Below are positions 1-64,000 of a DNA stretch of 64,000 nt, one piece after another. This DNA is from Oligoflexales bacterium. GTDB lineage: Bacteria; Bdellovibrionota_B; Oligoflexia; Oligoflexales; RGVZ01. Each line of letters begins with the position of its first letter. The stretch's first letter is position 1. Below the pieces are notes generated by a model. The model was given only the letters and a program-made list of their open reading frames with translations, searched no databases and was not told the origin of the DNA. The stretch is taken from contig CANLUT010000002.1 in NCBI GenBank assembly GCA_947494335.1, positions 124,001-188,000 of the forward strand. Direction: 5' to 3'. The translations under genes were made by a program, and so were the position numbers.

Positions 1-585
1 GGCGGAAGCGGTCCAATCCCAGTTGACGTCCGTATTATCGCTACAACCAACAGAAATCTTGCCACCGCCGTCGAAAATGGCCAGTTCCGCCAAGATCTCT
101 ACTACCGTCTCCACGTCATCAATATCGAAGTCCCAGCTCTCCGCGACCGCCCACGCGATATTGAGCTTCTCGCAAACCATTTCTTGGCTCTATATAGTGA
201 TCAATTCAACAAGGCTCTTCTGAGTTTTGCCCCTGACGCTATTAACAAACTAATGACCTACCGCTGGCCAGGCAACGTTCGCGAACTAAATAACGTGATT
301 CAAAGAACTGCACTGCTTGCCAACGCGCAAATTATCACGGCGCGTGACATCCCTGTAGAACTTGGCCAGGAAATCAGCGCCGACAACTGGATTGCAGCAC
401 TCCCCATCGGCAAATCCCTGGCAGAGGTAGAGACACAGTTCATTCTTGAAACCCTTAAGTTCCATGACGGCAACCGCACCCATGCAGCGCGGACGTTAGA
501 TATTTCACTTCGCACCTTGCGAAATAAAATTAATGAGTTTACCGCGCTTGGACTTCACGTGACGGCAGCCAACGGAGGCAAGTGA
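1..585 (+). CDS. Sigma-54-dependent response regulator, C-terminal part (flagellar FlrC/NtrC type)
   Basis: The frame is open from base 1, so the gene is cut by the left edge; 194 codons remain. The visible part is the second half of a sigma-54 AAA+ domain (VDVRIIATTNRNL, FRQDLYYRLHV, the arginine-finger segment PALRDRPRDIELL, then YRWPGNVRELNNVIQR), followed by a Fis-type helix-turn-helix at about residues 145-185 (GNRTHAARTLDISLRTLRNK). Such proteins activate RNA polymerase carrying sigma-54. The receiver domain and the GAFTGA loop would lie outside the window. The stop overlaps the flgB start by one base (TGATG), so it is probably co-transcribed with the basal-body genes and a good candidate for their activator; that role is inferred from position. 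Confidence 0.93.
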   Translation, partial: GGSGPIPVDVRIIATTNRNLATAVENGQFRQDLYYRLHVINIEVPALRDRPRDIELLANHFLALYSDQFNKALLSFAPDAINKLMTYRWPGNVRELNNVIQRTALLANAQIITARDIPVELGQEISADNWIAALPIGKSLAEVETQFILETLKFHDGNRTHAARTLDISLRTLRNKINEFTALGLHVTAANGGK

Positions 586-1010
586 TGAGTAGCATCATCG
601 GCGGACTTTTCAATTTCAGCGACCGTCTTCAGATCGAATCTCTGAATCAGAGAAATCGTCGGTCTGAGGTCATCTCATCCAACATCGCCAATGCCGAAAC
701 TCCTGGCTACCGCGCATTTGGTTACGATTTTGAAAAGCAGCTGCAAGATCTTGCGAAGATGAACGAGCCGATTGCAGTGAAAGTTTCTGATCCACGCCAC
801 ATGCGTAACAACTTCACTCAAACCGATGGCACAATCAAGCCAGACGTTTACGTGCGGCCGACGGAATCTGTAGATGAGGACGGCAACACAGTGGATATGG
901 ACACTGAAATGGCTCAGCTTGCACAGAACCAGATCCTATTTAAAACTGCAGTTGAAACACTGAATCGTAAAATTGGTACACTTCGATACGCCATCAATGG
1001 AGGTCGCTGA
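585..1010 (+). CDS. flgB: Flagellar basal-body proximal rod protein FlgB
   Basis: A 141-residue protein of usual FlgB length with the rod signature ISSNIANAETPGYRAFGYDF near the N-terminus and the C-terminal amphipathic helix (QNQILFKTAVETLNRK) typical of rod proteins. FlgB is exported by the flagellar type III system and builds the proximal rod in the periplasm. I chose the ATG at 585 because GGAGG at 574-578 lies six bases ahead of it; a GTG three bases upstream is too close to that site. The start shares one base with the upstream stop, suggesting translational coupling. flgC follows two bases after the stop. Confidence 0.96.
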   Translation: MSSIIGGLFNFSDRLQIESLNQRNRRSEVISSNIANAETPGYRAFGYDFEKQLQDLAKMNEPIAVKVSDPRHMRNNFTQTDGTIKPDVYVRPTESVDEDGNTVDMDTEMAQLAQNQILFKTAVETLNRKIGTLRYAINGGR

Positions 1011-1012
1011 TT

Positions 1013-1450
1013 ATGGGATTTTTTAAGTCCATGTCCATCAGTAGTTCCGGGCTGAGTGCTCAGCGTCTAAGGATGAATACGCTAAGCGCAAACCTCGCAA
1101 ACGCCAACACAACAAGAACAGACGAAGGTGGGCCATATCGTCGCCGCGACGTCGTCTTCACGGCAAATCCCACAGGATCGCCGTTTGAGGATTTTCTCAA
1201 TGGCACCCACGGAGCCCAGCTGAGCGAGGTCAAAGTCGCCGATATCCACCAGGACACAAAAGAACCTCGTCGTGTTTATGATCCAACCCATGCGGACGCC
1301 GACTCTGATGGTTATGTTGAAATGCCTAACATTCAAGTCATGACTGAAATGGTGAACATGATCACGGCAACGAGAGCATATGAAGCCAATGCGACGGCAA
1401 TCAATGAGGCAAAACAAATGGCGGTTAAATCTTTGGAAATTGGTCGCTAA
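1013..1450 (+). CDS. flgC: Flagellar basal-body rod protein FlgC
   Basis: 145 residues, normal for FlgC. The N-terminal rod motif (SSGLSAQRLRMNTLSANLAN) and the C-terminal segment VNMITATRAYEANATAINEA, shared by axial rod and hook proteins, are both clear. FlgC is exported and assembles with FlgB and FlgF into the proximal rod. Its ribosome site, GGAGG, lies inside the end of flgB, so the two genes are tightly coupled. fliE follows after about 50 bases, the common flgB-flgC-fliE order. Confidence 0.97.
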   Translation: MGFFKSMSISSSGLSAQRLRMNTLSANLANANTTRTDEGGPYRRRDVVFTANPTGSPFEDFLNGTHGAQLSEVKVADIHQDTKEPRRVYDPTHADADSDGYVEMPNIQVMTEMVNMITATRAYEANATAINEAKQMAVKSLEIGR

Positions 1451-1499
1451 GACTACCTAGTTTGCTGGTTATTTAACAGATTCATAAGGAGATTTCACC

Positions 1500-1835
1500 A
1501 TGGCTATTTCTACTGCAAAAAGCGCAGCTCAGGAAGTTTTGGCACAAATCCGTGAAATTCAGTCTGAGAGTCGCAAGCCTGCAAACGTCACCGTTGGTGA
1601 CAGCAAGCAGTCGGGCACCTCCTTTATGGACCATTTGAAGTCTGGATTTGAAGAAGTTAATGGAATGCAGAAGAAGGCTGACGCCATGGCCATGCAAGTT
1701 GCCTCCGGTAAAAGCGAAAATCTTCATGAAACGATGATTGCTACAACGCAAGCAGAGATTAGCTTTAACCTGATGGTACAACTCAGAAACCGCGCCCTTG
1801 AGGCCTATCAAGAAGTTATGCGAATGCCGGTTTAA
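1500..1835 (+). CDS. fliE: Flagellar hook-basal body complex protein FliE
   Basis: 111 residues, typical of FliE. The C-terminal half (SGKSENLHETMIATTQAEIS, then FNLMVQLRNRALEAYQEVMR) is the conserved FliE region that links the MS ring to the rod. It has a strong ribosome site (AAGGAG) before ATG 1500. It lies between flgC and fliF as in many flagellar operons. The product is exported and acts at the MS ring/rod junction. Confidence 0.96.
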   Translation: MAISTAKSAAQEVLAQIREIQSESRKPANVTVGDSKQSGTSFMDHLKSGFEEVNGMQKKADAMAMQVASGKSENLHETMIATTQAEISFNLMVQLRNRALEAYQEVMRMPV

Positions 1836-1879
1836 TAGCGCCCTAACCTGAATAGATGCCACGAAAGCGGGAGTAACGA

Positions 1880-3499
1880 GTGAATAACATCGGCGAATTT
1901 TTTAGAAAATTGGGAACCCAGATTCAAACGTTCTGGTCTTCTCTGAGCCTCACACGAAAAATTACGATTGCAGGTGCTATGGCACTTGTACTGGCAGCTG
2001 TTTCGAGCGTTTTCTTCATGCAAAATGGCAGTAAATACGAATATATTTTCACAGATATTTCAAATGAAGACACCCAAGCTATTTTGTCGGAGCTCCGCCG
2101 ACTAAATGTGGCGGATTATGAACTTGATTCTAAGGGCATCAAAGTGCCCACCGAGAAAGCTGCTCAACTGCGCATGCAGCTTGCCCAGGAAGGTTTACCC
2201 GCCAACGGCGTAGTTGGCTGGGAAAAGTTTGACTCACAAGACTTCACTCGAACGGAGTTTGAACAGAATATTCACCGACTACGCGCAGTCCAAGGAGAGC
2301 TATCTAGAACAATCACCTCAATTGACGGCATCTCATCGGCACGCGTTCATATTGTGACACCAAAGCAAAGTCTATTTGTGGAAGATCAAAAGGAACCTAC
2401 GGCAGCTATCTACCTGAAGACAAAGCGCGGCGTCACACTCAATGACCGCCAGATTAAGGGCATCCAACACCTTATCTGCCGCTCTGTTGAAGGCTTGAAG
2501 CCAAACAACGTAACGATCATTGACCAAGAAGGTCAGATGCTAACTAAAATCGAGAGCGAAGAGTTTGCATCCAAGATGACCAAGGAAATGCAGACATATA
2601 AACAGTCGGTCGAAAAAGATCTTGAAGCTAAGATTCGTACATTGGTCGGACGTGTCGCCGGGCAAGAGCGTGTAGAGGCCAAGGTGGACGTGACAGTAGA
2701 CTTCACACAAGAAGAGCAAACCATCAGCGAGGTTGACCCGGAGAAGGTTGCTGTTGTGTCGAAAAATACGCAGGGCTCCTCCATGGAAGGATCTGGCCTC
2801 AATCCAACCGGCATCCCGGGTAGCAAATCAAATATCCCTGGGGAGCAGGAACAGGTCGCTGCGAACTCATCCAGAGCCCAAAACAAACAGGAAAGCGAAC
2901 TGATTAACTACGATGTCTCCAAAACCGTTGCTAAAAAGACGATGCCTGTAGGCAACATCAAGCGCATCAGTGCGGCAGTTTTGGTAGACGGAAAACAAGA
3001 CGTCCCTCTGGACGGCGCCAAGCCGGTGTTTGAGGCACGGTCCCCAGAAGAAATGAAACAGATCGAAGAAATCGTCCGCAAAGCCATTGGATTTCAGCAG
3101 GGTCGTGACGAAGTTACCGTCACCAACATGATGTTCCAGATTGATCCCGTTCAAGCCATGGCGATCAACGACACCAAGTCTGAAAATCAAGCCTACCTTA
3201 CAGCTATCGCTGGATCAGCGGCCGCGGGTATCGCCATCGTGATGTTCTTCATGTTCATAGTTAGACCGTACTTTAGATGGCTATCGTATGACCCCGAGCG
3301 TCGTGCCGATGAAACCTTGGCGGAGGAGTACCGCACAGACTTAGATGCTACAACATCGAATAACATTCAGGTGAAAGAAGATGTCCCGTTTGAAAAACTG
3401 ACTCCTCGTGAGCAAATAATGTACCTGGCTAAGCACGAGCCCAAGCGCACCACCGAGGCTATTCGCATGATGCTTAATCCGCATCAGAGCGCTAGCTAA
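1880..3499 (+). CDS. fliF: Flagellar MS-ring protein FliF
   Basis: 539 residues, starting at GTG 1880 behind a GGGAG-type site. It has an N-terminal membrane helix (about 28-47), the ring-building YscJ/FliF domain (EYIFTDISNEDTQAILSEL; SRTITSIDGISSARVHIVTP), a low-complexity periplasmic stretch, a second membrane helix around 437-460 (GIAIVMFFMFIVRPYF) and a cytoplasmic tail of about 75 residues. The tail ends LAKHEPKRTTEAIRMMLN, which resembles the usual C-terminal segment that docks FliG. The MS ring is the base on which the export gate and switch assemble. The next gene is fliH-like rather than the expected fliG. Confidence 0.97.
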   Translation: MNNIGEFFRKLGTQIQTFWSSLSLTRKITIAGAMALVLAAVSSVFFMQNGSKYEYIFTDISNEDTQAILSELRRLNVADYELDSKGIKVPTEKAAQLRMQLAQEGLPANGVVGWEKFDSQDFTRTEFEQNIHRLRAVQGELSRTITSIDGISSARVHIVTPKQSLFVEDQKEPTAAIYLKTKRGVTLNDRQIKGIQHLICRSVEGLKPNNVTIIDQEGQMLTKIESEEFASKMTKEMQTYKQSVEKDLEAKIRTLVGRVAGQERVEAKVDVTVDFTQEEQTISEVDPEKVAVVSKNTQGSSMEGSGLNPTGIPGSKSNIPGEQEQVAANSSRAQNKQESELINYDVSKTVAKKTMPVGNIKRISAAVLVDGKQDVPLDGAKPVFEARSPEEMKQIEEIVRKAIGFQQGRDEVTVTNMMFQIDPVQAMAINDTKSENQAYLTAIAGSAAAGIAIVMFFMFIVRPYFRWLSYDPERRADETLAEEYRTDLDATTSNNIQVKEDVPFEKLTPREQIMYLAKHEPKRTTEAIRMMLNPHQSAS

Positions 3500-3515
3500 T
3501 GTGAGGTAAGCATAT

Positions 3516-4754
3516 ATGGCAATCCACACCGATGGTCAGAAAAAACAAGGACGCCTTCTCAAAAAAGATACCAAGATTTTGTCTTCGGTGCAGATGGTCG
3601 AGTTTAGTTTTGAGCAGATTGCTACTAATCCATTAGTAAGCTTTGATAACGCACGGGGTTCCATCATTCATTCCCGTTATCACGAGCCAGGGCAGTTGAA
3701 ACAAGTTGTTCGCGAGCACGATGCGTTAAATAAAACCGTGCAGGACGTCCACAAGCCTCAGCTGGGCGTGATTTTTCCTGCTGACTTTACGCAAGATTGG
3801 CATAATGAAAGAGTTAACAGTAAACGTCGGGCGCTTGGCATTGACGATGATGATGACGACATTGACATACTCAGCCAGGCCCGCATGCGTGGCCGAGGCC
3901 AAGAGGCAAGCTCACACCATGTTGAAGTAGGTGATGATAATTCTGATGAGGAATTATTCAGCGAACCTATGATTCAAGCTCATGCGAGCTCGCCTGACAT
4001 TATAAGATCTCAGGACGCAGACGGCCGCGTAAAAACCTTGAACGAAGGAGATATGGCAACGGCTATAAGCAAAGCATTTGCTCCTCCAAGCTCCTCGCAG
4101 GCAGAGAACGCGGCTACGGCTCAGGAAAAGTCTTTTGAGCCTCTCCCCACAGAAAATACGGCCTCCGCAGCAATCGAGGATAAAGCCATTGAAACCTGGA
4201 AGTCCAAGCAACAGATCGCCAAGCAAAACGAGCAGCTCTTAGAGGAGCTGAGAACCCAGGCGAGAGCTGAAGGCTATCAGGCAGGATTTCGTGAAGGAGA
4301 GGAAAAGGGCCTTTTGTCAGGCCAGAAAAATGCAGCTCAAGTTTTCAGCAAAGTTTCAGAAATTTTAAACGAATTTTCTGGTCTGAAAGAGTTGATTCTC
4401 AACAATGTCCAAAAGAATTTCTACGAACTTAGCCAAGCTATTGGTGAAGCCCTTTTAGGTCGCGAGTTCAGCATTAAACCTGAGGCTTACGCCACCATGA
4501 TTCAGAGGGTGATTAAAGACACGATTGCGCCCAATGACTTCAAAGTGCGTATGCATCCTGAGACATGGCAAAAGGTGCACAACCTTAATTTGCCAGATTT
4601 GGAGTCCAATCTCGTGAAAGACCAGTCGATACCGATTGGGGACTTTCGTGTTGAAAGCAATCTAACCGTGGTCGACGTAACAGCAAAAAAGCTTGTGACA
4701 CAGCTTCTTGAGAAGACCGATATCAATCTTTTTGACGAGAAAAAGGTCAGCTAA
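3516..4754 (+). CDS. fliH: FliH-like flagellar assembly protein with long acidic N-terminal extension
   Basis: 412 residues. The last 180 or so look like FliH/YscL: a charged coiled-coil with GYQAGFREGEEKGLLSGQ, then KNFYELSQAIGEALLGREF and the end domain FKVRMHPETWQKV...FRVESNLTVVDVTAKKLVTQ. FliH binds and restrains the FliI ATPase at the export gate. The first 200 or so residues match no domain I recognise and look mostly disordered, with a run of six aspartates near residue 110 and Ser/Ala/Glu-rich stretches; Escherichia coli FliH is only about 235 residues. Its place directly before fliI supports the call. No separate fliG precedes it, and I see no FliG signature in the extension. Confidence 0.88.
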   Translation: MAIHTDGQKKQGRLLKKDTKILSSVQMVEFSFEQIATNPLVSFDNARGSIIHSRYHEPGQLKQVVREHDALNKTVQDVHKPQLGVIFPADFTQDWHNERVNSKRRALGIDDDDDDIDILSQARMRGRGQEASSHHVEVGDDNSDEELFSEPMIQAHASSPDIIRSQDADGRVKTLNEGDMATAISKAFAPPSSSQAENAATAQEKSFEPLPTENTASAAIEDKAIETWKSKQQIAKQNEQLLEELRTQARAEGYQAGFREGEEKGLLSGQKNAAQVFSKVSEILNEFSGLKELILNNVQKNFYELSQAIGEALLGREFSIKPEAYATMIQRVIKDTIAPNDFKVRMHPETWQKVHNLNLPDLESNLVKDQSIPIGDFRVESNLTVVDVTAKKLVTQLLEKTDINLFDEKKVS

Positions 4755-4772
4755 TCGGGGAGCAGGGATACC

Positions 4773-6140
4773 ATGACCTACGGTACACAGATCAAAAACT
4801 TTGATCGCACTAAATTAAAGGGTGCAATGAGCTCGATCGATTGGGATCCCCAAGGACGCGTCTGTGACATTGTCGGCACTGTGATTGAAGCTATCCTCCC
4901 CGGCACGCCTATCGGTAGTATTGTTTCGATTGCTGGCCCTGTTCCGGGCGGACAGATCCTTGCAGAAGTTGCCGGATTTAAAAATGATCGCGCACAGCTG
5001 ATACCTTATTCATCAGTCCAGGGTGTCGCTCCTGGAAGCCCCGTAAAGGGCATGAAAATCCTAAATCATATCGACGTGGGTGATCATCTTCTCGGACGAG
5101 TTATTGATCCGATGATGCAGCCCCTTTTCGGTCCAGATCTTACCCCTGACCCACTATCCGATATCGCTCACCTTGAGCGCGAAGCTCCCAATCCAATGAC
5201 ACGCCAACGCGTGGCTCACCCATTTGGACTTGGTATCCGGGCAATGGATGGACTCCTGACGTTTGGCGAAGGTCAACGTATCGGGATCATGGCCGGTTCG
5301 GGTGTCGGAAAGTCTGTGATGATGGGTATGATGGCAAAAGGATCAGATGCCGATATCAACGTCATCGGACTGATCGGCGAGCGTGGTCGCGAGGTCAGGG
5401 AGTTTATCGAGCGCGATCTTGGTCCGGAAGGACTAGCCCGTAGTGTTGTGGTCGTAGTAACCGGAGATCAATCGCCGCTACTCAGAATCCGCGCTGCAAA
5501 AGTGGTCACTGCAATTGCTGAACATTTCGCAGCCCGTGACAAAAAAGTTCTTCTTATGATGGACTCTCTTACACGGGTTGCAATGGCTCAACGAGAAATC
5601 GGCCTTGCAGTTGGGGAACCACCGACAACCAAGGGCTATCCACCGTCTGTTTTCTCGCTGCTCCCAAGGCTCCTTGAACGCTGCGGGCCTCAGGCAAAAG
5701 GATCAATATCTGGGATCTACACGGTTTTGGTTGATGGCGATGACTTCAATGAGCCAATTGCAGATGCGGTCCGAGGAACCCTCGACGGACATATCGTTCT
5801 CTCGAGAACTCTAGCTGCTCGCCACCACTTCCCAGCCATTCAAATCACGGCCTCGACGAGCCGGGTGATGCATGACATCGTTGACCGTAGTCATCAGGAC
5901 CTTGCCGGTCACATCAGGATGCTGCTTGGAGTTTATGAAGAAAACTTTGATTACGTTCAAATCGGAAGCTACCAGTCAGGGACGAACCCAGCACTGGACG
6001 AGGCCATCAGGCTCATGCCATCTATTGAGAAATTTCTAAAGCAGGATCGATCAGAATTGTCCTCGTTTGACCAATCAATGAGCGCGCTTGAATCCATCGT
6101 TAGCTCAAAACATAGATTTGAATCCGACGAACAGTCGTAA
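4773..6140 (+). CDS. fliI: Flagellum-specific ATPase FliI
   Basis: 455 residues, normal for FliI. The Walker A motif is AGSGVGKS at about 174-181; the Walker B region is KKVLLMMDSLTRVAMAQREI near 255-275; the type III ATPase segment GEPPTTKGYPPSVFSLLPRL is intact, as is the arginine-rich C-terminal part (ITASTSRVMHDIV). FliI hydrolyses ATP at the cytoplasmic face of the flagellar export gate with FliH and FliJ. Its start follows GGGGAGCAGGG. It lies between the fliH-like gene and fliJ, matching the standard export ATPase trio. Confidence 0.98.
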   Translation: MTYGTQIKNFDRTKLKGAMSSIDWDPQGRVCDIVGTVIEAILPGTPIGSIVSIAGPVPGGQILAEVAGFKNDRAQLIPYSSVQGVAPGSPVKGMKILNHIDVGDHLLGRVIDPMMQPLFGPDLTPDPLSDIAHLEREAPNPMTRQRVAHPFGLGIRAMDGLLTFGEGQRIGIMAGSGVGKSVMMGMMAKGSDADINVIGLIGERGREVREFIERDLGPEGLARSVVVVVTGDQSPLLRIRAAKVVTAIAEHFAARDKKVLLMMDSLTRVAMAQREIGLAVGEPPTTKGYPPSVFSLLPRLLERCGPQAKGSISGIYTVLVDGDDFNEPIADAVRGTLDGHIVLSRTLAARHHFPAIQITASTSRVMHDIVDRSHQDLAGHIRMLLGVYEENFDYVQIGSYQSGTNPALDEAIRLMPSIEKFLKQDRSELSSFDQSMSALESIVSSKHRFESDEQS

Positions 6141-6161
6141 TTGAACGACCGAGGCCATTGA

Positions 6162-6614
6162 ATGCTGCAACTTGAAAAAAAAGCGAAACGTCTAAATCCG
6201 GTCATCGAAGAGCGGCAAGAAAAATTTGATATTGAGTCCGAAAAACTTAATGTTGTTCGTCGGCGGAAGATTGAGCTCGTTGCCGCCATGCGTACTAAAC
6301 AGCAAGAGTATATGGACGGCGTAACGCGACTAAACGAGGAACGAGGCACATCAAATCGTCTGATGCTTGACGCCCTGGAAACAGGTCTTGATAGCGTAAA
6401 GAACCAATGGATGGCGCTTTATCAAAGCATTATTCATCTTGAGAAAGAGGAGAAAAACCAGGTCATCATCATGAGCAAGGCTCATCGTGATCTGGAAGCA
6501 ATTAAAACACTACAAACCAAATACAAAACTGAATTTGCCAAGGAAATGGACCGTCGCGAACAGAAAATGCTTGATGAACACTCACTGCGCAAGTTTGTGC
6601 GCGAGACGCGTTGA
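6162..6614 (+). CDS. fliJ: Flagellar export protein FliJ
   Basis: 150 residues, almost entirely charged coiled-coil, the usual size and build of FliJ, which sits in the FliI hexamer and helps open the export gate. Sequence identity in FliJ is low, so the call rests on length, helix content (KKAKRLNPVIEERQEKFDIE; YKTEFAKEMDRREQKM near the end) and place immediately after fliI. The downstream motE-like gene starts 16 bases after the stop. Confidence 0.85.
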   Translation: MLQLEKKAKRLNPVIEERQEKFDIESEKLNVVRRRKIELVAAMRTKQQEYMDGVTRLNEERGTSNRLMLDALETGLDSVKNQWMALYQSIIHLEKEEKNQVIIMSKAHRDLEAIKTLQTKYKTEFAKEMDRREQKMLDEHSLRKFVRETR

Positions 6615-6630
6615 GCGCCAAGGAGAAACC

Positions 6631-7500
6631 ATGTCCCAGCACTCTCTTATGAAAACCATCATACTCGCCAAGTTGATCCTTGTATTCGCGGCAGTTGCCA
6701 TGCACCAAGGCTGGCTACGGATCGGAGATCTTCCTTTAATTGCTGCCGACGCTGAAAGCGAGAAAAAGGACGGGGCGGCAGATAAATCGGCCAAGGCTAA
6801 AGAGCCTGAGGAAAAAACAACATCTCCCCAAGATGCGGTTAAGATGAAAGACGAAGTCGCAGCTAAAAAAGAGGACGAGAAACGTAAAAGCTTTCTCAGT
6901 GATCTATTTACCTTGCCAAAGCTAAATGCAAAAACGGCAAAAAAGGAAGAGGTCGGTAAGTATCTTGATCTTGCTGAGCGTAAGGAACGCCAAATTAAGG
7001 AACGCACAGAGCAGCTTGGTCGACGCGAAGACCAGCTGAAACAGCTGGAAAAAAGCATTGAAGAAAAGCTGACAAAGCTCGACGAAGAACGGAAATTTCT
7101 TGCAAAGACAATTCAGCAGGAGAAAGACCTGAAAGGGGAGCGCCTCGATAAAATTGCGGAGCTATTCGAAAAAATGGAGCCCAAAAAAGCGGCTCCTCAA
7201 TTTGAGAAACTCGACAAAGATTTGACCGTCGCATTGTTTAAGAAGCTCAAGCAAAAGCAGGTGACGACAATTCTTGAAAGCATGAGTCCTGATAAAAGCG
7301 TTGAGTTGACGGAGTATTTCGCGCGCGTCAAAAGCGCGCGAGAATACGATATTCTTAAAGAGCTAAACGACAGTCTGAGAAAAGAATTTCAAGACTGTAA
7401 AGGAATGCCTGTCGCGGTCGCCACTGACCCTACAAAGCAAGAGGATAAATCGTCCACACCAGAAGCGCCTAAAGGCGCCGAAGGCGAGACTAGGAAATAA
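6631..7500 (+). CDS. MotE-like protein (MgtE-N-type domain) in flagellar operon
   Basis: 289 residues from ATG 6631, chosen because AAGGAG lies just ahead of it; the frame stays open further upstream into fliJ. It has one N-terminal membrane helix (ILAKLILVFAAVAM), a Lys/Glu/Ala-rich linker, a long coiled-coil (about 105-180) and a C-terminal MgtE-N-like helical fold (IAELFEKMEPKKAAPQFEKL then VTTILESMSPDKSVELTEYF). MotE proteins act as periplasmic chaperones for stator protein MotC in some alphaproteobacteria, and homologues follow fliJ in many flagellar operons. The exact role here is inferred. It is the last clear gene of the flagellar run. Confidence 0.82.
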   Translation: MSQHSLMKTIILAKLILVFAAVAMHQGWLRIGDLPLIAADAESEKKDGAADKSAKAKEPEEKTTSPQDAVKMKDEVAAKKEDEKRKSFLSDLFTLPKLNAKTAKKEEVGKYLDLAERKERQIKERTEQLGRREDQLKQLEKSIEEKLTKLDEERKFLAKTIQQEKDLKGERLDKIAELFEKMEPKKAAPQFEKLDKDLTVALFKKLKQKQVTTILESMSPDKSVELTEYFARVKSAREYDILKELNDSLRKEFQDCKGMPVAVATDPTKQEDKSSTPEAPKGAEGETRK

Positions 7501-7535
7501 AGAACTCGCTAGCGAGTGTCGGAGGGATCTTTCTC

Positions 7536-7913
7536 ATGTGGACTTGGTGGTTTTCGGCAGGTTCAATACTATCTGCCCTTGGCATAGCTGCAGGCGCCTT
7601 TGGCGCGCACGCAATGAAATCACGTCTGACGCCTGAGGATCTTGCTATTTTTGACACCGCGTCACGCTACCTTGGCATGCAAAGCATGGGCCTGATCGGG
7701 ATTTCTCTGTGCATGGCACGTCTTGAAAGCGCGACATTAAGGTATGCGGCCGCTGCCCTTCTGATTGGTATCATCATTTTTTCTGGATCTTTATATGCAC
7801 TGGTCGGGACTGGCATTCGCTGGCTGGGAGCCATCACGCCGATCGGCGGCGCCATGATGATTCTTGCCTGGATTCTAGCTGCTTTTGCATGCACCAAAGC
7901 CACATTTAATTAG
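7536..7913 (+). CDS. DUF423 (YgdD-type) small membrane protein
   Basis: 125 residues with four hydrophobic helices. The N-terminus (SALGIAAGAFGAHAMKSRLT) followed by FDTASRYLGMQSMGL is the hallmark of the DUF423 family, an inner-membrane protein of unknown function. A GGAGG site precedes the ATG by eleven bases. It follows the flagellar genes on the same strand but has no known flagellar link, and it converges with the next minus-strand operon. Confidence 0.93.
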   Translation: MWTWWFSAGSILSALGIAAGAFGAHAMKSRLTPEDLAIFDTASRYLGMQSMGLIGISLCMARLESATLRYAAAALLIGIIIFSGSLYALVGTGIRWLGAITPIGGAMMILAWILAAFACTKATFN

Positions 7914-7931
7914 TGCTGGCTCTAGTCACTG

Positions 7932-8987
7932 TCAGCGTTCAATAAATATTCCACCAAGAACGCCTTCTTTCTCAATGGACTCTTTTGGCAGAACGTAATC
8001 ACATCTGATGCCAGCAAGCGCGGTCGCCCAAGACTCAGTAGAGATATCTTTAAGCTTCTGCTTACAATGATCGCGAATTGTTACGGCAGACCATTCGCCC
8101 GGAATCAAAAACCTCAGCAGCAGGGCTGCACCCTTTCGCGAAAAAAGGGTCGACGCGTAGACGAGCTTTTCATCCTTGAATTTGGGAGCAAGGACGTCTT
8201 TTAGTGATTTTGATCCTAAAATTTTCTGCTTTTCCGCAACGACGTCATTTATAACTGGAAACACCAGAAATTTCCCGCCGTCCAGTAACTTGGACGTAAT
8301 ATCTAAATAGATCCAAGCCGCCAAATCCTGTTTTTTCTCCAAAAACGTCTCCGCTTCCTGCCTCCATGACACGTAGTCCTTACCGACATGAGTCCACTGC
8401 TGGACATGCCAAGCTCCAATCAGCCACTTGTCTTTTGTTGGGACGAGGACCGTGTAAACGCGGGTGATTTCATCAGCTCCCATCACCTGAATCCATAAGC
8501 CAACTTGAAAGGGATGAGAAAAGAGCGGATGCACGAGCAAACCATCTTCGCCACACTCAATGGGAGTGGTCAGCCCATCTAAACTATTAATTCCATAAGC
8601 ACGAAAAAGAGTTGCATCGATCTTGTCGCCAGAGATTCTTTGAATCGAGGTCAATGCGCCCTGGGCCTGTGGGGTTCTAACTTTAAGCTGAGGATGAAAC
8701 AAAAGCTGGAGTGCCTTGGCATCGCCTGTTTTGATCGACCTGACTAGGCTTTGAATAAACACGGTCAGAGAGGAGTCGGCCTCTACAATGCCTTTTGGAT
8801 CCTTTGACATGATTTTACAGTCGCGCCCAGCAGATCCTTCGGGAAAGATTTTTTTTCTAATGACTTCCCTCGGGCTACGGTCCTCAAGCTTTGCTGGCAC
8901 AAGCGTCTCTGCAGCCAAATAACTGGCAACAAATAGCACTGAAAAAAAACAAATCAAAAGAGACCGAGGCCAGATGCGTGCAAACAT
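7932..8987 (-). CDS. Exported protein of unknown function
   Basis: 351 residues. I do not recognise a family. The start at 8987 is supported by AAAGGAG seven bases upstream and by overlap with the stop of the preceding gene (TGATG); longer in-frame starts lack a site. The N-terminus is a clear export signal (IWPRSLLICFFSVLFVASYL, then AAE), so the product probably lies in the periplasm or is membrane-attached. The rest is a mixed fold with HPQLKVRTPQAQGALTS and a domain with FRAYGINSLDGLTTPIECGE. It is the last gene of the fmt-purN-ispA operon. Confidence 0.85.
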   Translation of the reverse strand: MFARIWPRSLLICFFSVLFVASYLAAETLVPAKLEDRSPREVIRKKIFPEGSAGRDCKIMSKDPKGIVEADSSLTVFIQSLVRSIKTGDAKALQLLFHPQLKVRTPQAQGALTSIQRISGDKIDATLFRAYGINSLDGLTTPIECGEDGLLVHPLFSHPFQVGLWIQVMGADEITRVYTVLVPTKDKWLIGAWHVQQWTHVGKDYVSWRQEAETFLEKKQDLAAWIYLDITSKLLDGGKFLVFPVINDVVAEKQKILGSKSLKDVLAPKFKDEKLVYASTLFSRKGAALLLRFLIPGEWSAVTIRDHCKQKLKDISTESWATALAGIRCDYVLPKESIEKEGVLGGIFIER

Positions 8988-9304
8988 CAATGCGCTCCTT
9001 TTGCAACGCATGAGCCACAACCGCTTTTGGCGGAAAGATCCACAAGCTCCCACTGTCCAAACTCTTCATTTATTGCCGCGACAGCGTCAGATAAAAACTC
9101 GTACTCACAGGTAAAAAGCTCCGTAAGTAACCTACTTTCAATACAGTATGCATTGTAGGTATAGCGATCGGCCTCAGGATCGAAAATACTGCTGACACCC
9201 GCCTGCCTGTCTCGAAACGATAAAATACTGTGACTAAAATTCTCTTCAGTTAGCTTCCAGCCGTTGGAAGGGGAAGCCGTTGTAATGGAGCTATCTGAGG
9301 GCAT
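8987..9304 (-). CDS. Small protein with C-terminal SGCGSC motif, unknown function
   Basis: 105 residues, starting at ATG 9304 behind AAAGGAGAGG. I do not recognise the family. It has no signal peptide. The middle is YTYNAYCIESRLLTELFTCE and the C-terminus ends SAKSGCGSCVAKGAH, a CxxC-type pair that could bind a metal or undergo thiol chemistry. It starts 13 bases after ispA, and its stop shares a base with the start of the exported protein gene, so those two are translationally coupled and may work together. Cytoplasmic location is inferred. Confidence 0.8.
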   Translation of the reverse strand: MPSDSSITTASPSNGWKLTEENFSHSILSFRDRQAGVSSIFDPEADRYTYNAYCIESRLLTELFTCEYEFLSDAVAAINEEFGQWELVDLSAKSGCGSCVAKGAH

Positions 9305-9317
9305 CACACCTCTCCTT

Positions 9318-10202
9318 TCACTTTTTTCGAAACACGAGATTCTGAGCAAACTCGGTGACCGCATTGGCACTAGCCTGCTGGGGCACATGCGCCAGCGCCG
9401 ACTCAGTATAGCGTTTCGCTAAATTTAATACCTCATCATTAGTAAACAGAGAAAGATACGTGAGCTTACCCTGGGCCTTGTCTTTACCTGTTGATTTCCC
9501 AGTAGATTTTGACTCATCCAAAAGATCATCCACGGCCTGGAAGGCAAGCCCAATCATAACGCCAAACTCCCGCCAATGGCTGACCTCACCTGAGCTCGCT
9601 CCACCAGCGATCGCCCCGACCGCTGCCGATGCGCCCAAGAGAGCGCCTGTTTTGCCGCGGTGAATTTTTTCCAAGGTTTGTAAATCGTAGTGTCTTTTTC
9701 CGGTCCAATACATGTCGGCATCCTGGCCGTAAACCATCCCGTGGCCTCCGGCAGCAAGAGCCAATTCAGCAACAGATCGCAGTCTTTGATCCGTTGTCAA
9801 TAAATCGCTTTCTGAGAAAAACTCTTTATCAGACAAAACCCGAAAAGCATCGGTCAGGATCGCGTCACCGGCCAAAAGCGCCGTCGCCTCATCAAAAGCT
9901 CGGTGCAGCGAGGGTCTGCCCCTCCTAAAATCATCATTATCCATACATGGTAAATCATCGTGGGACAGGCTATAGGCATGGACCATCTCCACGGCGATAG
10001 CCCCAGTCACTGCTAGACGAGGATCTTTACCGTATGCTTGACAGACCAGCATGGCCAACTGCGCTCGAACTCTTTTACCGTCACCGGATAAGCAGTACTG
10101 GACGGCTTTGTGCAAACGAGAGGTTTGATCTGGCCACGCTCTCACCAAAAATTGCTGATATGCATTTGAAAATAGATCCAAAGGATCACTGACTGCTTGC
10201 AT
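9318..10202 (-). CDS. ispA: Polyprenyl (farnesyl/geranylgeranyl) diphosphate synthase
   Basis: 294 residues, normal for short-chain trans-prenyl synthases. The first aspartate-rich motif is HDDLPCMDNDDFRRGRPSLH at about 80-100 and the second is FQAVDDLLDESKS near 235; both bind the magnesium-diphosphate of the substrates. GDGKRVRAQL is the usual N-terminal substrate-binding segment. It condenses isopentenyl diphosphate with allylic diphosphates to supply quinone and undecaprenyl precursors. A lysine-rich insert (STGKSTGKDKAQGK) replaces the shorter loop after the second motif. Product length cannot be fixed by eye. It starts three bases after the purN stop. Confidence 0.93.
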   Translation of the reverse strand: MQAVSDPLDLFSNAYQQFLVRAWPDQTSRLHKAVQYCLSGDGKRVRAQLAMLVCQAYGKDPRLAVTGAIAVEMVHAYSLSHDDLPCMDNDDFRRGRPSLHRAFDEATALLAGDAILTDAFRVLSDKEFFSESDLLTTDQRLRSVAELALAAGGHGMVYGQDADMYWTGKRHYDLQTLEKIHRGKTGALLGASAAVGAIAGGASSGEVSHWREFGVMIGLAFQAVDDLLDESKSTGKSTGKDKAQGKLTYLSLFTNDEVLNLAKRYTESALAHVPQQASANAVTEFAQNLVFRKK

Positions 10203-10205
10203 GAT

Positions 10206-10856
10206 TTAACTCAACGTCTCCTTAACGGTAGGCATTATGACAACGGACGTCGCAGGCAACGCACCGGAGGCAAGACCATCAATTGTCCAAGGTAATAGCA
10301 TACATTCAGCAGTAAAAACGCGAGCTGCAAGAGCATCCGCTGAGTCGTTTTCCTGCACAGGAATAGTTACCCGAGAAATCAGTTCACCCTCATCATATCG
10401 GTCATTTACAAAATGTACGGTTGCGCCAGACCAATTTTCTTTGGCGTCCAAAACAGCTTGATGCACGTTTAAGCCGTGCATTCCCTTTCCACCAAACTTG
10501 GGCAAAAGGGCAGGGTGAATATTAATAATGCGGCCACCCCAAGATTGTTCCACCGGGAATAGCTTTAAAAAGCCTGCCAAAACAACCAAGTCAACTTCAT
10601 GCTTTCGCAGTTGCTCATAAAGACGAGGTTTCGCGATCGGATGATTTTTCAATCCAAAGTCCTCGACGAGCAGCGGAAGCCCTGATGAAAGAGCATGCTC
10701 ATTGCCACGAGCGTCCGGCGACGAACTGAATACAAGAACAACTTCATAGTTGTGCTGAGATTCTTGACGAAGAAGATTTACCAGAGACCGTCCCCCACCG
10801 GAAACGCCAACTGCAAGCCTTAGTTTTTTCTTCTCCTGAGACTGCTTCACGTTCAC
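10206..10856 (-). CDS. purN: Phosphoribosylglycinamide formyltransferase PurN
   Basis: 216 residues. The formyltransferase fold is clear: VGVSGGGRSLVNLL at the nucleotide end, VVLAGFLKLFP, then the catalytic segment IINIHPALLPKFGGKGMHGL (Asn and His of the active site) and GATVHFVNDRYDEGELISR with the catalytic Asp. It transfers a formyl group from 10-formyl-tetrahydrofolate to GAR in purine synthesis. It begins with GTG four bases after the fmt stop, with AAGGG just ahead. The neighbour fmt uses the same cofactor. Confidence 0.93.
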   Translation of the reverse strand: MNVKQSQEKKKLRLAVGVSGGGRSLVNLLRQESQHNYEVVLVFSSSPDARGNEHALSSGLPLLVEDFGLKNHPIAKPRLYEQLRKHEVDLVVLAGFLKLFPVEQSWGGRIINIHPALLPKFGGKGMHGLNVHQAVLDAKENWSGATVHFVNDRYDEGELISRVTIPVQENDSADALAARVFTAECMLLPWTIDGLASGALPATSVVIMPTVKETLS

Positions 10857-10860
10857 ACCC

Positions 10861-11838
10861 TTAAGATGGCAACACCGAATCTGTTAGAAAGAACACCTGT
10901 GACTTATCTTTCAGTCCATTCCAAAAAGATGCCGCGTCCATGTCTTTGCCTCCGGCCGGCTTCAAACGTCTTACAGCAACAGCACCCTGACTACATTTAA
11001 CGACAAGAGACTTGGATGGTTTATCGAATTGAAACGTGCCGAATTTAGCGGTCTCGGAAAGCCCCGTCGATGTCAGCACCATATCAGTGATTGCAACGCG
11101 CTTATCTCCCAACAACGTCCATGAGCCTGGCCAAGGTTCAAAGGCACGAAACTGATTGAAAATCGTTACGGCATTGCGAGTCCAATCAATCATTCCCATT
11201 TCTTTTTCTATTTTCTTACAAAACGTCGCCTCTGCATCATTTTGGGGAACCCCCTTAAACATCGCATCTTGCTTCAAGGTTTGTAGCGCCTCTATCAGCA
11301 TGGGGCCACTTTCCGCGAAAAGTCGCTTGGTCAAAGAACCTGCCGTTTCCTCTGGGCTGATCGAAAAATCTTTTTGCAGAATAATGTTGCCGGCATCAAG
11401 TTTCTTAACTGTAAACAGTATTGTAACTGCAGTATTGGTCATACCATCGAGGAGTGCGGCTGGAACAGGAGTAGCCCCACGATATTGGGGCAGTCGACTG
11501 GGGTGAATATTAATAGTTCCGATTTTCGGAATTTTCAAAAATTCCTCGGAAAGAATTTGACCGTAAGCGGCCGTAATAATGACGTCCGGGTGAAGACTTT
11601 TGAGCTCTGTTAAAAACTCAGGCGCGCGGGAGCTTTCTGGCTGGAGACAAAAAATTCCGTGCTCTTTACCGTAAGATGCCACTGGTGGATCTTGCATCTT
11701 CCCCCCGCGACCAACCGGACGCGCAGGCTGACTGACAATGGCCACCAACTCAAAGCCCAATGCCGACCCGTGTTCCCACAAATACTTAAGTGGGGCAACG
11801 ACATCTTCCGGGGATCCCATAAAAACAATGCGCATCAT
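10861..11838 (-). CDS. fmt: Methionyl-tRNA formyltransferase
   Basis: 325 residues, the usual Fmt length. Visible motifs are RIVFMGSPEDVV, QPARPVGRGGKMQDPPV, the catalytic INIHPSRLPQYRGATPVPAA and the C-terminal tRNA-binding domain (FRAFEPWPGSWTLLGDKRVA). It formylates the initiator methionyl-tRNA using 10-formyl-tetrahydrofolate. Two adjacent ATG codons (11838 and 11835) are possible starts. It is the first gene of the minus-strand operon with purN and ispA and is divergent from glpK across about 155 bases. Confidence 0.96.
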   Translation of the reverse strand: MMRIVFMGSPEDVVAPLKYLWEHGSALGFELVAIVSQPARPVGRGGKMQDPPVASYGKEHGIFCLQPESSRAPEFLTELKSLHPDVIITAAYGQILSEEFLKIPKIGTINIHPSRLPQYRGATPVPAALLDGMTNTAVTILFTVKKLDAGNIILQKDFSISPEETAGSLTKRLFAESGPMLIEALQTLKQDAMFKGVPQNDAEATFCKKIEKEMGMIDWTRNAVTIFNQFRAFEPWPGSWTLLGDKRVAITDMVLTSTGLSETAKFGTFQFDKPSKSLVVKCSQGAVAVRRLKPAGGKDMDAASFWNGLKDKSQVFFLTDSVLPS

Positions 11839-11993
11839 ATGCGTTTAAACGCCTGTCAGTCAGAGGGTTTAGGTTCAATCGCGCCCGACTATAGGAAAGG
11901 CCATCAGACTGGTCAAGTTAACTTATGGTGTGCTACCATCAGAGTCCTAAATTGGCGAATTCCTTCGCTAAAGGCTAAGTTTGGGAGCAGCAG

Positions 11994-13529
11994 ATGTCAA
12001 AAGATCTTCTTCTATCAATCGATCAAGGAACCACCGGATCTACAGTTCTCATTCTCGACGTCTCGCAGCCGGGACGACCCAAGGTGGCTGCAAAGGCAAC
12101 CTTCGACTTCCCTCAACATTTTCCCGCCGCCGGCTGGGTCGAACATGATCTTAATGAAATCTGGGCATCCGTTGGCAAAGCGGTCGAAAAGGCTGCGTCT
12201 CAACTTGGTGGCAATGACGCCTTAAAGCGGGTCGCCGCCATAGGTATTTCAAATCAAAGAGAAACCATTTGTGTATTTGACCGCAAAAGCTCAAGTCCCA
12301 TTTGCAAGGCTATTGTTTGGCAGTGCCGCAGAAGCACCGATATCTGCAGAGACCTAAAGGCTAAAGGTCACGAGCCAATGATTCGAGAAAAGACGGGCTT
12401 ACTTTTGGATCCTTACTTTAGTGGAAGCAAGGTCGCTTGGCTTATGCAAAATCGCTCCGACGTCAAGCAAGCAATCTCTTCCGGGACAGCAGTCATCGGA
12501 ACCATCGAGTGCTGGCTGACACACAAGCTAACGGCCGGCGTTAGCCATGTCACAGAGTCAAGTAATGCGAGCCGCACCATGCTTTACAATATCCACACAA
12601 ACCGCTGGGACGAGGAGTTGCTAAAGCTATTTGGCATCCCATCAGCCGAGGTACTTCCAGAAATTAAGCCAAGTGCTGGGCTTTTTGGACAGACAAAAAA
12701 TGTCGGATTCCTTCCCGACGGCATTCCCATTACGGGCATTCTTGGCGATCAACAAGCCGCGCTTGCAGGTCAAGCGTGTTTTGAAATTGGAGAAGCTAAG
12801 TGCACATTTGGCACCGGTGCTTTCCTATTGCTCAATAGTGGACAAAAAGCACCATCCGCTGGCAATGGACTGCTCACAACAGTGGCCTGGAACCTGAACG
12901 GGCAATTAACATACGCTCTCGAGGGTTCATCGTTTATTGCGGGAGCAGCGGTACAGTTCATTCGTGATCAATTTAATTTTCTTGAAAAGTCTTCGGATTC
13001 AGAGCGTCTAGCATTACAGGGATCCGCAGCTCCTAATTTATATTTTGTTCCTGCACTTGCAGGTTTAAGTGCTCCTTGGTGGAATCCGTTGGCACGTGGC
13101 GCATTTCTTGGCATGCACCGCGGAACAACCAAAAATGATATTGTCCGTGCATCACTTGAAGGAATTGCTCTTCAGGTGACCGACCTAGCCAACGCAATGA
13201 AGTCTTTGCTGGGCAAAGACTTGAAAGTTCTTAGGGCTGACGGTGGAGCTGCAGCCAATGGATTTCTCATGCAGTTACAAGCCGATCTTCTGGATGTCCC
13301 CGTTGATCGTCCAAAGGATATCGAATCAACTGCAATCGGTGCAGGTTTATTTGCAGGACTTGGAATCGGTATCTACAAAAATTTAGGCGATCTCGCAGCG
13401 GCACGTTCATCCGAAATGGTTTTCAAACCAACATCGAATCCCGCAGATAAATCAAATATCGACAAAATCAAATCGGGATGGCTCAAAGCCGTTAAGGCAG
13501 TACAAATATTTGCCGACAGCGACCTTTGA
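11994..13529 (+). CDS. glpK: Glycerol kinase
   Basis: 511 residues, in the usual range. FGGY-kinase motifs: SIDQGTTGSTVLILD at the start, ISNQRETICVFDRK near residue 90, GILGDQQAALAGQACFEIGE with CTFGTGAFLLLNS in the middle, and LRADGGAAANGFLMQLQADL near 415. It phosphorylates glycerol to glycerol 3-phosphate. GGGAGCAGCAG precedes the ATG. No glpF or glpD lies beside it. The stop directly abuts that of the convergent AraC-type gene, with no room for a terminator. Confidence 0.96.
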   Translation: MSKDLLLSIDQGTTGSTVLILDVSQPGRPKVAAKATFDFPQHFPAAGWVEHDLNEIWASVGKAVEKAASQLGGNDALKRVAAIGISNQRETICVFDRKSSSPICKAIVWQCRRSTDICRDLKAKGHEPMIREKTGLLLDPYFSGSKVAWLMQNRSDVKQAISSGTAVIGTIECWLTHKLTAGVSHVTESSNASRTMLYNIHTNRWDEELLKLFGIPSAEVLPEIKPSAGLFGQTKNVGFLPDGIPITGILGDQQAALAGQACFEIGEAKCTFGTGAFLLLNSGQKAPSAGNGLLTTVAWNLNGQLTYALEGSSFIAGAAVQFIRDQFNFLEKSSDSERLALQGSAAPNLYFVPALAGLSAPWWNPLARGAFLGMHRGTTKNDIVRASLEGIALQVTDLANAMKSLLGKDLKVLRADGGAAANGFLMQLQADLLDVPVDRPKDIESTAIGAGLFAGLGIGIYKNLGDLAAARSSEMVFKPTSNPADKSNIDKIKSGWLKAVKAVQIFADSDL

Positions 13530-13958
13530 CTAGTTAAATCCGTCGACAAGACCTAGCTCTTGATTCAAAAACGCACGTCTCGCGAACAGGGTGATGGCTG
13601 CCTGATCATCAAGATCGCTATTCTTTTCCTCCGCTAGTTTGTTCTTATAATCCTGGGGCGTTTCCCCCACGATTGCCCGAAACACACGTGAGAAGTGCGC
13701 CGGCGTCTCGAAACCACAAGCAAATGCAACATCCCTACAAGCAAGGTCAGGCCAGCAGGAAAAAACTTGCTTGGCCACAGCCACGCGAAAGATCCAGATC
13801 CACCTCTTGGGCGACATCTGAAACCTTTTCTTAAACAGCCTGTTTAAGCTGTATTTTGAAACACCGCTCACGCGGATCAGGTCATCCAGGGTCATCTGTT
13901 CCATGTAGTGTTGTTCGATGTAGACCAACGCCGACTCCAAAGCATGTAGCTCCGCCAT
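13530..13958 (-). CDS. Minimal AraC-family transcriptional regulator (DNA-binding domain only)
   Basis: 142 residues from ATG 13958, preferred over a GTG three codons upstream because GAGGTG lies six bases before it. It is essentially a bare AraC helix-turn-helix pair: YMEQMTLDDLIRVSGVSKYS then LNRLFKKRF, and CRDVAFACGFETPAHFSRVF with GETPQDYKNK. There is no N-terminal sensing domain, so it resembles MarA/SoxS/Rob-type regulators that act by abundance or a partner. The tail of about 35 residues is acidic and unassigned. Convergence with glpK does not prove it regulates that gene. Confidence 0.9.
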   Translation of the reverse strand: MAELHALESALVYIEQHYMEQMTLDDLIRVSGVSKYSLNRLFKKRFQMSPKRWIWIFRVAVAKQVFSCWPDLACRDVAFACGFETPAHFSRVFRAIVGETPQDYKNKLAEEKNSDLDDQAAITLFARRAFLNQELGLVDGFN

Positions 13959-14083
13959 CCTAATCACCTCGTGAATGCGTCATTTTGACTCACCAATGCA
14001 AGGCGTCTGCCAAAGCACAACCTTCAGGAAGGCCCAGAAATTATTTGCATAATTTTATCGAGCTTTGCTGACGACAAAGACTT

Positions 14084-14104
14084 TGACCGCAATATGGACG
14101 GTCA
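14084..14104. repeat. Inverted repeat TGACCG-N9-CGGTCA upstream of ChaN-like gene
   Basis: A perfect six-base inverted repeat with a nine-base spacer lies in the 279-base gap between the AraC-type gene and the ChaN-like gene. Its shape fits an operator for a dimeric regulator, but one copy is not evidence of function. An AT-rich stretch at 14040-14060 lies on its left. The rest of the gap shows nothing I can name. Confidence 0.25.
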
Positions 14105-14237
14105 TTTGTCCGAAATCGGGACGCACCCGGCGAGGATAGGTCGTTTCTGCCTACTAGGGACCAAGTAAGCCACTGATAGCATTTAAAGTAGGGGACTCTC
14201 TCGTGAAAAAACCCAAGCACCAAGGTGAGACCAGCCC

Positions 14238-15935
14238 GTGGCGTCATCGGCAAAACAACAGTTATTAAAACTGCAAAAATCGATGTACCAACGTGCGCTT
14301 GAAGAAGCGCGCGAAAGCGCCGGCGTTGATAACGAGTCCATATCAGGCTACCAAGTCGCCTTCAACGAAAGCTTACCCCCCAAAGCAACAAGCATCCCAG
14401 CGCGTAAACTTCTAGAGGCTATCGACACCCAGCAAATTGTTCTGTTTGGTGATTTCCATAGTCATAAGCAAAGCCAAAGAGCCTTCCTTCGCATACTCCG
14501 CATGTATCTCAATCGTCCTGATCACGGTCCTGTCATCGTATTCATGGAAATGTTTCGCACCGAGGACCAATACTTAATTGACGATTGGCTTACGGGAAAA
14601 ATTTCGGATCATGAACTTCTTGAGGCCATAGATTACGATCACACTTGGGGATTTCCCTGGAACAACTACCGTCCAATCCTTGAAATTTGTAAATATCAAA
14701 ATTTGAAAATTATCGGCATCAACACCAAGCGAGGCGGCAAGGATTCTCTTGCAACCCGGGACGATCACGCTGCCTCACTCATTATTGAGCACGCATCAAA
14801 AAATGCCAGTAGCAAAATTTTTTGCATGATCGGGGAATTCCACCTGGCCGACACGCACTTGCCAGAGGCCATAGCAAAAAAGTCTGCCGAGGCTGGGCTG
14901 AAGACTGTCCGCGTCTTTTCAAATGTCGACAAGTATTACTTTGGGCTTGATCCTGATAAGATTCACCATCGCGACGAGTATTTAAGCCTTGGGGGGCGTG
15001 ACTTCTGTGTCATAAATTCCCCACCCTGGATTAAATGGCAGTCCCAATCACTTTGGGAAGAGATCCGTCGCCTTGGACCAATCAAGTATCTTGAAGACGC
15101 CATCGCCCCTGATGACGTTGAAGCCGATCTCGATACGTGGGAAGACGATGACACCATGCTTTATAACGAAGACATGCTAGACCTCGACTATCACCTCGAT
15201 CATATTCAAAAGCAGCTATCGGAATTCTTTAAGCTAAAAACTGCAAAAAAGCCGTCTGAACAGTTTCACATTATGCATGGAAATATAGACGACGACCTGG
15301 CTGGATTGAATGAACCGGCAAGCAATCTGATGCTGTCTGAGGCGAGTATTGAGGGCTACAGTGTAAGCTATGCATCGAATTTAGTTTATATGCAGGACGT
15401 TACAATTAACAACTTGGCAGCATCCGCAGGGCAGATACTATTTGGATCTTTGGCAAAGCTTAATGAAGATTTTGAAAATGACGAATCACTATTCGTCACT
15501 CACTGTCTAAAGTTCACTTTCGGCTACATTGCGAATAAGATCTTGAATCCGCGACTGCCCATGCACACGACGAGACAGCTGGAATCCTACCTCCTTTCGG
15601 CAAAAGGAAGACGCCTGATCGGCTCCATGCGCGAGCGACGACGAACGGTCCAGGCCACCCTTAAGCTTTTCGACTGGATCAAAGAGCACTGGTCGCCAAA
15701 AACTCAAGATCTTAAAAACTTAAAGCGCATTCCGCGTGAGTTCATCACAACAAACTTTGAATCTAATCACGAATTAGCGCGAAATCTCGCACAACTTGTT
15801 GCAGAGCCCATCTGTCGTGCACTAACCCGCGGGAAAATAGACACGGTTGACCTTCAACGCTGTTTTCAGCGAAACTGCGAAAAGCCAAATGACGCAAAGT
15901 CAACCCTCTCACAATTACTTGCTCTGGGAAATTGA
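14238..15935 (+). CDS. ChaN-like (haem-binding/Tiki superfamily) protein, extended, no signal peptide
   Basis: 565 residues. The N-terminal half (about 50-240) matches the ChaN/Tiki fold: QQIVLFGDFHSHKQSQRAFL with the family's early Gly-Asp-His, VIVFMEMFRTEDQYLIDDWL with the conserved Glu, GFPWNNYRPILEICKYQNLK, and MIGEFHLADTHLPEAI with a second Glu-His. ChaN binds haem at the outer membrane and other members are metal-dependent peptidases. Here there is no signal peptide or lipobox and a helical C-terminal half of over 250 residues that I do not recognise, so the protein may be cytoplasmic. The start could be GTG 14238 or ATG 14283; the first has AAGGTGAG upstream. Confidence 0.75.
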   Translation: MASSAKQQLLKLQKSMYQRALEEARESAGVDNESISGYQVAFNESLPPKATSIPARKLLEAIDTQQIVLFGDFHSHKQSQRAFLRILRMYLNRPDHGPVIVFMEMFRTEDQYLIDDWLTGKISDHELLEAIDYDHTWGFPWNNYRPILEICKYQNLKIIGINTKRGGKDSLATRDDHAASLIIEHASKNASSKIFCMIGEFHLADTHLPEAIAKKSAEAGLKTVRVFSNVDKYYFGLDPDKIHHRDEYLSLGGRDFCVINSPPWIKWQSQSLWEEIRRLGPIKYLEDAIAPDDVEADLDTWEDDDTMLYNEDMLDLDYHLDHIQKQLSEFFKLKTAKKPSEQFHIMHGNIDDDLAGLNEPASNLMLSEASIEGYSVSYASNLVYMQDVTINNLAASAGQILFGSLAKLNEDFENDESLFVTHCLKFTFGYIANKILNPRLPMHTTRQLESYLLSAKGRRLIGSMRERRRTVQATLKLFDWIKEHWSPKTQDLKNLKRIPREFITTNFESNHELARNLAQLVAEPICRALTRGKIDTVDLQRCFQRNCEKPNDAKSTLSQLLALGN

Positions 15936-15983
15936 TCAGGGAACAGAAGTTGATCTACAACTTATCTGCTGCAAATTTTTTAC

Positions 15984-18900
15984 TTATAATGAGAAATTTA
16001 ATGGCTCAACTTTTCCAGAGGACGGCAGAACGACCAATACATGATCTCCAGAACTAAGGCCTGACTGTGCGGCCTGGATCTGTTTTACACCCGAGTTAAA
16101 CATGAGGCTTTGGGTCCTACAAGACGAGCCATCAATAGCACCTGTTGATGCACTTACGCGGCAAACCTTCACCGATACGGTTTGTCTTGTCGTACTATTT
16201 CTTGTGATCGTGAAATTGATGGATGAACTCGTTTTGCCCGTTGCGACCACGCCACCCCAAATGGTTGACGAGGGACTATACTGAGCTCCATCGATCTTAA
16301 GCCATGTGGCCATCGTGGGAATCATTTGTTCAAACCCATCCTTATTGATCCCCTTGACACACAGCGTTCTGTAGCCCTGATAGGATCCAAGATTATCAGT
16401 TATAGGAGACACCAGATTTCTAGCCACACTCCAAGACGTGACCCTTGCACAATTTGCAGGAATTCCCGGTGCAAACGCGTAGACATACTTGCTGATGTTT
16501 TGACCACTAGGGCTTGTAACTCCAATATTTAGAGGCCCACGTGAATTTGGTGATACAGGAACCCGCAATAACCCAGCGGATAGAACTGGCGCAGTCGTGA
16601 TCTCCCAGGTGTGGATTGTCGCCTGTGCCTGAATGTTTCCAACTGAATCCACGCCTTTCACACAAAGCTTATAAACCCCTCTCGTCGCTAGCGTCGAGGT
16701 AATCGGCGTGGCCGAGGACACAAAATTAAGGGGAGACGCTGCAGCTGGATCACATGGCAAACTTCCTGTGACGATGCTGTATAAATAACTACTAACCCCT
16801 GCGCCAGATACCTGAACGGAGATCGTCATAGAGGCGGTCTTAGGGGGCGGCAAATTGGAGAGTAAAGCTGTTGGGGGTGTCGTGTCTTTAGTCCATGTGT
16901 AGGCCGTTGGCGATTCCTGCTCGTTTCCAGCGGCATCAATTAATCGGCCACACAGCGTGTAGACCCCGTCTGCAGATGGCAGTGGATCAAGAATCTTCGT
17001 AGATAGATCGCGAAGAGCTGCCAACTTCAAGGCCGCAAGGTCACACGTAGAACCTGATTTAATAACGTATCTATATTTTCCTGCTTCTGAAGCCACCGCC
17101 GTGACACTCATAACCTTGGCGTTGGAAACCGTTGACGGAAGACCAACAAACCCAATCGGCTGCACCACAGTGTCTTGAACCCAGCTAAGCACTGTAGGAT
17201 CTTGCTGCTGGTTTCCTGCTTGATCTACACCCTTGACACAAATTCGCCGCGGACCATCTCCGTTTTGCGTCAGAGATAGCGAAACCTTGCTTGCCACAGG
17301 AGTGATAGAGCCATAGGCACCACATTCTGCTGCGCCAGTTGCAAACACATAACCTGCGACGTCATCGCCTTGAATCGTAATCACGCCAGTAGGCTTAGTG
17401 GTTGATGTCGGGGGATCACCACGTAAAATTACGGTTGGAGGCGTAAAGTCACTGACCCAGGAAACCTTAGTGTATCCCGATTGGATGGTGCCTTCGGCAT
17501 TTTTCCCCTTCACACAAACAATCGTATTTTGATCCCGCGAGACAGCCACCGAAAAAGATTCCGAAATGGGCCTCCAGCTATCGTATGCCGCCGCCCCACA
17601 AAGAGACTCGTCATTAGCAACTACGACAAAAGCATAAGACTCAACACCGACACCCGAAACGGTACCGCTAAATGACGACAGATTTGATGGGGTACTTGGA
17701 AGTCCTGATACAACAGCCACAGGGGGAACAGCTGCTATGCGGTTCCAGGAATAAAAACGCTTTACGCTCGCCGAATAGTCCTTAAGGGGGGCATAAATGC
17801 AAATGACATTCTTCCCAAGTTCACTAATGACACCAGTCATCGGCTGAGACAATGGGCGCAGCTGATCGCTAGCTGGCGATCCACAATCAGAGATAGACGA
17901 GGAGGACTGAAAATATGTCCATGCATACTGATCAATCTTTATGGATGATTGCTCGGTCGTCTGGTTTAGTGAAACGTTGAATGCAGTTTTTGTACTGTTG
18001 TTTTCAGGAACTCCAGTAACTGTGAGCGCAGATGGCTGTCCAAGGATCACAATGTCGTCGATAAACCATCCATCGGCCTCGATACTCGAATCACTTGCAA
18101 GCTTAAACCCAATAGTGATTGATTGGGCTTCAGGAATCTGTTCGAATTGTTGCACAAATGACGACAAATCAAGCTCGACCTGAGTCCACTCGCCAACCTT
18201 GTATCGGTAGGATTCTACAATTTTTTCAGAATTCGGCAGATTTGACTCAATCGTAACCAGGCCTTTGTCAAAAATATTTTCGATATCTAATCGATGCCAA
18301 AAGCGGACTACCAAGTTGTCAGAGCTGCGAATAGGAATTGGCGGCAACTTCAAGTGACGAGTGGTATTGGCGGGATAGCGACCAGAGCCGTCGCTAAAGA
18401 CGCGACCGCGCAAACTATCGCTTTCAATAATCCAAGGAGTAGTTGGGATTCCATCCATCGTCTCACCAGAATATGCTACCACCTGATTAAATGGCACTAG
18501 CGTTAGTTGGACGCTTGCACTGATCGTTGACAGATTTCCTGAACCATCAATAGACTTGACTGCAACATAGCCGGAGGCGCCTGATGGCAAACTTAAAGTT
18601 GCAACGACCTGACTGGCCTGGCTTTGAAACGTTACATCGTTAATGATCTTAGCGGCGCCCCAAGATATCTCATTTGAAATAGGCGTATCAGCAAATCTGA
18701 CTTCATAACCGCTGATCACACCGCCGTCATTATTATCGGTCGCGGTTGTCCAGCCAATGTTAGCTGACCTCAGTCCTCTTGAAATAACAGCCAGCCCAGA
18801 CGGGGGATTTGGAGCATCCGTATCAGGCCCAGACGCCATGGCAGCCTCAAGGTTCATTGTGCCACCGGCGATTACACGGTCCTTTAGGGAGGCAAGCTTA

Positions 18901-20330
18901 GTCACTGATGTCATCAACCTGTTCTTAATATCTGCTGCCGATAAGGATGGGTTGTACGCCTTGATTAGCGCCGCAGCACCGGCAACGTGTGGCGTTGCCA
19001 TTGAGGTACCCTGATAGGATGCGTAGGCATTGCCTTTGATCGTAGACAGGATAGCCACACCGGGCGCGGCCAGATGAACCTTGGTCTTGCCATAGTTTGA
19101 AAACCACGCCAGAGCTCCGACCTTATCGATCGCAGCAACGGATATGATGTTGGACTGGTTATAGTTTGATGGATAATGAGCGGTTACATCATTATTTGAC
19201 GATTCATTGCCAGCAGCTGCTACGAATAGCTGCCCAGCTGTGTTGGCCGCACTAATGGCATCAAACATGGCCTGAGAAAATGACCCTCCACCCCAGCTGT
19301 GATTGGTGGCAAATAAACCAAGTTTGACCGAGTATTGGATGGCAGAAATCGCGTCGCTTATGTACCCAGAACCGTCGGCGTCCAAAAACCGCAGTGGTAC
19401 TATTTTAACATTCCAATTAACTCCGGTAATTCCAATACCGTTATTACCCACGGCCCCGATCGTTCCTGCCACATGTGTCCCATGGCTATTCTCATCCATA
19501 GGATTGTTGTCACCGTCAAAAAAATCCCAGCCACGGAAGTCATCCACGTATCCGTTGTTATCGTCATCAATCTTGTTGGTTCGCTTATCGCGACCAAGTG
19601 AATCCAACCCACTCTCGCCTGGGTTCTGCCAAATATTTGCTGCCAAGTCCTGATGTGTATAGTCAACGCCAGTATCCACAACGCCAACAGCCACAGACGC
19701 CGACCCTGTCGACAAGTTCCAGGCATTGGCTGCGCGAATGTCATAGCGGGTAGTCCCTGTCCCATTTAGACCCCATAGCTCTGAAAATCTCGGATCATTG
19801 GGAACCGCAATTGCATTGACCTTGAAATCCGGCTCAACCGATAAAACGTGCAAACTATCGGTTAAAAATTTCTTTACTGCGATCAGATAATCTTCGCTGT
19901 CAGAATCAGGAAACTCAGCTGTTACGGCACTTACCAATTCAAGACGACTCTTGATCACACCACCCGCTGCAAGAATGGGCGTGTCTGGGTTTTCACCTGC
20001 CAACATGAAAGGCGAACCTGGTCTTAAACGAATAATAAATGTTTTCGCGCGACTCTTTGCTGGAGTCGGTATCGACTCGCGCAAAATACTGCGGACCCCT
20101 TCTGGGTTACTTTGAATTTTTGCCAGCGTTTGTTTAAATTGTACCCGAAGCTCCTCAACTCGACCCTGATCAACTGGGTTTACGTCAACGCGGGGGATCG
20201 GTGGTGTTTCCTTGGAGATAAGCTTTTTACTGGAATCTCTCTGCTTACAAGAAGCTGTCTGGAAAGCCACTACCATCATCAATGAAGTGCTGATAATCTC
20301 CAGACGCTTAAAATGTGTCTTACGACCCAT
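15984..20330 (-). CDS. Large subtilisin-like serine protease (S8), probable lipoprotein, with repeated Cys-pair modules
   Basis: 1448 residues. A lipoprotein-type signal (SLMMVVAFQTASCKQRDSSK) opens it. The S8 triad is present: Asp in VGVVDTGVDYTHQDL (about 219), His in SHGTHVAGTIGAV (about 285), the oxyanion Asn in AAAGNESSN and Ser in GTSMATPHVAGAAAL (about 442). A fibronectin III-like domain follows (about 505-600), then a jelly-roll-like domain (about 620-790) and six modules of 90-100 residues, each with one Cys near its middle and one near its end; several end in CVKGVD-type motifs and GN. It is probably a surface or secreted enzyme with an autoinhibitory propeptide before the catalytic domain. 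Substrate unknown. Confidence 0.92.
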   Translation of the reverse strand: MGRKTHFKRLEIISTSLMMVVAFQTASCKQRDSSKKLISKETPPIPRVDVNPVDQGRVEELRVQFKQTLAKIQSNPEGVRSILRESIPTPAKSRAKTFIIRLRPGSPFMLAGENPDTPILAAGGVIKSRLELVSAVTAEFPDSDSEDYLIAVKKFLTDSLHVLSVEPDFKVNAIAVPNDPRFSELWGLNGTGTTRYDIRAANAWNLSTGSASVAVGVVDTGVDYTHQDLAANIWQNPGESGLDSLGRDKRTNKIDDDNNGYVDDFRGWDFFDGDNNPMDENSHGTHVAGTIGAVGNNGIGITGVNWNVKIVPLRFLDADGSGYISDAISAIQYSVKLGLFATNHSWGGGSFSQAMFDAISAANTAGQLFVAAAGNESSNNDVTAHYPSNYNQSNIISVAAIDKVGALAWFSNYGKTKVHLAAPGVAILSTIKGNAYASYQGTSMATPHVAGAAALIKAYNPSLSAADIKNRLMTSVTKLASLKDRVIAGGTMNLEAAMASGPDTDAPNPPSGLAVISRGLRSANIGWTTATDNNDGGVISGYEVRFADTPISNEISWGAAKIINDVTFQSQASQVVATLSLPSGASGYVAVKSIDGSGNLSTISASVQLTLVPFNQVVAYSGETMDGIPTTPWIIESDSLRGRVFSDGSGRYPANTTRHLKLPPIPIRSSDNLVVRFWHRLDIENIFDKGLVTIESNLPNSEKIVESYRYKVGEWTQVELDLSSFVQQFEQIPEAQSITIGFKLASDSSIEADGWFIDDIVILGQPSALTVTGVPENNSTKTAFNVSLNQTTEQSSIKIDQYAWTYFQSSSSISDCGSPASDQLRPLSQPMTGVISELGKNVICIYAPLKDYSASVKRFYSWNRIAAVPPVAVVSGLPSTPSNLSSFSGTVSGVGVESYAFVVVANDESLCGAAAYDSWRPISESFSVAVSRDQNTIVCVKGKNAEGTIQSGYTKVSWVSDFTPPTVILRGDPPTSTTKPTGVITIQGDDVAGYVFATGAAECGAYGSITPVASKVSLSLTQNGDGPRRICVKGVDQAGNQQQDPTVLSWVQDTVVQPIGFVGLPSTVSNAKVMSVTAVASEAGKYRYVIKSGSTCDLAALKLAALRDLSTKILDPLPSADGVYTLCGRLIDAAGNEQESPTAYTWTKDTTPPTALLSNLPPPKTASMTISVQVSGAGVSSYLYSIVTGSLPCDPAAASPLNFVSSATPITSTLATRGVYKLCVKGVDSVGNIQAQATIHTWEITTAPVLSAGLLRVPVSPNSRGPLNIGVTSPSGQNISKYVYAFAPGIPANCARVTSWSVARNLVSPITDNLGSYQGYRTLCVKGINKDGFEQMIPTMATWLKIDGAQYSPSSTIWGGVVATGKTSSSINFTITRNSTTRQTVSVKVCRVSASTGAIDGSSCRTQSLMFNSGVKQIQAAQSGLSSGDHVLVVLPSSGKVEPLNFSL

Positions 20331-20372
20331 ATGTCAAAACTCCAAAGTGAGTGCACGCTGGCAGAAAATTTA

Positions 20373-21962
20373 TCAGAACAAGAGAACATCGCCGCCAACG
20401 GCAACCTTTGCGCCGTCAGCATCAGACTTCGAATCCAAATCTGTATTTTCATCAGAAGACTCAGTTGTCGGCATAGAGACGGCCTTCACGATGGGTGCCT
20501 CCGCTGATGATGCCTTGCGATGCAGAGGAATTGTGTTGCCAAGATCAGACTTTGGAGCATCAGTGCGCCCACCAAATCTAGTGAGCATTTCTTCTGCAAG
20601 ACCACCAACCTGCCTCAAAGGACTCATAGCGCCTTGGATCTGTTGACGCGTAATATCCTGAAACTGCAAGCTGGTAACAATTTGATCGATATTTTCTGCA
20701 ACACTTTCTGAGCTAGCCACTGAACTCTGTACAAGTTTTGCAAAAATGTCTGTCGATTCCTTCGCTTTGTGAGTTAAGCCAGAGACGGCCTCATCAATCA
20801 TTTCACGATTAGAACGCGTCTTTTCAATATTTTTCATTAATGAAATTGAAATGTGCTGCACAGAATCATTCACTCTGGCAACAATCTGCGTGATATCTGC
20901 AGACGCTTGATTTGTTCGGTCTGATAGCTTTCGGACCTCTTCTGCGACAACCCCGAATCCGCGACCGTGCTCACCTGCGCGAGCAGCTTCAATTGCTGCA
21001 TTCAAGGCGAGAAGATTCGTTTGATCCGATATATATTGAATTTCCTCAGTGATTTTATTGATGCTTGCCGTGTGACTCAGAATTTCAGCTGCCGACGCAG
21101 AGTAGTCACCGTTTAAACGCCCATGCTCCTCCAACATCGTCGTCATCTGAGACAATAAAGCCAAAGCTTCCTTGATAACTGCCGAAAGCGACTTATTTGA
21201 CTCAACACGACCGTTCAGCTCATCTCCCGTAAACTGACTTGCAATTTCGTTCGACTCTTTCATGTTACCATGCGCCTTGTCGTAAATTTGACGAATTTTA
21301 TCGCCAATTTCGATCGCACTTGATTCGGTGTGGTGGATAACGCCGTCCAACTGCCTGTGAATGGCTGGCACAAGATCTAGAATCTTACGCAATAGATTTT
21401 CATGGGTCAAAAGGAGCTCATCTTTTTCTCCCAAAGAATTTTCAAGACCACGAACGATCAGTGACATTCCATTTTTCGATTTATCAAAGTTCACCTGAGA
21501 AGACACCTGAGCACGCAAGTGAACCACTTCCTCCATCAGGTCAGCCTTTAATTTGCGCTCAGAAGAAAGTGTTTCATTTGCCATGAGTAATTGCGTCTTT
21601 AAAAGATCCTTCTGACGAGTCATTTCGCTTAATCTTTCGTCGTGGCTTTTCTGTAAAATCTCCGTGCGCTTATTTGCGTGAATCTGAATGGACTCTAATG
21701 ATTCCTTAGCTTCAATTTCATTTTGGAGCTTTGATAATGCCACCTTTTGGCTTACGACTTTTTGTTCATATTCACGTTTTATCCGCTCATTCTCGAGATG
21801 GATGAGCAAAATGCCAATCACAGAGGCAACACCACTGACCGCTGCGAGAACCGCTATCTGGAGCCAAGTAGCCTCAAACAACGGGGTCATCATGATCGCT
21901 ATGGTTGGTCCAACGACTAAAGTTGAAAGAAATAGGGGACTCGCAAAAAGAGTCGTTTTCAT
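20373..21962 (-). CDS. Methyl-accepting chemotaxis protein without a periplasmic sensor domain
   Basis: 529 residues. Two hydrophobic segments near the N-terminus (about 5-25 and 30-52) are separated by only a few residues, leaving no room for a periplasmic ligand domain. A long coiled-coil follows (60-170), then the signalling tip: ISDQTNLLALNAAIEAARAG and GRGFGVVAEEVRKLSDRTNQ. Near the end comes IVTSLQFQDITRQQIQGAM, as in several soluble or short receptors. It signals through CheW/CheA. AAGAGGTG precedes the ATG and a sigma-28-like promoter lies at 22007-22033. The protease gene follows 42 bases downstream. Confidence 0.93.
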   Translation of the reverse strand: MKTTLFASPLFLSTLVVGPTIAIMMTPLFEATWLQIAVLAAVSGVASVIGILLIHLENERIKREYEQKVVSQKVALSKLQNEIEAKESLESIQIHANKRTEILQKSHDERLSEMTRQKDLLKTQLLMANETLSSERKLKADLMEEVVHLRAQVSSQVNFDKSKNGMSLIVRGLENSLGEKDELLLTHENLLRKILDLVPAIHRQLDGVIHHTESSAIEIGDKIRQIYDKAHGNMKESNEIASQFTGDELNGRVESNKSLSAVIKEALALLSQMTTMLEEHGRLNGDYSASAAEILSHTASINKITEEIQYISDQTNLLALNAAIEAARAGEHGRGFGVVAEEVRKLSDRTNQASADITQIVARVNDSVQHISISLMKNIEKTRSNREMIDEAVSGLTHKAKESTDIFAKLVQSSVASSESVAENIDQIVTSLQFQDITRQQIQGAMSPLRQVGGLAEEMLTRFGGRTDAPKSDLGNTIPLHRKASSAEAPIVKAVSMPTTESSDENTDLDSKSDADGAKVAVGGDVLLF

Positions 21963-22006
21963 CGCAGCACCTCTTTGACTTGCCGTATAGAAGACACTTC
22001 AAATGG

Positions 22007-22033
22007 GTATCGGACGGGCGCTGTTTATGATTA
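22007..22033 (-). promoter_or_regulatory. Sigma-28 (FliA)-like promoter for the chemoreceptor gene
   Basis: Read on the minus strand, TAAT, 15 bases, then TCCGATAC closely resembles the flagellar sigma-28 consensus TAAA-N15-GCCGATAA. The implied start of transcription leaves an untranslated leader of about 40 bases before the chemoreceptor ATG. Chemoreceptor genes are classic sigma-28 targets, which supports the match. It was found by eye in one gap only, so chance agreement is possible. Confidence 0.42.
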
Positions 22034-22127
22034 GTCAGAGCCAGGTGGATTGACTCTCTGGGTTAGCAATTCTGGCAGATTAATTGGGGAAAATTGGCTT
22101 TAATCGTTTTTTTCCAAAAATAGCGAT

Positions 22128-24497
22128 CTATCGCCAAAGAGACTCATATTCGGTTCTGGCTGGATCAAGCCGGGTCTTTGCCATCTTGTACTCAAAACTT
22201 TCTTTTGGAGCAGAGTCCAAGATTTTCTGCCAGATTTCTCGGGCATCTTTCGAGCGTCCCCGCGAATTGAGATCCTCAGACCACGCCCAGGATCTCTCTA
22301 GCCAAGGACCAGTCATTGGCCAATCTTTTCTCGCCGTATACAACTTCACAAGATCCAAAGGCGACAGCACTCGCGCCTCTAAGTCCAACCAGGACTGAAA
22401 GCAGGTTGGATCTTTCTCTTTAAGTTCAGACAGACTTTTTTCTCCAAAAGACGTCACTCGCCGCTGCATGTCTGATGATAATATCTTGCGCGCTTTAGCA
22501 TCAGACTGAATTCGAGAAAGGAGAGGAAACAACACCGCGCAACCATTCTCAGGATCATTTTTTCCCCACTGATCTTGAAGTCTAAGAATCCATGGATAGG
22601 CCGTAGCCACGCGCGGAGAACTAAGGACTCGACTTAAATACCCAACGTCCTCTGCCGACGACGGCTTTTCGCCCCACTTGCGGCCTAGAAGTACTTTATC
22701 CAAATTCGCTCGCTGCTTTCTAAACTGGTCTTTGCCTTTTGCAGCGCCTGCTTCGTAAAAGAATGCTGCAGCTCTTAGGACCTCCAGATCAGACTTTGGA
22801 GCTGGAGCACTTGATCTCCAGAATTCTGCAGCCGCGTCACTTCGACTCGTTGAGACGTAGGCCGTCCAGAGGTTTGTCGCCAAGCCATCTGAAACTTTGG
22901 GAAACAAAGCTGTGCGCCGCTGCTCAAAAAATTGAGTTGCATTCTCCCATTGCTTTTTCTGAAAGTAGCTATCGATCTTGGACGCCTGAACGTCTCTAAC
23001 TGGATCAATCATCCCAGATAAATGGCGACTGCGAGGATATTTTTCTGAAAATTCCTTGACCTGAGTCACCATCTCATCTGACTTTTCGCGGTCGCTAAAG
23101 CTTTTCGCATGACACGCCCACACAAGCTCCATGAGCACTTCTGGCACGTCCTTTTTTTCTTTCACAGCAGAAAGCAACTCGCGCGCATGTTTGATATTAT
23201 TTCCCGCATACTCGGGAAGCTCCATGCAAGCGCGTCTGACCTCAGCAATCTTTGCTGCCTCCGACTTTGGGTAATTAGTTTGAACACCAAAATAGGCAAG
23301 TCGCGCCCGCGCAAAAAGCTCGCTGCGTTGCTTGTCTTTTGCTTTGGAGGCACGCGCTAAAAGAGCATCCGCTGAGCGAAGGTTCACCCAAGGCAACGTC
23401 TGACTGTCTTGAAGCCACTCATTTCCGGGAGCTCTCATAGAGGCGTCGACCGCAAAATTCAGCATCTTTTCGGCCTCTTCGAATCGTCCAAGCCAAAACG
23501 CCGTTTCACCTCGCAGGACAGCTTGGCCTGCGTTATAAACTCGACGCTCACGTTCAACGGCGCTCGCCATCGCGTACATGTCTTCCGAGAGCTCATAGTT
23601 ATTTAGATCGTAATAGATGTCGCCAGCACGATTGAAAATACGCGATGCTTGCAAAGGATCAGGATCCTGTCGAAGCGCTGTATCAAGCTCTTGAATGGCA
23701 CTCAAAAGATCTTGATTTTTTAGATGTGCCTCGGCAGTCAACTGCCGCAATTCTGAGCGATGAAGATTTTTCCCAGATTTCAAAAGAGCTGAGAGTGCCT
23801 CGGTCGCTGCGCCATACACGCTTGGCATTCGATCAAATCGCTGATATATCGCCGCGATATTGTACAGAGCCCATGGGGCATATTGATCAATTCGCGCCTC
23901 GGGGATATCTCGTTTTGAGATAAACACGGACGCCATAAAGTAAGCTACTTGCTTTAAAAGTCCTTCAAGTTCTTTTTCAGTAGGAGGATTTTTTGTATCA
24001 GCAACACGATCTTGATAGAAAGCAAGAGCATTGACTGCGAGAAAAAAATCTAGAATCTTTATCATCGATGCATCAGTCTGATTATTTCTTGCGGCAAACC
24101 AGATTTCGGTGGCTTTTAGATATTGTTTTTCGAGAAAGGCTGCCCTGCCGTCATTAAATGCCTCTAGATACCTTCCAGCTCCGCGCATCTGGAAAACCAG
24201 CTTGCGCAGATCATAGGTTGTGAAATCTAGTTCAAACTTCACGGGAGGGAGCTTAAATGGGTATTTCCAGAAAACCTCGTCAGAGATTGGGCGCTCAGGA
24301 TTTTTAATGCTGAAATCCGCAATAAACACATAACGATCGAGAATTTCCTTAAAGCTCGCTTTGCCTAAATCAACCGCTTTTTCTTCAACGACGGGTGCTG
24401 ATTTCTTTTTTTGATTTGTATTTTTAGGCGAAGCTGCTGAGACCGGCAAGGAACCAGCACAAAGTGAAACAAGCAAAACTATGAAAATTGCTCGCAT
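22128..24497 (-). CDS. Large exported repeat protein (TPR-like) in the motAB operon
   Basis: 789 residues. It opens with a signal peptide (FIVLLVSLCAGSLPVSA, then ASPK) and a Lys-rich stretch. Much of the rest is helical with TPR-like pairs, e.g. AEAHLKNQDLLSAIQELDTA, FNRAGDIYYDLNNYELSEDM and GETAFWLGRFEEAEKMLNFA, suggesting a periplasmic scaffold. I do not know a named family for it. It starts six bases after the motB stop, so it is almost certainly co-transcribed with flbD-motA-motB; a role near the stator or motor is inferred from position only. Confidence 0.88.
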   Translation of the reverse strand: MRAIFIVLLVSLCAGSLPVSAASPKNTNQKKKSAPVVEEKAVDLGKASFKEILDRYVFIADFSIKNPERPISDEVFWKYPFKLPPVKFELDFTTYDLRKLVFQMRGAGRYLEAFNDGRAAFLEKQYLKATEIWFAARNNQTDASMIKILDFFLAVNALAFYQDRVADTKNPPTEKELEGLLKQVAYFMASVFISKRDIPEARIDQYAPWALYNIAAIYQRFDRMPSVYGAATEALSALLKSGKNLHRSELRQLTAEAHLKNQDLLSAIQELDTALRQDPDPLQASRIFNRAGDIYYDLNNYELSEDMYAMASAVERERRVYNAGQAVLRGETAFWLGRFEEAEKMLNFAVDASMRAPGNEWLQDSQTLPWVNLRSADALLARASKAKDKQRSELFARARLAYFGVQTNYPKSEAAKIAEVRRACMELPEYAGNNIKHARELLSAVKEKKDVPEVLMELVWACHAKSFSDREKSDEMVTQVKEFSEKYPRSRHLSGMIDPVRDVQASKIDSYFQKKQWENATQFFEQRRTALFPKVSDGLATNLWTAYVSTSRSDAAAEFWRSSAPAPKSDLEVLRAAAFFYEAGAAKGKDQFRKQRANLDKVLLGRKWGEKPSSAEDVGYLSRVLSSPRVATAYPWILRLQDQWGKNDPENGCAVLFPLLSRIQSDAKARKILSSDMQRRVTSFGEKSLSELKEKDPTCFQSWLDLEARVLSPLDLVKLYTARKDWPMTGPWLERSWAWSEDLNSRGRSKDAREIWQKILDSAPKESFEYKMAKTRLDPARTEYESLWR

Positions 24498-24502
24498 CGG
24501 AC

Positions 24503-25330
24503 CTACTGCCCTTCTGGAGCGGTTGCTTCCTGGTCATAGTTGACGTGAATTTCAATACGTCTATTCATAGTGCGCCCAGCTTCAGATGTATTTTGGGCAA
24601 CCGGACGCAGGTCGGCATAGCCAGCCACTGCAACCTTTGTAGCGGGGTAACCAACGGTCTTTATCAGGTACTTAGCGACGGATGCAGCTCTCAAAGCTGA
24701 TAATTCCCAGTTAGAAAACTGCCCAGACGCCGGCACATTATCTGTGTGGCCCTCGACGACAACCGGCCGACCCAATTCCATCAGAATTTGCCCAACAGTC
24801 TCCATCTCCTTAAGCGCTTCTCTCTTTAACTGATACTGTCCGGAATCGAAAAAATGACGGGCTGCCAGCTGCAGTTTGAAACCATTTTGTGTTTGTTGGA
24901 CGCTGACCACTCTTTCAAATCCTTTATCACCTTTCTCAGGATACTTGTTCGGACCGTAAAGACGCTCCTCTACAAGTAAGCGAACGCGATTAATTTCCAT
25001 TTCAATGACTTTTGCTCGCATGGCTGAGCTAGGAAACTTTTGGGAGAGCGGCTCGCGGATCTGGTCGCCTTTAAAGTGATCGAAAATTCCCATACCGGTT
25101 TGCGTCGGAGCAGTTTTCCTGTCTACAGGAATCTCCGGAAGAGGCATATTGAGAGCATCTGCTACCGAGGCAGCAAGAACCTTGTTGGGTTCTTTCGCCG
25201 CCGGCGCACCGCCCTCCTTAAGCGCATAAAGAACAACGAACAATGCAAAAAGCATCGTTACCATGTCCGCATAGGAGACAAGCCAACGTTCGTGGTTTTC
25301 AAATTCCGGACACTTTTGCTTTTGCGCCAT
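24503..25330 (-). CDS. motB: Flagellar motor stator protein MotB
   Basis: 275 residues. A cytoplasmic start (MAQKQKCPEFENHERWL) leads into one membrane helix with the proton-path Asp in SYADMVTMLFALFVVLYALK. A plug/linker follows and then an OmpA-type peptidoglycan-binding domain with VVEGHTDNVPASGQFSNWEL and SVAKYLIKTVGYPATKVAVA. With MotA it forms the torque-generating ion channel anchored to the cell wall. It lies 38 bases after motA. Confidence 0.96.
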   Translation of the reverse strand: MAQKQKCPEFENHERWLVSYADMVTMLFALFVVLYALKEGGAPAAKEPNKVLAASVADALNMPLPEIPVDRKTAPTQTGMGIFDHFKGDQIREPLSQKFPSSAMRAKVIEMEINRVRLLVEERLYGPNKYPEKGDKGFERVVSVQQTQNGFKLQLAARHFFDSGQYQLKREALKEMETVGQILMELGRPVVVEGHTDNVPASGQFSNWELSALRAASVAKYLIKTVGYPATKVAVAGYADLRPVAQNTSEAGRTMNRRIEIHVNYDQEATAPEGQ

Positions 25331-25368
25331 AGTTTCGCTAGCTCAACAGCTGGATCAAGTTAAATTTC

Positions 25369-26136
25369 TTAGTGCTTCTCCCCACCACCACCATGGTCGT
25401 GGACGAATACAGCAAGCTTTTGCTCAATAACTTTCGGGTTCATACCAGTCAGAATCCCCTCAACACCAATGACGACCATCGCTCTCGCATGGCCATCGAT
25501 GATAGCCTTTCGCTTTAATTTTTTTCCGATAGGAATTCCAAGAATGTTAGCCGCTCCCACTCCGTAAAGTGTAGCAACGAAGGCAACGGCGATACCCGGA
25601 CCAATCATTTCTGGACGATCAAGTACGGACATTACGTGCTGCAGACCAAGTACGGCACCCAAGATTCCGATCGTAGGACAGATGGCGCCGAAGTCTTCCC
25701 AGAACTTTACTCCGACCTCAGCCTCTTCAAAAACAACGTGGGCAGCTGTTTCTAACGTATCTCGGATAACTTCAGGTGCTGTGCCGTCAACAGCTAAACC
25801 AATCGCCATTTTTAGCGGCTCATAAGACAAAGACTCTCTTTTCTTCTCAAGAGCCAAAATTGATTCCTTACGGGCCGTCTGCGCGCAATCTAAAATCTCG
25901 GCCATGATCTGACTTGGATTGGCCGTTGGATTCTTTAAAAATTGCCCCAAGGCTTTCACCGAATTGATCATGTCGGGTAATGGGTAAGCCATCATCAAGG
26001 CACCCAATGTACCCCCAAACACAATCATGACGGCCGTGATTGCCCACAGCTGGGACAAGTGACCACCTTCCATAAGCATGCCGCCGACGATCATGCCACC
26101 TGCAACCGGAATGCCTAATAAGCTAGTTAAGTCCAT
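25369..26136 (-). CDS. motA: Flagellar motor stator protein MotA
   Basis: 255 residues with four membrane helices: LLGIPVAGGMIVGGMLMEGG, LWAITAVMIVFGGTLGALMM, then the pair around FGAICPTIGILGAVLGLQHV and GIAVAFVATLYGVGAANILG. The cytoplasmic loop between helices 2 and 3 carries the charged residues that touch FliG. It ends with a His/Gly-rich tail (VHDHGGGGEKH). Its start overlaps the end of flbD by ten bases. Confidence 0.97.
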   Translation of the reverse strand: MDLTSLLGIPVAGGMIVGGMLMEGGHLSQLWAITAVMIVFGGTLGALMMAYPLPDMINSVKALGQFLKNPTANPSQIMAEILDCAQTARKESILALEKKRESLSYEPLKMAIGLAVDGTAPEVIRDTLETAAHVVFEEAEVGVKFWEDFGAICPTIGILGAVLGLQHVMSVLDRPEMIGPGIAVAFVATLYGVGAANILGIPIGKKLKRKAIIDGHARAMVVIGVEGILTGMNPKVIEQKLAVFVHDHGGGGEKH

Positions 26137-26369
26137 CCTGAAACTCCTTTCGCCTCTGACATAACGCTCAAACTATGGGCTTGCACCGCTACAAGACAGC
26201 GCGTTTTGAAGTCTTGAACAAGGCGGGTAATTTCATCGAGAGACTCCGACACGATCAGCATGTCACCATTGACAAACCGAACGAGTGTATCCGGAGTCGA
26301 CTCGACAAACTTAATATTATCGAGTGATACCAGGACCTTTGATTTGTCTAGTTTTGTGAGAAGAATCAT
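26127..26369 (-). CDS. flbD: FlbD family flagellar protein
   Basis: 80 residues, chosen from ATG 26369 because AGGAGG lies nine bases upstream; the longer frame to 26438 lacks a site and does not look like FlbD. MILLTKLDKSKVLVSLDNIK, ESTPDTLVRFVNGDMLIVSE and SLDEITRLV match the small FlbD/SwrD family found directly before motA in many flagellated bacteria; SwrD raises motor torque in Bacillus subtilis. It overlaps motA by ten bases and is divergent from prfB. Confidence 0.9.
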   Translation of the reverse strand: MILLTKLDKSKVLVSLDNIKFVESTPDTLVRFVNGDMLIVSESLDEITRLVQDFKTRCLVAVQAHSLSVMSEAKGVSGWT

Positions 26370-26554
26370 CTCTGTTGCCTCCTGGCCAAAGCACACAGAC
26401 CAAGGACAATGGTCTGAAAAAATTCCTATGGAATTCACGGCTTCTTAGTTTTATGGTACGACTCCGCTTCTTTAACTGTCAATGGTGCCAGCGGCGCAAC
26501 CTGCGGATAACTAAGCGAAAAATGTACAACTCGCAGATTACTTGGAGCTTTTTC

Positions 26555-27671
26555 GTGGATTTTCATGATCTTTCAAGCGCACAACGCAATCTAAAGGAAA
26601 AATTCGTTCGCATTCGGGGGTTTCTTTGACCTCGAACGAAAAGCAGAGCGACTGAAAGATATCGAAGCTCAAATTGAAGGCATGCCTGATTTTTGGAGCA
26701 ACCCAAAAGTTTCGGCGCCGATCCTAAAAGAAAAAAAGTCACTGGAAATAGCGCTTGAGCGGGTCAGAAAACTTGAAAGCCTTGAGGGCGACCTCGAAGC
26801 TGCCATGGAATTCGCAGAGGCCGGAGAGACCGAGTATCTTGATGAAGCCAATAGCCTCTACGATGGACTAGCCAAGGAAGTGCAGGCATTGGAAATCCAA
26901 AGCCTTCTGAGCGGCGAGACCGACATGAATGGCGCCATCTTGACTATCAATGCGGGAGCCGGCGGCACAGAGTCGTGCGACTGGGCCAGCATTCTTTTCA
27001 GGATGTACCTTCGCTATGCCGAGCGCAAAGGCTGGCAGGCTGAGATTCACGACGCCCTCGCAGGCGAAGAAGCTGGGCTTAAGAACGCAACCATTGAAAT
27101 CACGGGAGACTTTGCCTTCGGCCTTCTAAAAGCTGAAAACGGCGTGCATCGCCTCGTCCGCATCAGTCCGTTTGACAGTAACGCGAGGCGCCACACGAGT
27201 TTCGCGTCTGTTTTCGTGACCCCGGTGATTGACGATACGATTGAAATCGATATCAATCCAGCTGATCTGCGGGTCGACACATACCGTTCCTCCGGAGCCG
27301 GTGGACAGCACGTTAACAAGACCGATTCCGCTGTAAGGATTACCCACATGCCTTCTGGCATAGTTGTGGCCTCACAAACCCAGAGATCTCAGATCCAAAA
27401 CCGGGAGAACGCGATGAAACTCCTGCGCTCAGCACTTTACGAGCGAGAGATCGAAAAGAGACGGGCAGCACAGCAGGCTCTTGAGAACACGAAAACCGAC
27501 ATCTCCTTTGGCCACCAGATTCGGAGCTACGTCTTGCACCCGTACAAGCTGATAAAAGATCATCGCACCGATTACGAATCACACACCCCTGACCAAGTCC
27601 TGGACGGTGGTCTTGATGAGTTTATCAACGAATATTTGGCGCACGCCAAAGAGACTGCACAACCTAGCTGA
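26555..27671 (+). CDS. prfB: Peptide chain release factor 2, expressed by programmed +1 frameshift
   Basis: Two frames joined by a +1 shift give 371 residues, near the usual 365. The short first part starts at GTG 26555, with GGAG seven bases ahead, and reads 24 codons to CTT followed by TGA at 26627-26629. Skipping T 26627 resumes at GAC 26628, giving RGFL-DLERKAERL, which matches RGYL-DYDAKKERL of Escherichia coli RF2. The anticodon-like SPF tripeptide (VRISPFDSNARRH) and the catalytic GGQ (SSGAGGQHVNKTDSAVR) are present. RF2 ends translation at UGA and UAA, and the in-frame UGA makes its synthesis self-limiting. Confidence 0.96.
26615..26630 (+). promoter_or_regulatory. RF2 programmed +1 frameshift site
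   Basis: The string CGGGGGTTTCTTTGAC matches the well-known bacterial site (AGGGGGTATCTTTGAC) in spacing and slippery part: a Shine-Dalgarno-like GGGGG, then CTT in the P site, TGA stop and C after it, the weak-termination context. When RF2 is scarce the ribosome slips one base forward and continues in prfB. The flanking protein matches only when the shift is applied, which is strong direct support. Confidence 0.95.
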
Positions 27672-27709
27672 CCGCATAACGTGGGCCCTAGCCCTGGAAA
27701 AGCCCTTTT

Positions 27710-27739
27710 TTGACAGCGTTTCACTGCCTCTCGTACAAT
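27710..27739 (+). promoter_or_regulatory. Sigma-70-like promoter for the prkA operon
   Basis: A perfect -35 box TTGACA at 27710-27715 is followed after 18 bases by TACAAT at 27734-27739, one base from the consensus -10. Transcription would start near 27746, giving a leader of about 44 bases with AAGGAGG before the prkA ATG. A run of six T at 27706-27711 just ahead may belong to a weak prfB terminator (GGGC...GCCC). Confidence 0.65.
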
Positions 27740-27789
27740 AAAAGATGAGGTAGTAGGCGCATTTTTGCGTCAGAGCTAAGGAGGGCACC

Positions 27790-29856
27790 ATGAATGCAAA
27801 AGAAATTATATCGACAGTCAAAGGCGGAGGTTTTGATAAACAGTACGCCGAGCTTCATTGGAGCGGATCCTTTGAAGACTATCTGAACATGGTCATCGAA
27901 CACCCTCAAATTGCACGTACAGCATTCCAAAGAATGTATGACATGATTGCAAGCTACGGTAGCAGGCAATTTAAAGAGTACAAAAAGGAAATTACTCATT
28001 GGAATTTCTTCGATGATCCAATTGAAAACGGCAAAGACGCCATATTCGGTCTCGATGTTCACCTCATGAAACTAGTGAACACGATCAAGGCTGCGGCCGC
28101 AGGTTATGGGCCTGAAAAACGCGTTATTCTTCTGCACGGACCTGTAGGCTCCTCGAAGTCAACGATTGCTCGCCTCTTGAAAAAAGGTCTCGAAACTTAT
28201 TCGCGGACTCCTGAAGGAGCAATGTACACCTACACATGGGTCAACCTCGCTGAAGTATTGAAAATGGAAGACACCATGCGCTCACCCATGAATCAAGACC
28301 CACTGTACTTGATTCCACCAGAGCGTCGCGATGCTGTGATGGCCGTCATCAACAAGGGCCGTGATCGCTCAGCGCAGGTTAGGATGGAAGGAGATCTTTC
28401 TCCAGCATGTCGGTATGTCTACACGGAGCTCATGCGTTACTACCAAGGTGACTGGGAAAAAATCATTCACAATCACATCACAGTCCATCGTCTCATCCTC
28501 AGTGAGCGAGACCGTATCGGGATCGGCACGTTCCAACCTAAAGACGAGAAAAACCAGGACAGCACCGAACTCACCGGTGACATTAACTACCGAAAGATCG
28601 CTGAGTATGGATCTGACTCAGATCCTCGAGCATTTAACTTCGACGGAGAATTCAACATCGCCAATCGCGGCATGATTGAGTTCATTGAGGTACTCAAACT
28701 TGACGTTGCATTCCTCTACGACCTACTGACTGCCAGCCAAGAGCACAAGATCAAGCCAAAAAAGTTTGCTCAGTGTGACATCGATGAAGTGATTATTGGT
28801 CATACGAATGAGCCAGAATACAAAAAACTTCAAAGCAATGAGTTCATGGAAGCCCTTCGCGATCGTACAGTCAAAATCGACGTCCCATACATCACAAAGC
28901 TGAAGGAAGAAGTTCGCATCTACGAGAAAAGCTTTAATGCTAACACAGTCCCGCACATTCACATTGCGCCGCACACTCTCGAAATGTCAGCCATGTGGGC
29001 CGTCTTAACGCGCCTTGAGGAGCCCAAAAAAGCAAACCTTACGTTGATGCAGAAGCTCAAGCTTTATAACGGGAAAACCACACAGCAATTCACAGAGGAC
29101 AACGTCAAAGAGCTTCGCAAAGAGGCCGTTCGCGAAGGTCTTGATGGAATCTCTCCTCGCTATATCCAAGACAAAATTTCCTCTGGTCTTGTTCTCGACA
29201 AAGGCAAGGGCTGCATCAATCCATTCATTGTTTTAAATGAAATGGAATCTGGACTCAAAGCCCACTCACTTATCAATGACGAAGAACTTCGCAAGCGCTA
29301 TAGGGAACTCTTAAGTGAAGTTAAGCGCGAGTATGAAGACATCGTCAAGCACGAGGTTCAGCGCGCAATTTCTGCGGACGAAAATGCGATCGACAAGCTT
29401 TGTGGAAACTACATTGATAACATCAAGGCTTACATTCAGCGCGAAAAGGTCAAAAATCCCTTTACATCTCAGGCTGAAGATCCAGATGAACGTCTCATGA
29501 GATCGATTGAAGAGAAAATCGACATCTCTGAAAACCGCAAAGACGATTTCCGCAGGGAAATCATGAACTACATCGGCGCCATGGCGATTGAAGGCAAAAC
29601 GTTTGACTTTAGAAGTAACGAGCGCCTGCACAAAGCCTTAGAGCTCAAGCTTTTTGAGGATCAAAAAGATACCATTAAGCTAACTGTCCATGTATCCAAA
29701 GTTGTCGACAAGGAAGCTCAAGCCAAAATTGATGTCGTCAAAAACCGACTGATCAAAAACTATGGTTACTGCGATATCTGTGCAAGTGATGCACTCGGAT
29801 TTGTTGCGAGTATTTTTGCCCGCGGCGACATGCTAAAAGACAAAGATCGAAGTTAA
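27790..29856 (+). CDS. prkA: PrkA family serine protein kinase
   Basis: 688 residues. The N-terminal AAA-type domain has Walker [21 protein letters not shown] at about 115-135, and the C-terminal half is the PrkA-specific region ([20 protein letters not shown]). PrkA/YeaG is a stress-linked protein; in Escherichia coli it acts with YeaH during nitrogen starvation, and in Bacillus it is tied to sporulation. The next genes, yeaH and spoVR, form the classic three-gene set. A good sigma-70 promoter and AAGGAGG precede it. Confidence 0.96.
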
Positions 29857-29880
29857 TACCGACGGGAAGGACCTTGAGTC

Positions 29881-30996
29881 ATGCCAAACAACATGGAATC
29901 GGACCTCAACCGATTCCGAAAAATTGTGAGAGGCAAAATCAAGCAGGAGCTGAGACGCTTCGTTGCTAATGGTGAACTTATTGGTCGCCAAGGCAAGAAG
30001 CTGGTCAGCATTCCTCTTCCTCGCATTGATTTGCCGCGCTTTCAGTTTGGCAGTGGCGACGGTGGCGGCGTAGGGCAGGGCAAAGGCGATGTTGGGGACG
30101 AGGTCGGACAAGGTCAAGGTGAGCCACAGCCTGGACAAGGTGAAGCAGGGCAGGGGGAAGGCCAGCATGCTCTAGAGGTCGAAGTTTCCTTGGAGGAACT
30201 TGCGTCTCTTCTTAGCGAAGAGTTAGAGCTGCCCAATATTGAGAACAAGGGCAAAAAAAACGTAGACAGCAAGCACTACAAATACACTGGTATCGTGACC
30301 CAGGGCCCAGAATCTCTGCGACACTTCAAGAAAACATACCGGGAAGCCTTAAAGCGAACGATTGCCAGTGGCAAGTATGACCCCAAAAATCCGATTGTTG
30401 TGCCGATCAAAGACGACAAACGCTACCGAAGTTTTAAAGTATACAATGAGCCTGTCGCCAACGCTGTCATCATCTACATGATGGACGTCTCCGGGTCGAT
30501 GGGAGACGAACAAAAAGAGATCGTTCGTCTTACAAGCTTTTGGCTAGATACGTGGCTACAAAGTCAGTACACGGGACTTGATCGTCGTTATATTATTCAC
30601 GATGCAACAGCGCGCGAGGTCGATCAAAACACTTTTTATCGGACACGCGAGTCTGGCGGTACATTGATCAGTTCCGCGTACCGTCTTGCCTTGAAAATGA
30701 TGGAGGATGATTACCCCGTCGACGAGTGGAATATTTATCTTTTTCACTTCTCCGACGGTGACAACTGGTCGGGCAATGATACTAACGAGTGTATGAAAAT
30801 GCTTGAGGCAGACATCATGCCTAAAGCAAATTTATTTTGTTATGGCCAAGTTGAAAGTAGATATGGATCGGGTCAGTTCTTGAGAGACCTCCAAAAGCAT
30901 TTCGGCGAGGACAACAATAAACTGACGCTTTCACAAATTAAAGACCGCGACGCTATCATGGATGCTCTGAAAATTTTCTTGGGCAAAGGAAAGTGA
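29881..30996 (+). CDS. yeaH: YeaH/DUF444 family protein
   Basis: 371 residues, slightly shorter than Escherichia coli YeaH. After an N-terminal basic part it has a Gly/Gln-rich linker (about 58-98, repeats of GQG and GEG), then [20 protein letters not shown] and a von Willebrand A-like domain with MIDAS-type [32 protein letters not shown] and [19 protein letters not shown]. YeaH is the partner of PrkA. It lies 24 bases after prkA and two bases before spoVR. Confidence 0.95.
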
Positions 30997-30997
30997 C

Positions 30998-32491
30998 ATG
31001 TACGTCAACACCAAACTTCCCCCAGATCTAGCAGATACTGTTGCCCATCTTGAAGAGGTGGCGCGCAATGCGGGCCTTGATTTCTTTCCAACGATCTTTG
31101 AGCTTGTTGACTATAACCAACTTTCCGAAATCGCCTCTTACGGCGGGTTCCCCACACGCTACCCGCACTGGAAGTTTGGGATGGAGTACGACAAGCTTTC
31201 AAAAAGCTATGAGTATGGTCTAAGTATTATTTATGAAATGGTGATTAACAATAACCCATGCTATGCGTATCTACTTCGCGCTAATAGCATGGTGTTCCAA
31301 AAGACTGTAATCGCTCACGTCTATGGTCACTGTGATTTCTTCAAAAATAATTACTACTTTTCCCGCACTAATCGAAAAATGCTCGATCAGATGGCCAACC
31401 ATGCAACCTTCGTGCGTAGAGCTATCAATGAAATTGGCCAGGACACAGTCGAAACATTTTTAGATACATGCTTAAGCATTGAAAACCTGATCGATATAAC
31501 CGCACCCTATAGATCTCCAGCTTCAGCTCCGGTCAAAGACAGTCTTGGAATCGACTCCGCAGTCCATGTCCCCAAAATTGAAACAAAGGGTTACCTGGAC
31601 TCCTACATCAATCCAAAGGACTTCATGGCCGCACAAAAAGATCGCCTGGAGAAGGAGCAGCAAAAGTCAAAGAGCTTCCCAGAAAATCCAGAGCGCGATG
31701 TGCTCAAGTTCCTGATCGATAACGCACCCGTTGCAGGATGGCAGAAAAGGATATTGGAGATCATTCGCGATGAGGCTTATTACTTTGCGCCGCAAGGGCA
31801 GACGAAAATCATGAATGAAGGATGGGCCACCTACTGGCACAGCATGATGATGACAAAACTTAGCCCTCTCGATGAGAGCGAGATCGTCGACTACTGCGAT
31901 CACTATGCCGGAGTCGTAGCCGCCGCCCCAGGCTCGATCAACCCATATAAAATTGGCGTTGAACTGCTTCGTCACATCGAGCGCAGATGGGACCGGGGGC
32001 AGTATGGGCTGGATTATTTAAATTGCGACGACCCCAAAACCCGAGCCGAATGGGACACCAAAGCCGGTCTTGGAAGAAAAAAAATCTTCGAGGTGCGGAG
32101 GTTTCACAACGACTTGACATTCATCGATGAATTCATGGATGAAGACTTTTGCCACGAGCACAAGCTGTTTTTGTACGATTTTGACAAGAGAACCGGCAAA
32201 TACTCTATATCAAGTCGGGAGTTCAAACCCATTAAGCAAAAACTTCTTCAGCAGCTGACCAACTTTGGGCAACCAATTATTGCTGTTGTAGACGGCAACT
32301 TTAAAAACAGAGGCGAGCTGCTTCTGCGTCACGAACACAACGGAACCGATCTCAAGCAAGATTTCACCATGGAAACATTGCGAAATATTCATCGAGTTTG
32401 GACCAGACCGGTTTATTTGGAAACAGTCATTGAGGATGTTAAACGAAGAGTATCATTTGATGGGAAGAGTCATGATATCGAAAAAATTTAA
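30998..32491 (+). CDS. spoVR: SpoVR family protein
   Basis: 497 residues, the usual length. Family motifs: FEVDYNQLSEIASYG-like region (FELVDYNQLSEIASYGGFP), VIAHVYGHCDFFKNNYYFSR, PERDVLKFLIDNAP and IMNEGWATYWHSMMMTKL with metal-type His and Glu residues. SpoVR acts in spore cortex formation in Bacillus and is co-regulated with prkA-yeaH in many non-spore formers. The start ATG 30998 follows the yeaH stop immediately. The downstream FlgT-like gene overlaps its end by 20 bases. Confidence 0.96.
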   Translation: MYVNTKLPPDLADTVAHLEEVARNAGLDFFPTIFELVDYNQLSEIASYGGFPTRYPHWKFGMEYDKLSKSYEYGLSIIYEMVINNNPCYAYLLRANSMVFQKTVIAHVYGHCDFFKNNYYFSRTNRKMLDQMANHATFVRRAINEIGQDTVETFLDTCLSIENLIDITAPYRSPASAPVKDSLGIDSAVHVPKIETKGYLDSYINPKDFMAAQKDRLEKEQQKSKSFPENPERDVLKFLIDNAPVAGWQKRILEIIRDEAYYFAPQGQTKIMNEGWATYWHSMMMTKLSPLDESEIVDYCDHYAGVVAAAPGSINPYKIGVELLRHIERRWDRGQYGLDYLNCDDPKTRAEWDTKAGLGRKKIFEVRRFHNDLTFIDEFMDEDFCHEHKLFLYDFDKRTGKYSISSREFKPIKQKLLQQLTNFGQPIIAVVDGNFKNRGELLLRHEHNGTDLKQDFTMETLRNIHRVWTRPVYLETVIEDVKRRVSFDGKSHDIEKI

Positions 32492-34232
32492 AGCATTCCT
32501 TATCGTCTGCCTGACAGCGCTCATTGGTGCAGCATCATCTGCGCTCGCACAAGGCAATCAAAGTAGCGCATCACAACTGCCGATCTTACATTATGCCGGC
32601 GTTATCCCGGTGCAGTGGGATAAGTCAGAAGCTTGGGGTGATCTTAGCCACCTCAAAAAATCTCTGGGCGGTGAGTTTTCTGACGCAGTACGTCAAAGCA
32701 AGCGTTTTGTTGTTCTAAACGATGACTTGGTAGCCACGCTTTGGAAAAGTGCCGCTGGCCGCAAAGAGCTCGAGAAAGATTATGAGCTGAGTGTTTATGC
32801 CAGCCTTGATGTCAGCGCCAGAGGAGACATGGTTATCTTGACCGCACGGCTTCTATCCCCATCTCTTCAGACAAGACTTCAGGAGAGCGATGTGCTATCG
32901 CGAAGGTCTCTGTCGGAATTAACACGCGAACAGTCCTCGGCCCGTCTATATGATCTTGTCATGCGCATGATTAATCGACTCCCTGTTGACGCGCATATCA
33001 TGAGCGTTAATGGTAGCTATGTCACATTGTCAGGAGGCTCTGATCAGGGCGTCAGGATTGGTAGTCAATTTGATGTTCACACGGCCACAGTCGAGAGTCT
33101 CCATCCCGCCAATGGCAGCTGGTTGTCATTCGCAAGTATAAAAACAGGACGCATTGAGATTATTGAGGTCAAAAAGCAGAGCTCAATCGGAAAAATTTCA
33201 TCTCTCGTCCACGACAATTCGATAAAGCCTGGGCACGGTGTCGTGATTGAGGCCATTTCTGGCAGAAGCCGATTTGCCAGAGCTGAGGAGAAAAGTGCTA
33301 TGGCTTCCGCCAAAGACTCAGACAGCGGCGTCATCGCGCAAGAGGCCCCCAAAGATACCGCACCAGCTGTTGTAAAATCGCCTGAAAAGCCTTCCGCGGC
33401 TGAAGCGTCGCCCGAAAAGAACAAAGCTCCATCGAAGCCCGATGAGCAGCTAGCTGCGCCACAGGAAAAGGAGAACGCTGAGCAGGCGCCCGTTCCTGCA
33501 GATACACAAAAAACTGCAGAGAAACCTGCTAGCGATGAAGCTCCAGAAACAGACAACTTTACGGCTAGGCTCATTCCCAAAGGCAGCGAACTAAGAACCT
33601 GGATTGGAATGAAGATGTGGTCTATTTCTGGGTCTTCAAGCGCGGCCGCACAACTTCCACCGTGGATCGTCAACTCGGCGGGCGGATCAGTTCACAGAAA
33701 GTTCTCTGACACAATTGATTGGAGTTACGGTCTAGACATTGGATTTGGGCCTACCGGTAAAGGAAGCTTCTTCGCGTATGATCTTCATGCATCTGGGCGT
33801 TGGCATTTATATCAAAAAGACATTCTACCCGGTGCAGATGACATATTCTTTGGATTGAACACCTCCTTGATTAGCACCCAAGTCAGCAAGGAAACTAGTG
33901 GTGGTTACGATATGACTATGGTGACCCTCAACATCGGCGTTCATGGCTGGGCTAAGCCTGAATTTATTGGCGACAAGATTGAGTGGACTGGAGAGATTTT
34001 TTATCCGCTCTACGTCTCCGGCCGTTTTGGTGTGCGCGGCTTCCGTCGCAACATCGAGACTGGTTCCAGCACCTCGTTCAAACTCGGCTCTTACGTAGGA
34101 GAGCGCCCTGAAGTAGGGTGGCAGTACGGAGCCGCTATCGAGTATGAATCCAGCGCATGGGACCTTACAAAATCTAAAACAGCCAAAGTAGGTTCCATGG
34201 GACTCATGGCTCTGGCGAGACGAAATATTTAA
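32472..34232 (+). CDS. Exported FlgT-like protein with C-terminal barrel-like domain
   Basis: 586 residues from ATG 32472, just behind GGGAAGAG; the frame is open upstream but this start gives a clean signal peptide (FKAFLIVCLTALIGAASSAL, cut near ALAQ). The first 270 residues resemble FlgT/TolB-type folds: an N-terminal alpha/beta part, then NGSYVTLSGGSDQGVRIGSQ FDV, a motif like the FlgT C-terminal domain. A Pro/Ala/Glu-rich linker (about 285-370) joins a C-terminal beta-rich domain of 200 residues ending KVGSMGLMALARRNI, probably an outer-membrane barrel. Overlap with spoVR implies co-expression with the stress operon. Exact role unknown. Confidence 0.8.
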   Translation: MISKKFKAFLIVCLTALIGAASSALAQGNQSSASQLPILHYAGVIPVQWDKSEAWGDLSHLKKSLGGEFSDAVRQSKRFVVLNDDLVATLWKSAAGRKELEKDYELSVYASLDVSARGDMVILTARLLSPSLQTRLQESDVLSRRSLSELTREQSSARLYDLVMRMINRLPVDAHIMSVNGSYVTLSGGSDQGVRIGSQFDVHTATVESLHPANGSWLSFASIKTGRIEIIEVKKQSSIGKISSLVHDNSIKPGHGVVIEAISGRSRFARAEEKSAMASAKDSDSGVIAQEAPKDTAPAVVKSPEKPSAAEASPEKNKAPSKPDEQLAAPQEKENAEQAPVPADTQKTAEKPASDEAPETDNFTARLIPKGSELRTWIGMKMWSISGSSSAAAQLPPWIVNSAGGSVHRKFSDTIDWSYGLDIGFGPTGKGSFFAYDLHASGRWHLYQKDILPGADDIFFGLNTSLISTQVSKETSGGYDMTMVTLNIGVHGWAKPEFIGDKIEWTGEIFYPLYVSGRFGVRGFRRNIETGSSTSFKLGSYVGERPEVGWQYGAAIEYESSAWDLTKSKTAKVGSMGLMALARRNI

Positions 34233-34266
34233 ATTATTTTCGTAAGCCCATTTGGAGGCCTCCTTC

Positions 34267-34905
34267 ATGTCTTTAAGGTTTGTTGTCACTTTTTATGTCC
34301 TTTTATCGATGAGTTGCTGCAAGTCAACGGCCGCGGCAAAATCAGGCGAGCTGTCAGGAGCTGACGAAAAAGCTCAGAAAATTATGGTTCAAGGCTATGA
34401 CCTGTCTGGTCTTCAAACGCTAGAAGCCGCGCGCAAAGATATGATTTGTACGACCGTACTTCGACCTGAAGAGGCCGCTTGCCAAGCTGCGCGCGGCAAG
34501 ACTATTTGGGCGGATAAGTGCAAGCCCCTGTGCTCCCTGCCAATTGCCCCAAAGGGCAAAGTTGCTGGCTATAATTTCAGTTCATTTGTGATCGCAGAGG
34601 CCTTGGCTCCGGACATGGTTTGTGCTGCAGTTGTTTCAGCGGAGGAAGAGGCTTGCTTTGAACGAGGCGGGAAAACTCAGGTCGCAGCAAAATGTAAGCA
34701 TCTTTGCTCTTTGCCAATTGCTAGTGAGGGAAAAATCTCAGGATTTAATTTTAATGGCCCAAAACTTAATGTCGCGCCACTTCCAAAGGGCACAATGTGT
34801 ACCCAAGTCGTTCGACCCGAAGAAGAGGCATGCAGGAAAGCTGGTGGGAAAACCCTCATGGCCGAAAAATGCGAGGCCTTATGCACTGTGATCATCAACA
34901 AGTAG
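34267..34905 (+). CDS. Cysteine-rich triple-repeat exported protein, unknown function
   Basis: 212 residues from ATG 34267, eight bases after GGAGG at 34254-34258. A short hydrophobic start ending LLSMSCCKST suggests an imperfect lipobox. The rest is three tandem repeats of about 57 residues, near 41-95, 96-152 and 153-212. Each has the same four cysteines in the pattern MxC, EEeAC, KC, LC (DMICTTVLRPEEAACQ; DMVCAAVVSAEEEACF; GTMCTQVVRPEEEACR) with GGKTxxAeKCxxLCsLPIA between units. Two disulphides per unit would fit a small rigid periplasmic module. I do not recognise the family. A strong terminator follows. Confidence 0.85.
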   Translation: MSLRFVVTFYVLLSMSCCKSTAAAKSGELSGADEKAQKIMVQGYDLSGLQTLEAARKDMICTTVLRPEEAACQAARGKTIWADKCKPLCSLPIAPKGKVAGYNFSSFVIAEALAPDMVCAAVVSAEEEACFERGGKTQVAAKCKHLCSLPIASEGKISGFNFNGPKLNVAPLPKGTMCTQVVRPEEEACRKAGGKTLMAEKCEALCTVIINK

Positions 34906-34926
34906 TCTTCATTATGACATGACAGC

Positions 34927-34951
34927 AAAAGCCTCCATTTTGGGGGCTTTT
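34927..34951. terminator. Bidirectional intrinsic terminator
   Basis: AAAAGCCTCC, loop ATTTT, GGGGGCTTTT forms a ten-pair stem with one G-T wobble. An A-run at the left and a T-run at the right let it stop transcription from the triple-repeat gene on the plus strand and from the LpxH-like gene on the minus strand. Confidence 0.85.
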
Positions 34952-34980
34952 TATTCTTCAAGTAATTTAGTGTTGGTTTT

Positions 34981-35721
34981 TTATTGGGCTAAAATTCTTG
35001 ATATCGAACCATCTTCAGTAACGACGAGACATGACGGTTCATCCCAACTCGACACACTGAGCATACGTTTTCCATCACCTAAGTCCTCATCGTAAGGATG
35101 ATGGAAGTGTCCAAAAATAATCACATCACCACCGGCGGCGACCAACTGCTGTTTTGCGCATGATCCGATCAACTCGTGTCGAAGCACGCGGTATTTGTCT
35201 TTTTTTCTAGATGTTGTTGCAAACCAAAGAGTGAATTGATCAAGAAGCCACTGCGGGACACAGAAAGCCACAAAACTGACAAGCCAGCTTCTTATAAGCG
35301 CTCTAAATAGCTCATATTTGAAATCCTTTTGCAGCAGGTCGCCGTGAGCGATCAGGAATTTTTTCCCTTGGGGACTCATCCAAACTCGTCCGTGACTCGG
35401 GACTACATCGAAACGAAACTTTTTTTGAACTGAGTCCATGCCAAATTCATGGTTACCTTCGACAAACCAAACCAATGCGCCACTTGCGGCCAACTTGTCT
35501 AAACCATGAAGTAGCCGCGAATACTTGTTTTGGAAATATGATCCCCAACCAAAGAAGAAATCAAAAATGTCGCCATTCAATACAAGTGTCTTGGTCTTCT
35601 TCTCGGCGGCTAATTCCACTAATTGACAAAGCAACAGGTAACGCTCGTCCGTTTCTGTTCTCACGTGGACATCACTGGCGACAACCAATGCTGGATTTTC
35701 AGGAAGTTGAAACGTCTTCAA
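34981..35721 (-). CDS. LpxH-like UDP-2,3-diacylglucosamine pyrophosphatase / metallophosphoesterase
   Basis: 246 residues. Calcineurin-type metal motifs are all visible: VVASDVHVRTETDERYL (D-x-H), TLVLNGDIFDFFFGWG (GD), WFVEGNHEFGM (GNHE/D), FLIAHGDLLQKD (H-GD) and IIFGHFHHPYDEDLG (GHxH). The size and the GDIFDFF form suit LpxH, which removes UMP from UDP-2,3-diacylglucosamine in lipid A synthesis on the inner face of the inner membrane. Specificity cannot be fixed by eye because other small phosphoesterases share these motifs. It ends 30 bases from the shared terminator and is divergent from the outer-membrane protein gene. Confidence 0.82.
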   Translation of the reverse strand: MKTFQLPENPALVVASDVHVRTETDERYLLLCQLVELAAEKKTKTLVLNGDIFDFFFGWGSYFQNKYSRLLHGLDKLAASGALVWFVEGNHEFGMDSVQKKFRFDVVPSHGRVWMSPQGKKFLIAHGDLLQKDFKYELFRALIRSWLVSFVAFCVPQWLLDQFTLWFATTSRKKDKYRVLRHELIGSCAKQQLVAAGGDVIIFGHFHHPYDEDLGDGKRMLSVSSWDEPSCLVVTEDGSISRILAQ

Positions 35722-35860
35722 AAGGATTTAGATTCCTCAAATTTAAGTTGTTCAGAGCATAGGATAACCTTCTGTAACGCCAAGGTGAAGCGGGAGTTTT
35801 TTCACATTTGCCAATAACCCCAATGTAAATAAACCATAGACCCCGGCCGATCTACCCTTT

Positions 35861-37138
35861 ATGCGAGTTTATTCCTTAAATTTTTGGCTATTAGCTGTTT
35901 GGCGTATTGCGTCGTTGAGCGCCATCACTATACCTGTTGCGACCCCCGTGGCCATTGCGGAGACCACAAACAAACGAATGATCTTGCCGGGAGCTCGAGC
36001 GCAAGCCCTAGGGGGCGCGTTTACAGCAGTGGCAGATGACGCCTCAGCAAGCTGGTACAATCCGGCAGGCCTAGGTCACCTTAAAGGCCCAGGATTTAGT
36101 CTCACGGTAAATAACTATTCTCGGTCGCGTAAAGAAATATCTGGCATCACAGCCAACTCAAAGATCTCTGAAAACTCGGCCTCTATTTACCCAGGATTTG
36201 CTGGAAGCCACGCCTCGTTTGGGCGGTTCACTTTTGGATGGTCCTACTTTACGGTTGAGCAGCAAAATACCGACGAATCACAAACTCTGAATATTCCAGC
36301 GAGCTCCTCCGCATCTGCTTTTGAATATCACCGTTCTGAGTTGACGTCCGGAAATTTGATGTACGCTGGCCTTAGTGGTGCCTTTTCGCTTGGTAAGAAC
36401 TTTTCCATCGGTGCTAGCGAATTTTATTACCGTCGCCAAAAGCAGACAGCGCTCAAAGAACGGTCCCTGTTCAATGATGGAGTTTTCTACGACAGCTTTG
36501 TAAGGCAAAGTACAAGCAACGAAGGCACTCTCACCAACGCTGGCCTCATGTTCAAGTCGGATGTCTTTAGCCTTGGCCTTTCTGCTCGCATACCAAAGGC
36601 ACTCTCAGATATGACTGACTTTGAAACTAGCTCAATCATATCGACTGGCTCATCACCGGAGCTATCGTCAACGGATGGAACGACTCGTAGAGAAGATGAG
36701 CTCATCGTCCGGACTTGGTCCCTCGGCTTAGCCATTCGTCCTCGCCCCTGGTTATTATTCAGCGCCGACGTGTTGCACTATCCAGCAACCAAGACCCCTT
36801 GGGCCAGTGAAGGGGGCTTTGACACGATTGCCGTCACTGATTGGAGCTCGGGAATAGAACTTACGGCGGGCCCAATTTTATTAAGCGGCGGACTTTTCAC
36901 GAATAGCTCACTTGTTGCAGACCCAAAGCCTTCCCTAGTTGCCAGCCCACCAGGCAAAGTCGATTACCAAGGGTTTAGTGCGGGAATAGGTTTAAAAACT
37001 AGGCAGTCAGAAACCCAGCTAATCATGGTAAGGCAACGAGGAACTGGCCAAACGCAGCTTGTGCAGGGAAACCTTAATCTGCAGGATATCTCAATAGAAA
37101 CGCAGAGTTTTAGCCTATCCAGTCGATATTTGTTCTGA
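35861..37138 (+). CDS. OmpP1/FadL-like outer-membrane protein
   Basis: 425 residues. A signal peptide-like start (LLAVWRIASLSAITIPVATP, VAIAE) is followed by LPGARAQALGGAFTAVADDA and SASWYNPAGLGHLKGP, the N-terminal hatch signature of the OmpP1/FadL/TodX family. The rest is beta-rich with alternating Ser/Thr/aromatics and ends with a phenylalanine (SLSSRYLF), as expected of a barrel. Such proteins carry long-chain fatty acids or other hydrophobic compounds across the outer membrane. No Shine-Dalgarno site is obvious before ATG 35861, so the start is not certain. Confidence 0.85.
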   Translation: MRVYSLNFWLLAVWRIASLSAITIPVATPVAIAETTNKRMILPGARAQALGGAFTAVADDASASWYNPAGLGHLKGPGFSLTVNNYSRSRKEISGITANSKISENSASIYPGFAGSHASFGRFTFGWSYFTVEQQNTDESQTLNIPASSSASAFEYHRSELTSGNLMYAGLSGAFSLGKNFSIGASEFYYRRQKQTALKERSLFNDGVFYDSFVRQSTSNEGTLTNAGLMFKSDVFSLGLSARIPKALSDMTDFETSSIISTGSSPELSSTDGTTRREDELIVRTWSLGLAIRPRPWLLFSADVLHYPATKTPWASEGGFDTIAVTDWSSGIELTAGPILLSGGLFTNSSLVADPKPSLVASPPGKVDYQGFSAGIGLKTRQSETQLIMVRQRGTGQTQLVQGNLNLQDISIETQSFSLSSRYLF

Positions 37139-37276
37139 CTCATCGCCGGGATCCCAGCGTCCGGGCAGGGTCTGCATTTTTAAAAGTCCGTGAAGTTCAA
37201 ATATCCAGTTGCGTGTAGTCCTTTTGCTGGGTTAAAACCGTACATTAACAAAGTTCATTGTTATCTGGAGTAAGAA

Positions 37277-37522
37277 ATGAGCAACCTTTCATTAGAAGAT
37301 CGCGTCAAGCAACTCGTCGTTAAGCAACTTGGCGTTGAGGAAAGCGCCGTTATTGGCAAAGCAAAGTTCATCGAAGACCTTGGCGCTGACTCATTAGATA
37401 TTGTTGAGTTGGTGATGGCGATGGAAGAAGCGTTCGGAGTGGACATCCCAGACGAAGAGGCTGAGAACATCCGCACCGTTGATGACGCTGTGCAGTTCAT
37501 CAAAAGAGCTGGCGAAGCCTGA
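37277..37522 (+). CDS. acpP: Acyl carrier protein
   Basis: 81 residues, acidic. The phosphopantetheine site Ser is in [20 protein letters not shown], followed by [20 protein letters not shown]. It carries growing acyl chains for fatty-acid and lipid A synthesis. GGAGTAAG precedes the ATG. A terminator hairpin follows. In many delta-proteobacteria fabF comes next; here rpiB does. Confidence 0.98.
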
Positions 37523-37531
37523 TAAGAAAAG

Positions 37532-37553
37532 CGGGGTCCTTACGAGGGCCCCG
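37532..37553 (+). terminator. Intrinsic terminator after acpP
   Basis: CGGGGTCC, loop TTACGA, GGGCCCCG makes an eight-pair GC-rich stem with one wobble; flanking AAGC and GCTT can extend it. The T-run behind is interrupted (TGCTTTAGGG), so it may leak into rpiB or act as a pause. Confidence 0.6.
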
Positions 37554-37607
37554 AATGCTTTAGGGCTTACATATTTTTTTGTACATCGTTCATAGGAGCT
37601 GTCATCC

Positions 37608-38075
37608 ATGGCGCTGACGATAGGACTTGGAGCCGATCACGCAGGCAAGGAACTAAAACAACTCATCGCGGAAATGCTGCGTCTTACGGAGCATCAAGTT
37701 GTTGATTACGGAGTCGCTGCTGACTGCAAGACGTCTGTTGACTATCCAGACTATGCGTCAGCCGTTGCTAGCGATGTCTCGAGTGGAAAGACCGATGTCG
37801 GCATTCTCGTTTGTGGAACCGGCATAGGAATGCAGATGGCTGCCAACAAATATCCAGGCATTCGTGCCGCTGCTGTTTGGGACGAGTTTTCAACCCGCAT
37901 GGCAAAAGAGCATAATAACGCCAACATCCTTTGTCTTGGCGCCAGAACCACGAACTATATGCGCGCCACAGAGCTGGTAAAGCTATGGCTTGACACCCCG
38001 TTTGGCGGCAGCCGCCACCAAGCGCGTATCAATAAAATTCGCGAGATTGAGCGTAAAGTTGGCTCTAGTCACTAA
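37608..38075 (+). CDS. rpiB: Ribose-5-phosphate isomerase B
   Basis: 155 residues, as usual. RpiB/LacAB motifs: LGADHAGKELKQLI at the start, SGKTDVGILVCGTGIGMQMA with the catalytic Cys, KYPGIRAAAVWDEFSTRMAK and NNANILCLGARTTN. It interconverts ribose 5-phosphate and ribulose 5-phosphate. GGAG lies nine bases before the ATG. It leads into glyA, a conserved order. Confidence 0.95.
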   Translation: MALTIGLGADHAGKELKQLIAEMLRLTEHQVVDYGVAADCKTSVDYPDYASAVASDVSSGKTDVGILVCGTGIGMQMAANKYPGIRAAAVWDEFSTRMAKEHNNANILCLGARTTNYMRATELVKLWLDTPFGGSRHQARINKIREIERKVGSSH

Positions 38076-38110
38076 ATATTGTCGATCGATGATTGGGGAG
38101 TCGTTTGAGC

Positions 38111-39376
38111 ATGAATTCACATCAACCTTGGGACAGTCTTCGAAATAGCGATCAGGAAATCTATGGCCTTATCCAAGATGAAATGAGCCGTCAAAGACAC
38201 GGACTTGAACTCATTGCTTCAGAAAACTTTGCGTCTCCTGCAGTGATCGCATCAATGGCCAATGTACTAGCGAACAAATATGCTGAAGGGCTACCTGGAA
38301 AGCGCTACTACGGTGGCTGCCAAATTGTAGACCGCGTCGAAGAGATTGCCATTCGCCGCGTATGCCAGTTATTTGGTGCAAAGTTTGCAAATGTTCAGCC
38401 GCATTCTGGAGCTCAAGCCAATGCTGCTGTTTACTTGGCGCTTCTTAACAGTGGCGACAAGGTCCTAGGTCTCGACCTTTCCCACGGTGGCCATTTGACT
38501 CATGGAAGTAAGGTCAATTTTTCTGGCCTTCTTTACGAGTCACACTTTTATGGCATCGACCCGGAAACTGAGCGCATCAATTATGATCACGTTGTTAAGA
38601 TCGCACGTGAAGTAAAACCTAAACTCATGATCGCAGGTGCCAGCGCCTACGCACGCACTCTGGATTTCAAAAAATTCCGTGAGATCGCTGACGATGTAGG
38701 CGCATACCTGATGGTCGACATGGCGCACATTGCCGGATTAGTTGCAGCAGGTGAGCATCCAAGCCCTGTGCCACATGCACACGTTGTCACGTCGACCACC
38801 CATAAGACTTTACGTGGCCCAAGAGGCGGAATCATTCTTTGGAATGATGAAAGCCTTACAGCAAAGATAAATAAAAGCGTTTTTCCAGGGATCCAAGGCG
38901 GCCCACTCGAGCACATCATTGCTGCCAAGGCCGTGAGCTTTAAGGAAGCCCTCGAGCCAAGCTTTAAGACCTACCAAAAACAGGTCGTAGCTAATGCCCG
39001 GGCCCTGGCCGAGGCTCTTACTAAAAAAGGTATTAAGCTTGTTTCCGGTGGAACAGATAATCATCTGATGCTGTTGGACTTTTCCGAAACAGAGATCACT
39101 GGCAAGGTGCTTGAAGAAGCACTCGGGAAGGTCGACATCACCGTCAATAAAAACACCGTACCACGCGAAAAACGCAGCCCTTTTGTGACTAGCGGCATCA
39201 GAATTGGCACCCCGGCCGTGACAAGCCGAGGGTTTGGGACGGCGGAAATGGCTGTGATTGCTGACCTCATTGCAAGAGTTGTTAAAAACGTGGACAATCC
39301 GGCTGAACTGGATAAGATTCGTCGGGATGTTTTGGCGTTAGCCGATAAATTTCCACTCTATCCAGAGTGGGCTTAA
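38111..39376 (+). CDS. glyA: Serine hydroxymethyltransferase
   Basis: 421 residues from ATG 38111 (GGGGAG ten bases upstream; TTG codons at 38093 and 38105 are alternatives). The PLP lysine is in [48 protein letters not shown] and [16 protein letters not shown] are also intact. It makes glycine and methylene-tetrahydrofolate from serine, feeding the formyl donors used by Fmt and PurN. It lies between rpiB and nrdR. Confidence 0.97.
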
Positions 39377-39394
39377 ACGTTACTGGAGCTCATT

Positions 39395-39853
39395 TTGCGC
39401 TGCCCTGGCTGTGGACATGAAGATACGCGAGTACTCGAAAGCCGCCTTTCTCACGAAGGTCGCGCGGTGCGTCGTCGTCGTTCCTGCCCTGAGTGCAACT
39501 ATCGGTTCACAACCTACGAGCAAGAGGAAGCCTTCGTTTTTCAAATCAAAAAACGCGACGGTCGCGTTGAGCCCTATCACCGCGATAAGGCACTGCGCTC
39601 GATTCAAGTTGCATGTCAGAAGAGACCAGTAACGATCGATCAAATTGAGGGCTTACTGGCAAAAATCGAACGCACCATCCAAGATACCGGTGAGCGCGTT
39701 GTTCACAGTGAAAAACTTGGCGGCATGATCCTTGAAGCCCTTAGTGAAATGGACAAAGTTGCGTACGTGCGCTTTGCATCCGTTTACAAAGACTTCCGCG
39801 ACACAGAACAATTCATGCGCGAACTCAACGCCATTCAAGCACCAAATAAATAA
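39395..39853 (+). CDS. nrdR: Transcriptional repressor NrdR
   Basis: 152 residues. It starts with TTG 39395, supported by GGAG seven bases ahead and by the family's MRCPGCGHEDTRVLESR N-terminus. The zinc ribbon has the four cysteines CPGC and CPEC (RRRRSCPECNYRFTTYE), then the ATP-cone (FQIKKRDGRVEPYHRDKALR). NrdR represses ribonucleotide reductase genes in response to ATP/dATP. It is followed by riboflavin synthase; ribD, often next, is absent. Confidence 0.97.
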   Translation: MRCPGCGHEDTRVLESRLSHEGRAVRRRRSCPECNYRFTTYEQEEAFVFQIKKRDGRVEPYHRDKALRSIQVACQKRPVTIDQIEGLLAKIERTIQDTGERVVHSEKLGGMILEALSEMDKVAYVRFASVYKDFRDTEQFMRELNAIQAPNK

Positions 39854-39855
39854 TT

Positions 39856-40482
39856 ATGTTTACAGGCCTTGTCGAACGCACTGGAGTAGTCAAGCAGGTC
39901 ACTGGAGAAAGCTCCGGGCTCTTCACTCTAGTCGTTGATCCAGGCCCTGATTTTGAGCGAGATCACGGCGCAAGTGTTGCCGTCAACGGCGTTTGCCTAT
40001 CCGAAGTCGGTCACCAACAGCAAGGTGATCTGACCTTTCACGTCAGTCACGAGACGCTTTCAAAAACCAGCCTTCAAAAAGCCAAACCAGGCATGCGAGT
40101 TAATCTCGAGCGTTCCATGCGGCCCACAGATAGGTTAGGCGGACACATTGTACTTGGCCATGTAGATGGCACGGGAACGATTACCACCATCCGCAAAGAA
40201 GAAAGCTTTTACTTCGTCGAAATTCTGATTCCTAAAACTCTTTCGCCTTATGTCGTTTCCAAAGGTTCAATCGCCATTGATGGTACAAGCTTGACCATTA
40301 ACACCCTACGTGACGATGATTCTGGCACTCACCTTTCTTTCATGTTGATACCCGTAACCTGGGATACGACTCGTTTTGCAGATGTTCAAATTAATGATAA
40401 GGTAAACATCGAAGTTGACATGATTGCAAAGCACTTGGAGCGACTGTCGTTGCCTTGGAAAACCACGAATTCAAAACTCTGA
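39856..40482 (+). CDS. ribE: Riboflavin synthase alpha chain
   Basis: 208 residues with the N-terminus MFTGLVERTGVVKQVTGE and two lumazine-binding repeats: DHGASVAVNGVCLSEVG with RPTDRLGGHIVLGHVDGTGT, and VSKGSIAIDGTSLTINTLRD. It dismutates two lumazines to riboflavin. Start and nrdR stop are two bases apart. Its last 28 bases overlap the presumed TTG start of the TolC-like gene. Called ribC in some species. Confidence 0.95.
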   Translation: MFTGLVERTGVVKQVTGESSGLFTLVVDPGPDFERDHGASVAVNGVCLSEVGHQQQGDLTFHVSHETLSKTSLQKAKPGMRVNLERSMRPTDRLGGHIVLGHVDGTGTITTIRKEESFYFVEILIPKTLSPYVVSKGSIAIDGTSLTINTLRDDDSGTHLSFMLIPVTWDTTRFADVQINDKVNIEVDMIAKHLERLSLPWKTTNSKL

Positions 40483-41702
40483 AATTTTGTACATTGCTGC
40501 TACTTTGCGCATCGCCTTCCGCAAAGGCTTTGACCTGGAGCGAGGTTAAGGCAAAAGCTCTGGAAACAGCGCCTTCGATTATCACAGGTAAGGCTGAAGT
40601 GGGATCTGCCGATGCGGCTATTGATCGGGCGAAGGCTGAATTTTTGCCTTCCGTCTCATCAAGCCTCTCAGCGTCTAGACGAATTGATTCTGGCGAAAAA
40701 ACCTCTAGCAATACCTACGACGCTGGCATTGCACTTGATCAATCCTTATTCTCATTTGGCAAGACCAGAGCACAACTCAATGCCGCAAAATCGGGAAAGC
40801 AAGCAGCACTTTCAGAGCTAAAACTCAGCAGTGTCACCCTGCGAGCCAAACTTGCGAAAGCTTGGTCGAAAGTCATCTACCTCCAAGAATTAGCCAAGCT
40901 AGGTGAGAAGAACACAGTCAGGCGTGAGGCCAACTTACAGATTGTAAAACTTCGCTATCAAGGAGGCAGGGAAAACAAGGGCTCTGTACTTCGTACTGAG
41001 GCTGCAAAACTACAAACCTCTACTGAATCCGAAGAAGCTAAGGCAAATCTTGAAAGTTCCAAAGGTGAACTTTCTGTTCTTATAGGGCAAGACATCGATA
41101 GAAAGGAAATTTTTAGCGGCGACATTGAAACGAGGGCCCCAGCCATTCCTGAGCTGAAAAATCATCCGCACCTTGAAGCTTTATTAGCCAAACAAAAGCA
41201 AGCTGATGCGACTCTTGTAGAATCAAGACGAAAATATTTTCCGGACCTATCACTATCGGCATCTGCCAACAAATCCGCGACTCCGAACCTTCCACTCAAA
41301 GACCCCATTTATCAGGCAGAAGTCACACTAAAGATTCCGGTGTTTAACCCATCAACATCGGCTGACGTGTCTGCAGCTCTTGCCAAAAGCAAGACGACCA
41401 GTATTGCTTTGGCCGAGGCCTCAGCCACGCAAAAGCAAAAGGCCCTATCAACTGCGTCGGCATTCAGCTTTGCACGTCAAAAGCTAGAGGTTGCCCGAAA
41501 GATTTTTGAAGCGACAAAACTTCAGGCCGAGGTTTCACGTCAGAGATACACGCTTGGCATGATGTCATTTCAAGATTGGGATAGCTACGAGTCAGACCTG
41601 ATGCGATCGGAAGGCGAGGTTCTTAGAGCCAAATATAATTTATCAGATGCGCATGCTGATTACTTAGAAGCCATCGGTATAGCTTTGGAGGAGGGACCGT
41701 GA
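40455..41702 (+). CDS. TolC-family outer-membrane efflux protein
   Basis: 415 residues. A signal peptide (FCTLLLLCASPSAKALTWSE) leads into two OEP repeats rich in alpha-helical coiled-coil: AEFLPSVSSSLSASRRI, YDAGIALDQSLFSFGKTRAQ and later SRRKYFPDLSLSASANKS with VTLKIPVFNPSTSADVSAAL. It would form the exit duct of a tripartite pump with the MacA- and MacB-like proteins downstream. The start is weak: TTG 40455 inside ribE is the only good candidate and has no clear ribosome site, so translational coupling is possible. Confidence 0.88.
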   Translation: MENHEFKTLKFCTLLLLCASPSAKALTWSEVKAKALETAPSIITGKAEVGSADAAIDRAKAEFLPSVSSSLSASRRIDSGEKTSSNTYDAGIALDQSLFSFGKTRAQLNAAKSGKQAALSELKLSSVTLRAKLAKAWSKVIYLQELAKLGEKNTVRREANLQIVKLRYQGGRENKGSVLRTEAAKLQTSTESEEAKANLESSKGELSVLIGQDIDRKEIFSGDIETRAPAIPELKNHPHLEALLAKQKQADATLVESRRKYFPDLSLSASANKSATPNLPLKDPIYQAEVTLKIPVFNPSTSADVSAALAKSKTTSIALAEASATQKQKALSTASAFSFARQKLEVARKIFEATKLQAEVSRQRYTLGMMSFQDWDSYESDLMRSEGEVLRAKYNLSDAHADYLEAIGIALEEGP

Positions 41703-42706
41703 AGCCTACAAGAACAAAGTTGTGGGTCGTACTTTTTTTGATCGTAGTAACCGCTATTGGGTCCTACGTTTACATTGCAAAAAACAGAAAGCCTGAGATC
41801 ACTTATAAAGAGCACACCATCCGGCGAGACGATTTGGAAATCTCCGTGCAGGCGACCGGCGCCATTCAGCCTGAAAATCGATTGGTTGTAAAACCGCAGA
41901 TTGCCGGACGCGTCGACGAGATTCTTGTTCAAGAGGGGCAGAAGGTTCGTGCAGGTCAGCTACTTGCCCGTATGAGTTCCAACGATCGCGCCGCACTTAT
42001 CGATATGGCACGGTCAGCAGGAAGCGAGGAACAAAAACGCTGGGAAGACATATATAAACCAAGCCCGGTCATTGCGCCATTAGGCGGCATTGTCATCTCG
42101 AAGCAAGTGGAGCGCGGACAAACGGTAGGAACTGGCGATACGGTATTCGTTATCTCGGATCGTTTGATAGTCTTGGCACAGGTGGATGAAACTGATCTTG
42201 GGAAAATCTCTTTAGGTCAAGCGGTTGAAATACGTGTTGACGCCTATAGCGATCAAATGGTGACAGGTAAAGTTATTCGTATCGCCTTCGAATCAAAACA
42301 AGTCAATAACGTCACAATTTATGAAATCCGCATCCTACCTGACGACGTTCCATCTTTTATGCGTTCTGGCATGACGACCAGCGTCAAATTTATTCAAGAT
42401 AAAAAACAAAACGTTATTTTAGCACCCGCGTCATTTTTGAAGTCAAAACAGGACGCGAAGGGCGGTCAATCTGGGATCATCAAGTCGGGAGATGAGGCAT
42501 TGACCCTTGTGAAGGCTAGCAACCCCAAAGCACCCCCTGAGGAGCGCGTTGTGACCGTTGGAGCAACGAATGGCAAGTTCTTAGAAATTGCGTCAGGCCT
42601 TAGTGAGGGCGATATCATTTTACAACCACAGGCAAGCAACACAGCTGAAGAAGCGTCCTCGAATCCGTTTAGCCCAATGCGCCCTCCCAAGGGACGAAAG
42701 AAGTAA
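41699..42706 (+). CDS. macA: MacA-like periplasmic adaptor with short hairpin
   Basis: 335 residues beginning with GTG 41699, overlapping the TolC-like stop by four bases with GGAGGAGGG ahead. One membrane helix (LWVVLFLIVVTAIGSYVYI) is followed by the lipoyl half NRLVVKPQIAGRVDEILVQE and its partner PSPVIAPLGGIVISKQVERG, then barrel and membrane-proximal parts. Only about 30 helical residues lie between the two lipoyl halves, so the long alpha-hairpin that normally reaches TolC is almost missing. It should link MacB to an outer-membrane partner, but perhaps in a different way. Confidence 0.85.
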   Translation: MKPTRTKLWVVLFLIVVTAIGSYVYIAKNRKPEITYKEHTIRRDDLEISVQATGAIQPENRLVVKPQIAGRVDEILVQEGQKVRAGQLLARMSSNDRAALIDMARSAGSEEQKRWEDIYKPSPVIAPLGGIVISKQVERGQTVGTGDTVFVISDRLIVLAQVDETDLGKISLGQAVEIRVDAYSDQMVTGKVIRIAFESKQVNNVTIYEIRILPDDVPSFMRSGMTTSVKFIQDKKQNVILAPASFLKSKQDAKGGQSGIIKSGDEALTLVKASNPKAPPEERVVTVGATNGKFLEIASGLSEGDIILQPQASNTAEEASSNPFSPMRPPKGRKK

Positions 42707-42721
42707 CAAAGGCAAAAACTG

Positions 42722-44725
42722 ATGAGTGTTTCTTCTGTCGTCAAGATGAGTCGGATATCTAAAGTCTTTCGCATGGGAGACTCCGAGCTGCGCGCGCTTG
42801 ATAACGTCGACCTGACGATCGATGCCGGGGACTTTGTGGCGATCGTTGGGCCCTCAGGCTCTGGAAAGTCCACGCTCATGAACATGATCGGACTATTGGA
42901 CACACCAGACAGTGGAGACGTTGTTATTGCGGACCAAAGTATCAAGGGTCTTGACGATGACACTTTAAGTGTTCTTAGATCGCGCACTATTGGATTCGTT
43001 TTTCAGCAATTTAATCTCTTGGCCAGGACATCTGCTGCTGAAAATGTTGGACTCCCCATGCTTTATAGTGGAGCTCCATACGATAGAAACTGGGCTGAAA
43101 AAGTTTTATCTGCCGTCGGACTTAGCGATCGAATTGATCATACGCCTTCACAACTGTCGGGAGGTCAGCAGCAAAGGGTTGCGATTGCCAGAGCTCTGGT
43201 AAACAAGCCCATGATAATCCTCGCTGATGAACCGACGGGAAATTTAGACAGTCAAAGCGAACGAGATATTCTTGACATTCTTGTCCAATTAAATCAGGCC
43301 GGCATAACGGTGGTCATCGTCACACACGAACTTGAAGTGACGCAAGTTGCTAAACGTGTCATTCGTATGCGCGATGGCAAAATCGTTTCAGATGAGCGGC
43401 AATCGCCCAAGTATCTAGACGGCATGAAAGCCACTAGCGCAGATAACACGACAAAAATCAGACTTTATGACACCGCCACTCCCGAGCCAGAGCAAGGGCT
43501 GGCCATGAAAATACGAAAGGCTAAAAGCTACTCGTCAGAAGCATTACGATCAGTTACATCAAACAAAATTCGCTCATTTTTATCCATCCTCGGCATCATG
43601 ATTGGCGTGGCCGCCGTGATCGCGATGCTTGGTCTTGGTGCCGGTGCAAAAAAATCCATGGAAAATGAACTTTCTGGTCTCGGCTCAAATCTTTTAGTGT
43701 TGTGGGCAGGTTCCAGTCGCACGGGCCTTCCCGGAGGCGGAAACCCAGTGCGACTATTTCCAGATGACGTCGAGGCGCTAAAGACAGAGCTAACCAACGT
43801 CACCGGGATTGCTCCGACGGTTAACGGCAAGGCAATGATCCAGTTTGAGGAAAAAACCTGGAATACAAGCCTGACGGGATCCTCCACCGCATTTGCAAGT
43901 CTAAGATCGGTGCAACCAGATATTGGTAGAAATTTCACACAAGAAGAAGAAACGTCTCGCGCCCGCGTTGTCATGATTGGGCGGACTATCGCTAAAAATC
44001 TTTTTGGAGATAAGGACCCCATTGGGGCAGAGATTCGTATTAACCGAATTTACTTTCAGGTGATTGGTCTACTTCCTGCTAAAGGCTCTAATGGCTGGCA
44101 GGACCGTGATGACATGGTGGTCATGCCGCTTGAGACCGCCATGCGCCGCGTGTTGGGTTATGAGACAGTTCACTCTGTCGATATTCAAGTGGATAAGCCT
44201 GAGAACATGCCGATTGTCGAAAAACAAATTAAGTCGATCATTCAGCACAAGAAACGACTTTCAGACGAAAAAGTCGATGATGCCATCACGGTCCGCAATA
44301 TGGCTGACATTCAGGCTGCAATTTCATCGACTAACAAGATTATGTCGTTACTTCTTAGCATCATCGCCAGCATCTCACTGCTCGTTGGTGGAATTGGCGT
44401 TATGAACATTATGCTGGTGTCGGTCACTGAGCGCACAAGAGAGATTGGACTGAGGAAAGCGCTTGGCGCTACAAGGCAGGACATCCTAAGCCAGTTTTTG
44501 TTTGAGGCAGCTCTGCTTGGTATCATTGGCGGCGCACTAGGAGTAAGCCTAGGCTGGGGCTCAGCTAAAATAACAGCGGCATTCACCAATTGGCCATTTG
44601 AAATTTCACCGGCTGTTGTTGGATTCGTAGCAGGCACGACCGCGTTCGTAGGAATCATCTTCGGATTTTGGCCCGCTAAGAAGGCGGCTGCACTACAACC
44701 CATTCAAGCGCTTAAGCATGAGTGA
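42722..44725 (+). CDS. macB: MacB-like ABC transporter, fused ATPase and permease
   Basis: 667 residues. The N-terminal ATPase has Walker A IVGPSGSGKSTLMNMIG, signature LSGGQQQRVAIARALVNKP and Walker B MIILADEPTGNLDSQSE. A linker leads to the MacB permease part with four membrane helices (SFLSILGIMIGVAAVIAMLG; the final set around SLLLSIIASISLLVGGIGVM, RTREIGLRKALGATRQDIL) and a large periplasmic domain. MacB-type mechanotransmitters move substrates from the periplasm through a TolC duct. The substrate cannot be read from sequence. It closes the TolC-MacA-MacB run. Confidence 0.94.
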   Translation: MSVSSVVKMSRISKVFRMGDSELRALDNVDLTIDAGDFVAIVGPSGSGKSTLMNMIGLLDTPDSGDVVIADQSIKGLDDDTLSVLRSRTIGFVFQQFNLLARTSAAENVGLPMLYSGAPYDRNWAEKVLSAVGLSDRIDHTPSQLSGGQQQRVAIARALVNKPMIILADEPTGNLDSQSERDILDILVQLNQAGITVVIVTHELEVTQVAKRVIRMRDGKIVSDERQSPKYLDGMKATSADNTTKIRLYDTATPEPEQGLAMKIRKAKSYSSEALRSVTSNKIRSFLSILGIMIGVAAVIAMLGLGAGAKKSMENELSGLGSNLLVLWAGSSRTGLPGGGNPVRLFPDDVEALKTELTNVTGIAPTVNGKAMIQFEEKTWNTSLTGSSTAFASLRSVQPDIGRNFTQEEETSRARVVMIGRTIAKNLFGDKDPIGAEIRINRIYFQVIGLLPAKGSNGWQDRDDMVVMPLETAMRRVLGYETVHSVDIQVDKPENMPIVEKQIKSIIQHKKRLSDEKVDDAITVRNMADIQAAISSTNKIMSLLLSIIASISLLVGGIGVMNIMLVSVTERTREIGLRKALGATRQDILSQFLFEAALLGIIGGALGVSLGWGSAKITAAFTNWPFEISPAVVGFVAGTTAFVGIIFGFWPAKKAAALQPIQALKHE

Positions 44726-44739
44726 CAAAAGAGTTTCGT

Positions 44740-45432
44740 TTAGAATTTATACTCACAAAACGCTGGCTGTTCAATTTTTGCAGAGATCTGAACTTTCTCC
44801 AGAATCTTTAAGACAGCATTCATAGTCACAAGCATTTCTTTAAATTCTGCTGGATTATAAGTTGAGACTTCCTTTGAACACATCGTCCTCGCTAGTTTTG
44901 TGGATTTTTCTGCAACCTCGGCATCGGCTGTTACAGGACGCTCGATATTTAGGCGCTCCCAGCGCGAGCGAAACAGTCGCATCTGCTCCAACTGGGTATT
45001 CCATCTAAAGGCGCAATCTTGAGAGTTCTTGCACGGCTTGATCACCGCTATCGCATCATCCATATAGGTACAAAATTTTTTTCCCAGGTCTGACGTGCAG
45101 GTGATCCAATTAGACTCCCTCGTCAGCTCTTCATGTTTAACGGACGTCTCAATGAGGCTAGGTGACTTACATAAAGCGATTTTTGCAACTTGAGCTTTGA
45201 GATCGTTGCTACACTCGGCGAACGCATTCGGTCCGTACTTCACCGTCGCCTTAACCGAGCCCTTCAACACATCTGTGTCGCCGCAAATCCAATCTCCGTT
45301 GCACTGAACCTGATATTTTTCAGAGATGATGACATCATTAAGCTTTGAGTCGTCTTGGGACGTCTTGCAGGAGGTCAGATGCATCACCAGAGTCATACAA
45401 ATTGACCATATCTTGAGATTCGTTGTCGCCAT
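44740..45432 (-). CDS. Cysteine-rich lipoprotein, unknown function
   Basis: 230 residues. A lipobox is visible (CMTLVMHLTSCKTSQDDSK, Cys about 22). The mature part contains some ten cysteines (YQVQCNGDWICGDTDVLK; ALCKSPSLIE; WITCTSDLGKKFCTYMDD; PCKNSQDCAFRWN), pointing to several disulphides in the periplasm or at the outer membrane. I do not recognise a family. It converges on macB across 14 bases and is divergent from the riboflavin gene, whose leader region lies between. Confidence 0.85.
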   Translation of the reverse strand: MATTNLKIWSICMTLVMHLTSCKTSQDDSKLNDVIISEKYQVQCNGDWICGDTDVLKGSVKATVKYGPNAFAECSNDLKAQVAKIALCKSPSLIETSVKHEELTRESNWITCTSDLGKKFCTYMDDAIAVIKPCKNSQDCAFRWNTQLEQMRLFRSRWERLNIERPVTADAEVAEKSTKLARTMCSKEVSTYNPAEFKEMLVTMNAVLKILEKVQISAKIEQPAFCEYKF

Positions 45433-45587
45433 GACTGCCCCCCTCTGACTTAAGATGATGTCAGCTTCTATTATGCCTTATGTGGGAACTATTCGTAGGC
45501 CCCATGAACCTCTATTAAAAGGGGAGGCCTTTGATTTTAATCTAAGTACCTGTATTTAATATAAAATCACTCTGGGCGGGCCACCCC

Positions 45588-45698
45588 ATGGCGATCATTT
45601 TTATTAAAATCATTGCTTTTTACTTAATCTCAGTTCATAAGGAGCCACCATCAAAGGCTGAGAGATCGTGCAGTTACGGTGGATTTTTTGCTCTTTGA
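45588..45698 (+). CDS. Possible 36-residue leader peptide
   Basis: An ATG frame of 36 codons inside the riboflavin leader; the start of the peptide is hydrophobic (MAIIFIKIIAFYLISVHKE) and the end is FFAL. Its 3' half covers the hairpin at 45645-45682, as would be expected for translation-coupled attenuation. There is only a poor ribosome site (GGCGGG), and a frame of this length arises by chance quite often, so it may well be unreal. Confidence 0.2.
   Translation: MAIIFIKIIAFYLISVHKEPPSKAERSCSYGGFFAL
45645..45689 (+). terminator. Candidate attenuator hairpin in riboflavin leader
   Basis: CCACC at 45645-45649 pairs with GGTGG at 45678-45682, with an inner CTG/CAG helix, and is followed directly by A and six T. 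The five-pair outer stem is short for a terminator but its position some 80 bases before the coding start suits premature termination. Confidence 0.35.
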
Positions 45699-45769
45699 AC
45701 TGACTGCATTTTTTCGGCGCCGGCTAGTCCCATGAGGCTAGTGGCAAGATCGTAACCGGAGCGTAAGCT

Positions 45770-46906
45770 ATGGATAAAAGTATCACCCGCGTCGTTGAAG
45801 CTATCGAAACCATCCGCAAAGGCGGCATGGTCATTATGGTCGATGATGAAGACCGTGAAAACGAAGGCGACATTGTCTTTGCAGCAGAACACTCAACTCC
45901 AGAAAAAATAAACTTTATGGCAAAAGAGGCCCGCGGCCTTATCTGTTTGCCACTCGCTCCCGAACTTGTTGATCAATTGAAGCTTCCTCTCATGGATGAT
46001 GTTTCAAAATCAACGAGTGGCCACAAAACCGCATTCACCGTTAGCATTGAAGCTTGCTTTGGTGTGACCACTGGAATCTCAGCTGCAGATCGCTCTCACA
46101 CAGTTAAAGTCGCCGTGGCTGATGGTGCAAAGCCTGAAGACTTGGTGGTTCCTGGACATATTTTCCCGCTAAGGGCTAAAAAAGGTGGCGTCCTAGAACG
46201 CTCAGGTCACACCGAAGGATCGGTTGATCTTGCCAAGCTAGCTGGTTGTAAGCCAGCAGCTGTAATTTGCGAGATCATGAATGATGATGGTTCAATGGCT
46301 AGAATGCCGGATCTCGAAAATTTTGCCGCAAAACATAAACTACCGATCGTCACTATTGACGATCTGATTGCCTACAGACTCGTGCGTGACAGCCTCGTGA
46401 AAGTGGTTGATCAAGGAGTCATTGAAACACGGTCTGGAACGTTTGAAGCGATACTATTCGAATCTCTTTTGGATAAGTCACAGCATCTTGCTCTTGTTAA
46501 AGGGAAAGAATTCTTTGATGACTCGATCGTGGATGTGCGTGTTCATCGACAAAAGCCATTTCTTGATGTCTTTGGAAGAGGCTTAAAAAACAAGCTTGAT
46601 CTCGTCCAGTACGGCTTTGACATGCTACAGCAGTCCAAATCCGCAGTCGTAGTCTACCTTAGCTATGCATCGTCACAGGCTGCCTTTCCGGATTTCAAAG
46701 ATGTTTCGACCATCACGTCATCGGATGAACAAAAAGTTAGTGCTATGGACTCCAGACTCTTGGGGATTGGCGCGCAAATTATCAGATCCCTCGGCATCCA
46801 GCGCATGCGCACGCACGTCTCACAACCACGAACACTCAAAGGCCTCGCCGGATTTGGACTTGAGGTTGTGGATAACGTGTTAATTCAAACTCAAACTCAA
46901 TCTTGA
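45770..46906 (+). CDS. ribB: DHBP synthase (RibB) fused to a degenerate GTP cyclohydrolase II-like domain
   Basis: 378 residues. The first 200 or so are intact 3,4-dihydroxy-2-butanone 4-phosphate synthase: MVDDEDRENEGDIVFAAEHS, TTGISAADRSHTVKVAV, LRAKKGGVLERSGHTEGSVD and EIMNDDGSMARMPDL. The second half has the RibA fold outline (HLALVKGKEF at its start, GIGAQIIRSLGIQRMRTHVS, GLAGFGLEVVDNVL at its end) but the zinc motif HSECLTGDVFGSLRCDCG is replaced by HRQKPFLDVFGRGLKNKL, turning all three cysteines to lysine, and the catalytic REGRGIG-type segment is gone. It should therefore make DHBP from ribulose 5-phosphate but not open GTP, so a separate RibA is needed. ribH follows. Confidence 0.92.
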   Translation: MDKSITRVVEAIETIRKGGMVIMVDDEDRENEGDIVFAAEHSTPEKINFMAKEARGLICLPLAPELVDQLKLPLMDDVSKSTSGHKTAFTVSIEACFGVTTGISAADRSHTVKVAVADGAKPEDLVVPGHIFPLRAKKGGVLERSGHTEGSVDLAKLAGCKPAAVICEIMNDDGSMARMPDLENFAAKHKLPIVTIDDLIAYRLVRDSLVKVVDQGVIETRSGTFEAILFESLLDKSQHLALVKGKEFFDDSIVDVRVHRQKPFLDVFGRGLKNKLDLVQYGFDMLQQSKSAVVVYLSYASSQAAFPDFKDVSTITSSDEQKVSAMDSRLLGIGAQIIRSLGIQRMRTHVSQPRTLKGLAGFGLEVVDNVLIQTQTQS

Positions 46907-46931
46907 ATCGAGTCAAAAGGAGAACTTACTC

Positions 46932-47387
46932 ATGACAAAAAACAACTCAAAGGCGTCCCGTTCAAAGAAATTTTTGATCGTTGTTGCTCGCTTCAATGAA
47001 ATGATTACGCGTTGCTTACTGGCAGGTGCAGAGGAAACATTTAAAGACGCTGGCCTCGACGACCAGGTTGAGATTGTTTGGGTTCCAGGCTGCTTTGAGA
47101 TTCCGGTCGTGGCTGCCAAAGCAGCAAGATCTGGAGACTATGCTGCAATTGTAACCTTGGGCGCAGTCATTAAAGGAGAAACTCCGCACTTTGATTTTGT
47201 TGCCGGAGAATGCGCCCGCGGCGTCATGAATGTCGGTCTTGAGACCAGCGTACCGGTTATTTTTGGAGTCCTCACGACAAACACCGTCGAGCAGGCACTC
47301 AATCGCAGTGGAATCAAATATGGCAATAAAGGTCGTGACGCTGCCTCTGCGGCCATTGAAATGTCGTCGCTCATGGCAAAGATTTAA
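46932..47387 (+). CDS. ribH: 6,7-dimethyl-8-ribityllumazine synthase
   Basis: 151 residues, as usual. Motifs: FLIVVARFNEMITRCLLAGA, IVWVPGCFEIPVVAAKAA, VTLGAVIKGETPHFDFVAGE with the catalytic His, and VIFGVLTTNTVEQALNRSG. It joins DHBP with the pyrimidine to form lumazine, the substrate of riboflavin synthase encoded 6 kb upstream. AAAAGGAG precedes the ATG. It lies 25 bases after ribB and 27 before nusB. Confidence 0.97.
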   Translation: MTKNNSKASRSKKFLIVVARFNEMITRCLLAGAEETFKDAGLDDQVEIVWVPGCFEIPVVAAKAARSGDYAAIVTLGAVIKGETPHFDFVAGECARGVMNVGLETSVPVIFGVLTTNTVEQALNRSGIKYGNKGRDAASAAIEMSSLMAKI

Positions 47388-47414
47388 AAGAGCTCAAACC
47401 AAGGAGATTTCACC

Positions 47415-47840
47415 GTGACGACGACCAATCCCAATACAACGGCCCGTGACTTCGCCGTGCAGTTTCTATATCAGTGCGAAGCTGACAAGCTTTTTTATTT
47501 CTCAGACGAGCATTTTGAAAACTTTGTACAGTATTTTAAAGTAGAGCCTACTTTTAAGGACTATCTAAAAACCTTGGTCAAGGGTGTTCTATCAAATATC
47601 AATAAACTCGATGAAATCATCGCAGGACACAGCAAAAACTGGAAAATATCCAGGATGGCCAGCACAGATAGGGTCGTTCTTCGCATGGCAACCTTTGAAA
47701 TTCTTGAGAAAATGGCCCCAGATAAGGTAATCTTGAATGAGGCTATCGAGCTTTCAAAACGGTATGGAACTGAGCACTCAAGCGCCTTTGTAAATGGGAT
47801 TCTTGATGCCGTTGTCGCCGACCTGAGGCGACCAACCTAA
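47415..47840 (+). CDS. nusB: Transcription antitermination factor NusB
   Basis: 141 residues, starting at GTG 47415 behind AAGGAG. Family segments: TARDFAVQFLYQCEADKLFY at the start, then ISRMASTDRVVLRMATFEIL and KVILNEAIELSKRYGTEHSS AFVNGILDAV. With NusE it binds boxA RNA in ribosomal operons. The ribH-nusB pair is a widely conserved neighbourhood. Confidence 0.95.
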   Translation: MTTTNPNTTARDFAVQFLYQCEADKLFYFSDEHFENFVQYFKVEPTFKDYLKTLVKGVLSNINKLDEIIAGHSKNWKISRMASTDRVVLRMATFEILEKMAPDKVILNEAIELSKRYGTEHSSAFVNGILDAVVADLRRPT

Positions 47841-47890
47841 AAGGTATACCGCTCGAAATCTTGAAGCCCTCACTAGCCACGGGAGGCCTC

Positions 47891-48493
47891 ATGACGACCA
47901 TTCACGTCGATCCTCAGATTCAAAACCTTCAATCAGCACCAAATTCTGAAGAACCATCTGCGTCTCACTTAGGCCAAAAGGGAATTATCATCTCTCTTGC
48001 AGTCAACGATCGTGACATCTCAGAACATCTTGTGGTGACATTTGCCAAATCTGGCGCCGTAGCATGCCCCGAGATGCTTGAGGAGACCTCCACCTCCAGG
48101 CTTCTCTACGAACTAGAACTTAAGGGACAGAGTGTTTTAGAACCATCTTTGATGGGCATAGCGACAGAGGAGGGGCAGGCCAGACGAGTTTTTGTCACCC
48201 CTTGCCCAGGCGACAACTTCAGAGACTATGCTGTTTGGGTTGGCATGGTGACAGAAACTGTTTCTAATCTCAAAGTCCGTAAAGTCGCCCTTTACCCATG
48301 CCCTGGAGCTTTGAGCGATGAAAACTCATTTGAACTTACCAGCCAATTAGTACGAGCCTTGATCGAGGCCAACGCTGCCGATGAGGTCGCCTTGATCGTC
48401 GGTCGCTATAATTACAATAAACTGCTAAACATGGCTTTAGAGCTTAAAAGTGAGCTCAAAACGGCAAATAACTCCATCCATGTGATTCACTGA
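47891..48493 (+). CDS. Protein of unknown function
   Basis: 200 residues from ATG 47891, with GGGAGG five bases ahead; a longer in-frame version from 47861 has no site. I do not recognise a family. There is no signal or membrane helix. The N-terminal 30 residues look flexible; the rest is a mixed alpha/beta fold with IISLAVNDRDISEHLVVTFA, VFVTPCPGDNFRDYAVWVGM and VALYPCPGALSDENSFELTS, including two similar TPCPGD/YPCPGA turns. It lies between nusB and the histidine kinase gene, whose possible CTG start overlaps its stop. Confidence 0.8.
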   Translation: MTTIHVDPQIQNLQSAPNSEEPSASHLGQKGIIISLAVNDRDISEHLVVTFAKSGAVACPEMLEETSTSRLLYELELKGQSVLEPSLMGIATEEGQARRVFVTPCPGDNFRDYAVWVGMVTETVSNLKVRKVALYPCPGALSDENSFELTSQLVRALIEANAADEVALIVGRYNYNKLLNMALELKSELKTANNSIHVIH

Positions 48494-49524
48494 GACAAGA
48501 CCTTATTAGTACGCTGACTCCAAGATCGACTGCTAAGACCTCCATTTTTTCCGGCCGCCTTAAGCGTAAGATTTTTAGCCGAATTTGGTGGATATTTCAT
48601 CCTATCAGCATCTTCGTAGCCGTCCAGATTCTGTGGACCGCAGTGGTTACACTTTGGGTTATCTGGTTCATCGGTCGTCGTCGTGAAATTGAAAAACTTG
48701 CCTCACAGCTTAGCCCGTCACTTCTTCCAACCGACGATACAAGCGTTGTCGCACTGATCGTGGTTGGCATCGTTCTACTCTCAATGATTGGTGCAGGAAC
48801 GATCTTGCTTTTCGTATGGGGCCAACGTCAGACATCACTCATCCAACAGCAAAGACACTTTGTTTCAAGCGTGACCCACGAACTTAGAACTCCTTTGGCC
48901 AGTATTCATCTAGCCTACGAAACACTCACTAAACGCGCGCTGCCCGAGGAGACCCAAAAAAAACTCCTTTCAATGAGCATCGTCGATATCGAGCGTCTCA
49001 TTCGCCTGGTCAATCAAATCCTCATCTCGTCAAGGCTTGATCGCGGGCTTTCGATGTTTAATGACGATATTCGCACAATCGACATAGCCAAAGCCATTAA
49101 TGCGGTGCTTGAGACGCTGAATCATCTTGATCCAAATCTCAAGGATCGAGTCAGAGTTAGATGTCCTGAAGGGTCGACGTGGTACGGCAGCCAAAATGCA
49201 CTCAATATGGTTTTGGGAAATCTTCTCGAAAACGCTATCAAGTACTCACCTAGCAAAGGGGCCGTCGAGGTTTCCATAGATAAAAAATCGGATCAGATGG
49301 ACGTCATTGTTAAAGACTTTGGTCTAGGTTTATCAAAGCGGGACAAAAAACGGATTTTTAAAATGTTTTACCGAAGTGACAACGCCACCTCGCGTGCAAT
49401 TCCTGGTACCGGCCTTGGACTTTTTATTGTAAAAACGACCATGGAACAGATTGGCGGTCACATTTCTGTCTCAAGCTCCGGCCAGGGCGAAGGTTCTACA
49501 TTCATTGCGAGCTTTCCTGCATGA
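48490..49524 (+). CDS. Membrane sensor histidine kinase, start codon uncertain
   Basis: The kinase core is complete: H-box VSSVTHELRTPLASIHLAYE, N-box MVLGNLLENAIKYSPSKG, G1 VKDFGLGLSKRDKKRIFKMF and G2 IPGTGLGLFIVKTTMEQIGG. Two membrane helices flank a short outer loop (PISIFVAVQILWTAVVTLWV and ALIVVGIVLLSMIGAGTILL); there is no HAMP domain. The first ATG/GTG/TTG in frame is GTG 48643, which would cut the first helix in two; the frame is open upstream to 48469. I place the start at CTG 48490, which overlaps the previous stop (CTGA), but a rare start at 48514 or a sequence error upstream is equally possible. It forms a pair with the next gene. Confidence 0.85.
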   Translation: MRQDLISTLTPRSTAKTSIFSGRLKRKIFSRIWWIFHPISIFVAVQILWTAVVTLWVIWFIGRRREIEKLASQLSPSLLPTDDTSVVALIVVGIVLLSMIGAGTILLFVWGQRQTSLIQQQRHFVSSVTHELRTPLASIHLAYETLTKRALPEETQKKLLSMSIVDIERLIRLVNQILISSRLDRGLSMFNDDIRTIDIAKAINAVLETLNHLDPNLKDRVRVRCPEGSTWYGSQNALNMVLGNLLENAIKYSPSKGAVEVSIDKKSDQMDVIVKDFGLGLSKRDKKRIFKMFYRSDNATSRAIPGTGLGLFIVKTTMEQIGGHISVSSSGQGEGSTFIASFPA

Positions 49525-50243
49525 CAAACCCAGGACATCATGAAAAATTACTCCTCGTCGAAGACGAGCCGCATCTAGCTTTTACTCTCAAATTAAATTT
49601 GGAAGCAGAAGGTTTTGAAGTTACGCACGCTGCAGATGGCGCTCAAGCCGTACAAGACTTTGCCACCAAAGGTCCATTCCAAGGCGTGATCTTGGACGTG
49701 ATGCTGCCAGAAATGGATGGATTTCAGGTCGCAAGGTCCATTAGGCATCACGATCCGAAGATCGGAATTCTTATGCTGACCGCTAGAACAGGGGAAGACG
49801 ATAGACTCCAAGGATTTGAGGCCGGGGTTGACGATTACATTTCAAAGCCCTTTCACCTGAAGGAACTATTGGCGCGCGTTCGCCGCATGACCGAGCGCGC
49901 CGCTCTTTACACCCAAGAAGAAGAAAAAAATAAGGATTCACCACGATTTTCTATCGGAAATCTTGAATTAGACTGTGGTCAATTAACACTTAAGACCAAT
50001 TCTGGGGTCGTTCCAGTCACCAAGCTTGAGTCTGATTTTTTAAAAGAATTGATGATCCATCCCGGAAAAGTCGTAAGCCGAGAGCATTTACTAGAAAAAG
50101 TCTGGGGTATGCGAGCAACGACTGAGACCAGAACGATTGATAACTTTGTCGTGCGACTACGTAAAATGATTGAACAAGATCCAAAAGATCCGAAAATTCT
50201 GATAAGCGTTAGAGGTCGCGGCTATAAATTAAATCCACACTAA
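49521..50243 (+). CDS. OmpR/PhoB-family response regulator
   Basis: 240 residues. Receiver domain: KLLLVEDEPHLAFTLKLNLE, phosphorylated Asp in GVILDVMLPEMDGFQVAR, Lys in DYISKPFHLKELLARVRR. The C-terminal winged helix has PVTKLESDFLKELMIHPGKV, SREHLLEKVWGM and TIDNFVVRLRKMIEQDPKDP. The start ATG overlaps the kinase stop (ATGA), so the two are co-expressed. Targets are unknown; no cognate site could be picked out. Confidence 0.96.
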   Translation: MTNPGHHEKLLLVEDEPHLAFTLKLNLEAEGFEVTHAADGAQAVQDFATKGPFQGVILDVMLPEMDGFQVARSIRHHDPKIGILMLTARTGEDDRLQGFEAGVDDYISKPFHLKELLARVRRMTERAALYTQEEEKNKDSPRFSIGNLELDCGQLTLKTNSGVVPVTKLESDFLKELMIHPGKVVSREHLLEKVWGMRATTETRTIDNFVVRLRKMIEQDPKDPKILISVRGRGYKLNPH

Positions 50244-50265
50244 TTTACTCTCATCAGGACTTGTT

Positions 50266-51192
50266 ATGTTCATCGATTTTGAAAAATGGCATGGTGCGAA
50301 AAATGACTTCATAGTCACTTGGATTCTCACACCAGATAAAGACATGCTAGTACCAACCCTCTCGAGACTGGCACCTAAACTTTGTTCTAGAGATGGATCC
50401 GGAATCGCAGCTGATGGCATTTTGGTACTTGTTTCAAAGTCTAGAAAAGACCCACACCCCGAAGAGCTTGTGATTATTAATGCAGATGGAAGCCTCGCAA
50501 AAAACTGCGGCAATGGTCTTCGCTGTGCGGCCATGAGTGCAAGAAGACGAGCTCACCGCGAGGGAGTTTTAGACTTTGACGGCGTCACTATGACCGTTCA
50601 AGGAACAGAAATTGACTGTCGATTTATGGGCCATGAGTCTAATCCATTCGTTGCAGTTGCTATGCCGATTCCTGTTGTCGGCCAATCAAATACATGGACT
50701 AGCGAAGTCACTGGCGCCGTGAGGTCTCTGCAATCGGCAAATCCAGACCTCAAAGGAGATGTTGAAACCGTAAGCCTTGGCAATCCTCACGTTGTTATCA
50801 CGGTTGAAGACGCCACTGCTGATTTGGCAAAAATCGCAGGCAAACCTTTGCAAACGGTTCGCGGCGGAGACGGTATCAATGTTCACGTTGCGTCATCGCT
50901 TGAAATAACCGACAAGGATCGGCAGCAAGCAAGAAAAGATCTCGGTGAGGAATTAGGAGAATTATTTCAGGTGTTCCCCTGGGAGCGCGGAGTCGGACCC
51001 ACCCAAGCTTGTGGGACCGGCGCATGCGCCGTAGGCGTTGCAGCTCTTGCCACTGGATTGGCCGAGCGATCATTATGGATTGGAATTGAGATGCCGGGAG
51101 GACGACTTTACGCAAAGCAAGATAGCGAAGATGATATCGTTACACTTGCTGGCCCAGCTACTTTTGTATTCGCTGGGACTATTGAAATCTGA
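50266..51192 (+). CDS. dapF: Diaminopimelate epimerase
   Basis: 308 residues, a little longer than the usual 275. The catalytic cysteine pair is in LAKNCGNGLRCAAM and GPTQACGTGACAVGVAAL; the start EKWHGAKNDFIVTW and VSLGNPHVVITVEDATADL are also family-like. It converts LL- to meso-diaminopimelate for peptidoglycan and lysine. It follows the two-component genes by 22 bases and converges with an unknown lipoprotein gene. Confidence 0.94.
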   Translation: MFIDFEKWHGAKNDFIVTWILTPDKDMLVPTLSRLAPKLCSRDGSGIAADGILVLVSKSRKDPHPEELVIINADGSLAKNCGNGLRCAAMSARRRAHREGVLDFDGVTMTVQGTEIDCRFMGHESNPFVAVAMPIPVVGQSNTWTSEVTGAVRSLQSANPDLKGDVETVSLGNPHVVITVEDATADLAKIAGKPLQTVRGGDGINVHVASSLEITDKDRQQARKDLGEELGELFQVFPWERGVGPTQACGTGACAVGVAALATGLAERSLWIGIEMPGGRLYAKQDSEDDIVTLAGPATFVFAGTIEI

Positions 51193-51194
51193 CA

Positions 51195-52430
51195 TCACCG
51201 ACATTGAACGCTTGAACTCGCATGTGGCCCAGAAAATGGGAACGAAGCCGTCAAGGGATTTGATTGCATGGTCCGCATAAGTCCCGCTATGAAGTAAACT
51301 CTAGACCGATAGTCTTGCCAATCAGTTGCACCGCGACCCGTGTTGACATCGAGGCCAGTGACTGCCGCCAACTCAACTAAAGGTGGATATGTGTACCGGG
51401 TGAGGCTTTTTGAAAAGTTCTTTGCGGGCAAACTCTGTCGCAAAGGATAGCGTTTCAAACCCACGCCTGGTCGGGAGACACCGGTAAATCCGGAATCAGG
51501 AAGACCAATATCCATAGCCAAAACAGTTGCCGCTTTTCGGTAAATGGAGCTGGCAGGATCCAAAATACCAATAGCGCCTGAAATATATGTTTGCAGCACA
51601 AACTGTTCGTGAATAGCGATCAAGAGATTTCCGTAAAAGATCATCTGCGCTCGCGTGACCGGATCCTTCTCAAAACGTGATTTGTGATAAGCCTCATAGG
51701 CCCGCGCAAGAGCATCCTGCCCCCCAGAGTGTCGCGCTCCTTTTGACAAAGCAGGAATTCCTGCTAACAAGCGCTCCCAAACAGCTTCAAAAGGGGCATT
51801 GCGGTCCAAGTCGTATTGAAAGGTGTCCATAAACTTTTTCAGTCTGGTCTCATCATACACGGCGTCGCAGCCAAGCATGCGAATGTAGCGATCAGTTGCG
51901 CCCATAATTTCTTCGGCAACTCGCTGGTTTCCTCCAGCCAGTGACTGCTGAACGATCTTATCCACTGTTTTGATGAGGTCGCGGTCTTTTCTTAAGTTTT
52001 CGATATATGGGGAACGTACGCCATCTGGAAGCCATGCCAAAGATTGTTCCATGTAGTCAAAAAGAAAATCTTTGGTCGCCGTTACAACCTGAAGATCAGT
52101 GCCATCCATTGACTCCCCAGCGCGCATTGAGCCCCAAATGCCAAAGTGAAGCCAGTTGGCCTGAAAATCAAAACCTGGTTCATGACGCGATAAAATCTGG
52201 TTTAGCGCTTGCCCGCCGTAATAATAATTTTGAGTGATTTTACGATTTCGGAAAATTGCGTCGGACGGCCCTTCAATGGGATAAAACTGTGGCTCAATTT
52301 TTACAGACGAAGACGCGAAGTCGTCTTTCAACCCTGAACCAGAGGGGCTACTCGACTTACAGCTTACAAGGCAGATCATGCTAATAACAAAAACACCTTT
52401 GAGACCGTCACGAATAGACATCTTCATCAT
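51195..52430 (-). CDS. Lipoprotein of unknown function
   Basis: 411 residues from ATG 52430 (GGAG nine bases ahead; the frame extends five codons further without a site). The lipobox is clear (VFVISMICLVSCKSSSP). The mature protein is largely helical, with NYYYGGQALNQILSRHEPGF, FDFQANWLHFGIWGSMRAGE and a helix IFYGNLLIAIHEQFVLQTYI whose His-Glu-Gln may be functional. I recognise no named family. It ends two bases from dapF. Confidence 0.85.
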   Translation of the reverse strand: MMKMSIRDGLKGVFVISMICLVSCKSSSPSGSGLKDDFASSSVKIEPQFYPIEGPSDAIFRNRKITQNYYYGGQALNQILSRHEPGFDFQANWLHFGIWGSMRAGESMDGTDLQVVTATKDFLFDYMEQSLAWLPDGVRSPYIENLRKDRDLIKTVDKIVQQSLAGGNQRVAEEIMGATDRYIRMLGCDAVYDETRLKKFMDTFQYDLDRNAPFEAVWERLLAGIPALSKGARHSGGQDALARAYEAYHKSRFEKDPVTRAQMIFYGNLLIAIHEQFVLQTYISGAIGILDPASSIYRKAATVLAMDIGLPDSGFTGVSRPGVGLKRYPLRQSLPAKNFSKSLTRYTYPPLVELAAVTGLDVNTGRGATDWQDYRSRVYFIAGLMRTMQSNPLTASFPFSGPHASSSVQCR

Positions 52431-52539
52431 GGGGCAACACTCCAAATGGGTAGGTCTTTGGGCACAGCTAGAAGGCGTGGCTCGATGCCACTATTGTATC
52501 AAGGCCTGGGGCCAAATACCCAGAATCTGTTGGCGGATC

Positions 52540-52559
52540 GGCCAATTTTGAAGTTGGCC
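52540..52559. repeat. Inverted repeat GGCCAA-N8-TTGGCC
   Basis: A perfect six-pair hairpin lies in the 275-base gap between the lipoprotein gene and the small secreted protein gene. A second small hairpin (AGTCC, loop TTTTCG, GGACT) follows at about 52574-52590. Neither has a T-run, so operator or RNA structure is more likely than terminator. The remaining gap shows nothing else I can name. Confidence 0.3.
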
Positions 52560-52705
52560 AATTGGCTCAAATTTAGTCCTTTTCGGGACTTAGGAAATCA
52601 CCTAAAAAACCAGCAAAGTCCCCGTTGACAAGCCTTTCAGGGCAGCGTAGGAGAGCCTCGTAGCGAGCGTTTAAACCTTCAAAAACACACCGAAAGAGGC
52701 CACCC

Positions 52706-53095
52706 ATGAAAACGTTACTGACCCTTGTCTCCACCGCACTTCTAACCACCCAAGCTCTTGCCGCTGACCCGGTCACCAAGATTGCTGGTTTTCAATGTCA
52801 TCCACGTGGCAGTGAAGCCAACTACATGGTCTGGACTGAGCAAGCCGGGGACAAACAAATTGTAACCGTTGGCACGCTTGGCCAAACCGGTGTTGAAAGT
52901 ATTGAAAAATTTATTTCCGATCGTATTCACCTGGACGACATCGTCACCTTCACATCAAAGGATGAAACTTTGAAAGTTGCCATCTCCAATGATTACGACG
53001 GTGAATTCTTTGCAGGTGACATGGTTTTCGTTAGAAATAATGTTGAAGTCATCCAAGAACTTGCTTGCGAAGAGTACGTGATCAAAGCTGATTGA
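52706..53095 (+). CDS. Small secreted protein, unknown function
   Basis: 129 residues with a signal peptide (LLTLVSTALLTTQALA, cut before ADPV). The mature part of about 110 residues is beta-rich with two cysteines (AGFQCHPRGSEANYMVW and IQELACEEYVIKAD), likely a single disulphide joining the ends of a small periplasmic domain. No family recognised. GAGG lies ahead of the ATG (AAAGAGGCCACCC). It converges with the SprT-like gene. Confidence 0.85.
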   Translation: MKTLLTLVSTALLTTQALAADPVTKIAGFQCHPRGSEANYMVWTEQAGDKQIVTVGTLGQTGVESIEKFISDRIHLDDIVTFTSKDETLKVAISNDYDGEFFAGDMVFVRNNVEVIQELACEEYVIKAD

Positions 53096-53099
53096 TCAG

Positions 53100-54230
53100 C
53101 TAGGTAAGATAACCCCCAAAGCGGCCACTTGAGGTCATAGGGCGGTTTAAATTAAGGCTTCGGCCAGCAGATTTACCGGTTGCGAATGTTCCCGAATCAA
53201 AACGTCCCCCGCCCCAAGATTTTTTGGACAGGCGGGGGTATTTTTTTTCGACGAATTCATCCAAGTGACTGCGTTCGATCTTCATTAATGACCTTAGCTC
53301 AGTCGTAGCAACACCGACATTTTGGGCGACCTTAGCCTCCACAGAGCCCACGTTAGCAAGCTTTTCGTCAAATCCGCTTAAGACACCCATTTGGTAGCTA
53401 CGACGAAGACTGCCTGCACACCCGCTAGATTTCTTATGCGCCTTCCACAGGCTTTCAATTTGCTGATTAAGAAAGAAATAAACAAATTCTGCCATGAGAA
53501 TATTTTCGCGACGGCCAAGAATTTCGGCTGCTTTATAGCGCTGGCAGTCTTTGGCATTATAGAGATGTGTATGAATCACTTTCACGTTGAAGTGGTCATT
53601 GAGGATGGACAGTATCTTCGCCTCAGTTGGGTCAGTTTTTTTCTTATTCTTTGTGAGGTAGAGACTATCCATAACGTCATCAAACAAGGATTGTTTGATG
53701 CGGTCGAGATTATGCTTAGCGTAAAGCTCACGGACTTTCTCCATCGCAAGCAACGATTCATGCTCATTACTAGAACTGGCTAAAGAAAGTAGTTTTTCTA
53801 CCTTTTCAAGAAGCCGTGCGTCATCTTGGGTCAAAACGCGCTCTCTGATTGTCGGAATCTCACGGGGAATGTCTCCCGTTGCCTTCGCTGCCCATGTCGC
53901 GACACCAAGCCTGCGGCAGGCATCCTTGAAAACATCGCCGTGTGGCTTGAAGCCTGCGTCCGGCACACACTCGGAAACATACTGATGCGCCATCTCATGC
54001 TTTAGGACTTCGAGCACCACATCCCACGAATATTCACGAATTAATTTTTCACTAAGGGTAATTGTGCGAAGAAAGGAATCCCATTGTCCCCAATTGGACG
54101 ACATATCAGCAATACGAATAACTACCGGTCGCAAAGCTACTCGGTGATACCAGGCAATCTCCTTATGTTCTTTGTAAAGCTGAGCTATCCAAAGTCTTGT
54201 CATTTGCTCAGGCACATCAGAGATCTGCAC
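53100..54230 (-). CDS. SprT-like metalloprotease domain fused to DUF2786
   Basis: 376 residues. The N-terminal part has the zinc protease motif VLEVLKHEMAHQYVSECVPD (HExxH) followed by KPHGDVFKDACRRLG, as in SprT-like/SPRTN peptidases. The middle matches DUF2786: ARLLEKVEKLLSLASSSNEH, ESLLAMEKVRELYAKHNLD. The rest is helical with a Gly/Ser-rich basic tail. The two-domain arrangement occurs in other bacteria with unknown function. It starts at GTG 54230, five bases after the acyltransferase stop, so it is the last gene of a three-gene operon. Confidence 0.86.
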   Translation of the reverse strand: MQISDVPEQMTRLWIAQLYKEHKEIAWYHRVALRPVVIRIADMSSNWGQWDSFLRTITLSEKLIREYSWDVVLEVLKHEMAHQYVSECVPDAGFKPHGDVFKDACRRLGVATWAAKATGDIPREIPTIRERVLTQDDARLLEKVEKLLSLASSSNEHESLLAMEKVRELYAKHNLDRIKQSLFDDVMDSLYLTKNKKKTDPTEAKILSILNDHFNVKVIHTHLYNAKDCQRYKAAEILGRRENILMAEFVYFFLNQQIESLWKAHKKSSGCAGSLRRSYQMGVLSGFDEKLANVGSVEAKVAQNVGVATTELRSLMKIERSHLDEFVEKKYPRLSKKSWGGGRFDSGTFATGKSAGRSLNLNRPMTSSGRFGGYLT

Positions 54231-54235
54231 GATAC

Positions 54236-55006
54236 TTATATCCTCTTGTTGACGGTCTTTGCGAATGCCTCTGCCATGAGCTCGTCCATACGCTTAGCGA
54301 TTCTTGCGTGAAACTCATTTACACGCTTGGTCATCTCTTCCGGGCTGTCTGACTTTTTGGGTGGATAGAGGGGTTCGCTCACCAAATGCGTCAAAAGAAC
54401 AGGCTTTGGAATTGGCGAATAGCCAAACCCTTTGGCAAAGAATAGTGGCACTTTCAAAGTCTTATAAGCCCAAGCAGTCACATGGCTTGGCGCAATATCG
54501 TAAATATCATCGGCCGCAGGACAAGCAGCGAGGACAATCGGCACACCAGACTCAATGGAAAGCCTCGCAAAGCCTTTACGACGACTCCACATGACTTTGT
54601 ACTTCTCGCGAGACGGCCTGAGAGCCTCGCGCATACCACCCGGAGCAATGACAATGATCTCACCGCTTTTAAGTAAATTGACCGCATTTTCCTGGGAGCC
54701 TTCTCGGCTACCCAGTGATTCCATGATCGCTCCCAGACCAGGAACTTTGAAAAAAAGTCGATCAATCAGTGCACGAGGTATACGGTTTGAGTATTCGTAG
54801 ATAGCGGCCATTAATAGGGCGATATCGTAGCTCGCAAGACTGTGGTTGGCAGCTAAGATCATTCCACCCTCAGGTAACTTATCAAGCCCGAGGGCCGTAT
54901 GATGGTGATATGCGCGAACACCAGCAATAAAGGGAGCCAACTTGATTAACAAGTCTGTATTCATTGCATCTGTCGCCGCTGATTGCTGTGTCATATTTAG
55001 TACCAT
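54236..55006 (-). CDS. TMEM68/PlsC-like acyltransferase with H-x5-D motif
   Basis: 256 residues. The acyltransferase motif is NHSLASYDIALLMA: five residues lie between His and Asp instead of the four in PlsC, as in TMEM68/diacylglycerol acyltransferase-like proteins. VIAPGGMREALRPSREKYKV and RKGFARLSIESGVPIVLAAC agree with that group. It should transfer acyl chains to a lipid acceptor at the inner membrane. The start is either ATG 55006, overlapping the upstream stop by ten bases, or ATG 54994; neither has a clear ribosome site. Confidence 0.83.
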   Translation of the reverse strand: MVLNMTQQSAATDAMNTDLLIKLAPFIAGVRAYHHHTALGLDKLPEGGMILAANHSLASYDIALLMAAIYEYSNRIPRALIDRLFFKVPGLGAIMESLGSREGSQENAVNLLKSGEIIVIAPGGMREALRPSREKYKVMWSRRKGFARLSIESGVPIVLAACPAADDIYDIAPSHVTAWAYKTLKVPLFFAKGFGYSPIPKPVLLTHLVSEPLYPPKKSDSPEEMTKRVNEFHARIAKRMDELMAEAFAKTVNKRI

Positions 55007-55821
55007 GTTGGATCAAAGCTTAGGTCACTGATAAAGTTATGGCCCTCTATGCTTGGATGGAAACAGTCCAAGGGCGAGATCATCGAGTCATCAAAAGCAG
55101 CTTTTGCGATTTCCGGAACAAAACGCACGTTGATTGAATATTGCGCGGCTATAGCGCCAATAGTCTGGTTAAGGTGTTCGAATCTTGCCGTAAAATCTTG
55201 GCGTTGCTGTGGTGTGCGATCAGCCGCCAAAATTGGTTTACAAACACCCATCGTGTCCCACTTTGCCTGACAGCCAGAGCGTTTTAGGCCGAGTTCATAC
55301 ATCAACGGAATAGATGGAACCGGAAGTAAAACAATTTTGATTTTGGGATTAGCCTCGATCAAGCGATCAATGACTTGCGTCAGATGTTGTTTGTAGGATT
55401 CGAGCTTCGGTAGGTAGTCTTCATACCAGGTACAAACGTCGTTAGCACCGATAGCGATGGTGACATAGTCAGGTTTTGCTTTTAAAAGCCTGGCTGCTTG
55501 CCTTGGAAGTTGTCTGACTTCAGCTCCGACAAACGCTTCGTTCACGACAACTAGGTCGCGACCAACCAGTTGACTTTTGAGTCGTCTGGCATGACTTTCA
55601 ACTAAACCTTGAGGATCAAGACCCCCGGCCCAGCTAAGCTCTCGGTTGTCGCCGTATCGCCACGCATTAAAACCGGCCGAAATGGAGTCTCCAAGTGATC
55701 CCATGATGTAAGGCTTTTCGCCCTCAGAACGCGCCTGTTGCGGCAGCCAAGTTACCGAAGTTATGAGAAAAATTAACATCAGACGATGCAACAACGGACG
55801 TCTCCAGAGAGCCTTTATCAA
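54997..55821 (-). CDS. SGNH/GDSL-family hydrolase, exported
   Basis: 274 residues. A signal peptide-like start (LMLIFLITSVTWLPQQARSE) is followed by block I GSLGDSISAGFNAW with the nucleophile Ser, block III VTIAIGANDVCTWYED with Asn, and block V SPLDCFHPSIEGHNFISD with Asp and His. It is an esterase or lipase of the lipoprotein-processing or phospholipase type. A neighbouring acyltransferase gene overlaps its end, suggesting acyl-chain remodelling at the envelope. Confidence 0.92.
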   Translation of the reverse strand: MIKALWRRPLLHRLMLIFLITSVTWLPQQARSEGEKPYIMGSLGDSISAGFNAWRYGDNRELSWAGGLDPQGLVESHARRLKSQLVGRDLVVVNEAFVGAEVRQLPRQAARLLKAKPDYVTIAIGANDVCTWYEDYLPKLESYKQHLTQVIDRLIEANPKIKIVLLPVPSIPLMYELGLKRSGCQAKWDTMGVCKPILAADRTPQQRQDFTARFEHLNQTIGAIAAQYSINVRFVPEIAKAAFDDSMISPLDCFHPSIEGHNFISDLSFDPTWY

Positions 55822-55938
55822 AATTCGCCAAACAGCAAAGAAGTGTAGCCTAAAATCACCTCCATGGTAAACACAATGGTTGAGTAAAAAATACGCTCCA
55901 AATCAGCGTCATTTTGAAGTTTATAGATTTAAATTCGG

Positions 55939-56934
55939 GTGCTTACTGCCGTGAAAGAATCCAGCTGGAGTGAAGAAACAAGGCGCCTTGGTCTGCCTAT
56001 CGATGAGCAGGCCGTGGGGCGACGCCTTGACGAATATTTGGCCGGAAAGTTTCCCTTCTTCAGTCGGGCGGCCTGGCAGCGTGAAATCTTCAATGGCGTC
56101 GTTCTTGTCAATGGCAACAAAGCACGCAAACCCTCCCAAAGGCTGCAAATGGGTGACGAACTTAGACGTCTTCACCCCTTTGAAGAAGAGCCTGAGGTCG
56201 ATACCAATATGCGCATTCTCTGGTGTGATGGTGAACTGGCTGCAGTGGTGAAACCGGCTGGCCTTCCGATGCATGAGGCTGGCTACTACCGCAGGCGAAC
56301 CGTGGCCGGGGTCTTACCAGAGGTTTTAGGGGCGGGCTGGACTCCAGTTCACCGCCTAGACCGAGAGACAAGTGGGCTACTTTTGTGCGCACGACAACCT
56401 GCTATTCGCGCTAGACTCACAGATATGTGGACTCATAAGCAGGTTCGAAAAACCTACCTTGCTGTTGCCTCAGGGCATCCCGAGCAAGACCTTTGGGACG
56501 TAAATCTTGCGATCAAGTCTGAGCGTTACGAGCGGACAAACCGCTCAGAAATATCTGAGCAGGGAGATGCCGCATCAACGGTGTTTAGAGTCCTTGGTCG
56601 CGGCAAAACGGCATCTCTTCTTGAAGCCAAACCGCTCACTGGTCGTACAAATCAGATAAGAGTCCATGTGGCTGCAGCTGGTTATCCACTGATTGGCGAC
56701 AAAGTTTACGGTGCTGATCCATCGATTCTAGAGCTTTATAGAAAAGAGGGAAACTCTGCGCGAGTTAAGGAACTTGCTGGATTTCCCCGCCATGCACTTC
56801 ATGCCTGGAAGCTTAATTTGATACACCCTCTCACTGGAAAAGATGTTCAGCTCGAATGCCCACTTTCTGATGATTTAGTGAGCCTTTGTCACCATGAAGG
56901 TATCCTGATTGCAGGATCCAGTCATAACTCTTAA
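55939..56934 (+). CDS. RluA-family RNA pseudouridine synthase
   Basis: 331 residues. It begins with GTG 55939 (GTG 55951 is an alternative). An S4-like domain (VGRRLDEYLAGKFPFFSRAA, GVVLVNGNKARKPSQRLQMG) precedes the catalytic domain with the active Asp in VHRLDRETSGLLLCARQ and LLEAKPLTGRTNQIRVHVAA. It makes pseudouridine in rRNA or tRNA; the site cannot be read from sequence. Its stop shares TTAA with the stop of the convergent MFS gene. Confidence 0.94.
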   Translation: MLTAVKESSWSEETRRLGLPIDEQAVGRRLDEYLAGKFPFFSRAAWQREIFNGVVLVNGNKARKPSQRLQMGDELRRLHPFEEEPEVDTNMRILWCDGELAAVVKPAGLPMHEAGYYRRRTVAGVLPEVLGAGWTPVHRLDRETSGLLLCARQPAIRARLTDMWTHKQVRKTYLAVASGHPEQDLWDVNLAIKSERYERTNRSEISEQGDAASTVFRVLGRGKTASLLEAKPLTGRTNQIRVHVAAAGYPLIGDKVYGADPSILELYRKEGNSARVKELAGFPRHALHAWKLNLIHPLTGKDVQLECPLSDDLVSLCHHEGILIAGSSHNS

Positions 56935-58136
56935 GTCGCATCGCCGGTAGGGTTAAGTTTTGGTAGCAAGGTGACAAGGATCAAAAGACCCAAAGCCGAA
57001 AATACGCTCGAAAGTATCAGCGCTTTGGCGAGACCAAATTTTGTAGCGACAAAGCCTGTGATCAAATTTGCAGGAATCGCCACGGTGGCAAGCGTCATCT
57101 GAAATGCCCCGTAGCCAAGTCCTCTTTTTTTTGCTGGTAGAAGATCTGCCAAAAGAGCTTTTTCCACACCATCCGTTAAACCGTAGAACGCACCGTAAAC
57201 AGAAAACACGACACCGAAAGTAGCCATCGTTAGAGGCTGCGCCAGGAGCGCGTAAGCTAAAACGTAAACTAGCCATCCGATAATCAGAAATCTTTTGCGT
57301 CCAAATTTATCTGACCATTGCCCGACTAGCCATCCAACCACCGAGGCCAAAATATTATAGACAATAAATAAGCTAAGGATCGCACCGAAATCAAAGCCCA
57401 TTTCCTTGGCGCGCAGTACCAGGAAGGCATCTGAAGAGTTACCCAAGGCGAAGACTGCAACTGCTGTAAGAAAAGGCCTTATCTCTTTTGGGACGTGCCA
57501 TGACAAATATGTTTTGGCGTGAGTTACACGTGGCAGATGGGGAACCCATAACTGCAAAACAATCACAGCCAACCAAGCAAATGGCACGGATGTGAGAAGC
57601 ATTTTTTGAAATAATTCCGTCGTCATCGATGAGGCGCCAATACCCAGCATGATGGCTAAGGCTAGCCCCGTCACTGCCCCAACAGTATCAAGACTGCGGG
57701 CCACGCCAAACGCTCGTCCGACATTTCCGCGATGGGAATCATCGGCAATCAAAGCATCTCTTGGAGCCGTCCTCACACCTTTTCCAAAGCGGTCTAAAAT
57801 GCGGGCTGCCGCGACCAATGGCGCCACACCAGTAAAAAACATCAATGTCCTTCCGAAAGCGGATATCCCGTAGCCCACTGTGACGAGTGGCTTGCGTGAA
57901 TTCATGCGGTCAGACAACCAACCCGACACGGCCGTAACAACGATAGTGACTGTTTCAGCGACCCCTTCGATCAAGCCGAGGATAACTGGACTAAGACCAA
58001 GGGTCGTTGTGAAATACAGTGGGAGAGACCTCGTCAAAATCTCTCCAGAGCAATCGTTTAAAAATGAGACGACACCAAGGCGCACGGGTAGGGCAGGCTT
58101 TAAATGTTTTGGCGTCTGTTGGTCAGATAGTTCCAT
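56931..58136 (-). CDS. MFS transporter
   Basis: 401 residues with about twelve membrane helices. The segment after helix 4, ARILDRFGKGVRTAPRDALI, and GWLSDRMNSRKPLVTVGYGI after helix 2, are typical of a drug/unknown-substrate MFS subgroup (motif A and RTAPRDAL). A second GQWSDKFGRKRFLIIGWLVY marks the C-terminal half. The substrate is unknown. It is divergent from the antiporter-like gene across 148 bases. Confidence 0.92.
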   Translation of the reverse strand: MELSDQQTPKHLKPALPVRLGVVSFLNDCSGEILTRSLPLYFTTTLGLSPVILGLIEGVAETVTIVVTAVSGWLSDRMNSRKPLVTVGYGISAFGRTLMFFTGVAPLVAAARILDRFGKGVRTAPRDALIADDSHRGNVGRAFGVARSLDTVGAVTGLALAIMLGIGASSMTTELFQKMLLTSVPFAWLAVIVLQLWVPHLPRVTHAKTYLSWHVPKEIRPFLTAVAVFALGNSSDAFLVLRAKEMGFDFGAILSLFIVYNILASVVGWLVGQWSDKFGRKRFLIIGWLVYVLAYALLAQPLTMATFGVVFSVYGAFYGLTDGVEKALLADLLPAKKRGLGYGAFQMTLATVAIPANLITGFVATKFGLAKALILSSVFSALGLLILVTLLPKLNPTGDAT

Positions 58137-58284
58137 GGGATGTCTTTGAACTGAGGATAGCCTTCAGAATGCTGACCCATTATGACAGAAAATTTAGAAA
58201 GGCTGCTAAAAAAATTCTGAAATCCTAGAACACCGACTCATCATTACTGTATGATATGTCGATCAACTCACTAAGGAACTATAT

Positions 58285-59556
58285 ATGAATGCCTCTCCTG
58301 AAGAACTAGTCGCGACCATCTGCTTTGGGGCTGCGGTATTTCATACGTTTTGCACCAAATTTTTTGCCATCTGGGCCGGGAAGTTTCGGCAAGGCTCACT
58401 AGCGGAGAACTTCCTTCACTACATGGCTGAAGTTGAAGTTGTTTTTGGGCTATGGGCAGGAGTGTTTTTTGCCTACTTAAGCCTAAGCCATAACGTGGAC
58501 TACGCAGTTAAATATATTGAATCTGTAAACTTCACAGAAGCGGCCTTTGTGTTTGTGATCATGACCATGGCTGCCACTAAGCCTATTATGTCAGCCTGCA
58601 CTCGGTTATTTTTTGGATTATCTTCTTTTGCCCCACAAAAGATGCAGACATCGGCGTATTTTCTCTTAATTCTGATCTTAGCACCTATCCTTGGCTCCTT
58701 TATCACCGAACCTGCAGCCATGGTTGTTGCTGCATTGCTGTTAAGACCACTAATTTTTGTTAGAGGTTGTTCGTCGGCTCTTCGCTACGGAACGCTCGCC
58801 ATCTTGCTAGTCAATGTCAGCATTGGTGGTACATTCACCCATTTCGCAGCGCCTCCTGTCATCATGGTTGCAAGTAAGTGGAATTGGGATTTGATGTTTA
58901 TGCTAAAAAACTTTGGATGGAAAAGTGCTCTAGCTGTCGGAGTTAATTCGCTTGCATTGTATCTGCTTAACTTTAAGGAACTATCGCGCCTTACTCTTCC
59001 ACGCTCTAACTATTCGTCAGAACGAATTCCGTTTTGGATGTTTTTAAGCCATGTATTCTTTATCGCACTCGTGGTGAAATATCACACCAGTGTTGCGTTT
59101 TTCTTACCGCTTTTTCTCCTATTCCTTGGTTGGTCTGACGTTACAAAAGAATACCAAGATCCACTCAAGCTTCGGGAAGCCTTACTGGTCGGATTTTTCC
59201 TCGGAGGGCTTGTGACATTAGGGCAACTTCAGCAGTGGTGGATAGGACCGCTCGTAGGCTCTCTAGAACCATTTTCACTGTTTTTAGGGGCAACTTTACT
59301 AACGGCTATCACCGATAACGCAGCACTCACCTATCTTGGGACGCTCGTGCCAGGACTATCAGACGTTTCAAAATACGTTTTAGTGGCAGGCGCTGTTGCG
59401 GGAGGCGGGCTGACCGTGATCGCTAACGCACCAAATCCAATCGCCGTGGGTCTTTTAAAGGATGGATTTGGCGAGAGTAGTATCAATCCGCTTAAACTTT
59501 TAATTGCTGCCATTCCGCCCACAATTTTGGCCTGCCTTTGCTACTGGTTCCTATGA
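58285..59556 (+). CDS. Putative Na+/H+ antiporter (PF07399-type)
   Basis: 423 residues, about ten or eleven membrane helices. AEVEVVFGLWAGVFFAYL near residue 50, SFITEPAAMVVAALLLRPL with the pattern TEPAAM, LVNVSIGGTFTHFAAPPVIM and TAITDNAALTYLGTLVPGL match the putative Na+/H+ antiporter family. Ion specificity is not proven for the family. AAGGAAC precedes the ATG. The next gene starts in its stop codon (ATGA). Confidence 0.88.
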   Translation: MNASPEELVATICFGAAVFHTFCTKFFAIWAGKFRQGSLAENFLHYMAEVEVVFGLWAGVFFAYLSLSHNVDYAVKYIESVNFTEAAFVFVIMTMAATKPIMSACTRLFFGLSSFAPQKMQTSAYFLLILILAPILGSFITEPAAMVVAALLLRPLIFVRGCSSALRYGTLAILLVNVSIGGTFTHFAAPPVIMVASKWNWDLMFMLKNFGWKSALAVGVNSLALYLLNFKELSRLTLPRSNYSSERIPFWMFLSHVFFIALVVKYHTSVAFFLPLFLLFLGWSDVTKEYQDPLKLREALLVGFFLGGLVTLGQLQQWWIGPLVGSLEPFSLFLGATLLTAITDNAALTYLGTLVPGLSDVSKYVLVAGAVAGGGLTVIANAPNPIAVGLLKDGFGESSINPLKLLIAAIPPTILACLCYWFL

Positions 59557-60218
59557 AAGAACTACTTGCCCGTCTTAAAATTAAAATACTGAAGTGGCTG
59601 ATTCTATTTGGCGTCATCGTAGCGGTCGTTGTTTGGCCGGCTATTATTTTCTATCCGATGGGTGCACTTCTTTACAAAAACGATCATCCTAAAGATGGTG
59701 CTGACGCTATTTGGCTGCTCATGGGGGGAGTCGAGGTTAGGCCTCAAGGAGCAGCCAAGGCTCATCTGGCCAAAGTTTCTGATCGCATTATTTTCATAAC
59801 GCCCGAGATGAACGCCGTTGAAGTGCAAGGCCTTATTCCCTCAGAGCAATCACTGACGTTAAATATTTTAAAGAGCTACGGTGTTGATGACTCGAAAATC
59901 TCCGTCATTTCGGATTTTGGACGGGTTTCTTCGACTGCTGAGGAAGCTGTTGCCATGAAGAAATTTCTGATGAGTTTATCTCAAAAACCAGCTCGACTTG
60001 TGGTCGTGACCAGCTGGCCTCATTCAGCGCGAGCCGCCTGGACCATCGACAAAGCTCTGACAGATAGCGACATTAAAATTGAGATGTTGCCTATTGATGC
60101 CATTCCATACGATAAGTCTAATTGGTGGAAAACAGAGCGCGGCCTCCTATTTGTTTTTGAAGAGTACATTAAGTGGGCCAGGTATTTACTAAAGTACGCT
60201 GGACGAGACATTTCCTAA
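59553..60218 (+). CDS. YdcF/ElyC-like DUF218 membrane protein
   Basis: 221 residues from ATG 59553, which overlaps the antiporter stop by four bases. One membrane helix near the N-terminus (WLILFGVIVAVVVWPAI) is followed by a DUF218 domain: GADAIWLLMGGVEVRPQGAA, SYGVDDSKISVISDFGRVSS with STAEEA, and ARLVVVTSWPHSARAAWTI. Family members (YdcF, SanA, ElyC) are envelope proteins linked to cell-wall lipid carrier metabolism. The precise function is unknown. Confidence 0.87.
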   Translation: MKELLARLKIKILKWLILFGVIVAVVVWPAIIFYPMGALLYKNDHPKDGADAIWLLMGGVEVRPQGAAKAHLAKVSDRIIFITPEMNAVEVQGLIPSEQSLTLNILKSYGVDDSKISVISDFGRVSSTAEEAVAMKKFLMSLSQKPARLVVVTSWPHSARAAWTIDKALTDSDIKIEMLPIDAIPYDKSNWWKTERGLLFVFEEYIKWARYLLKYAGRDIS

Positions 60219-60231
60219 CCAAGGACAAAGT

Positions 60232-61029
60232 ATGGATCTAAATCTCAAGGGTAAAAAAGCACTTGTCTGCGCCTCCAGTCAGGGACTAGGGCTTGCGGTC
60301 GCAAAAGAACTTTTTGCTGAAGGCGTTGAACTTGTCATTTGTGGGCGCGGCGAAAAAAGCCTGAAAGAGGCCGCCGCATCTATTGCAAACTATGCAAAGC
60401 GTAGCGATCACCCTCACATGTTGACCGTGGATCTATCAAAACCCTCAGAACTGGGGCCTTTTGCTGAAAAGGTCAGACAGCGTCTTGGTGGCATCGACAT
60501 TCTAGTCAATAACGTCGGAGGGCCTCCGCCATCTGCCGCCGAGACAACAGGTATTGAGGCCTGGCGCAGCGGCTTTGATCAAATATTTTTAAGTGCCACA
60601 TTACTCACTCAAAGTATGATCCCTGCCATGAAGGCACAAAAACATGGCCGAATTATAACCATCACATCTCTATCTGTTTTAGAGCCGATTGATCATCTCG
60701 TGGTCTCGACCGCCATGCGAACTGCCGTCACGGCGTTTATGAAAACTCTGAGTAAAGAGGTGGCACCCTTTGGCATCACAGCCAACACAGTTCTTCCCGG
60801 GGTGATTCACACGGACCGCATTGTTAATCTGCGCAAGGCAAAAGCTGAACGCGATGGCTCAACACTGGCAATCGAGATGGAAAAGACCGCCAAGACAATC
60901 CCGATGGGCCGCCTTGGCGAGCCCCATGAGTTAGCCTCACTTGTGGCATTTTTAGCGAGTGAAAAGGCTAGCTTTATCACCGGCACAAACATTCCTGTCG
61001 ACGGCGGCATGCGGCATGCCTGGCAGTGA
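60232..61029 (+). CDS. SDR oxidoreductase, beta-ketoacyl reductase-like with atypical catalytic residues
   Basis: 265 residues. The Rossmann part is KALVCASSQGLGLAVAKELF and DILVNNVGGPPPSAAETTG; ITSLSVLEPIDHLVVSTAMR takes the place of the usual Ser-Tyr-x-x-x-Lys region, and the Tyr and Lys are not there. GITANTVLPGVIHTDRIVNL and GTNIPVDGGMRHAWQ complete the fold. This is like the BKR_like_SDR_like subgroup, which also lacks a perfect tetrad (family knowledge from memory). Substrate unknown. The start follows AAGGACAAAGT. Confidence 0.88.
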   Translation: MDLNLKGKKALVCASSQGLGLAVAKELFAEGVELVICGRGEKSLKEAAASIANYAKRSDHPHMLTVDLSKPSELGPFAEKVRQRLGGIDILVNNVGGPPPSAAETTGIEAWRSGFDQIFLSATLLTQSMIPAMKAQKHGRIITITSLSVLEPIDHLVVSTAMRTAVTAFMKTLSKEVAPFGITANTVLPGVIHTDRIVNLRKAKAERDGSTLAIEMEKTAKTIPMGRLGEPHELASLVAFLASEKASFITGTNIPVDGGMRHAWQ

Positions 61030-61039
61030 AATGCCGTTC

Positions 61040-62772
<1,733 letters not shown>

Positions 62773-62874
62773 TCAAGCCTTTCCAAATCTAAAACGGACC
62801 AAGGGCATCTGGATGACACCTTAATCCGTTCGTTTGGGACGGTAAACTTAAATCTCTCGAGAAAACTGATGGGT

Positions 62875-64000
62875 TTACTGGCAAATGGTTGGTTTTTGAA
62901 CCTTTGTGGGGTCAACACCCTGACTAATACTGGCGTAATTGGTGCAAAGGTTTGTTTTTTCTGCTGCACAACTTCCAGCGGTAGGACACTGGGTGTTAAT
63001 TTTCGCCGCCATAGCCTTAGCATAGGCCTCATTCATTTGCCCTTTGAGAGCCTGAGCCTGGTAGGTGCTGTCACTTCCAGTTCCGCCGGCAGACGTCTTT
63101 AGGGTGCTAGCCATTTGCTTAAGTTTGGTAAGCTGAGACGTAATAATAGATGTCACTGACGATGGCATACCGGCAGCCTCGAATGATTGGCTAACCATGA
63201 TGAGCCCATTTAAAGCCAGGGCAAGTTGCGACTTGGTGTTACTTGTATCAAACGATGCATCCACAATGGTTTTGAACGAAGAGAGCGCGTTGACCAGATC
63301 GGTTGCAGACGTGAAATTTGCTGAGCTAATTTTGGTCGAAACAGTTTGAACACCAGTGTAACCGGAATTACTTGCAACACCATCGATCAAGACACCCTGC
63401 TGAAAAACCAATGCTTCAATCAAGTGCAGAAGGGCAAATGAGATATGAACCTTGGCACCATTATAGGCGGTGTTTGTCTGATCTGGGCAAATGCTCTTGC
63501 TTGTATGACGCTCATCAATAGACTGTGACAACACGAGACTACGGCTCACAAAAGGACAAAGCTTACGAATACCCTTATCAAGGGCGGCCAGCGTCTTAAC
63601 ATTGGCCCTTAGTGTATCGTTTACCTCACTTGGAACATATACCTTGGTGATTCCGACAGAGTTTAAGCCGGGAAATGACTGCTCAGCACCAAGGGCTGCC
63701 TTATCGGCATCCGTTAAATTTAGTAGGAGACAACTGAGTTGACCAAGCGGGTTTGAAGCACCAGTGCCACCAGACGATGAGGACGAAGAGCATGTTGAGC
63801 TCGTCGTAGACCCGGAACCTGATCCAGATAAAGCTGAAAGCTTTCGAACGACCTGGAAGATATCAATGCCGGCTTGACTTAAGTAAATGTTGCCAAGAAG
63901 TACCCCAGCATCACCATTATTACTAGAGCGCGCGTACGCCTTATTGGCTAGCTCTTCGGCCAAGCTAAAGTCACCTTCGTCGTAAGCTAGCTGCGCCCGC
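62875..64000 (-). CDS. Repeat-containing exported-type protein, cut by right edge
   Basis: The frame stays open to the right edge (residues before the TTG at 63963 read RAQLAYDEGDFSLAEELANK), so the start lies outside. The first visible part is TPR-like (LAYDEGDFSLAEELANKAYA then DAGVLLGNIYLSQAG), followed by a Ser/Gly/Thr low-complexity stretch (STTSSTCSSSSSSGGTGAS) and a helical part with several cysteines (LGQLSCLLLNL; LCPFVSR; SICPDQ; QCPTAGSCAAEKTNLC). I do not recognise the family. The 105-base gap before the dioxygenase genes shows no clear terminator. Confidence 0.8.
   Translation of the reverse strand, partial: RAQLAYDEGDFSLAEELANKAYARSSNNGDAGVLLGNIYLSQAGIDIFQVVRKLSALSGSGSGSTTSSTCSSSSSSGGTGASNPLGQLSCLLLNLTDADKAALGAEQSFPGLNSVGITKVYVPSEVNDTLRANVKTLAALDKGIRKLCPFVSRSLVLSQSIDERHTSKSICPDQTNTAYNGAKVHISFALLHLIEALVFQQGVLIDGVASNSGYTGVQTVSTKISSANFTSATDLVNALSSFKTIVDASFDTSNTKSQLALALNGLIMVSQSFEAAGMPSSVTSIITSQLTKLKQMASTLKTSAGGTGSDSTYQAQALKGQMNEAYAKAMAAKINTQCPTAGSCAAEKTNLCTNYASISQGVDPTKVQKPTICQ

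Follow-up and report, generated by a model that had tools for sequence, protein, structure and literature searches.

Our analysis of a 64,000-nucleotide stretch of the Oligoflexales contig CANLUT010000002.1 (here referred to as the window) revealed a small gene whose product, P0001, carries three tandem cysteine-rich units, and comparison with other genomes placed these units in a domain family that is uncatalogued in the libraries searched. With a probability of about 0.4, P0001 represents a lipid-anchored three-unit member of this disulphide-rich family whose units serve as non-enzymatic binding heads in the envelope; within this explanation, the data establish the units and the family, unit counts that vary, the lipobox pattern, a cysteine pair jointly missing from one subclade, purifying selection and a confident model of a single unit, and we infer the disulphides and their pairing, the envelope location, the binding role and the ligand. 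The family itself is a real one, yet of a familiar general kind.

The features of the locus are listed in Table 1. Counted from its ATG codon, which is preceded at a distance of approximately 9 nt by the sequence GGAGG, P0001 comprises 212 amino acids; an alternative open TTG start lies 15 nt upstream. Two of its 14 cysteines (residues 17 and 18) fall in the signal region, and the remaining 12 are distributed over the units at positions 61/72/85/89, 119/130/143/147 and 178/189/202/206, with an identical C-x10-C-x12-C-x3-C spacing in all three. Sliding the mature protein against itself by 58 residues yielded 41 identities, whereas none of 2000 shuffles exceeded 22 at any offset from 40 to 79, which places the repeat structure far above chance. 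The preliminary description of a small exported protein with three four-cysteine tandem units was thus borne out by the open reading frame, the hydrophobic N terminus and the shuffle test. Its unit length of 57 residues was wrong, as the period is 58 and then 59 residues, and the GGKT..A.KC..LC.LPIA pattern it regarded as shared is not uniform: 'GGKT' reads 'RGKT' in unit 1, and the 'CSLPIA' ending reads 'CTVIIN' in unit 3. The repeats were not found as direct repeats in the DNA, and the duplications thus appear to be of old date.

Table 1. Features of the P0001 locus (window coordinates)
Feature	Position	Strand	Basis or remark
prkA	27790-29856	+	Pfam and NCBIfam matches
DUF444 (YhbH) gene	29881-30996	+	Pfam and NCBIfam matches
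spoVR	30998-32491	+	Pfam and NCBIfam matches
Gene for 585-aa exported protein, outside the family	32475-34232	+	Ends 34 nt 5' of the P0001 gene
P0001 gene, three-unit 212-aa protein	34267-34905	+	Open reading frame and translation; stop codon included
Putative signal region, residues 1-18, ending LSMSCC	34267-34320	+	Hydrophobic N terminus; lipobox pattern test
Unit 1, four cysteines	34384-34551	+	Profile match
Unit 2, four cysteines, unit used for structure model	34558-34722	+	Profile match
Unit 3, four cysteines, divergent C-terminal end	34732-34902	+	Profile match
Terminator-like hairpin 3' of the P0001 gene	34927-34951	+	11 pairs, then T-rich tail
Calcineurin-like phosphoesterase gene, converging	34981-35721	-	Resembles LpxH, below family cut-off

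P0001 is probably an exported, lipid-anchored protein, as judged from its N terminus. It passes the lipobox pattern, in the form that we take to be that of PROSITE, with the sequence LSMSC, although the residue ahead of the cysteine pair is not of the commonest kind. The same pattern was met by 19 of the 25 family proteins tested, P0001 included. The six failures were L004, an over-long open reading frame of which the first 75 residues alone were examined; L003, L056 and L064, which have near-lipobox sequences; and the G004 proteins L010 and L039, which are devoid of a lipobox and resemble ordinary secreted proteins. Bacterial lipoproteins in general share the lipobox pattern with P0001, a likeness that speaks to anchoring alone, but no known lipoprotein family in Pfam or NCBIfam matches the protein.

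Searches of P0001 against described families supported its characterization as unlike any known repeat. Neither the whole protein nor its single units matched any Pfam family or PDB sequence, the whole protein matched no NCBIfam family and no PADLOC entry, and PHROGs returned one match with an E value of 0.25. When the 21 units of profile set A2 were each scanned separately against Pfam and NCBIfam, isolated weak matches appeared, the best having E values of 0.0055 in Pfam and 0.13 in NCBIfam, each for one member. The A2 profile gave weak matches in PDB, the best with an E value of 0.12; a resemblance to hepatocyte growth factor activator at this value was rejected. A clear match to a described domain, named at the outset as the result that would speak against novelty, thus did not occur in any of these libraries, and the available portions of the open-licence literature on cysteine-rich proteins and lipoproteins of Oligoflexales, Oligoflexia and Bdellovibrio describe no such domain. 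A mobile origin was rejected as well, since the units had no pattern match in viral contigs and no tblastn match in plasmids or phages.

A search with the single P0001 protein retrieved relatives in genomes G002 (E value of 2.6e-46), G035 (1.3e-22) and G005 (1.5e-17), along with seven further genomes of the same order at E values of 1e-4 to 0.02 that were later shown to carry the domain. Relatives with different unit counts had been proposed as a check, and the unit counts of the proteins found cover every number from one to four. The G002 orthologue contains two units and has the same flanking genes as in the window, the G035 relative has three units and an additional cysteine-rich N-terminal part, and the G005 relative has one unit. 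One-unit proteins of 117 to 165 amino acids occur in genus g9, and L053 is a two-unit protein. Widened profiles added a pair of one-unit genes located on the same G004 contig, a C-terminal unit in proteins of 245 and 307 amino acids, and, from f11 and f3 genomes, proteins with either one unit or two. The modules also adjoin other cysteine-rich segments in longer proteins; three g9 proteins of 257 to 262 amino acids (L064, 997-1770; L066, 994-1773; L114, 1384-2172) combine an N-terminal unit with another cysteine-rich region, which is unlike the unit and is conserved in all three. The one-unit relatives L005 to L009 and L011, as well as L053 and L093, resemble P0001 in a glycine-aromatic pair near the start of the unit, a small residue before a cysteine, a glycine and an L-C-S ending, and most of them have the lipobox pattern; they differ from it in having six cysteines per unit, other unit numbers and other neighbours.

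The family profile was widened stepwise (A1, A2, A6, A7 and A8), and some of the early inclusions were weak (E values of 8e-4 to 0.012). The widening was examined with a leave-one-group-out check, in which 17 groups were omitted in turn and the left-out units alone were scanned, without decoys; E values of members already inside a profile are not independent. The best unit per group was recovered with E values of 1.7e-16 to 1.9e-4 for a notional 40,000 sequences, and the weakest single unit was unit 1 of G246 (6.6e-4). The window and G002 units scored 1.5e-13 to 7e-11 with a profile from which they were removed and in which the other four-cysteine units were kept. Furthermore, G026, G019, G246, G042 and G028 were first detected by profiles not containing them, with E values of 1.2e-6 or better. 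Among the remaining candidates, L012, L014, L016 and L017 from the first single-protein search and L061 from a later one were inspected and dismissed, the former four as chance matches; L013, L015 and L018 to L020 were dismissed on their E values (0.07 to 0.72), and L035, L040, L044, L062 and L065 from later searches were set aside as weak. A match in the window's own genome (G000:C1:710552), a 36-aa frame with an E value of 0.06, was also set aside.

A census with profile A8 at an E value of at most 0.001 yielded 38 matches in 20 of the 58 genomes of the phylum; it includes G016:C111, G004:C68, G023:C74 and G032:C103 at E values of 1.1e-7 to 4.6e-4, of which G032:C103 was the one inspected. 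All the carriers belong to the window's order, where the domain occurs in 20 of 43 genomes, and at the same threshold it is found in none of the 15 phylum genomes outside the order, which belong to the same class. As 23 of the 43 genomes are devoid of the domain at this threshold, the group can do without it. In a broad sample, which comprised 383 genomes, approximately 325 of them outside the phylum (383 minus 58), two such outside genomes reached the same threshold, G246 and G177, of which only G246 is convincing; the G177 match (E value of 4.7e-4) was judged to be chance because only 29 of the 57 profile positions match. The G246 gene (L093, 436-1692) encodes a four-unit, 418-aa lipoprotein-like protein, and its presence in a genome of another phylum may reflect shared ancestry, transfer or contig contamination. 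In a sample of 386 genomes centred on G246, which overlaps the broad sample, G246 itself was the single positive, and one of the two genomes examined from its phylum carries the domain. When the public genome collection was searched with a nucleotide pattern that reproduces the window-type spacing exactly and had been adjusted on known loci, six contigs matched, all from genomes already detected (G027, G023, G005, G002, G038 and G035).

Comparison of 34 units showed that the usual form of the family has six cysteines per unit (24 units; nine have four and one has eight). C2, C3 and C6 are invariant across the units compared, the C3-C4 spacing is 9 residues in 23 of the 24 six-cysteine units, and C4, C5 and C6 lie close together near the end of the unit, as C-x(1-3)-C-x(2-4)-C, in all 24. 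The C2-C3 segment is the most variable part, with lengths of 10 to 28 residues. Conservation in at least 45 % of the 34 units is limited to the cysteines, glycines, an aromatic residue, Ala, Leu, Pro and a Ser that directly follows C6 in 30 of them; no His, Asp, Glu or Lys is among these residues.

The nine four-cysteine units (three in the window, two in G002, three in G035 and one in G005), all of which are devoid of C4, form one group in a tree of 29 units with a support of 98/94. This group was recovered again with 34 units when the C1 and C4 columns were left out (support 85/89; 90% of 200 bootstrap trees). The single group points to a joint loss of C1 and C4, which probably occurred once, and such a single event is merely suggestive of a C1-C4 disulphide. 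Since the P0001 units fit the profile in spite of having four cysteines, membership follows from the profile and we call the window type a derived subclade; its four-cysteine form appears to have arisen from the six-cysteine form. The earlier proposal of a new disulphide-rich periplasmic or surface module therefore stands insofar as an uncatalogued exported cysteine-rich module recurs in relatives, and needs amending in that four cysteines are the exception. Within the group, unit 1 of the window clusters with unit 1 of G002 and with G005, and unit 2 with unit 2 of G002, and the three G035 units form a cluster of their own, a sign that units may have multiplied separately in G035. The deeper forks of the tree are unreliable because of few columns and several long branches. 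For units 1 and 2 of the window and G002, dN was 0.27 to 0.29 and dS, near saturation, 1.4 to 2.1, and the resulting ratios of 0.13 to 0.20 indicate that P0001 is under purifying selection.

A model of a single unit (window unit 2, 12-row alignment) predicted a beta-beta-alpha-beta-beta arrangement with a mean pLDDT of 85.2 and a pTM of 0.64, in which, by alignment, the C1 and C4 columns map to residues 15 and 45, each within a predicted strand. The full-length model, built on a four-row alignment, was poor (mean pLDDT of 46.9), with a predicted secondary structure that repeats three times. The best Foldseek matches of the unit model (E values of 6.3 in PDB and 2.6 among viral models) were treated as noise, and VIA-align returned none at Z of at least 2 among the 21 chains offered; small domains are easily missed.

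As the preliminary description stated, the P0001 gene lies between a stress operon and a terminator, with prkA, the DUF444 gene and spoVR ahead and a terminator-like hairpin behind, of a kind found at two sites by the scan against 1.0 expected in shuffles. This arrangement and the intervening gene for the 585-aa protein suggest that the P0001 gene may be the last of the operon. The 585-aa protein has no Pfam or NCBIfam match, and its gene overlaps the end of spoVR; relatives of it occur in 33 of the 43 genomes of the order, and a SpoVR frame precedes its gene in the six relatives' loci examined (L076 to L081); in this order, the protein may regularly accompany the prkA-DUF444-spoVR operon. The link between P0001 and the stress operon that such a location implied was not borne out. 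A P0001-type gene is linked to prkA-spoVR in two of the six genomes of the genus (G000 and G002). In G001, G003 and G005, the 585-aa gene is directly followed by the converging phosphoesterase gene, which keeps its position after the 585-aa gene in G002 as well, and in G004 another gene follows. Elsewhere, relatives lie among unrelated genes, as judged from neighbour names assigned by eye: unit genes adjoin ung in L033, L059 and L094 and an alpha/beta-hydrolase-like gene in L053 and L055, and one lies near ftsY in L004. At all six g9 loci (L005, 1495-1848; L006 to L009; L011), a small six-cysteine lipoprotein-like gene either follows a pdh E2-like gene at a short distance or overlaps with it, an odd mix of a metabolic and an envelope gene. 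No single gene partner goes with the family.

The location in the window would suit a structural or envelope-stress lipoprotein whose modules stiffen or protect the envelope in starvation and which is co-expressed with the prkA-spoVR operon, and PMC4664914 reports a requirement for the E. coli homologue YeaG under nitrogen starvation. We consider such a role possible but unlikely, given that the linkage is confined to two of six genus genomes, that other genes follow the 585-aa gene in the remaining ones, and that relatives occupy other loci, such as those next to ung or after the pdh E2 gene. Small modules that are rich in disulphides, arranged in tandem and equipped with a single variable loop are also reminiscent of multi-headed inhibitors, and the C2-C3 segment might form the reactive-site loop of a secreted or anchored protease or lysozyme inhibitor on a disulphide scaffold. 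Kazal-type inhibitors, for instance, are built of small disulphide-locked tandem units with a variable loop, a resemblance in working principle only: no inhibitor family matched in Pfam or PDB, no Kazal profile appeared in the Pfam scans of P0001 and the A2 units up to an E value of 1, and no fold match was obtained. We regard an inhibitor as improbable.

The strong restriction to one order and the varying number of units would fit a surface lipoprotein that recognizes prey or algal cells, and an alga-killing bacterium was placed in Oligoflexales, possibly in Pseudobacteriovorax, in PMC12865303. The NCBI taxonomy lists Pseudobacteriovorax under Bdellovibrionota, Oligoflexia, Oligoflexales. The many genomes of the order without the domain argue against such a contact role, to which we assign a slim chance, smaller than that of an inhibitor. 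We rank lowest a metal- or redox-active module, in which the C4-C5-C6 cluster would bind metal or cycle as a dithiol; the cluster is present in every six-cysteine unit, yet the window subclade is devoid of C4 in all nine units and is nonetheless under purifying selection, and the cysteines of exported proteins are usually oxidized.

A binding head fits best with a likely lipid anchor, rigid repeated modules whose number varies, a set of conserved positions free of acidic and basic residues, and the lack of a constant gene partner. P0001 would be exported and then anchored by lipid at its N-terminal cysteine, displaying three rigid beta-beta-alpha-beta-beta modules with short linkers between them. 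Two disulphides would lock each module, or three in most relatives, and the variable C2-C3 segment would contact a protein or glycan, with the unit number, one to four, setting reach or avidity. We counted in favour of binding heads the lipobox in 19 of 25 proteins, the range of unit numbers, the pLDDT of 85.2 for the unit model, the set of conserved residues, the C2-C3 variation beside a nearly constant C3-C4 spacing, the modules that adjoin other cysteine-rich segments in longer proteins and the dN/dS ratio of 0.13 to 0.20, and against them the poor full-length model, the conserved Ser after C6, the two G004 relatives without a lipobox and the 23 order genomes without the domain. A bolder version would see a novel family of disulphide-locked folds, almost confined to the order, that supplies interchangeable surface recognition heads, one to four per protein, possibly for contact with prey, algal or partner cells, in which one subclade shed a disulphide while multiplying its units; we regard it as doubtful, if not quite as improbable as an inhibitor.

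The finding by itself overturns nothing, and the surprise is moderate, since new small disulphide-rich families are not rare. It does define a domain family without an entry in the searched libraries and with a testable disulphide pattern, for which a natural form without one cysteine pair is available for comparison; all 38 census matches, in 20 of 58 genomes, would receive an annotation from a curated model. What makes the case tidy and testable is the combination of a graded unit number, a paired cysteine loss and a restriction by lineage. To our knowledge, few envelope proteins from this order have been studied, and the family would provide a way into the surface biology of these relatives of predatory bacteria.
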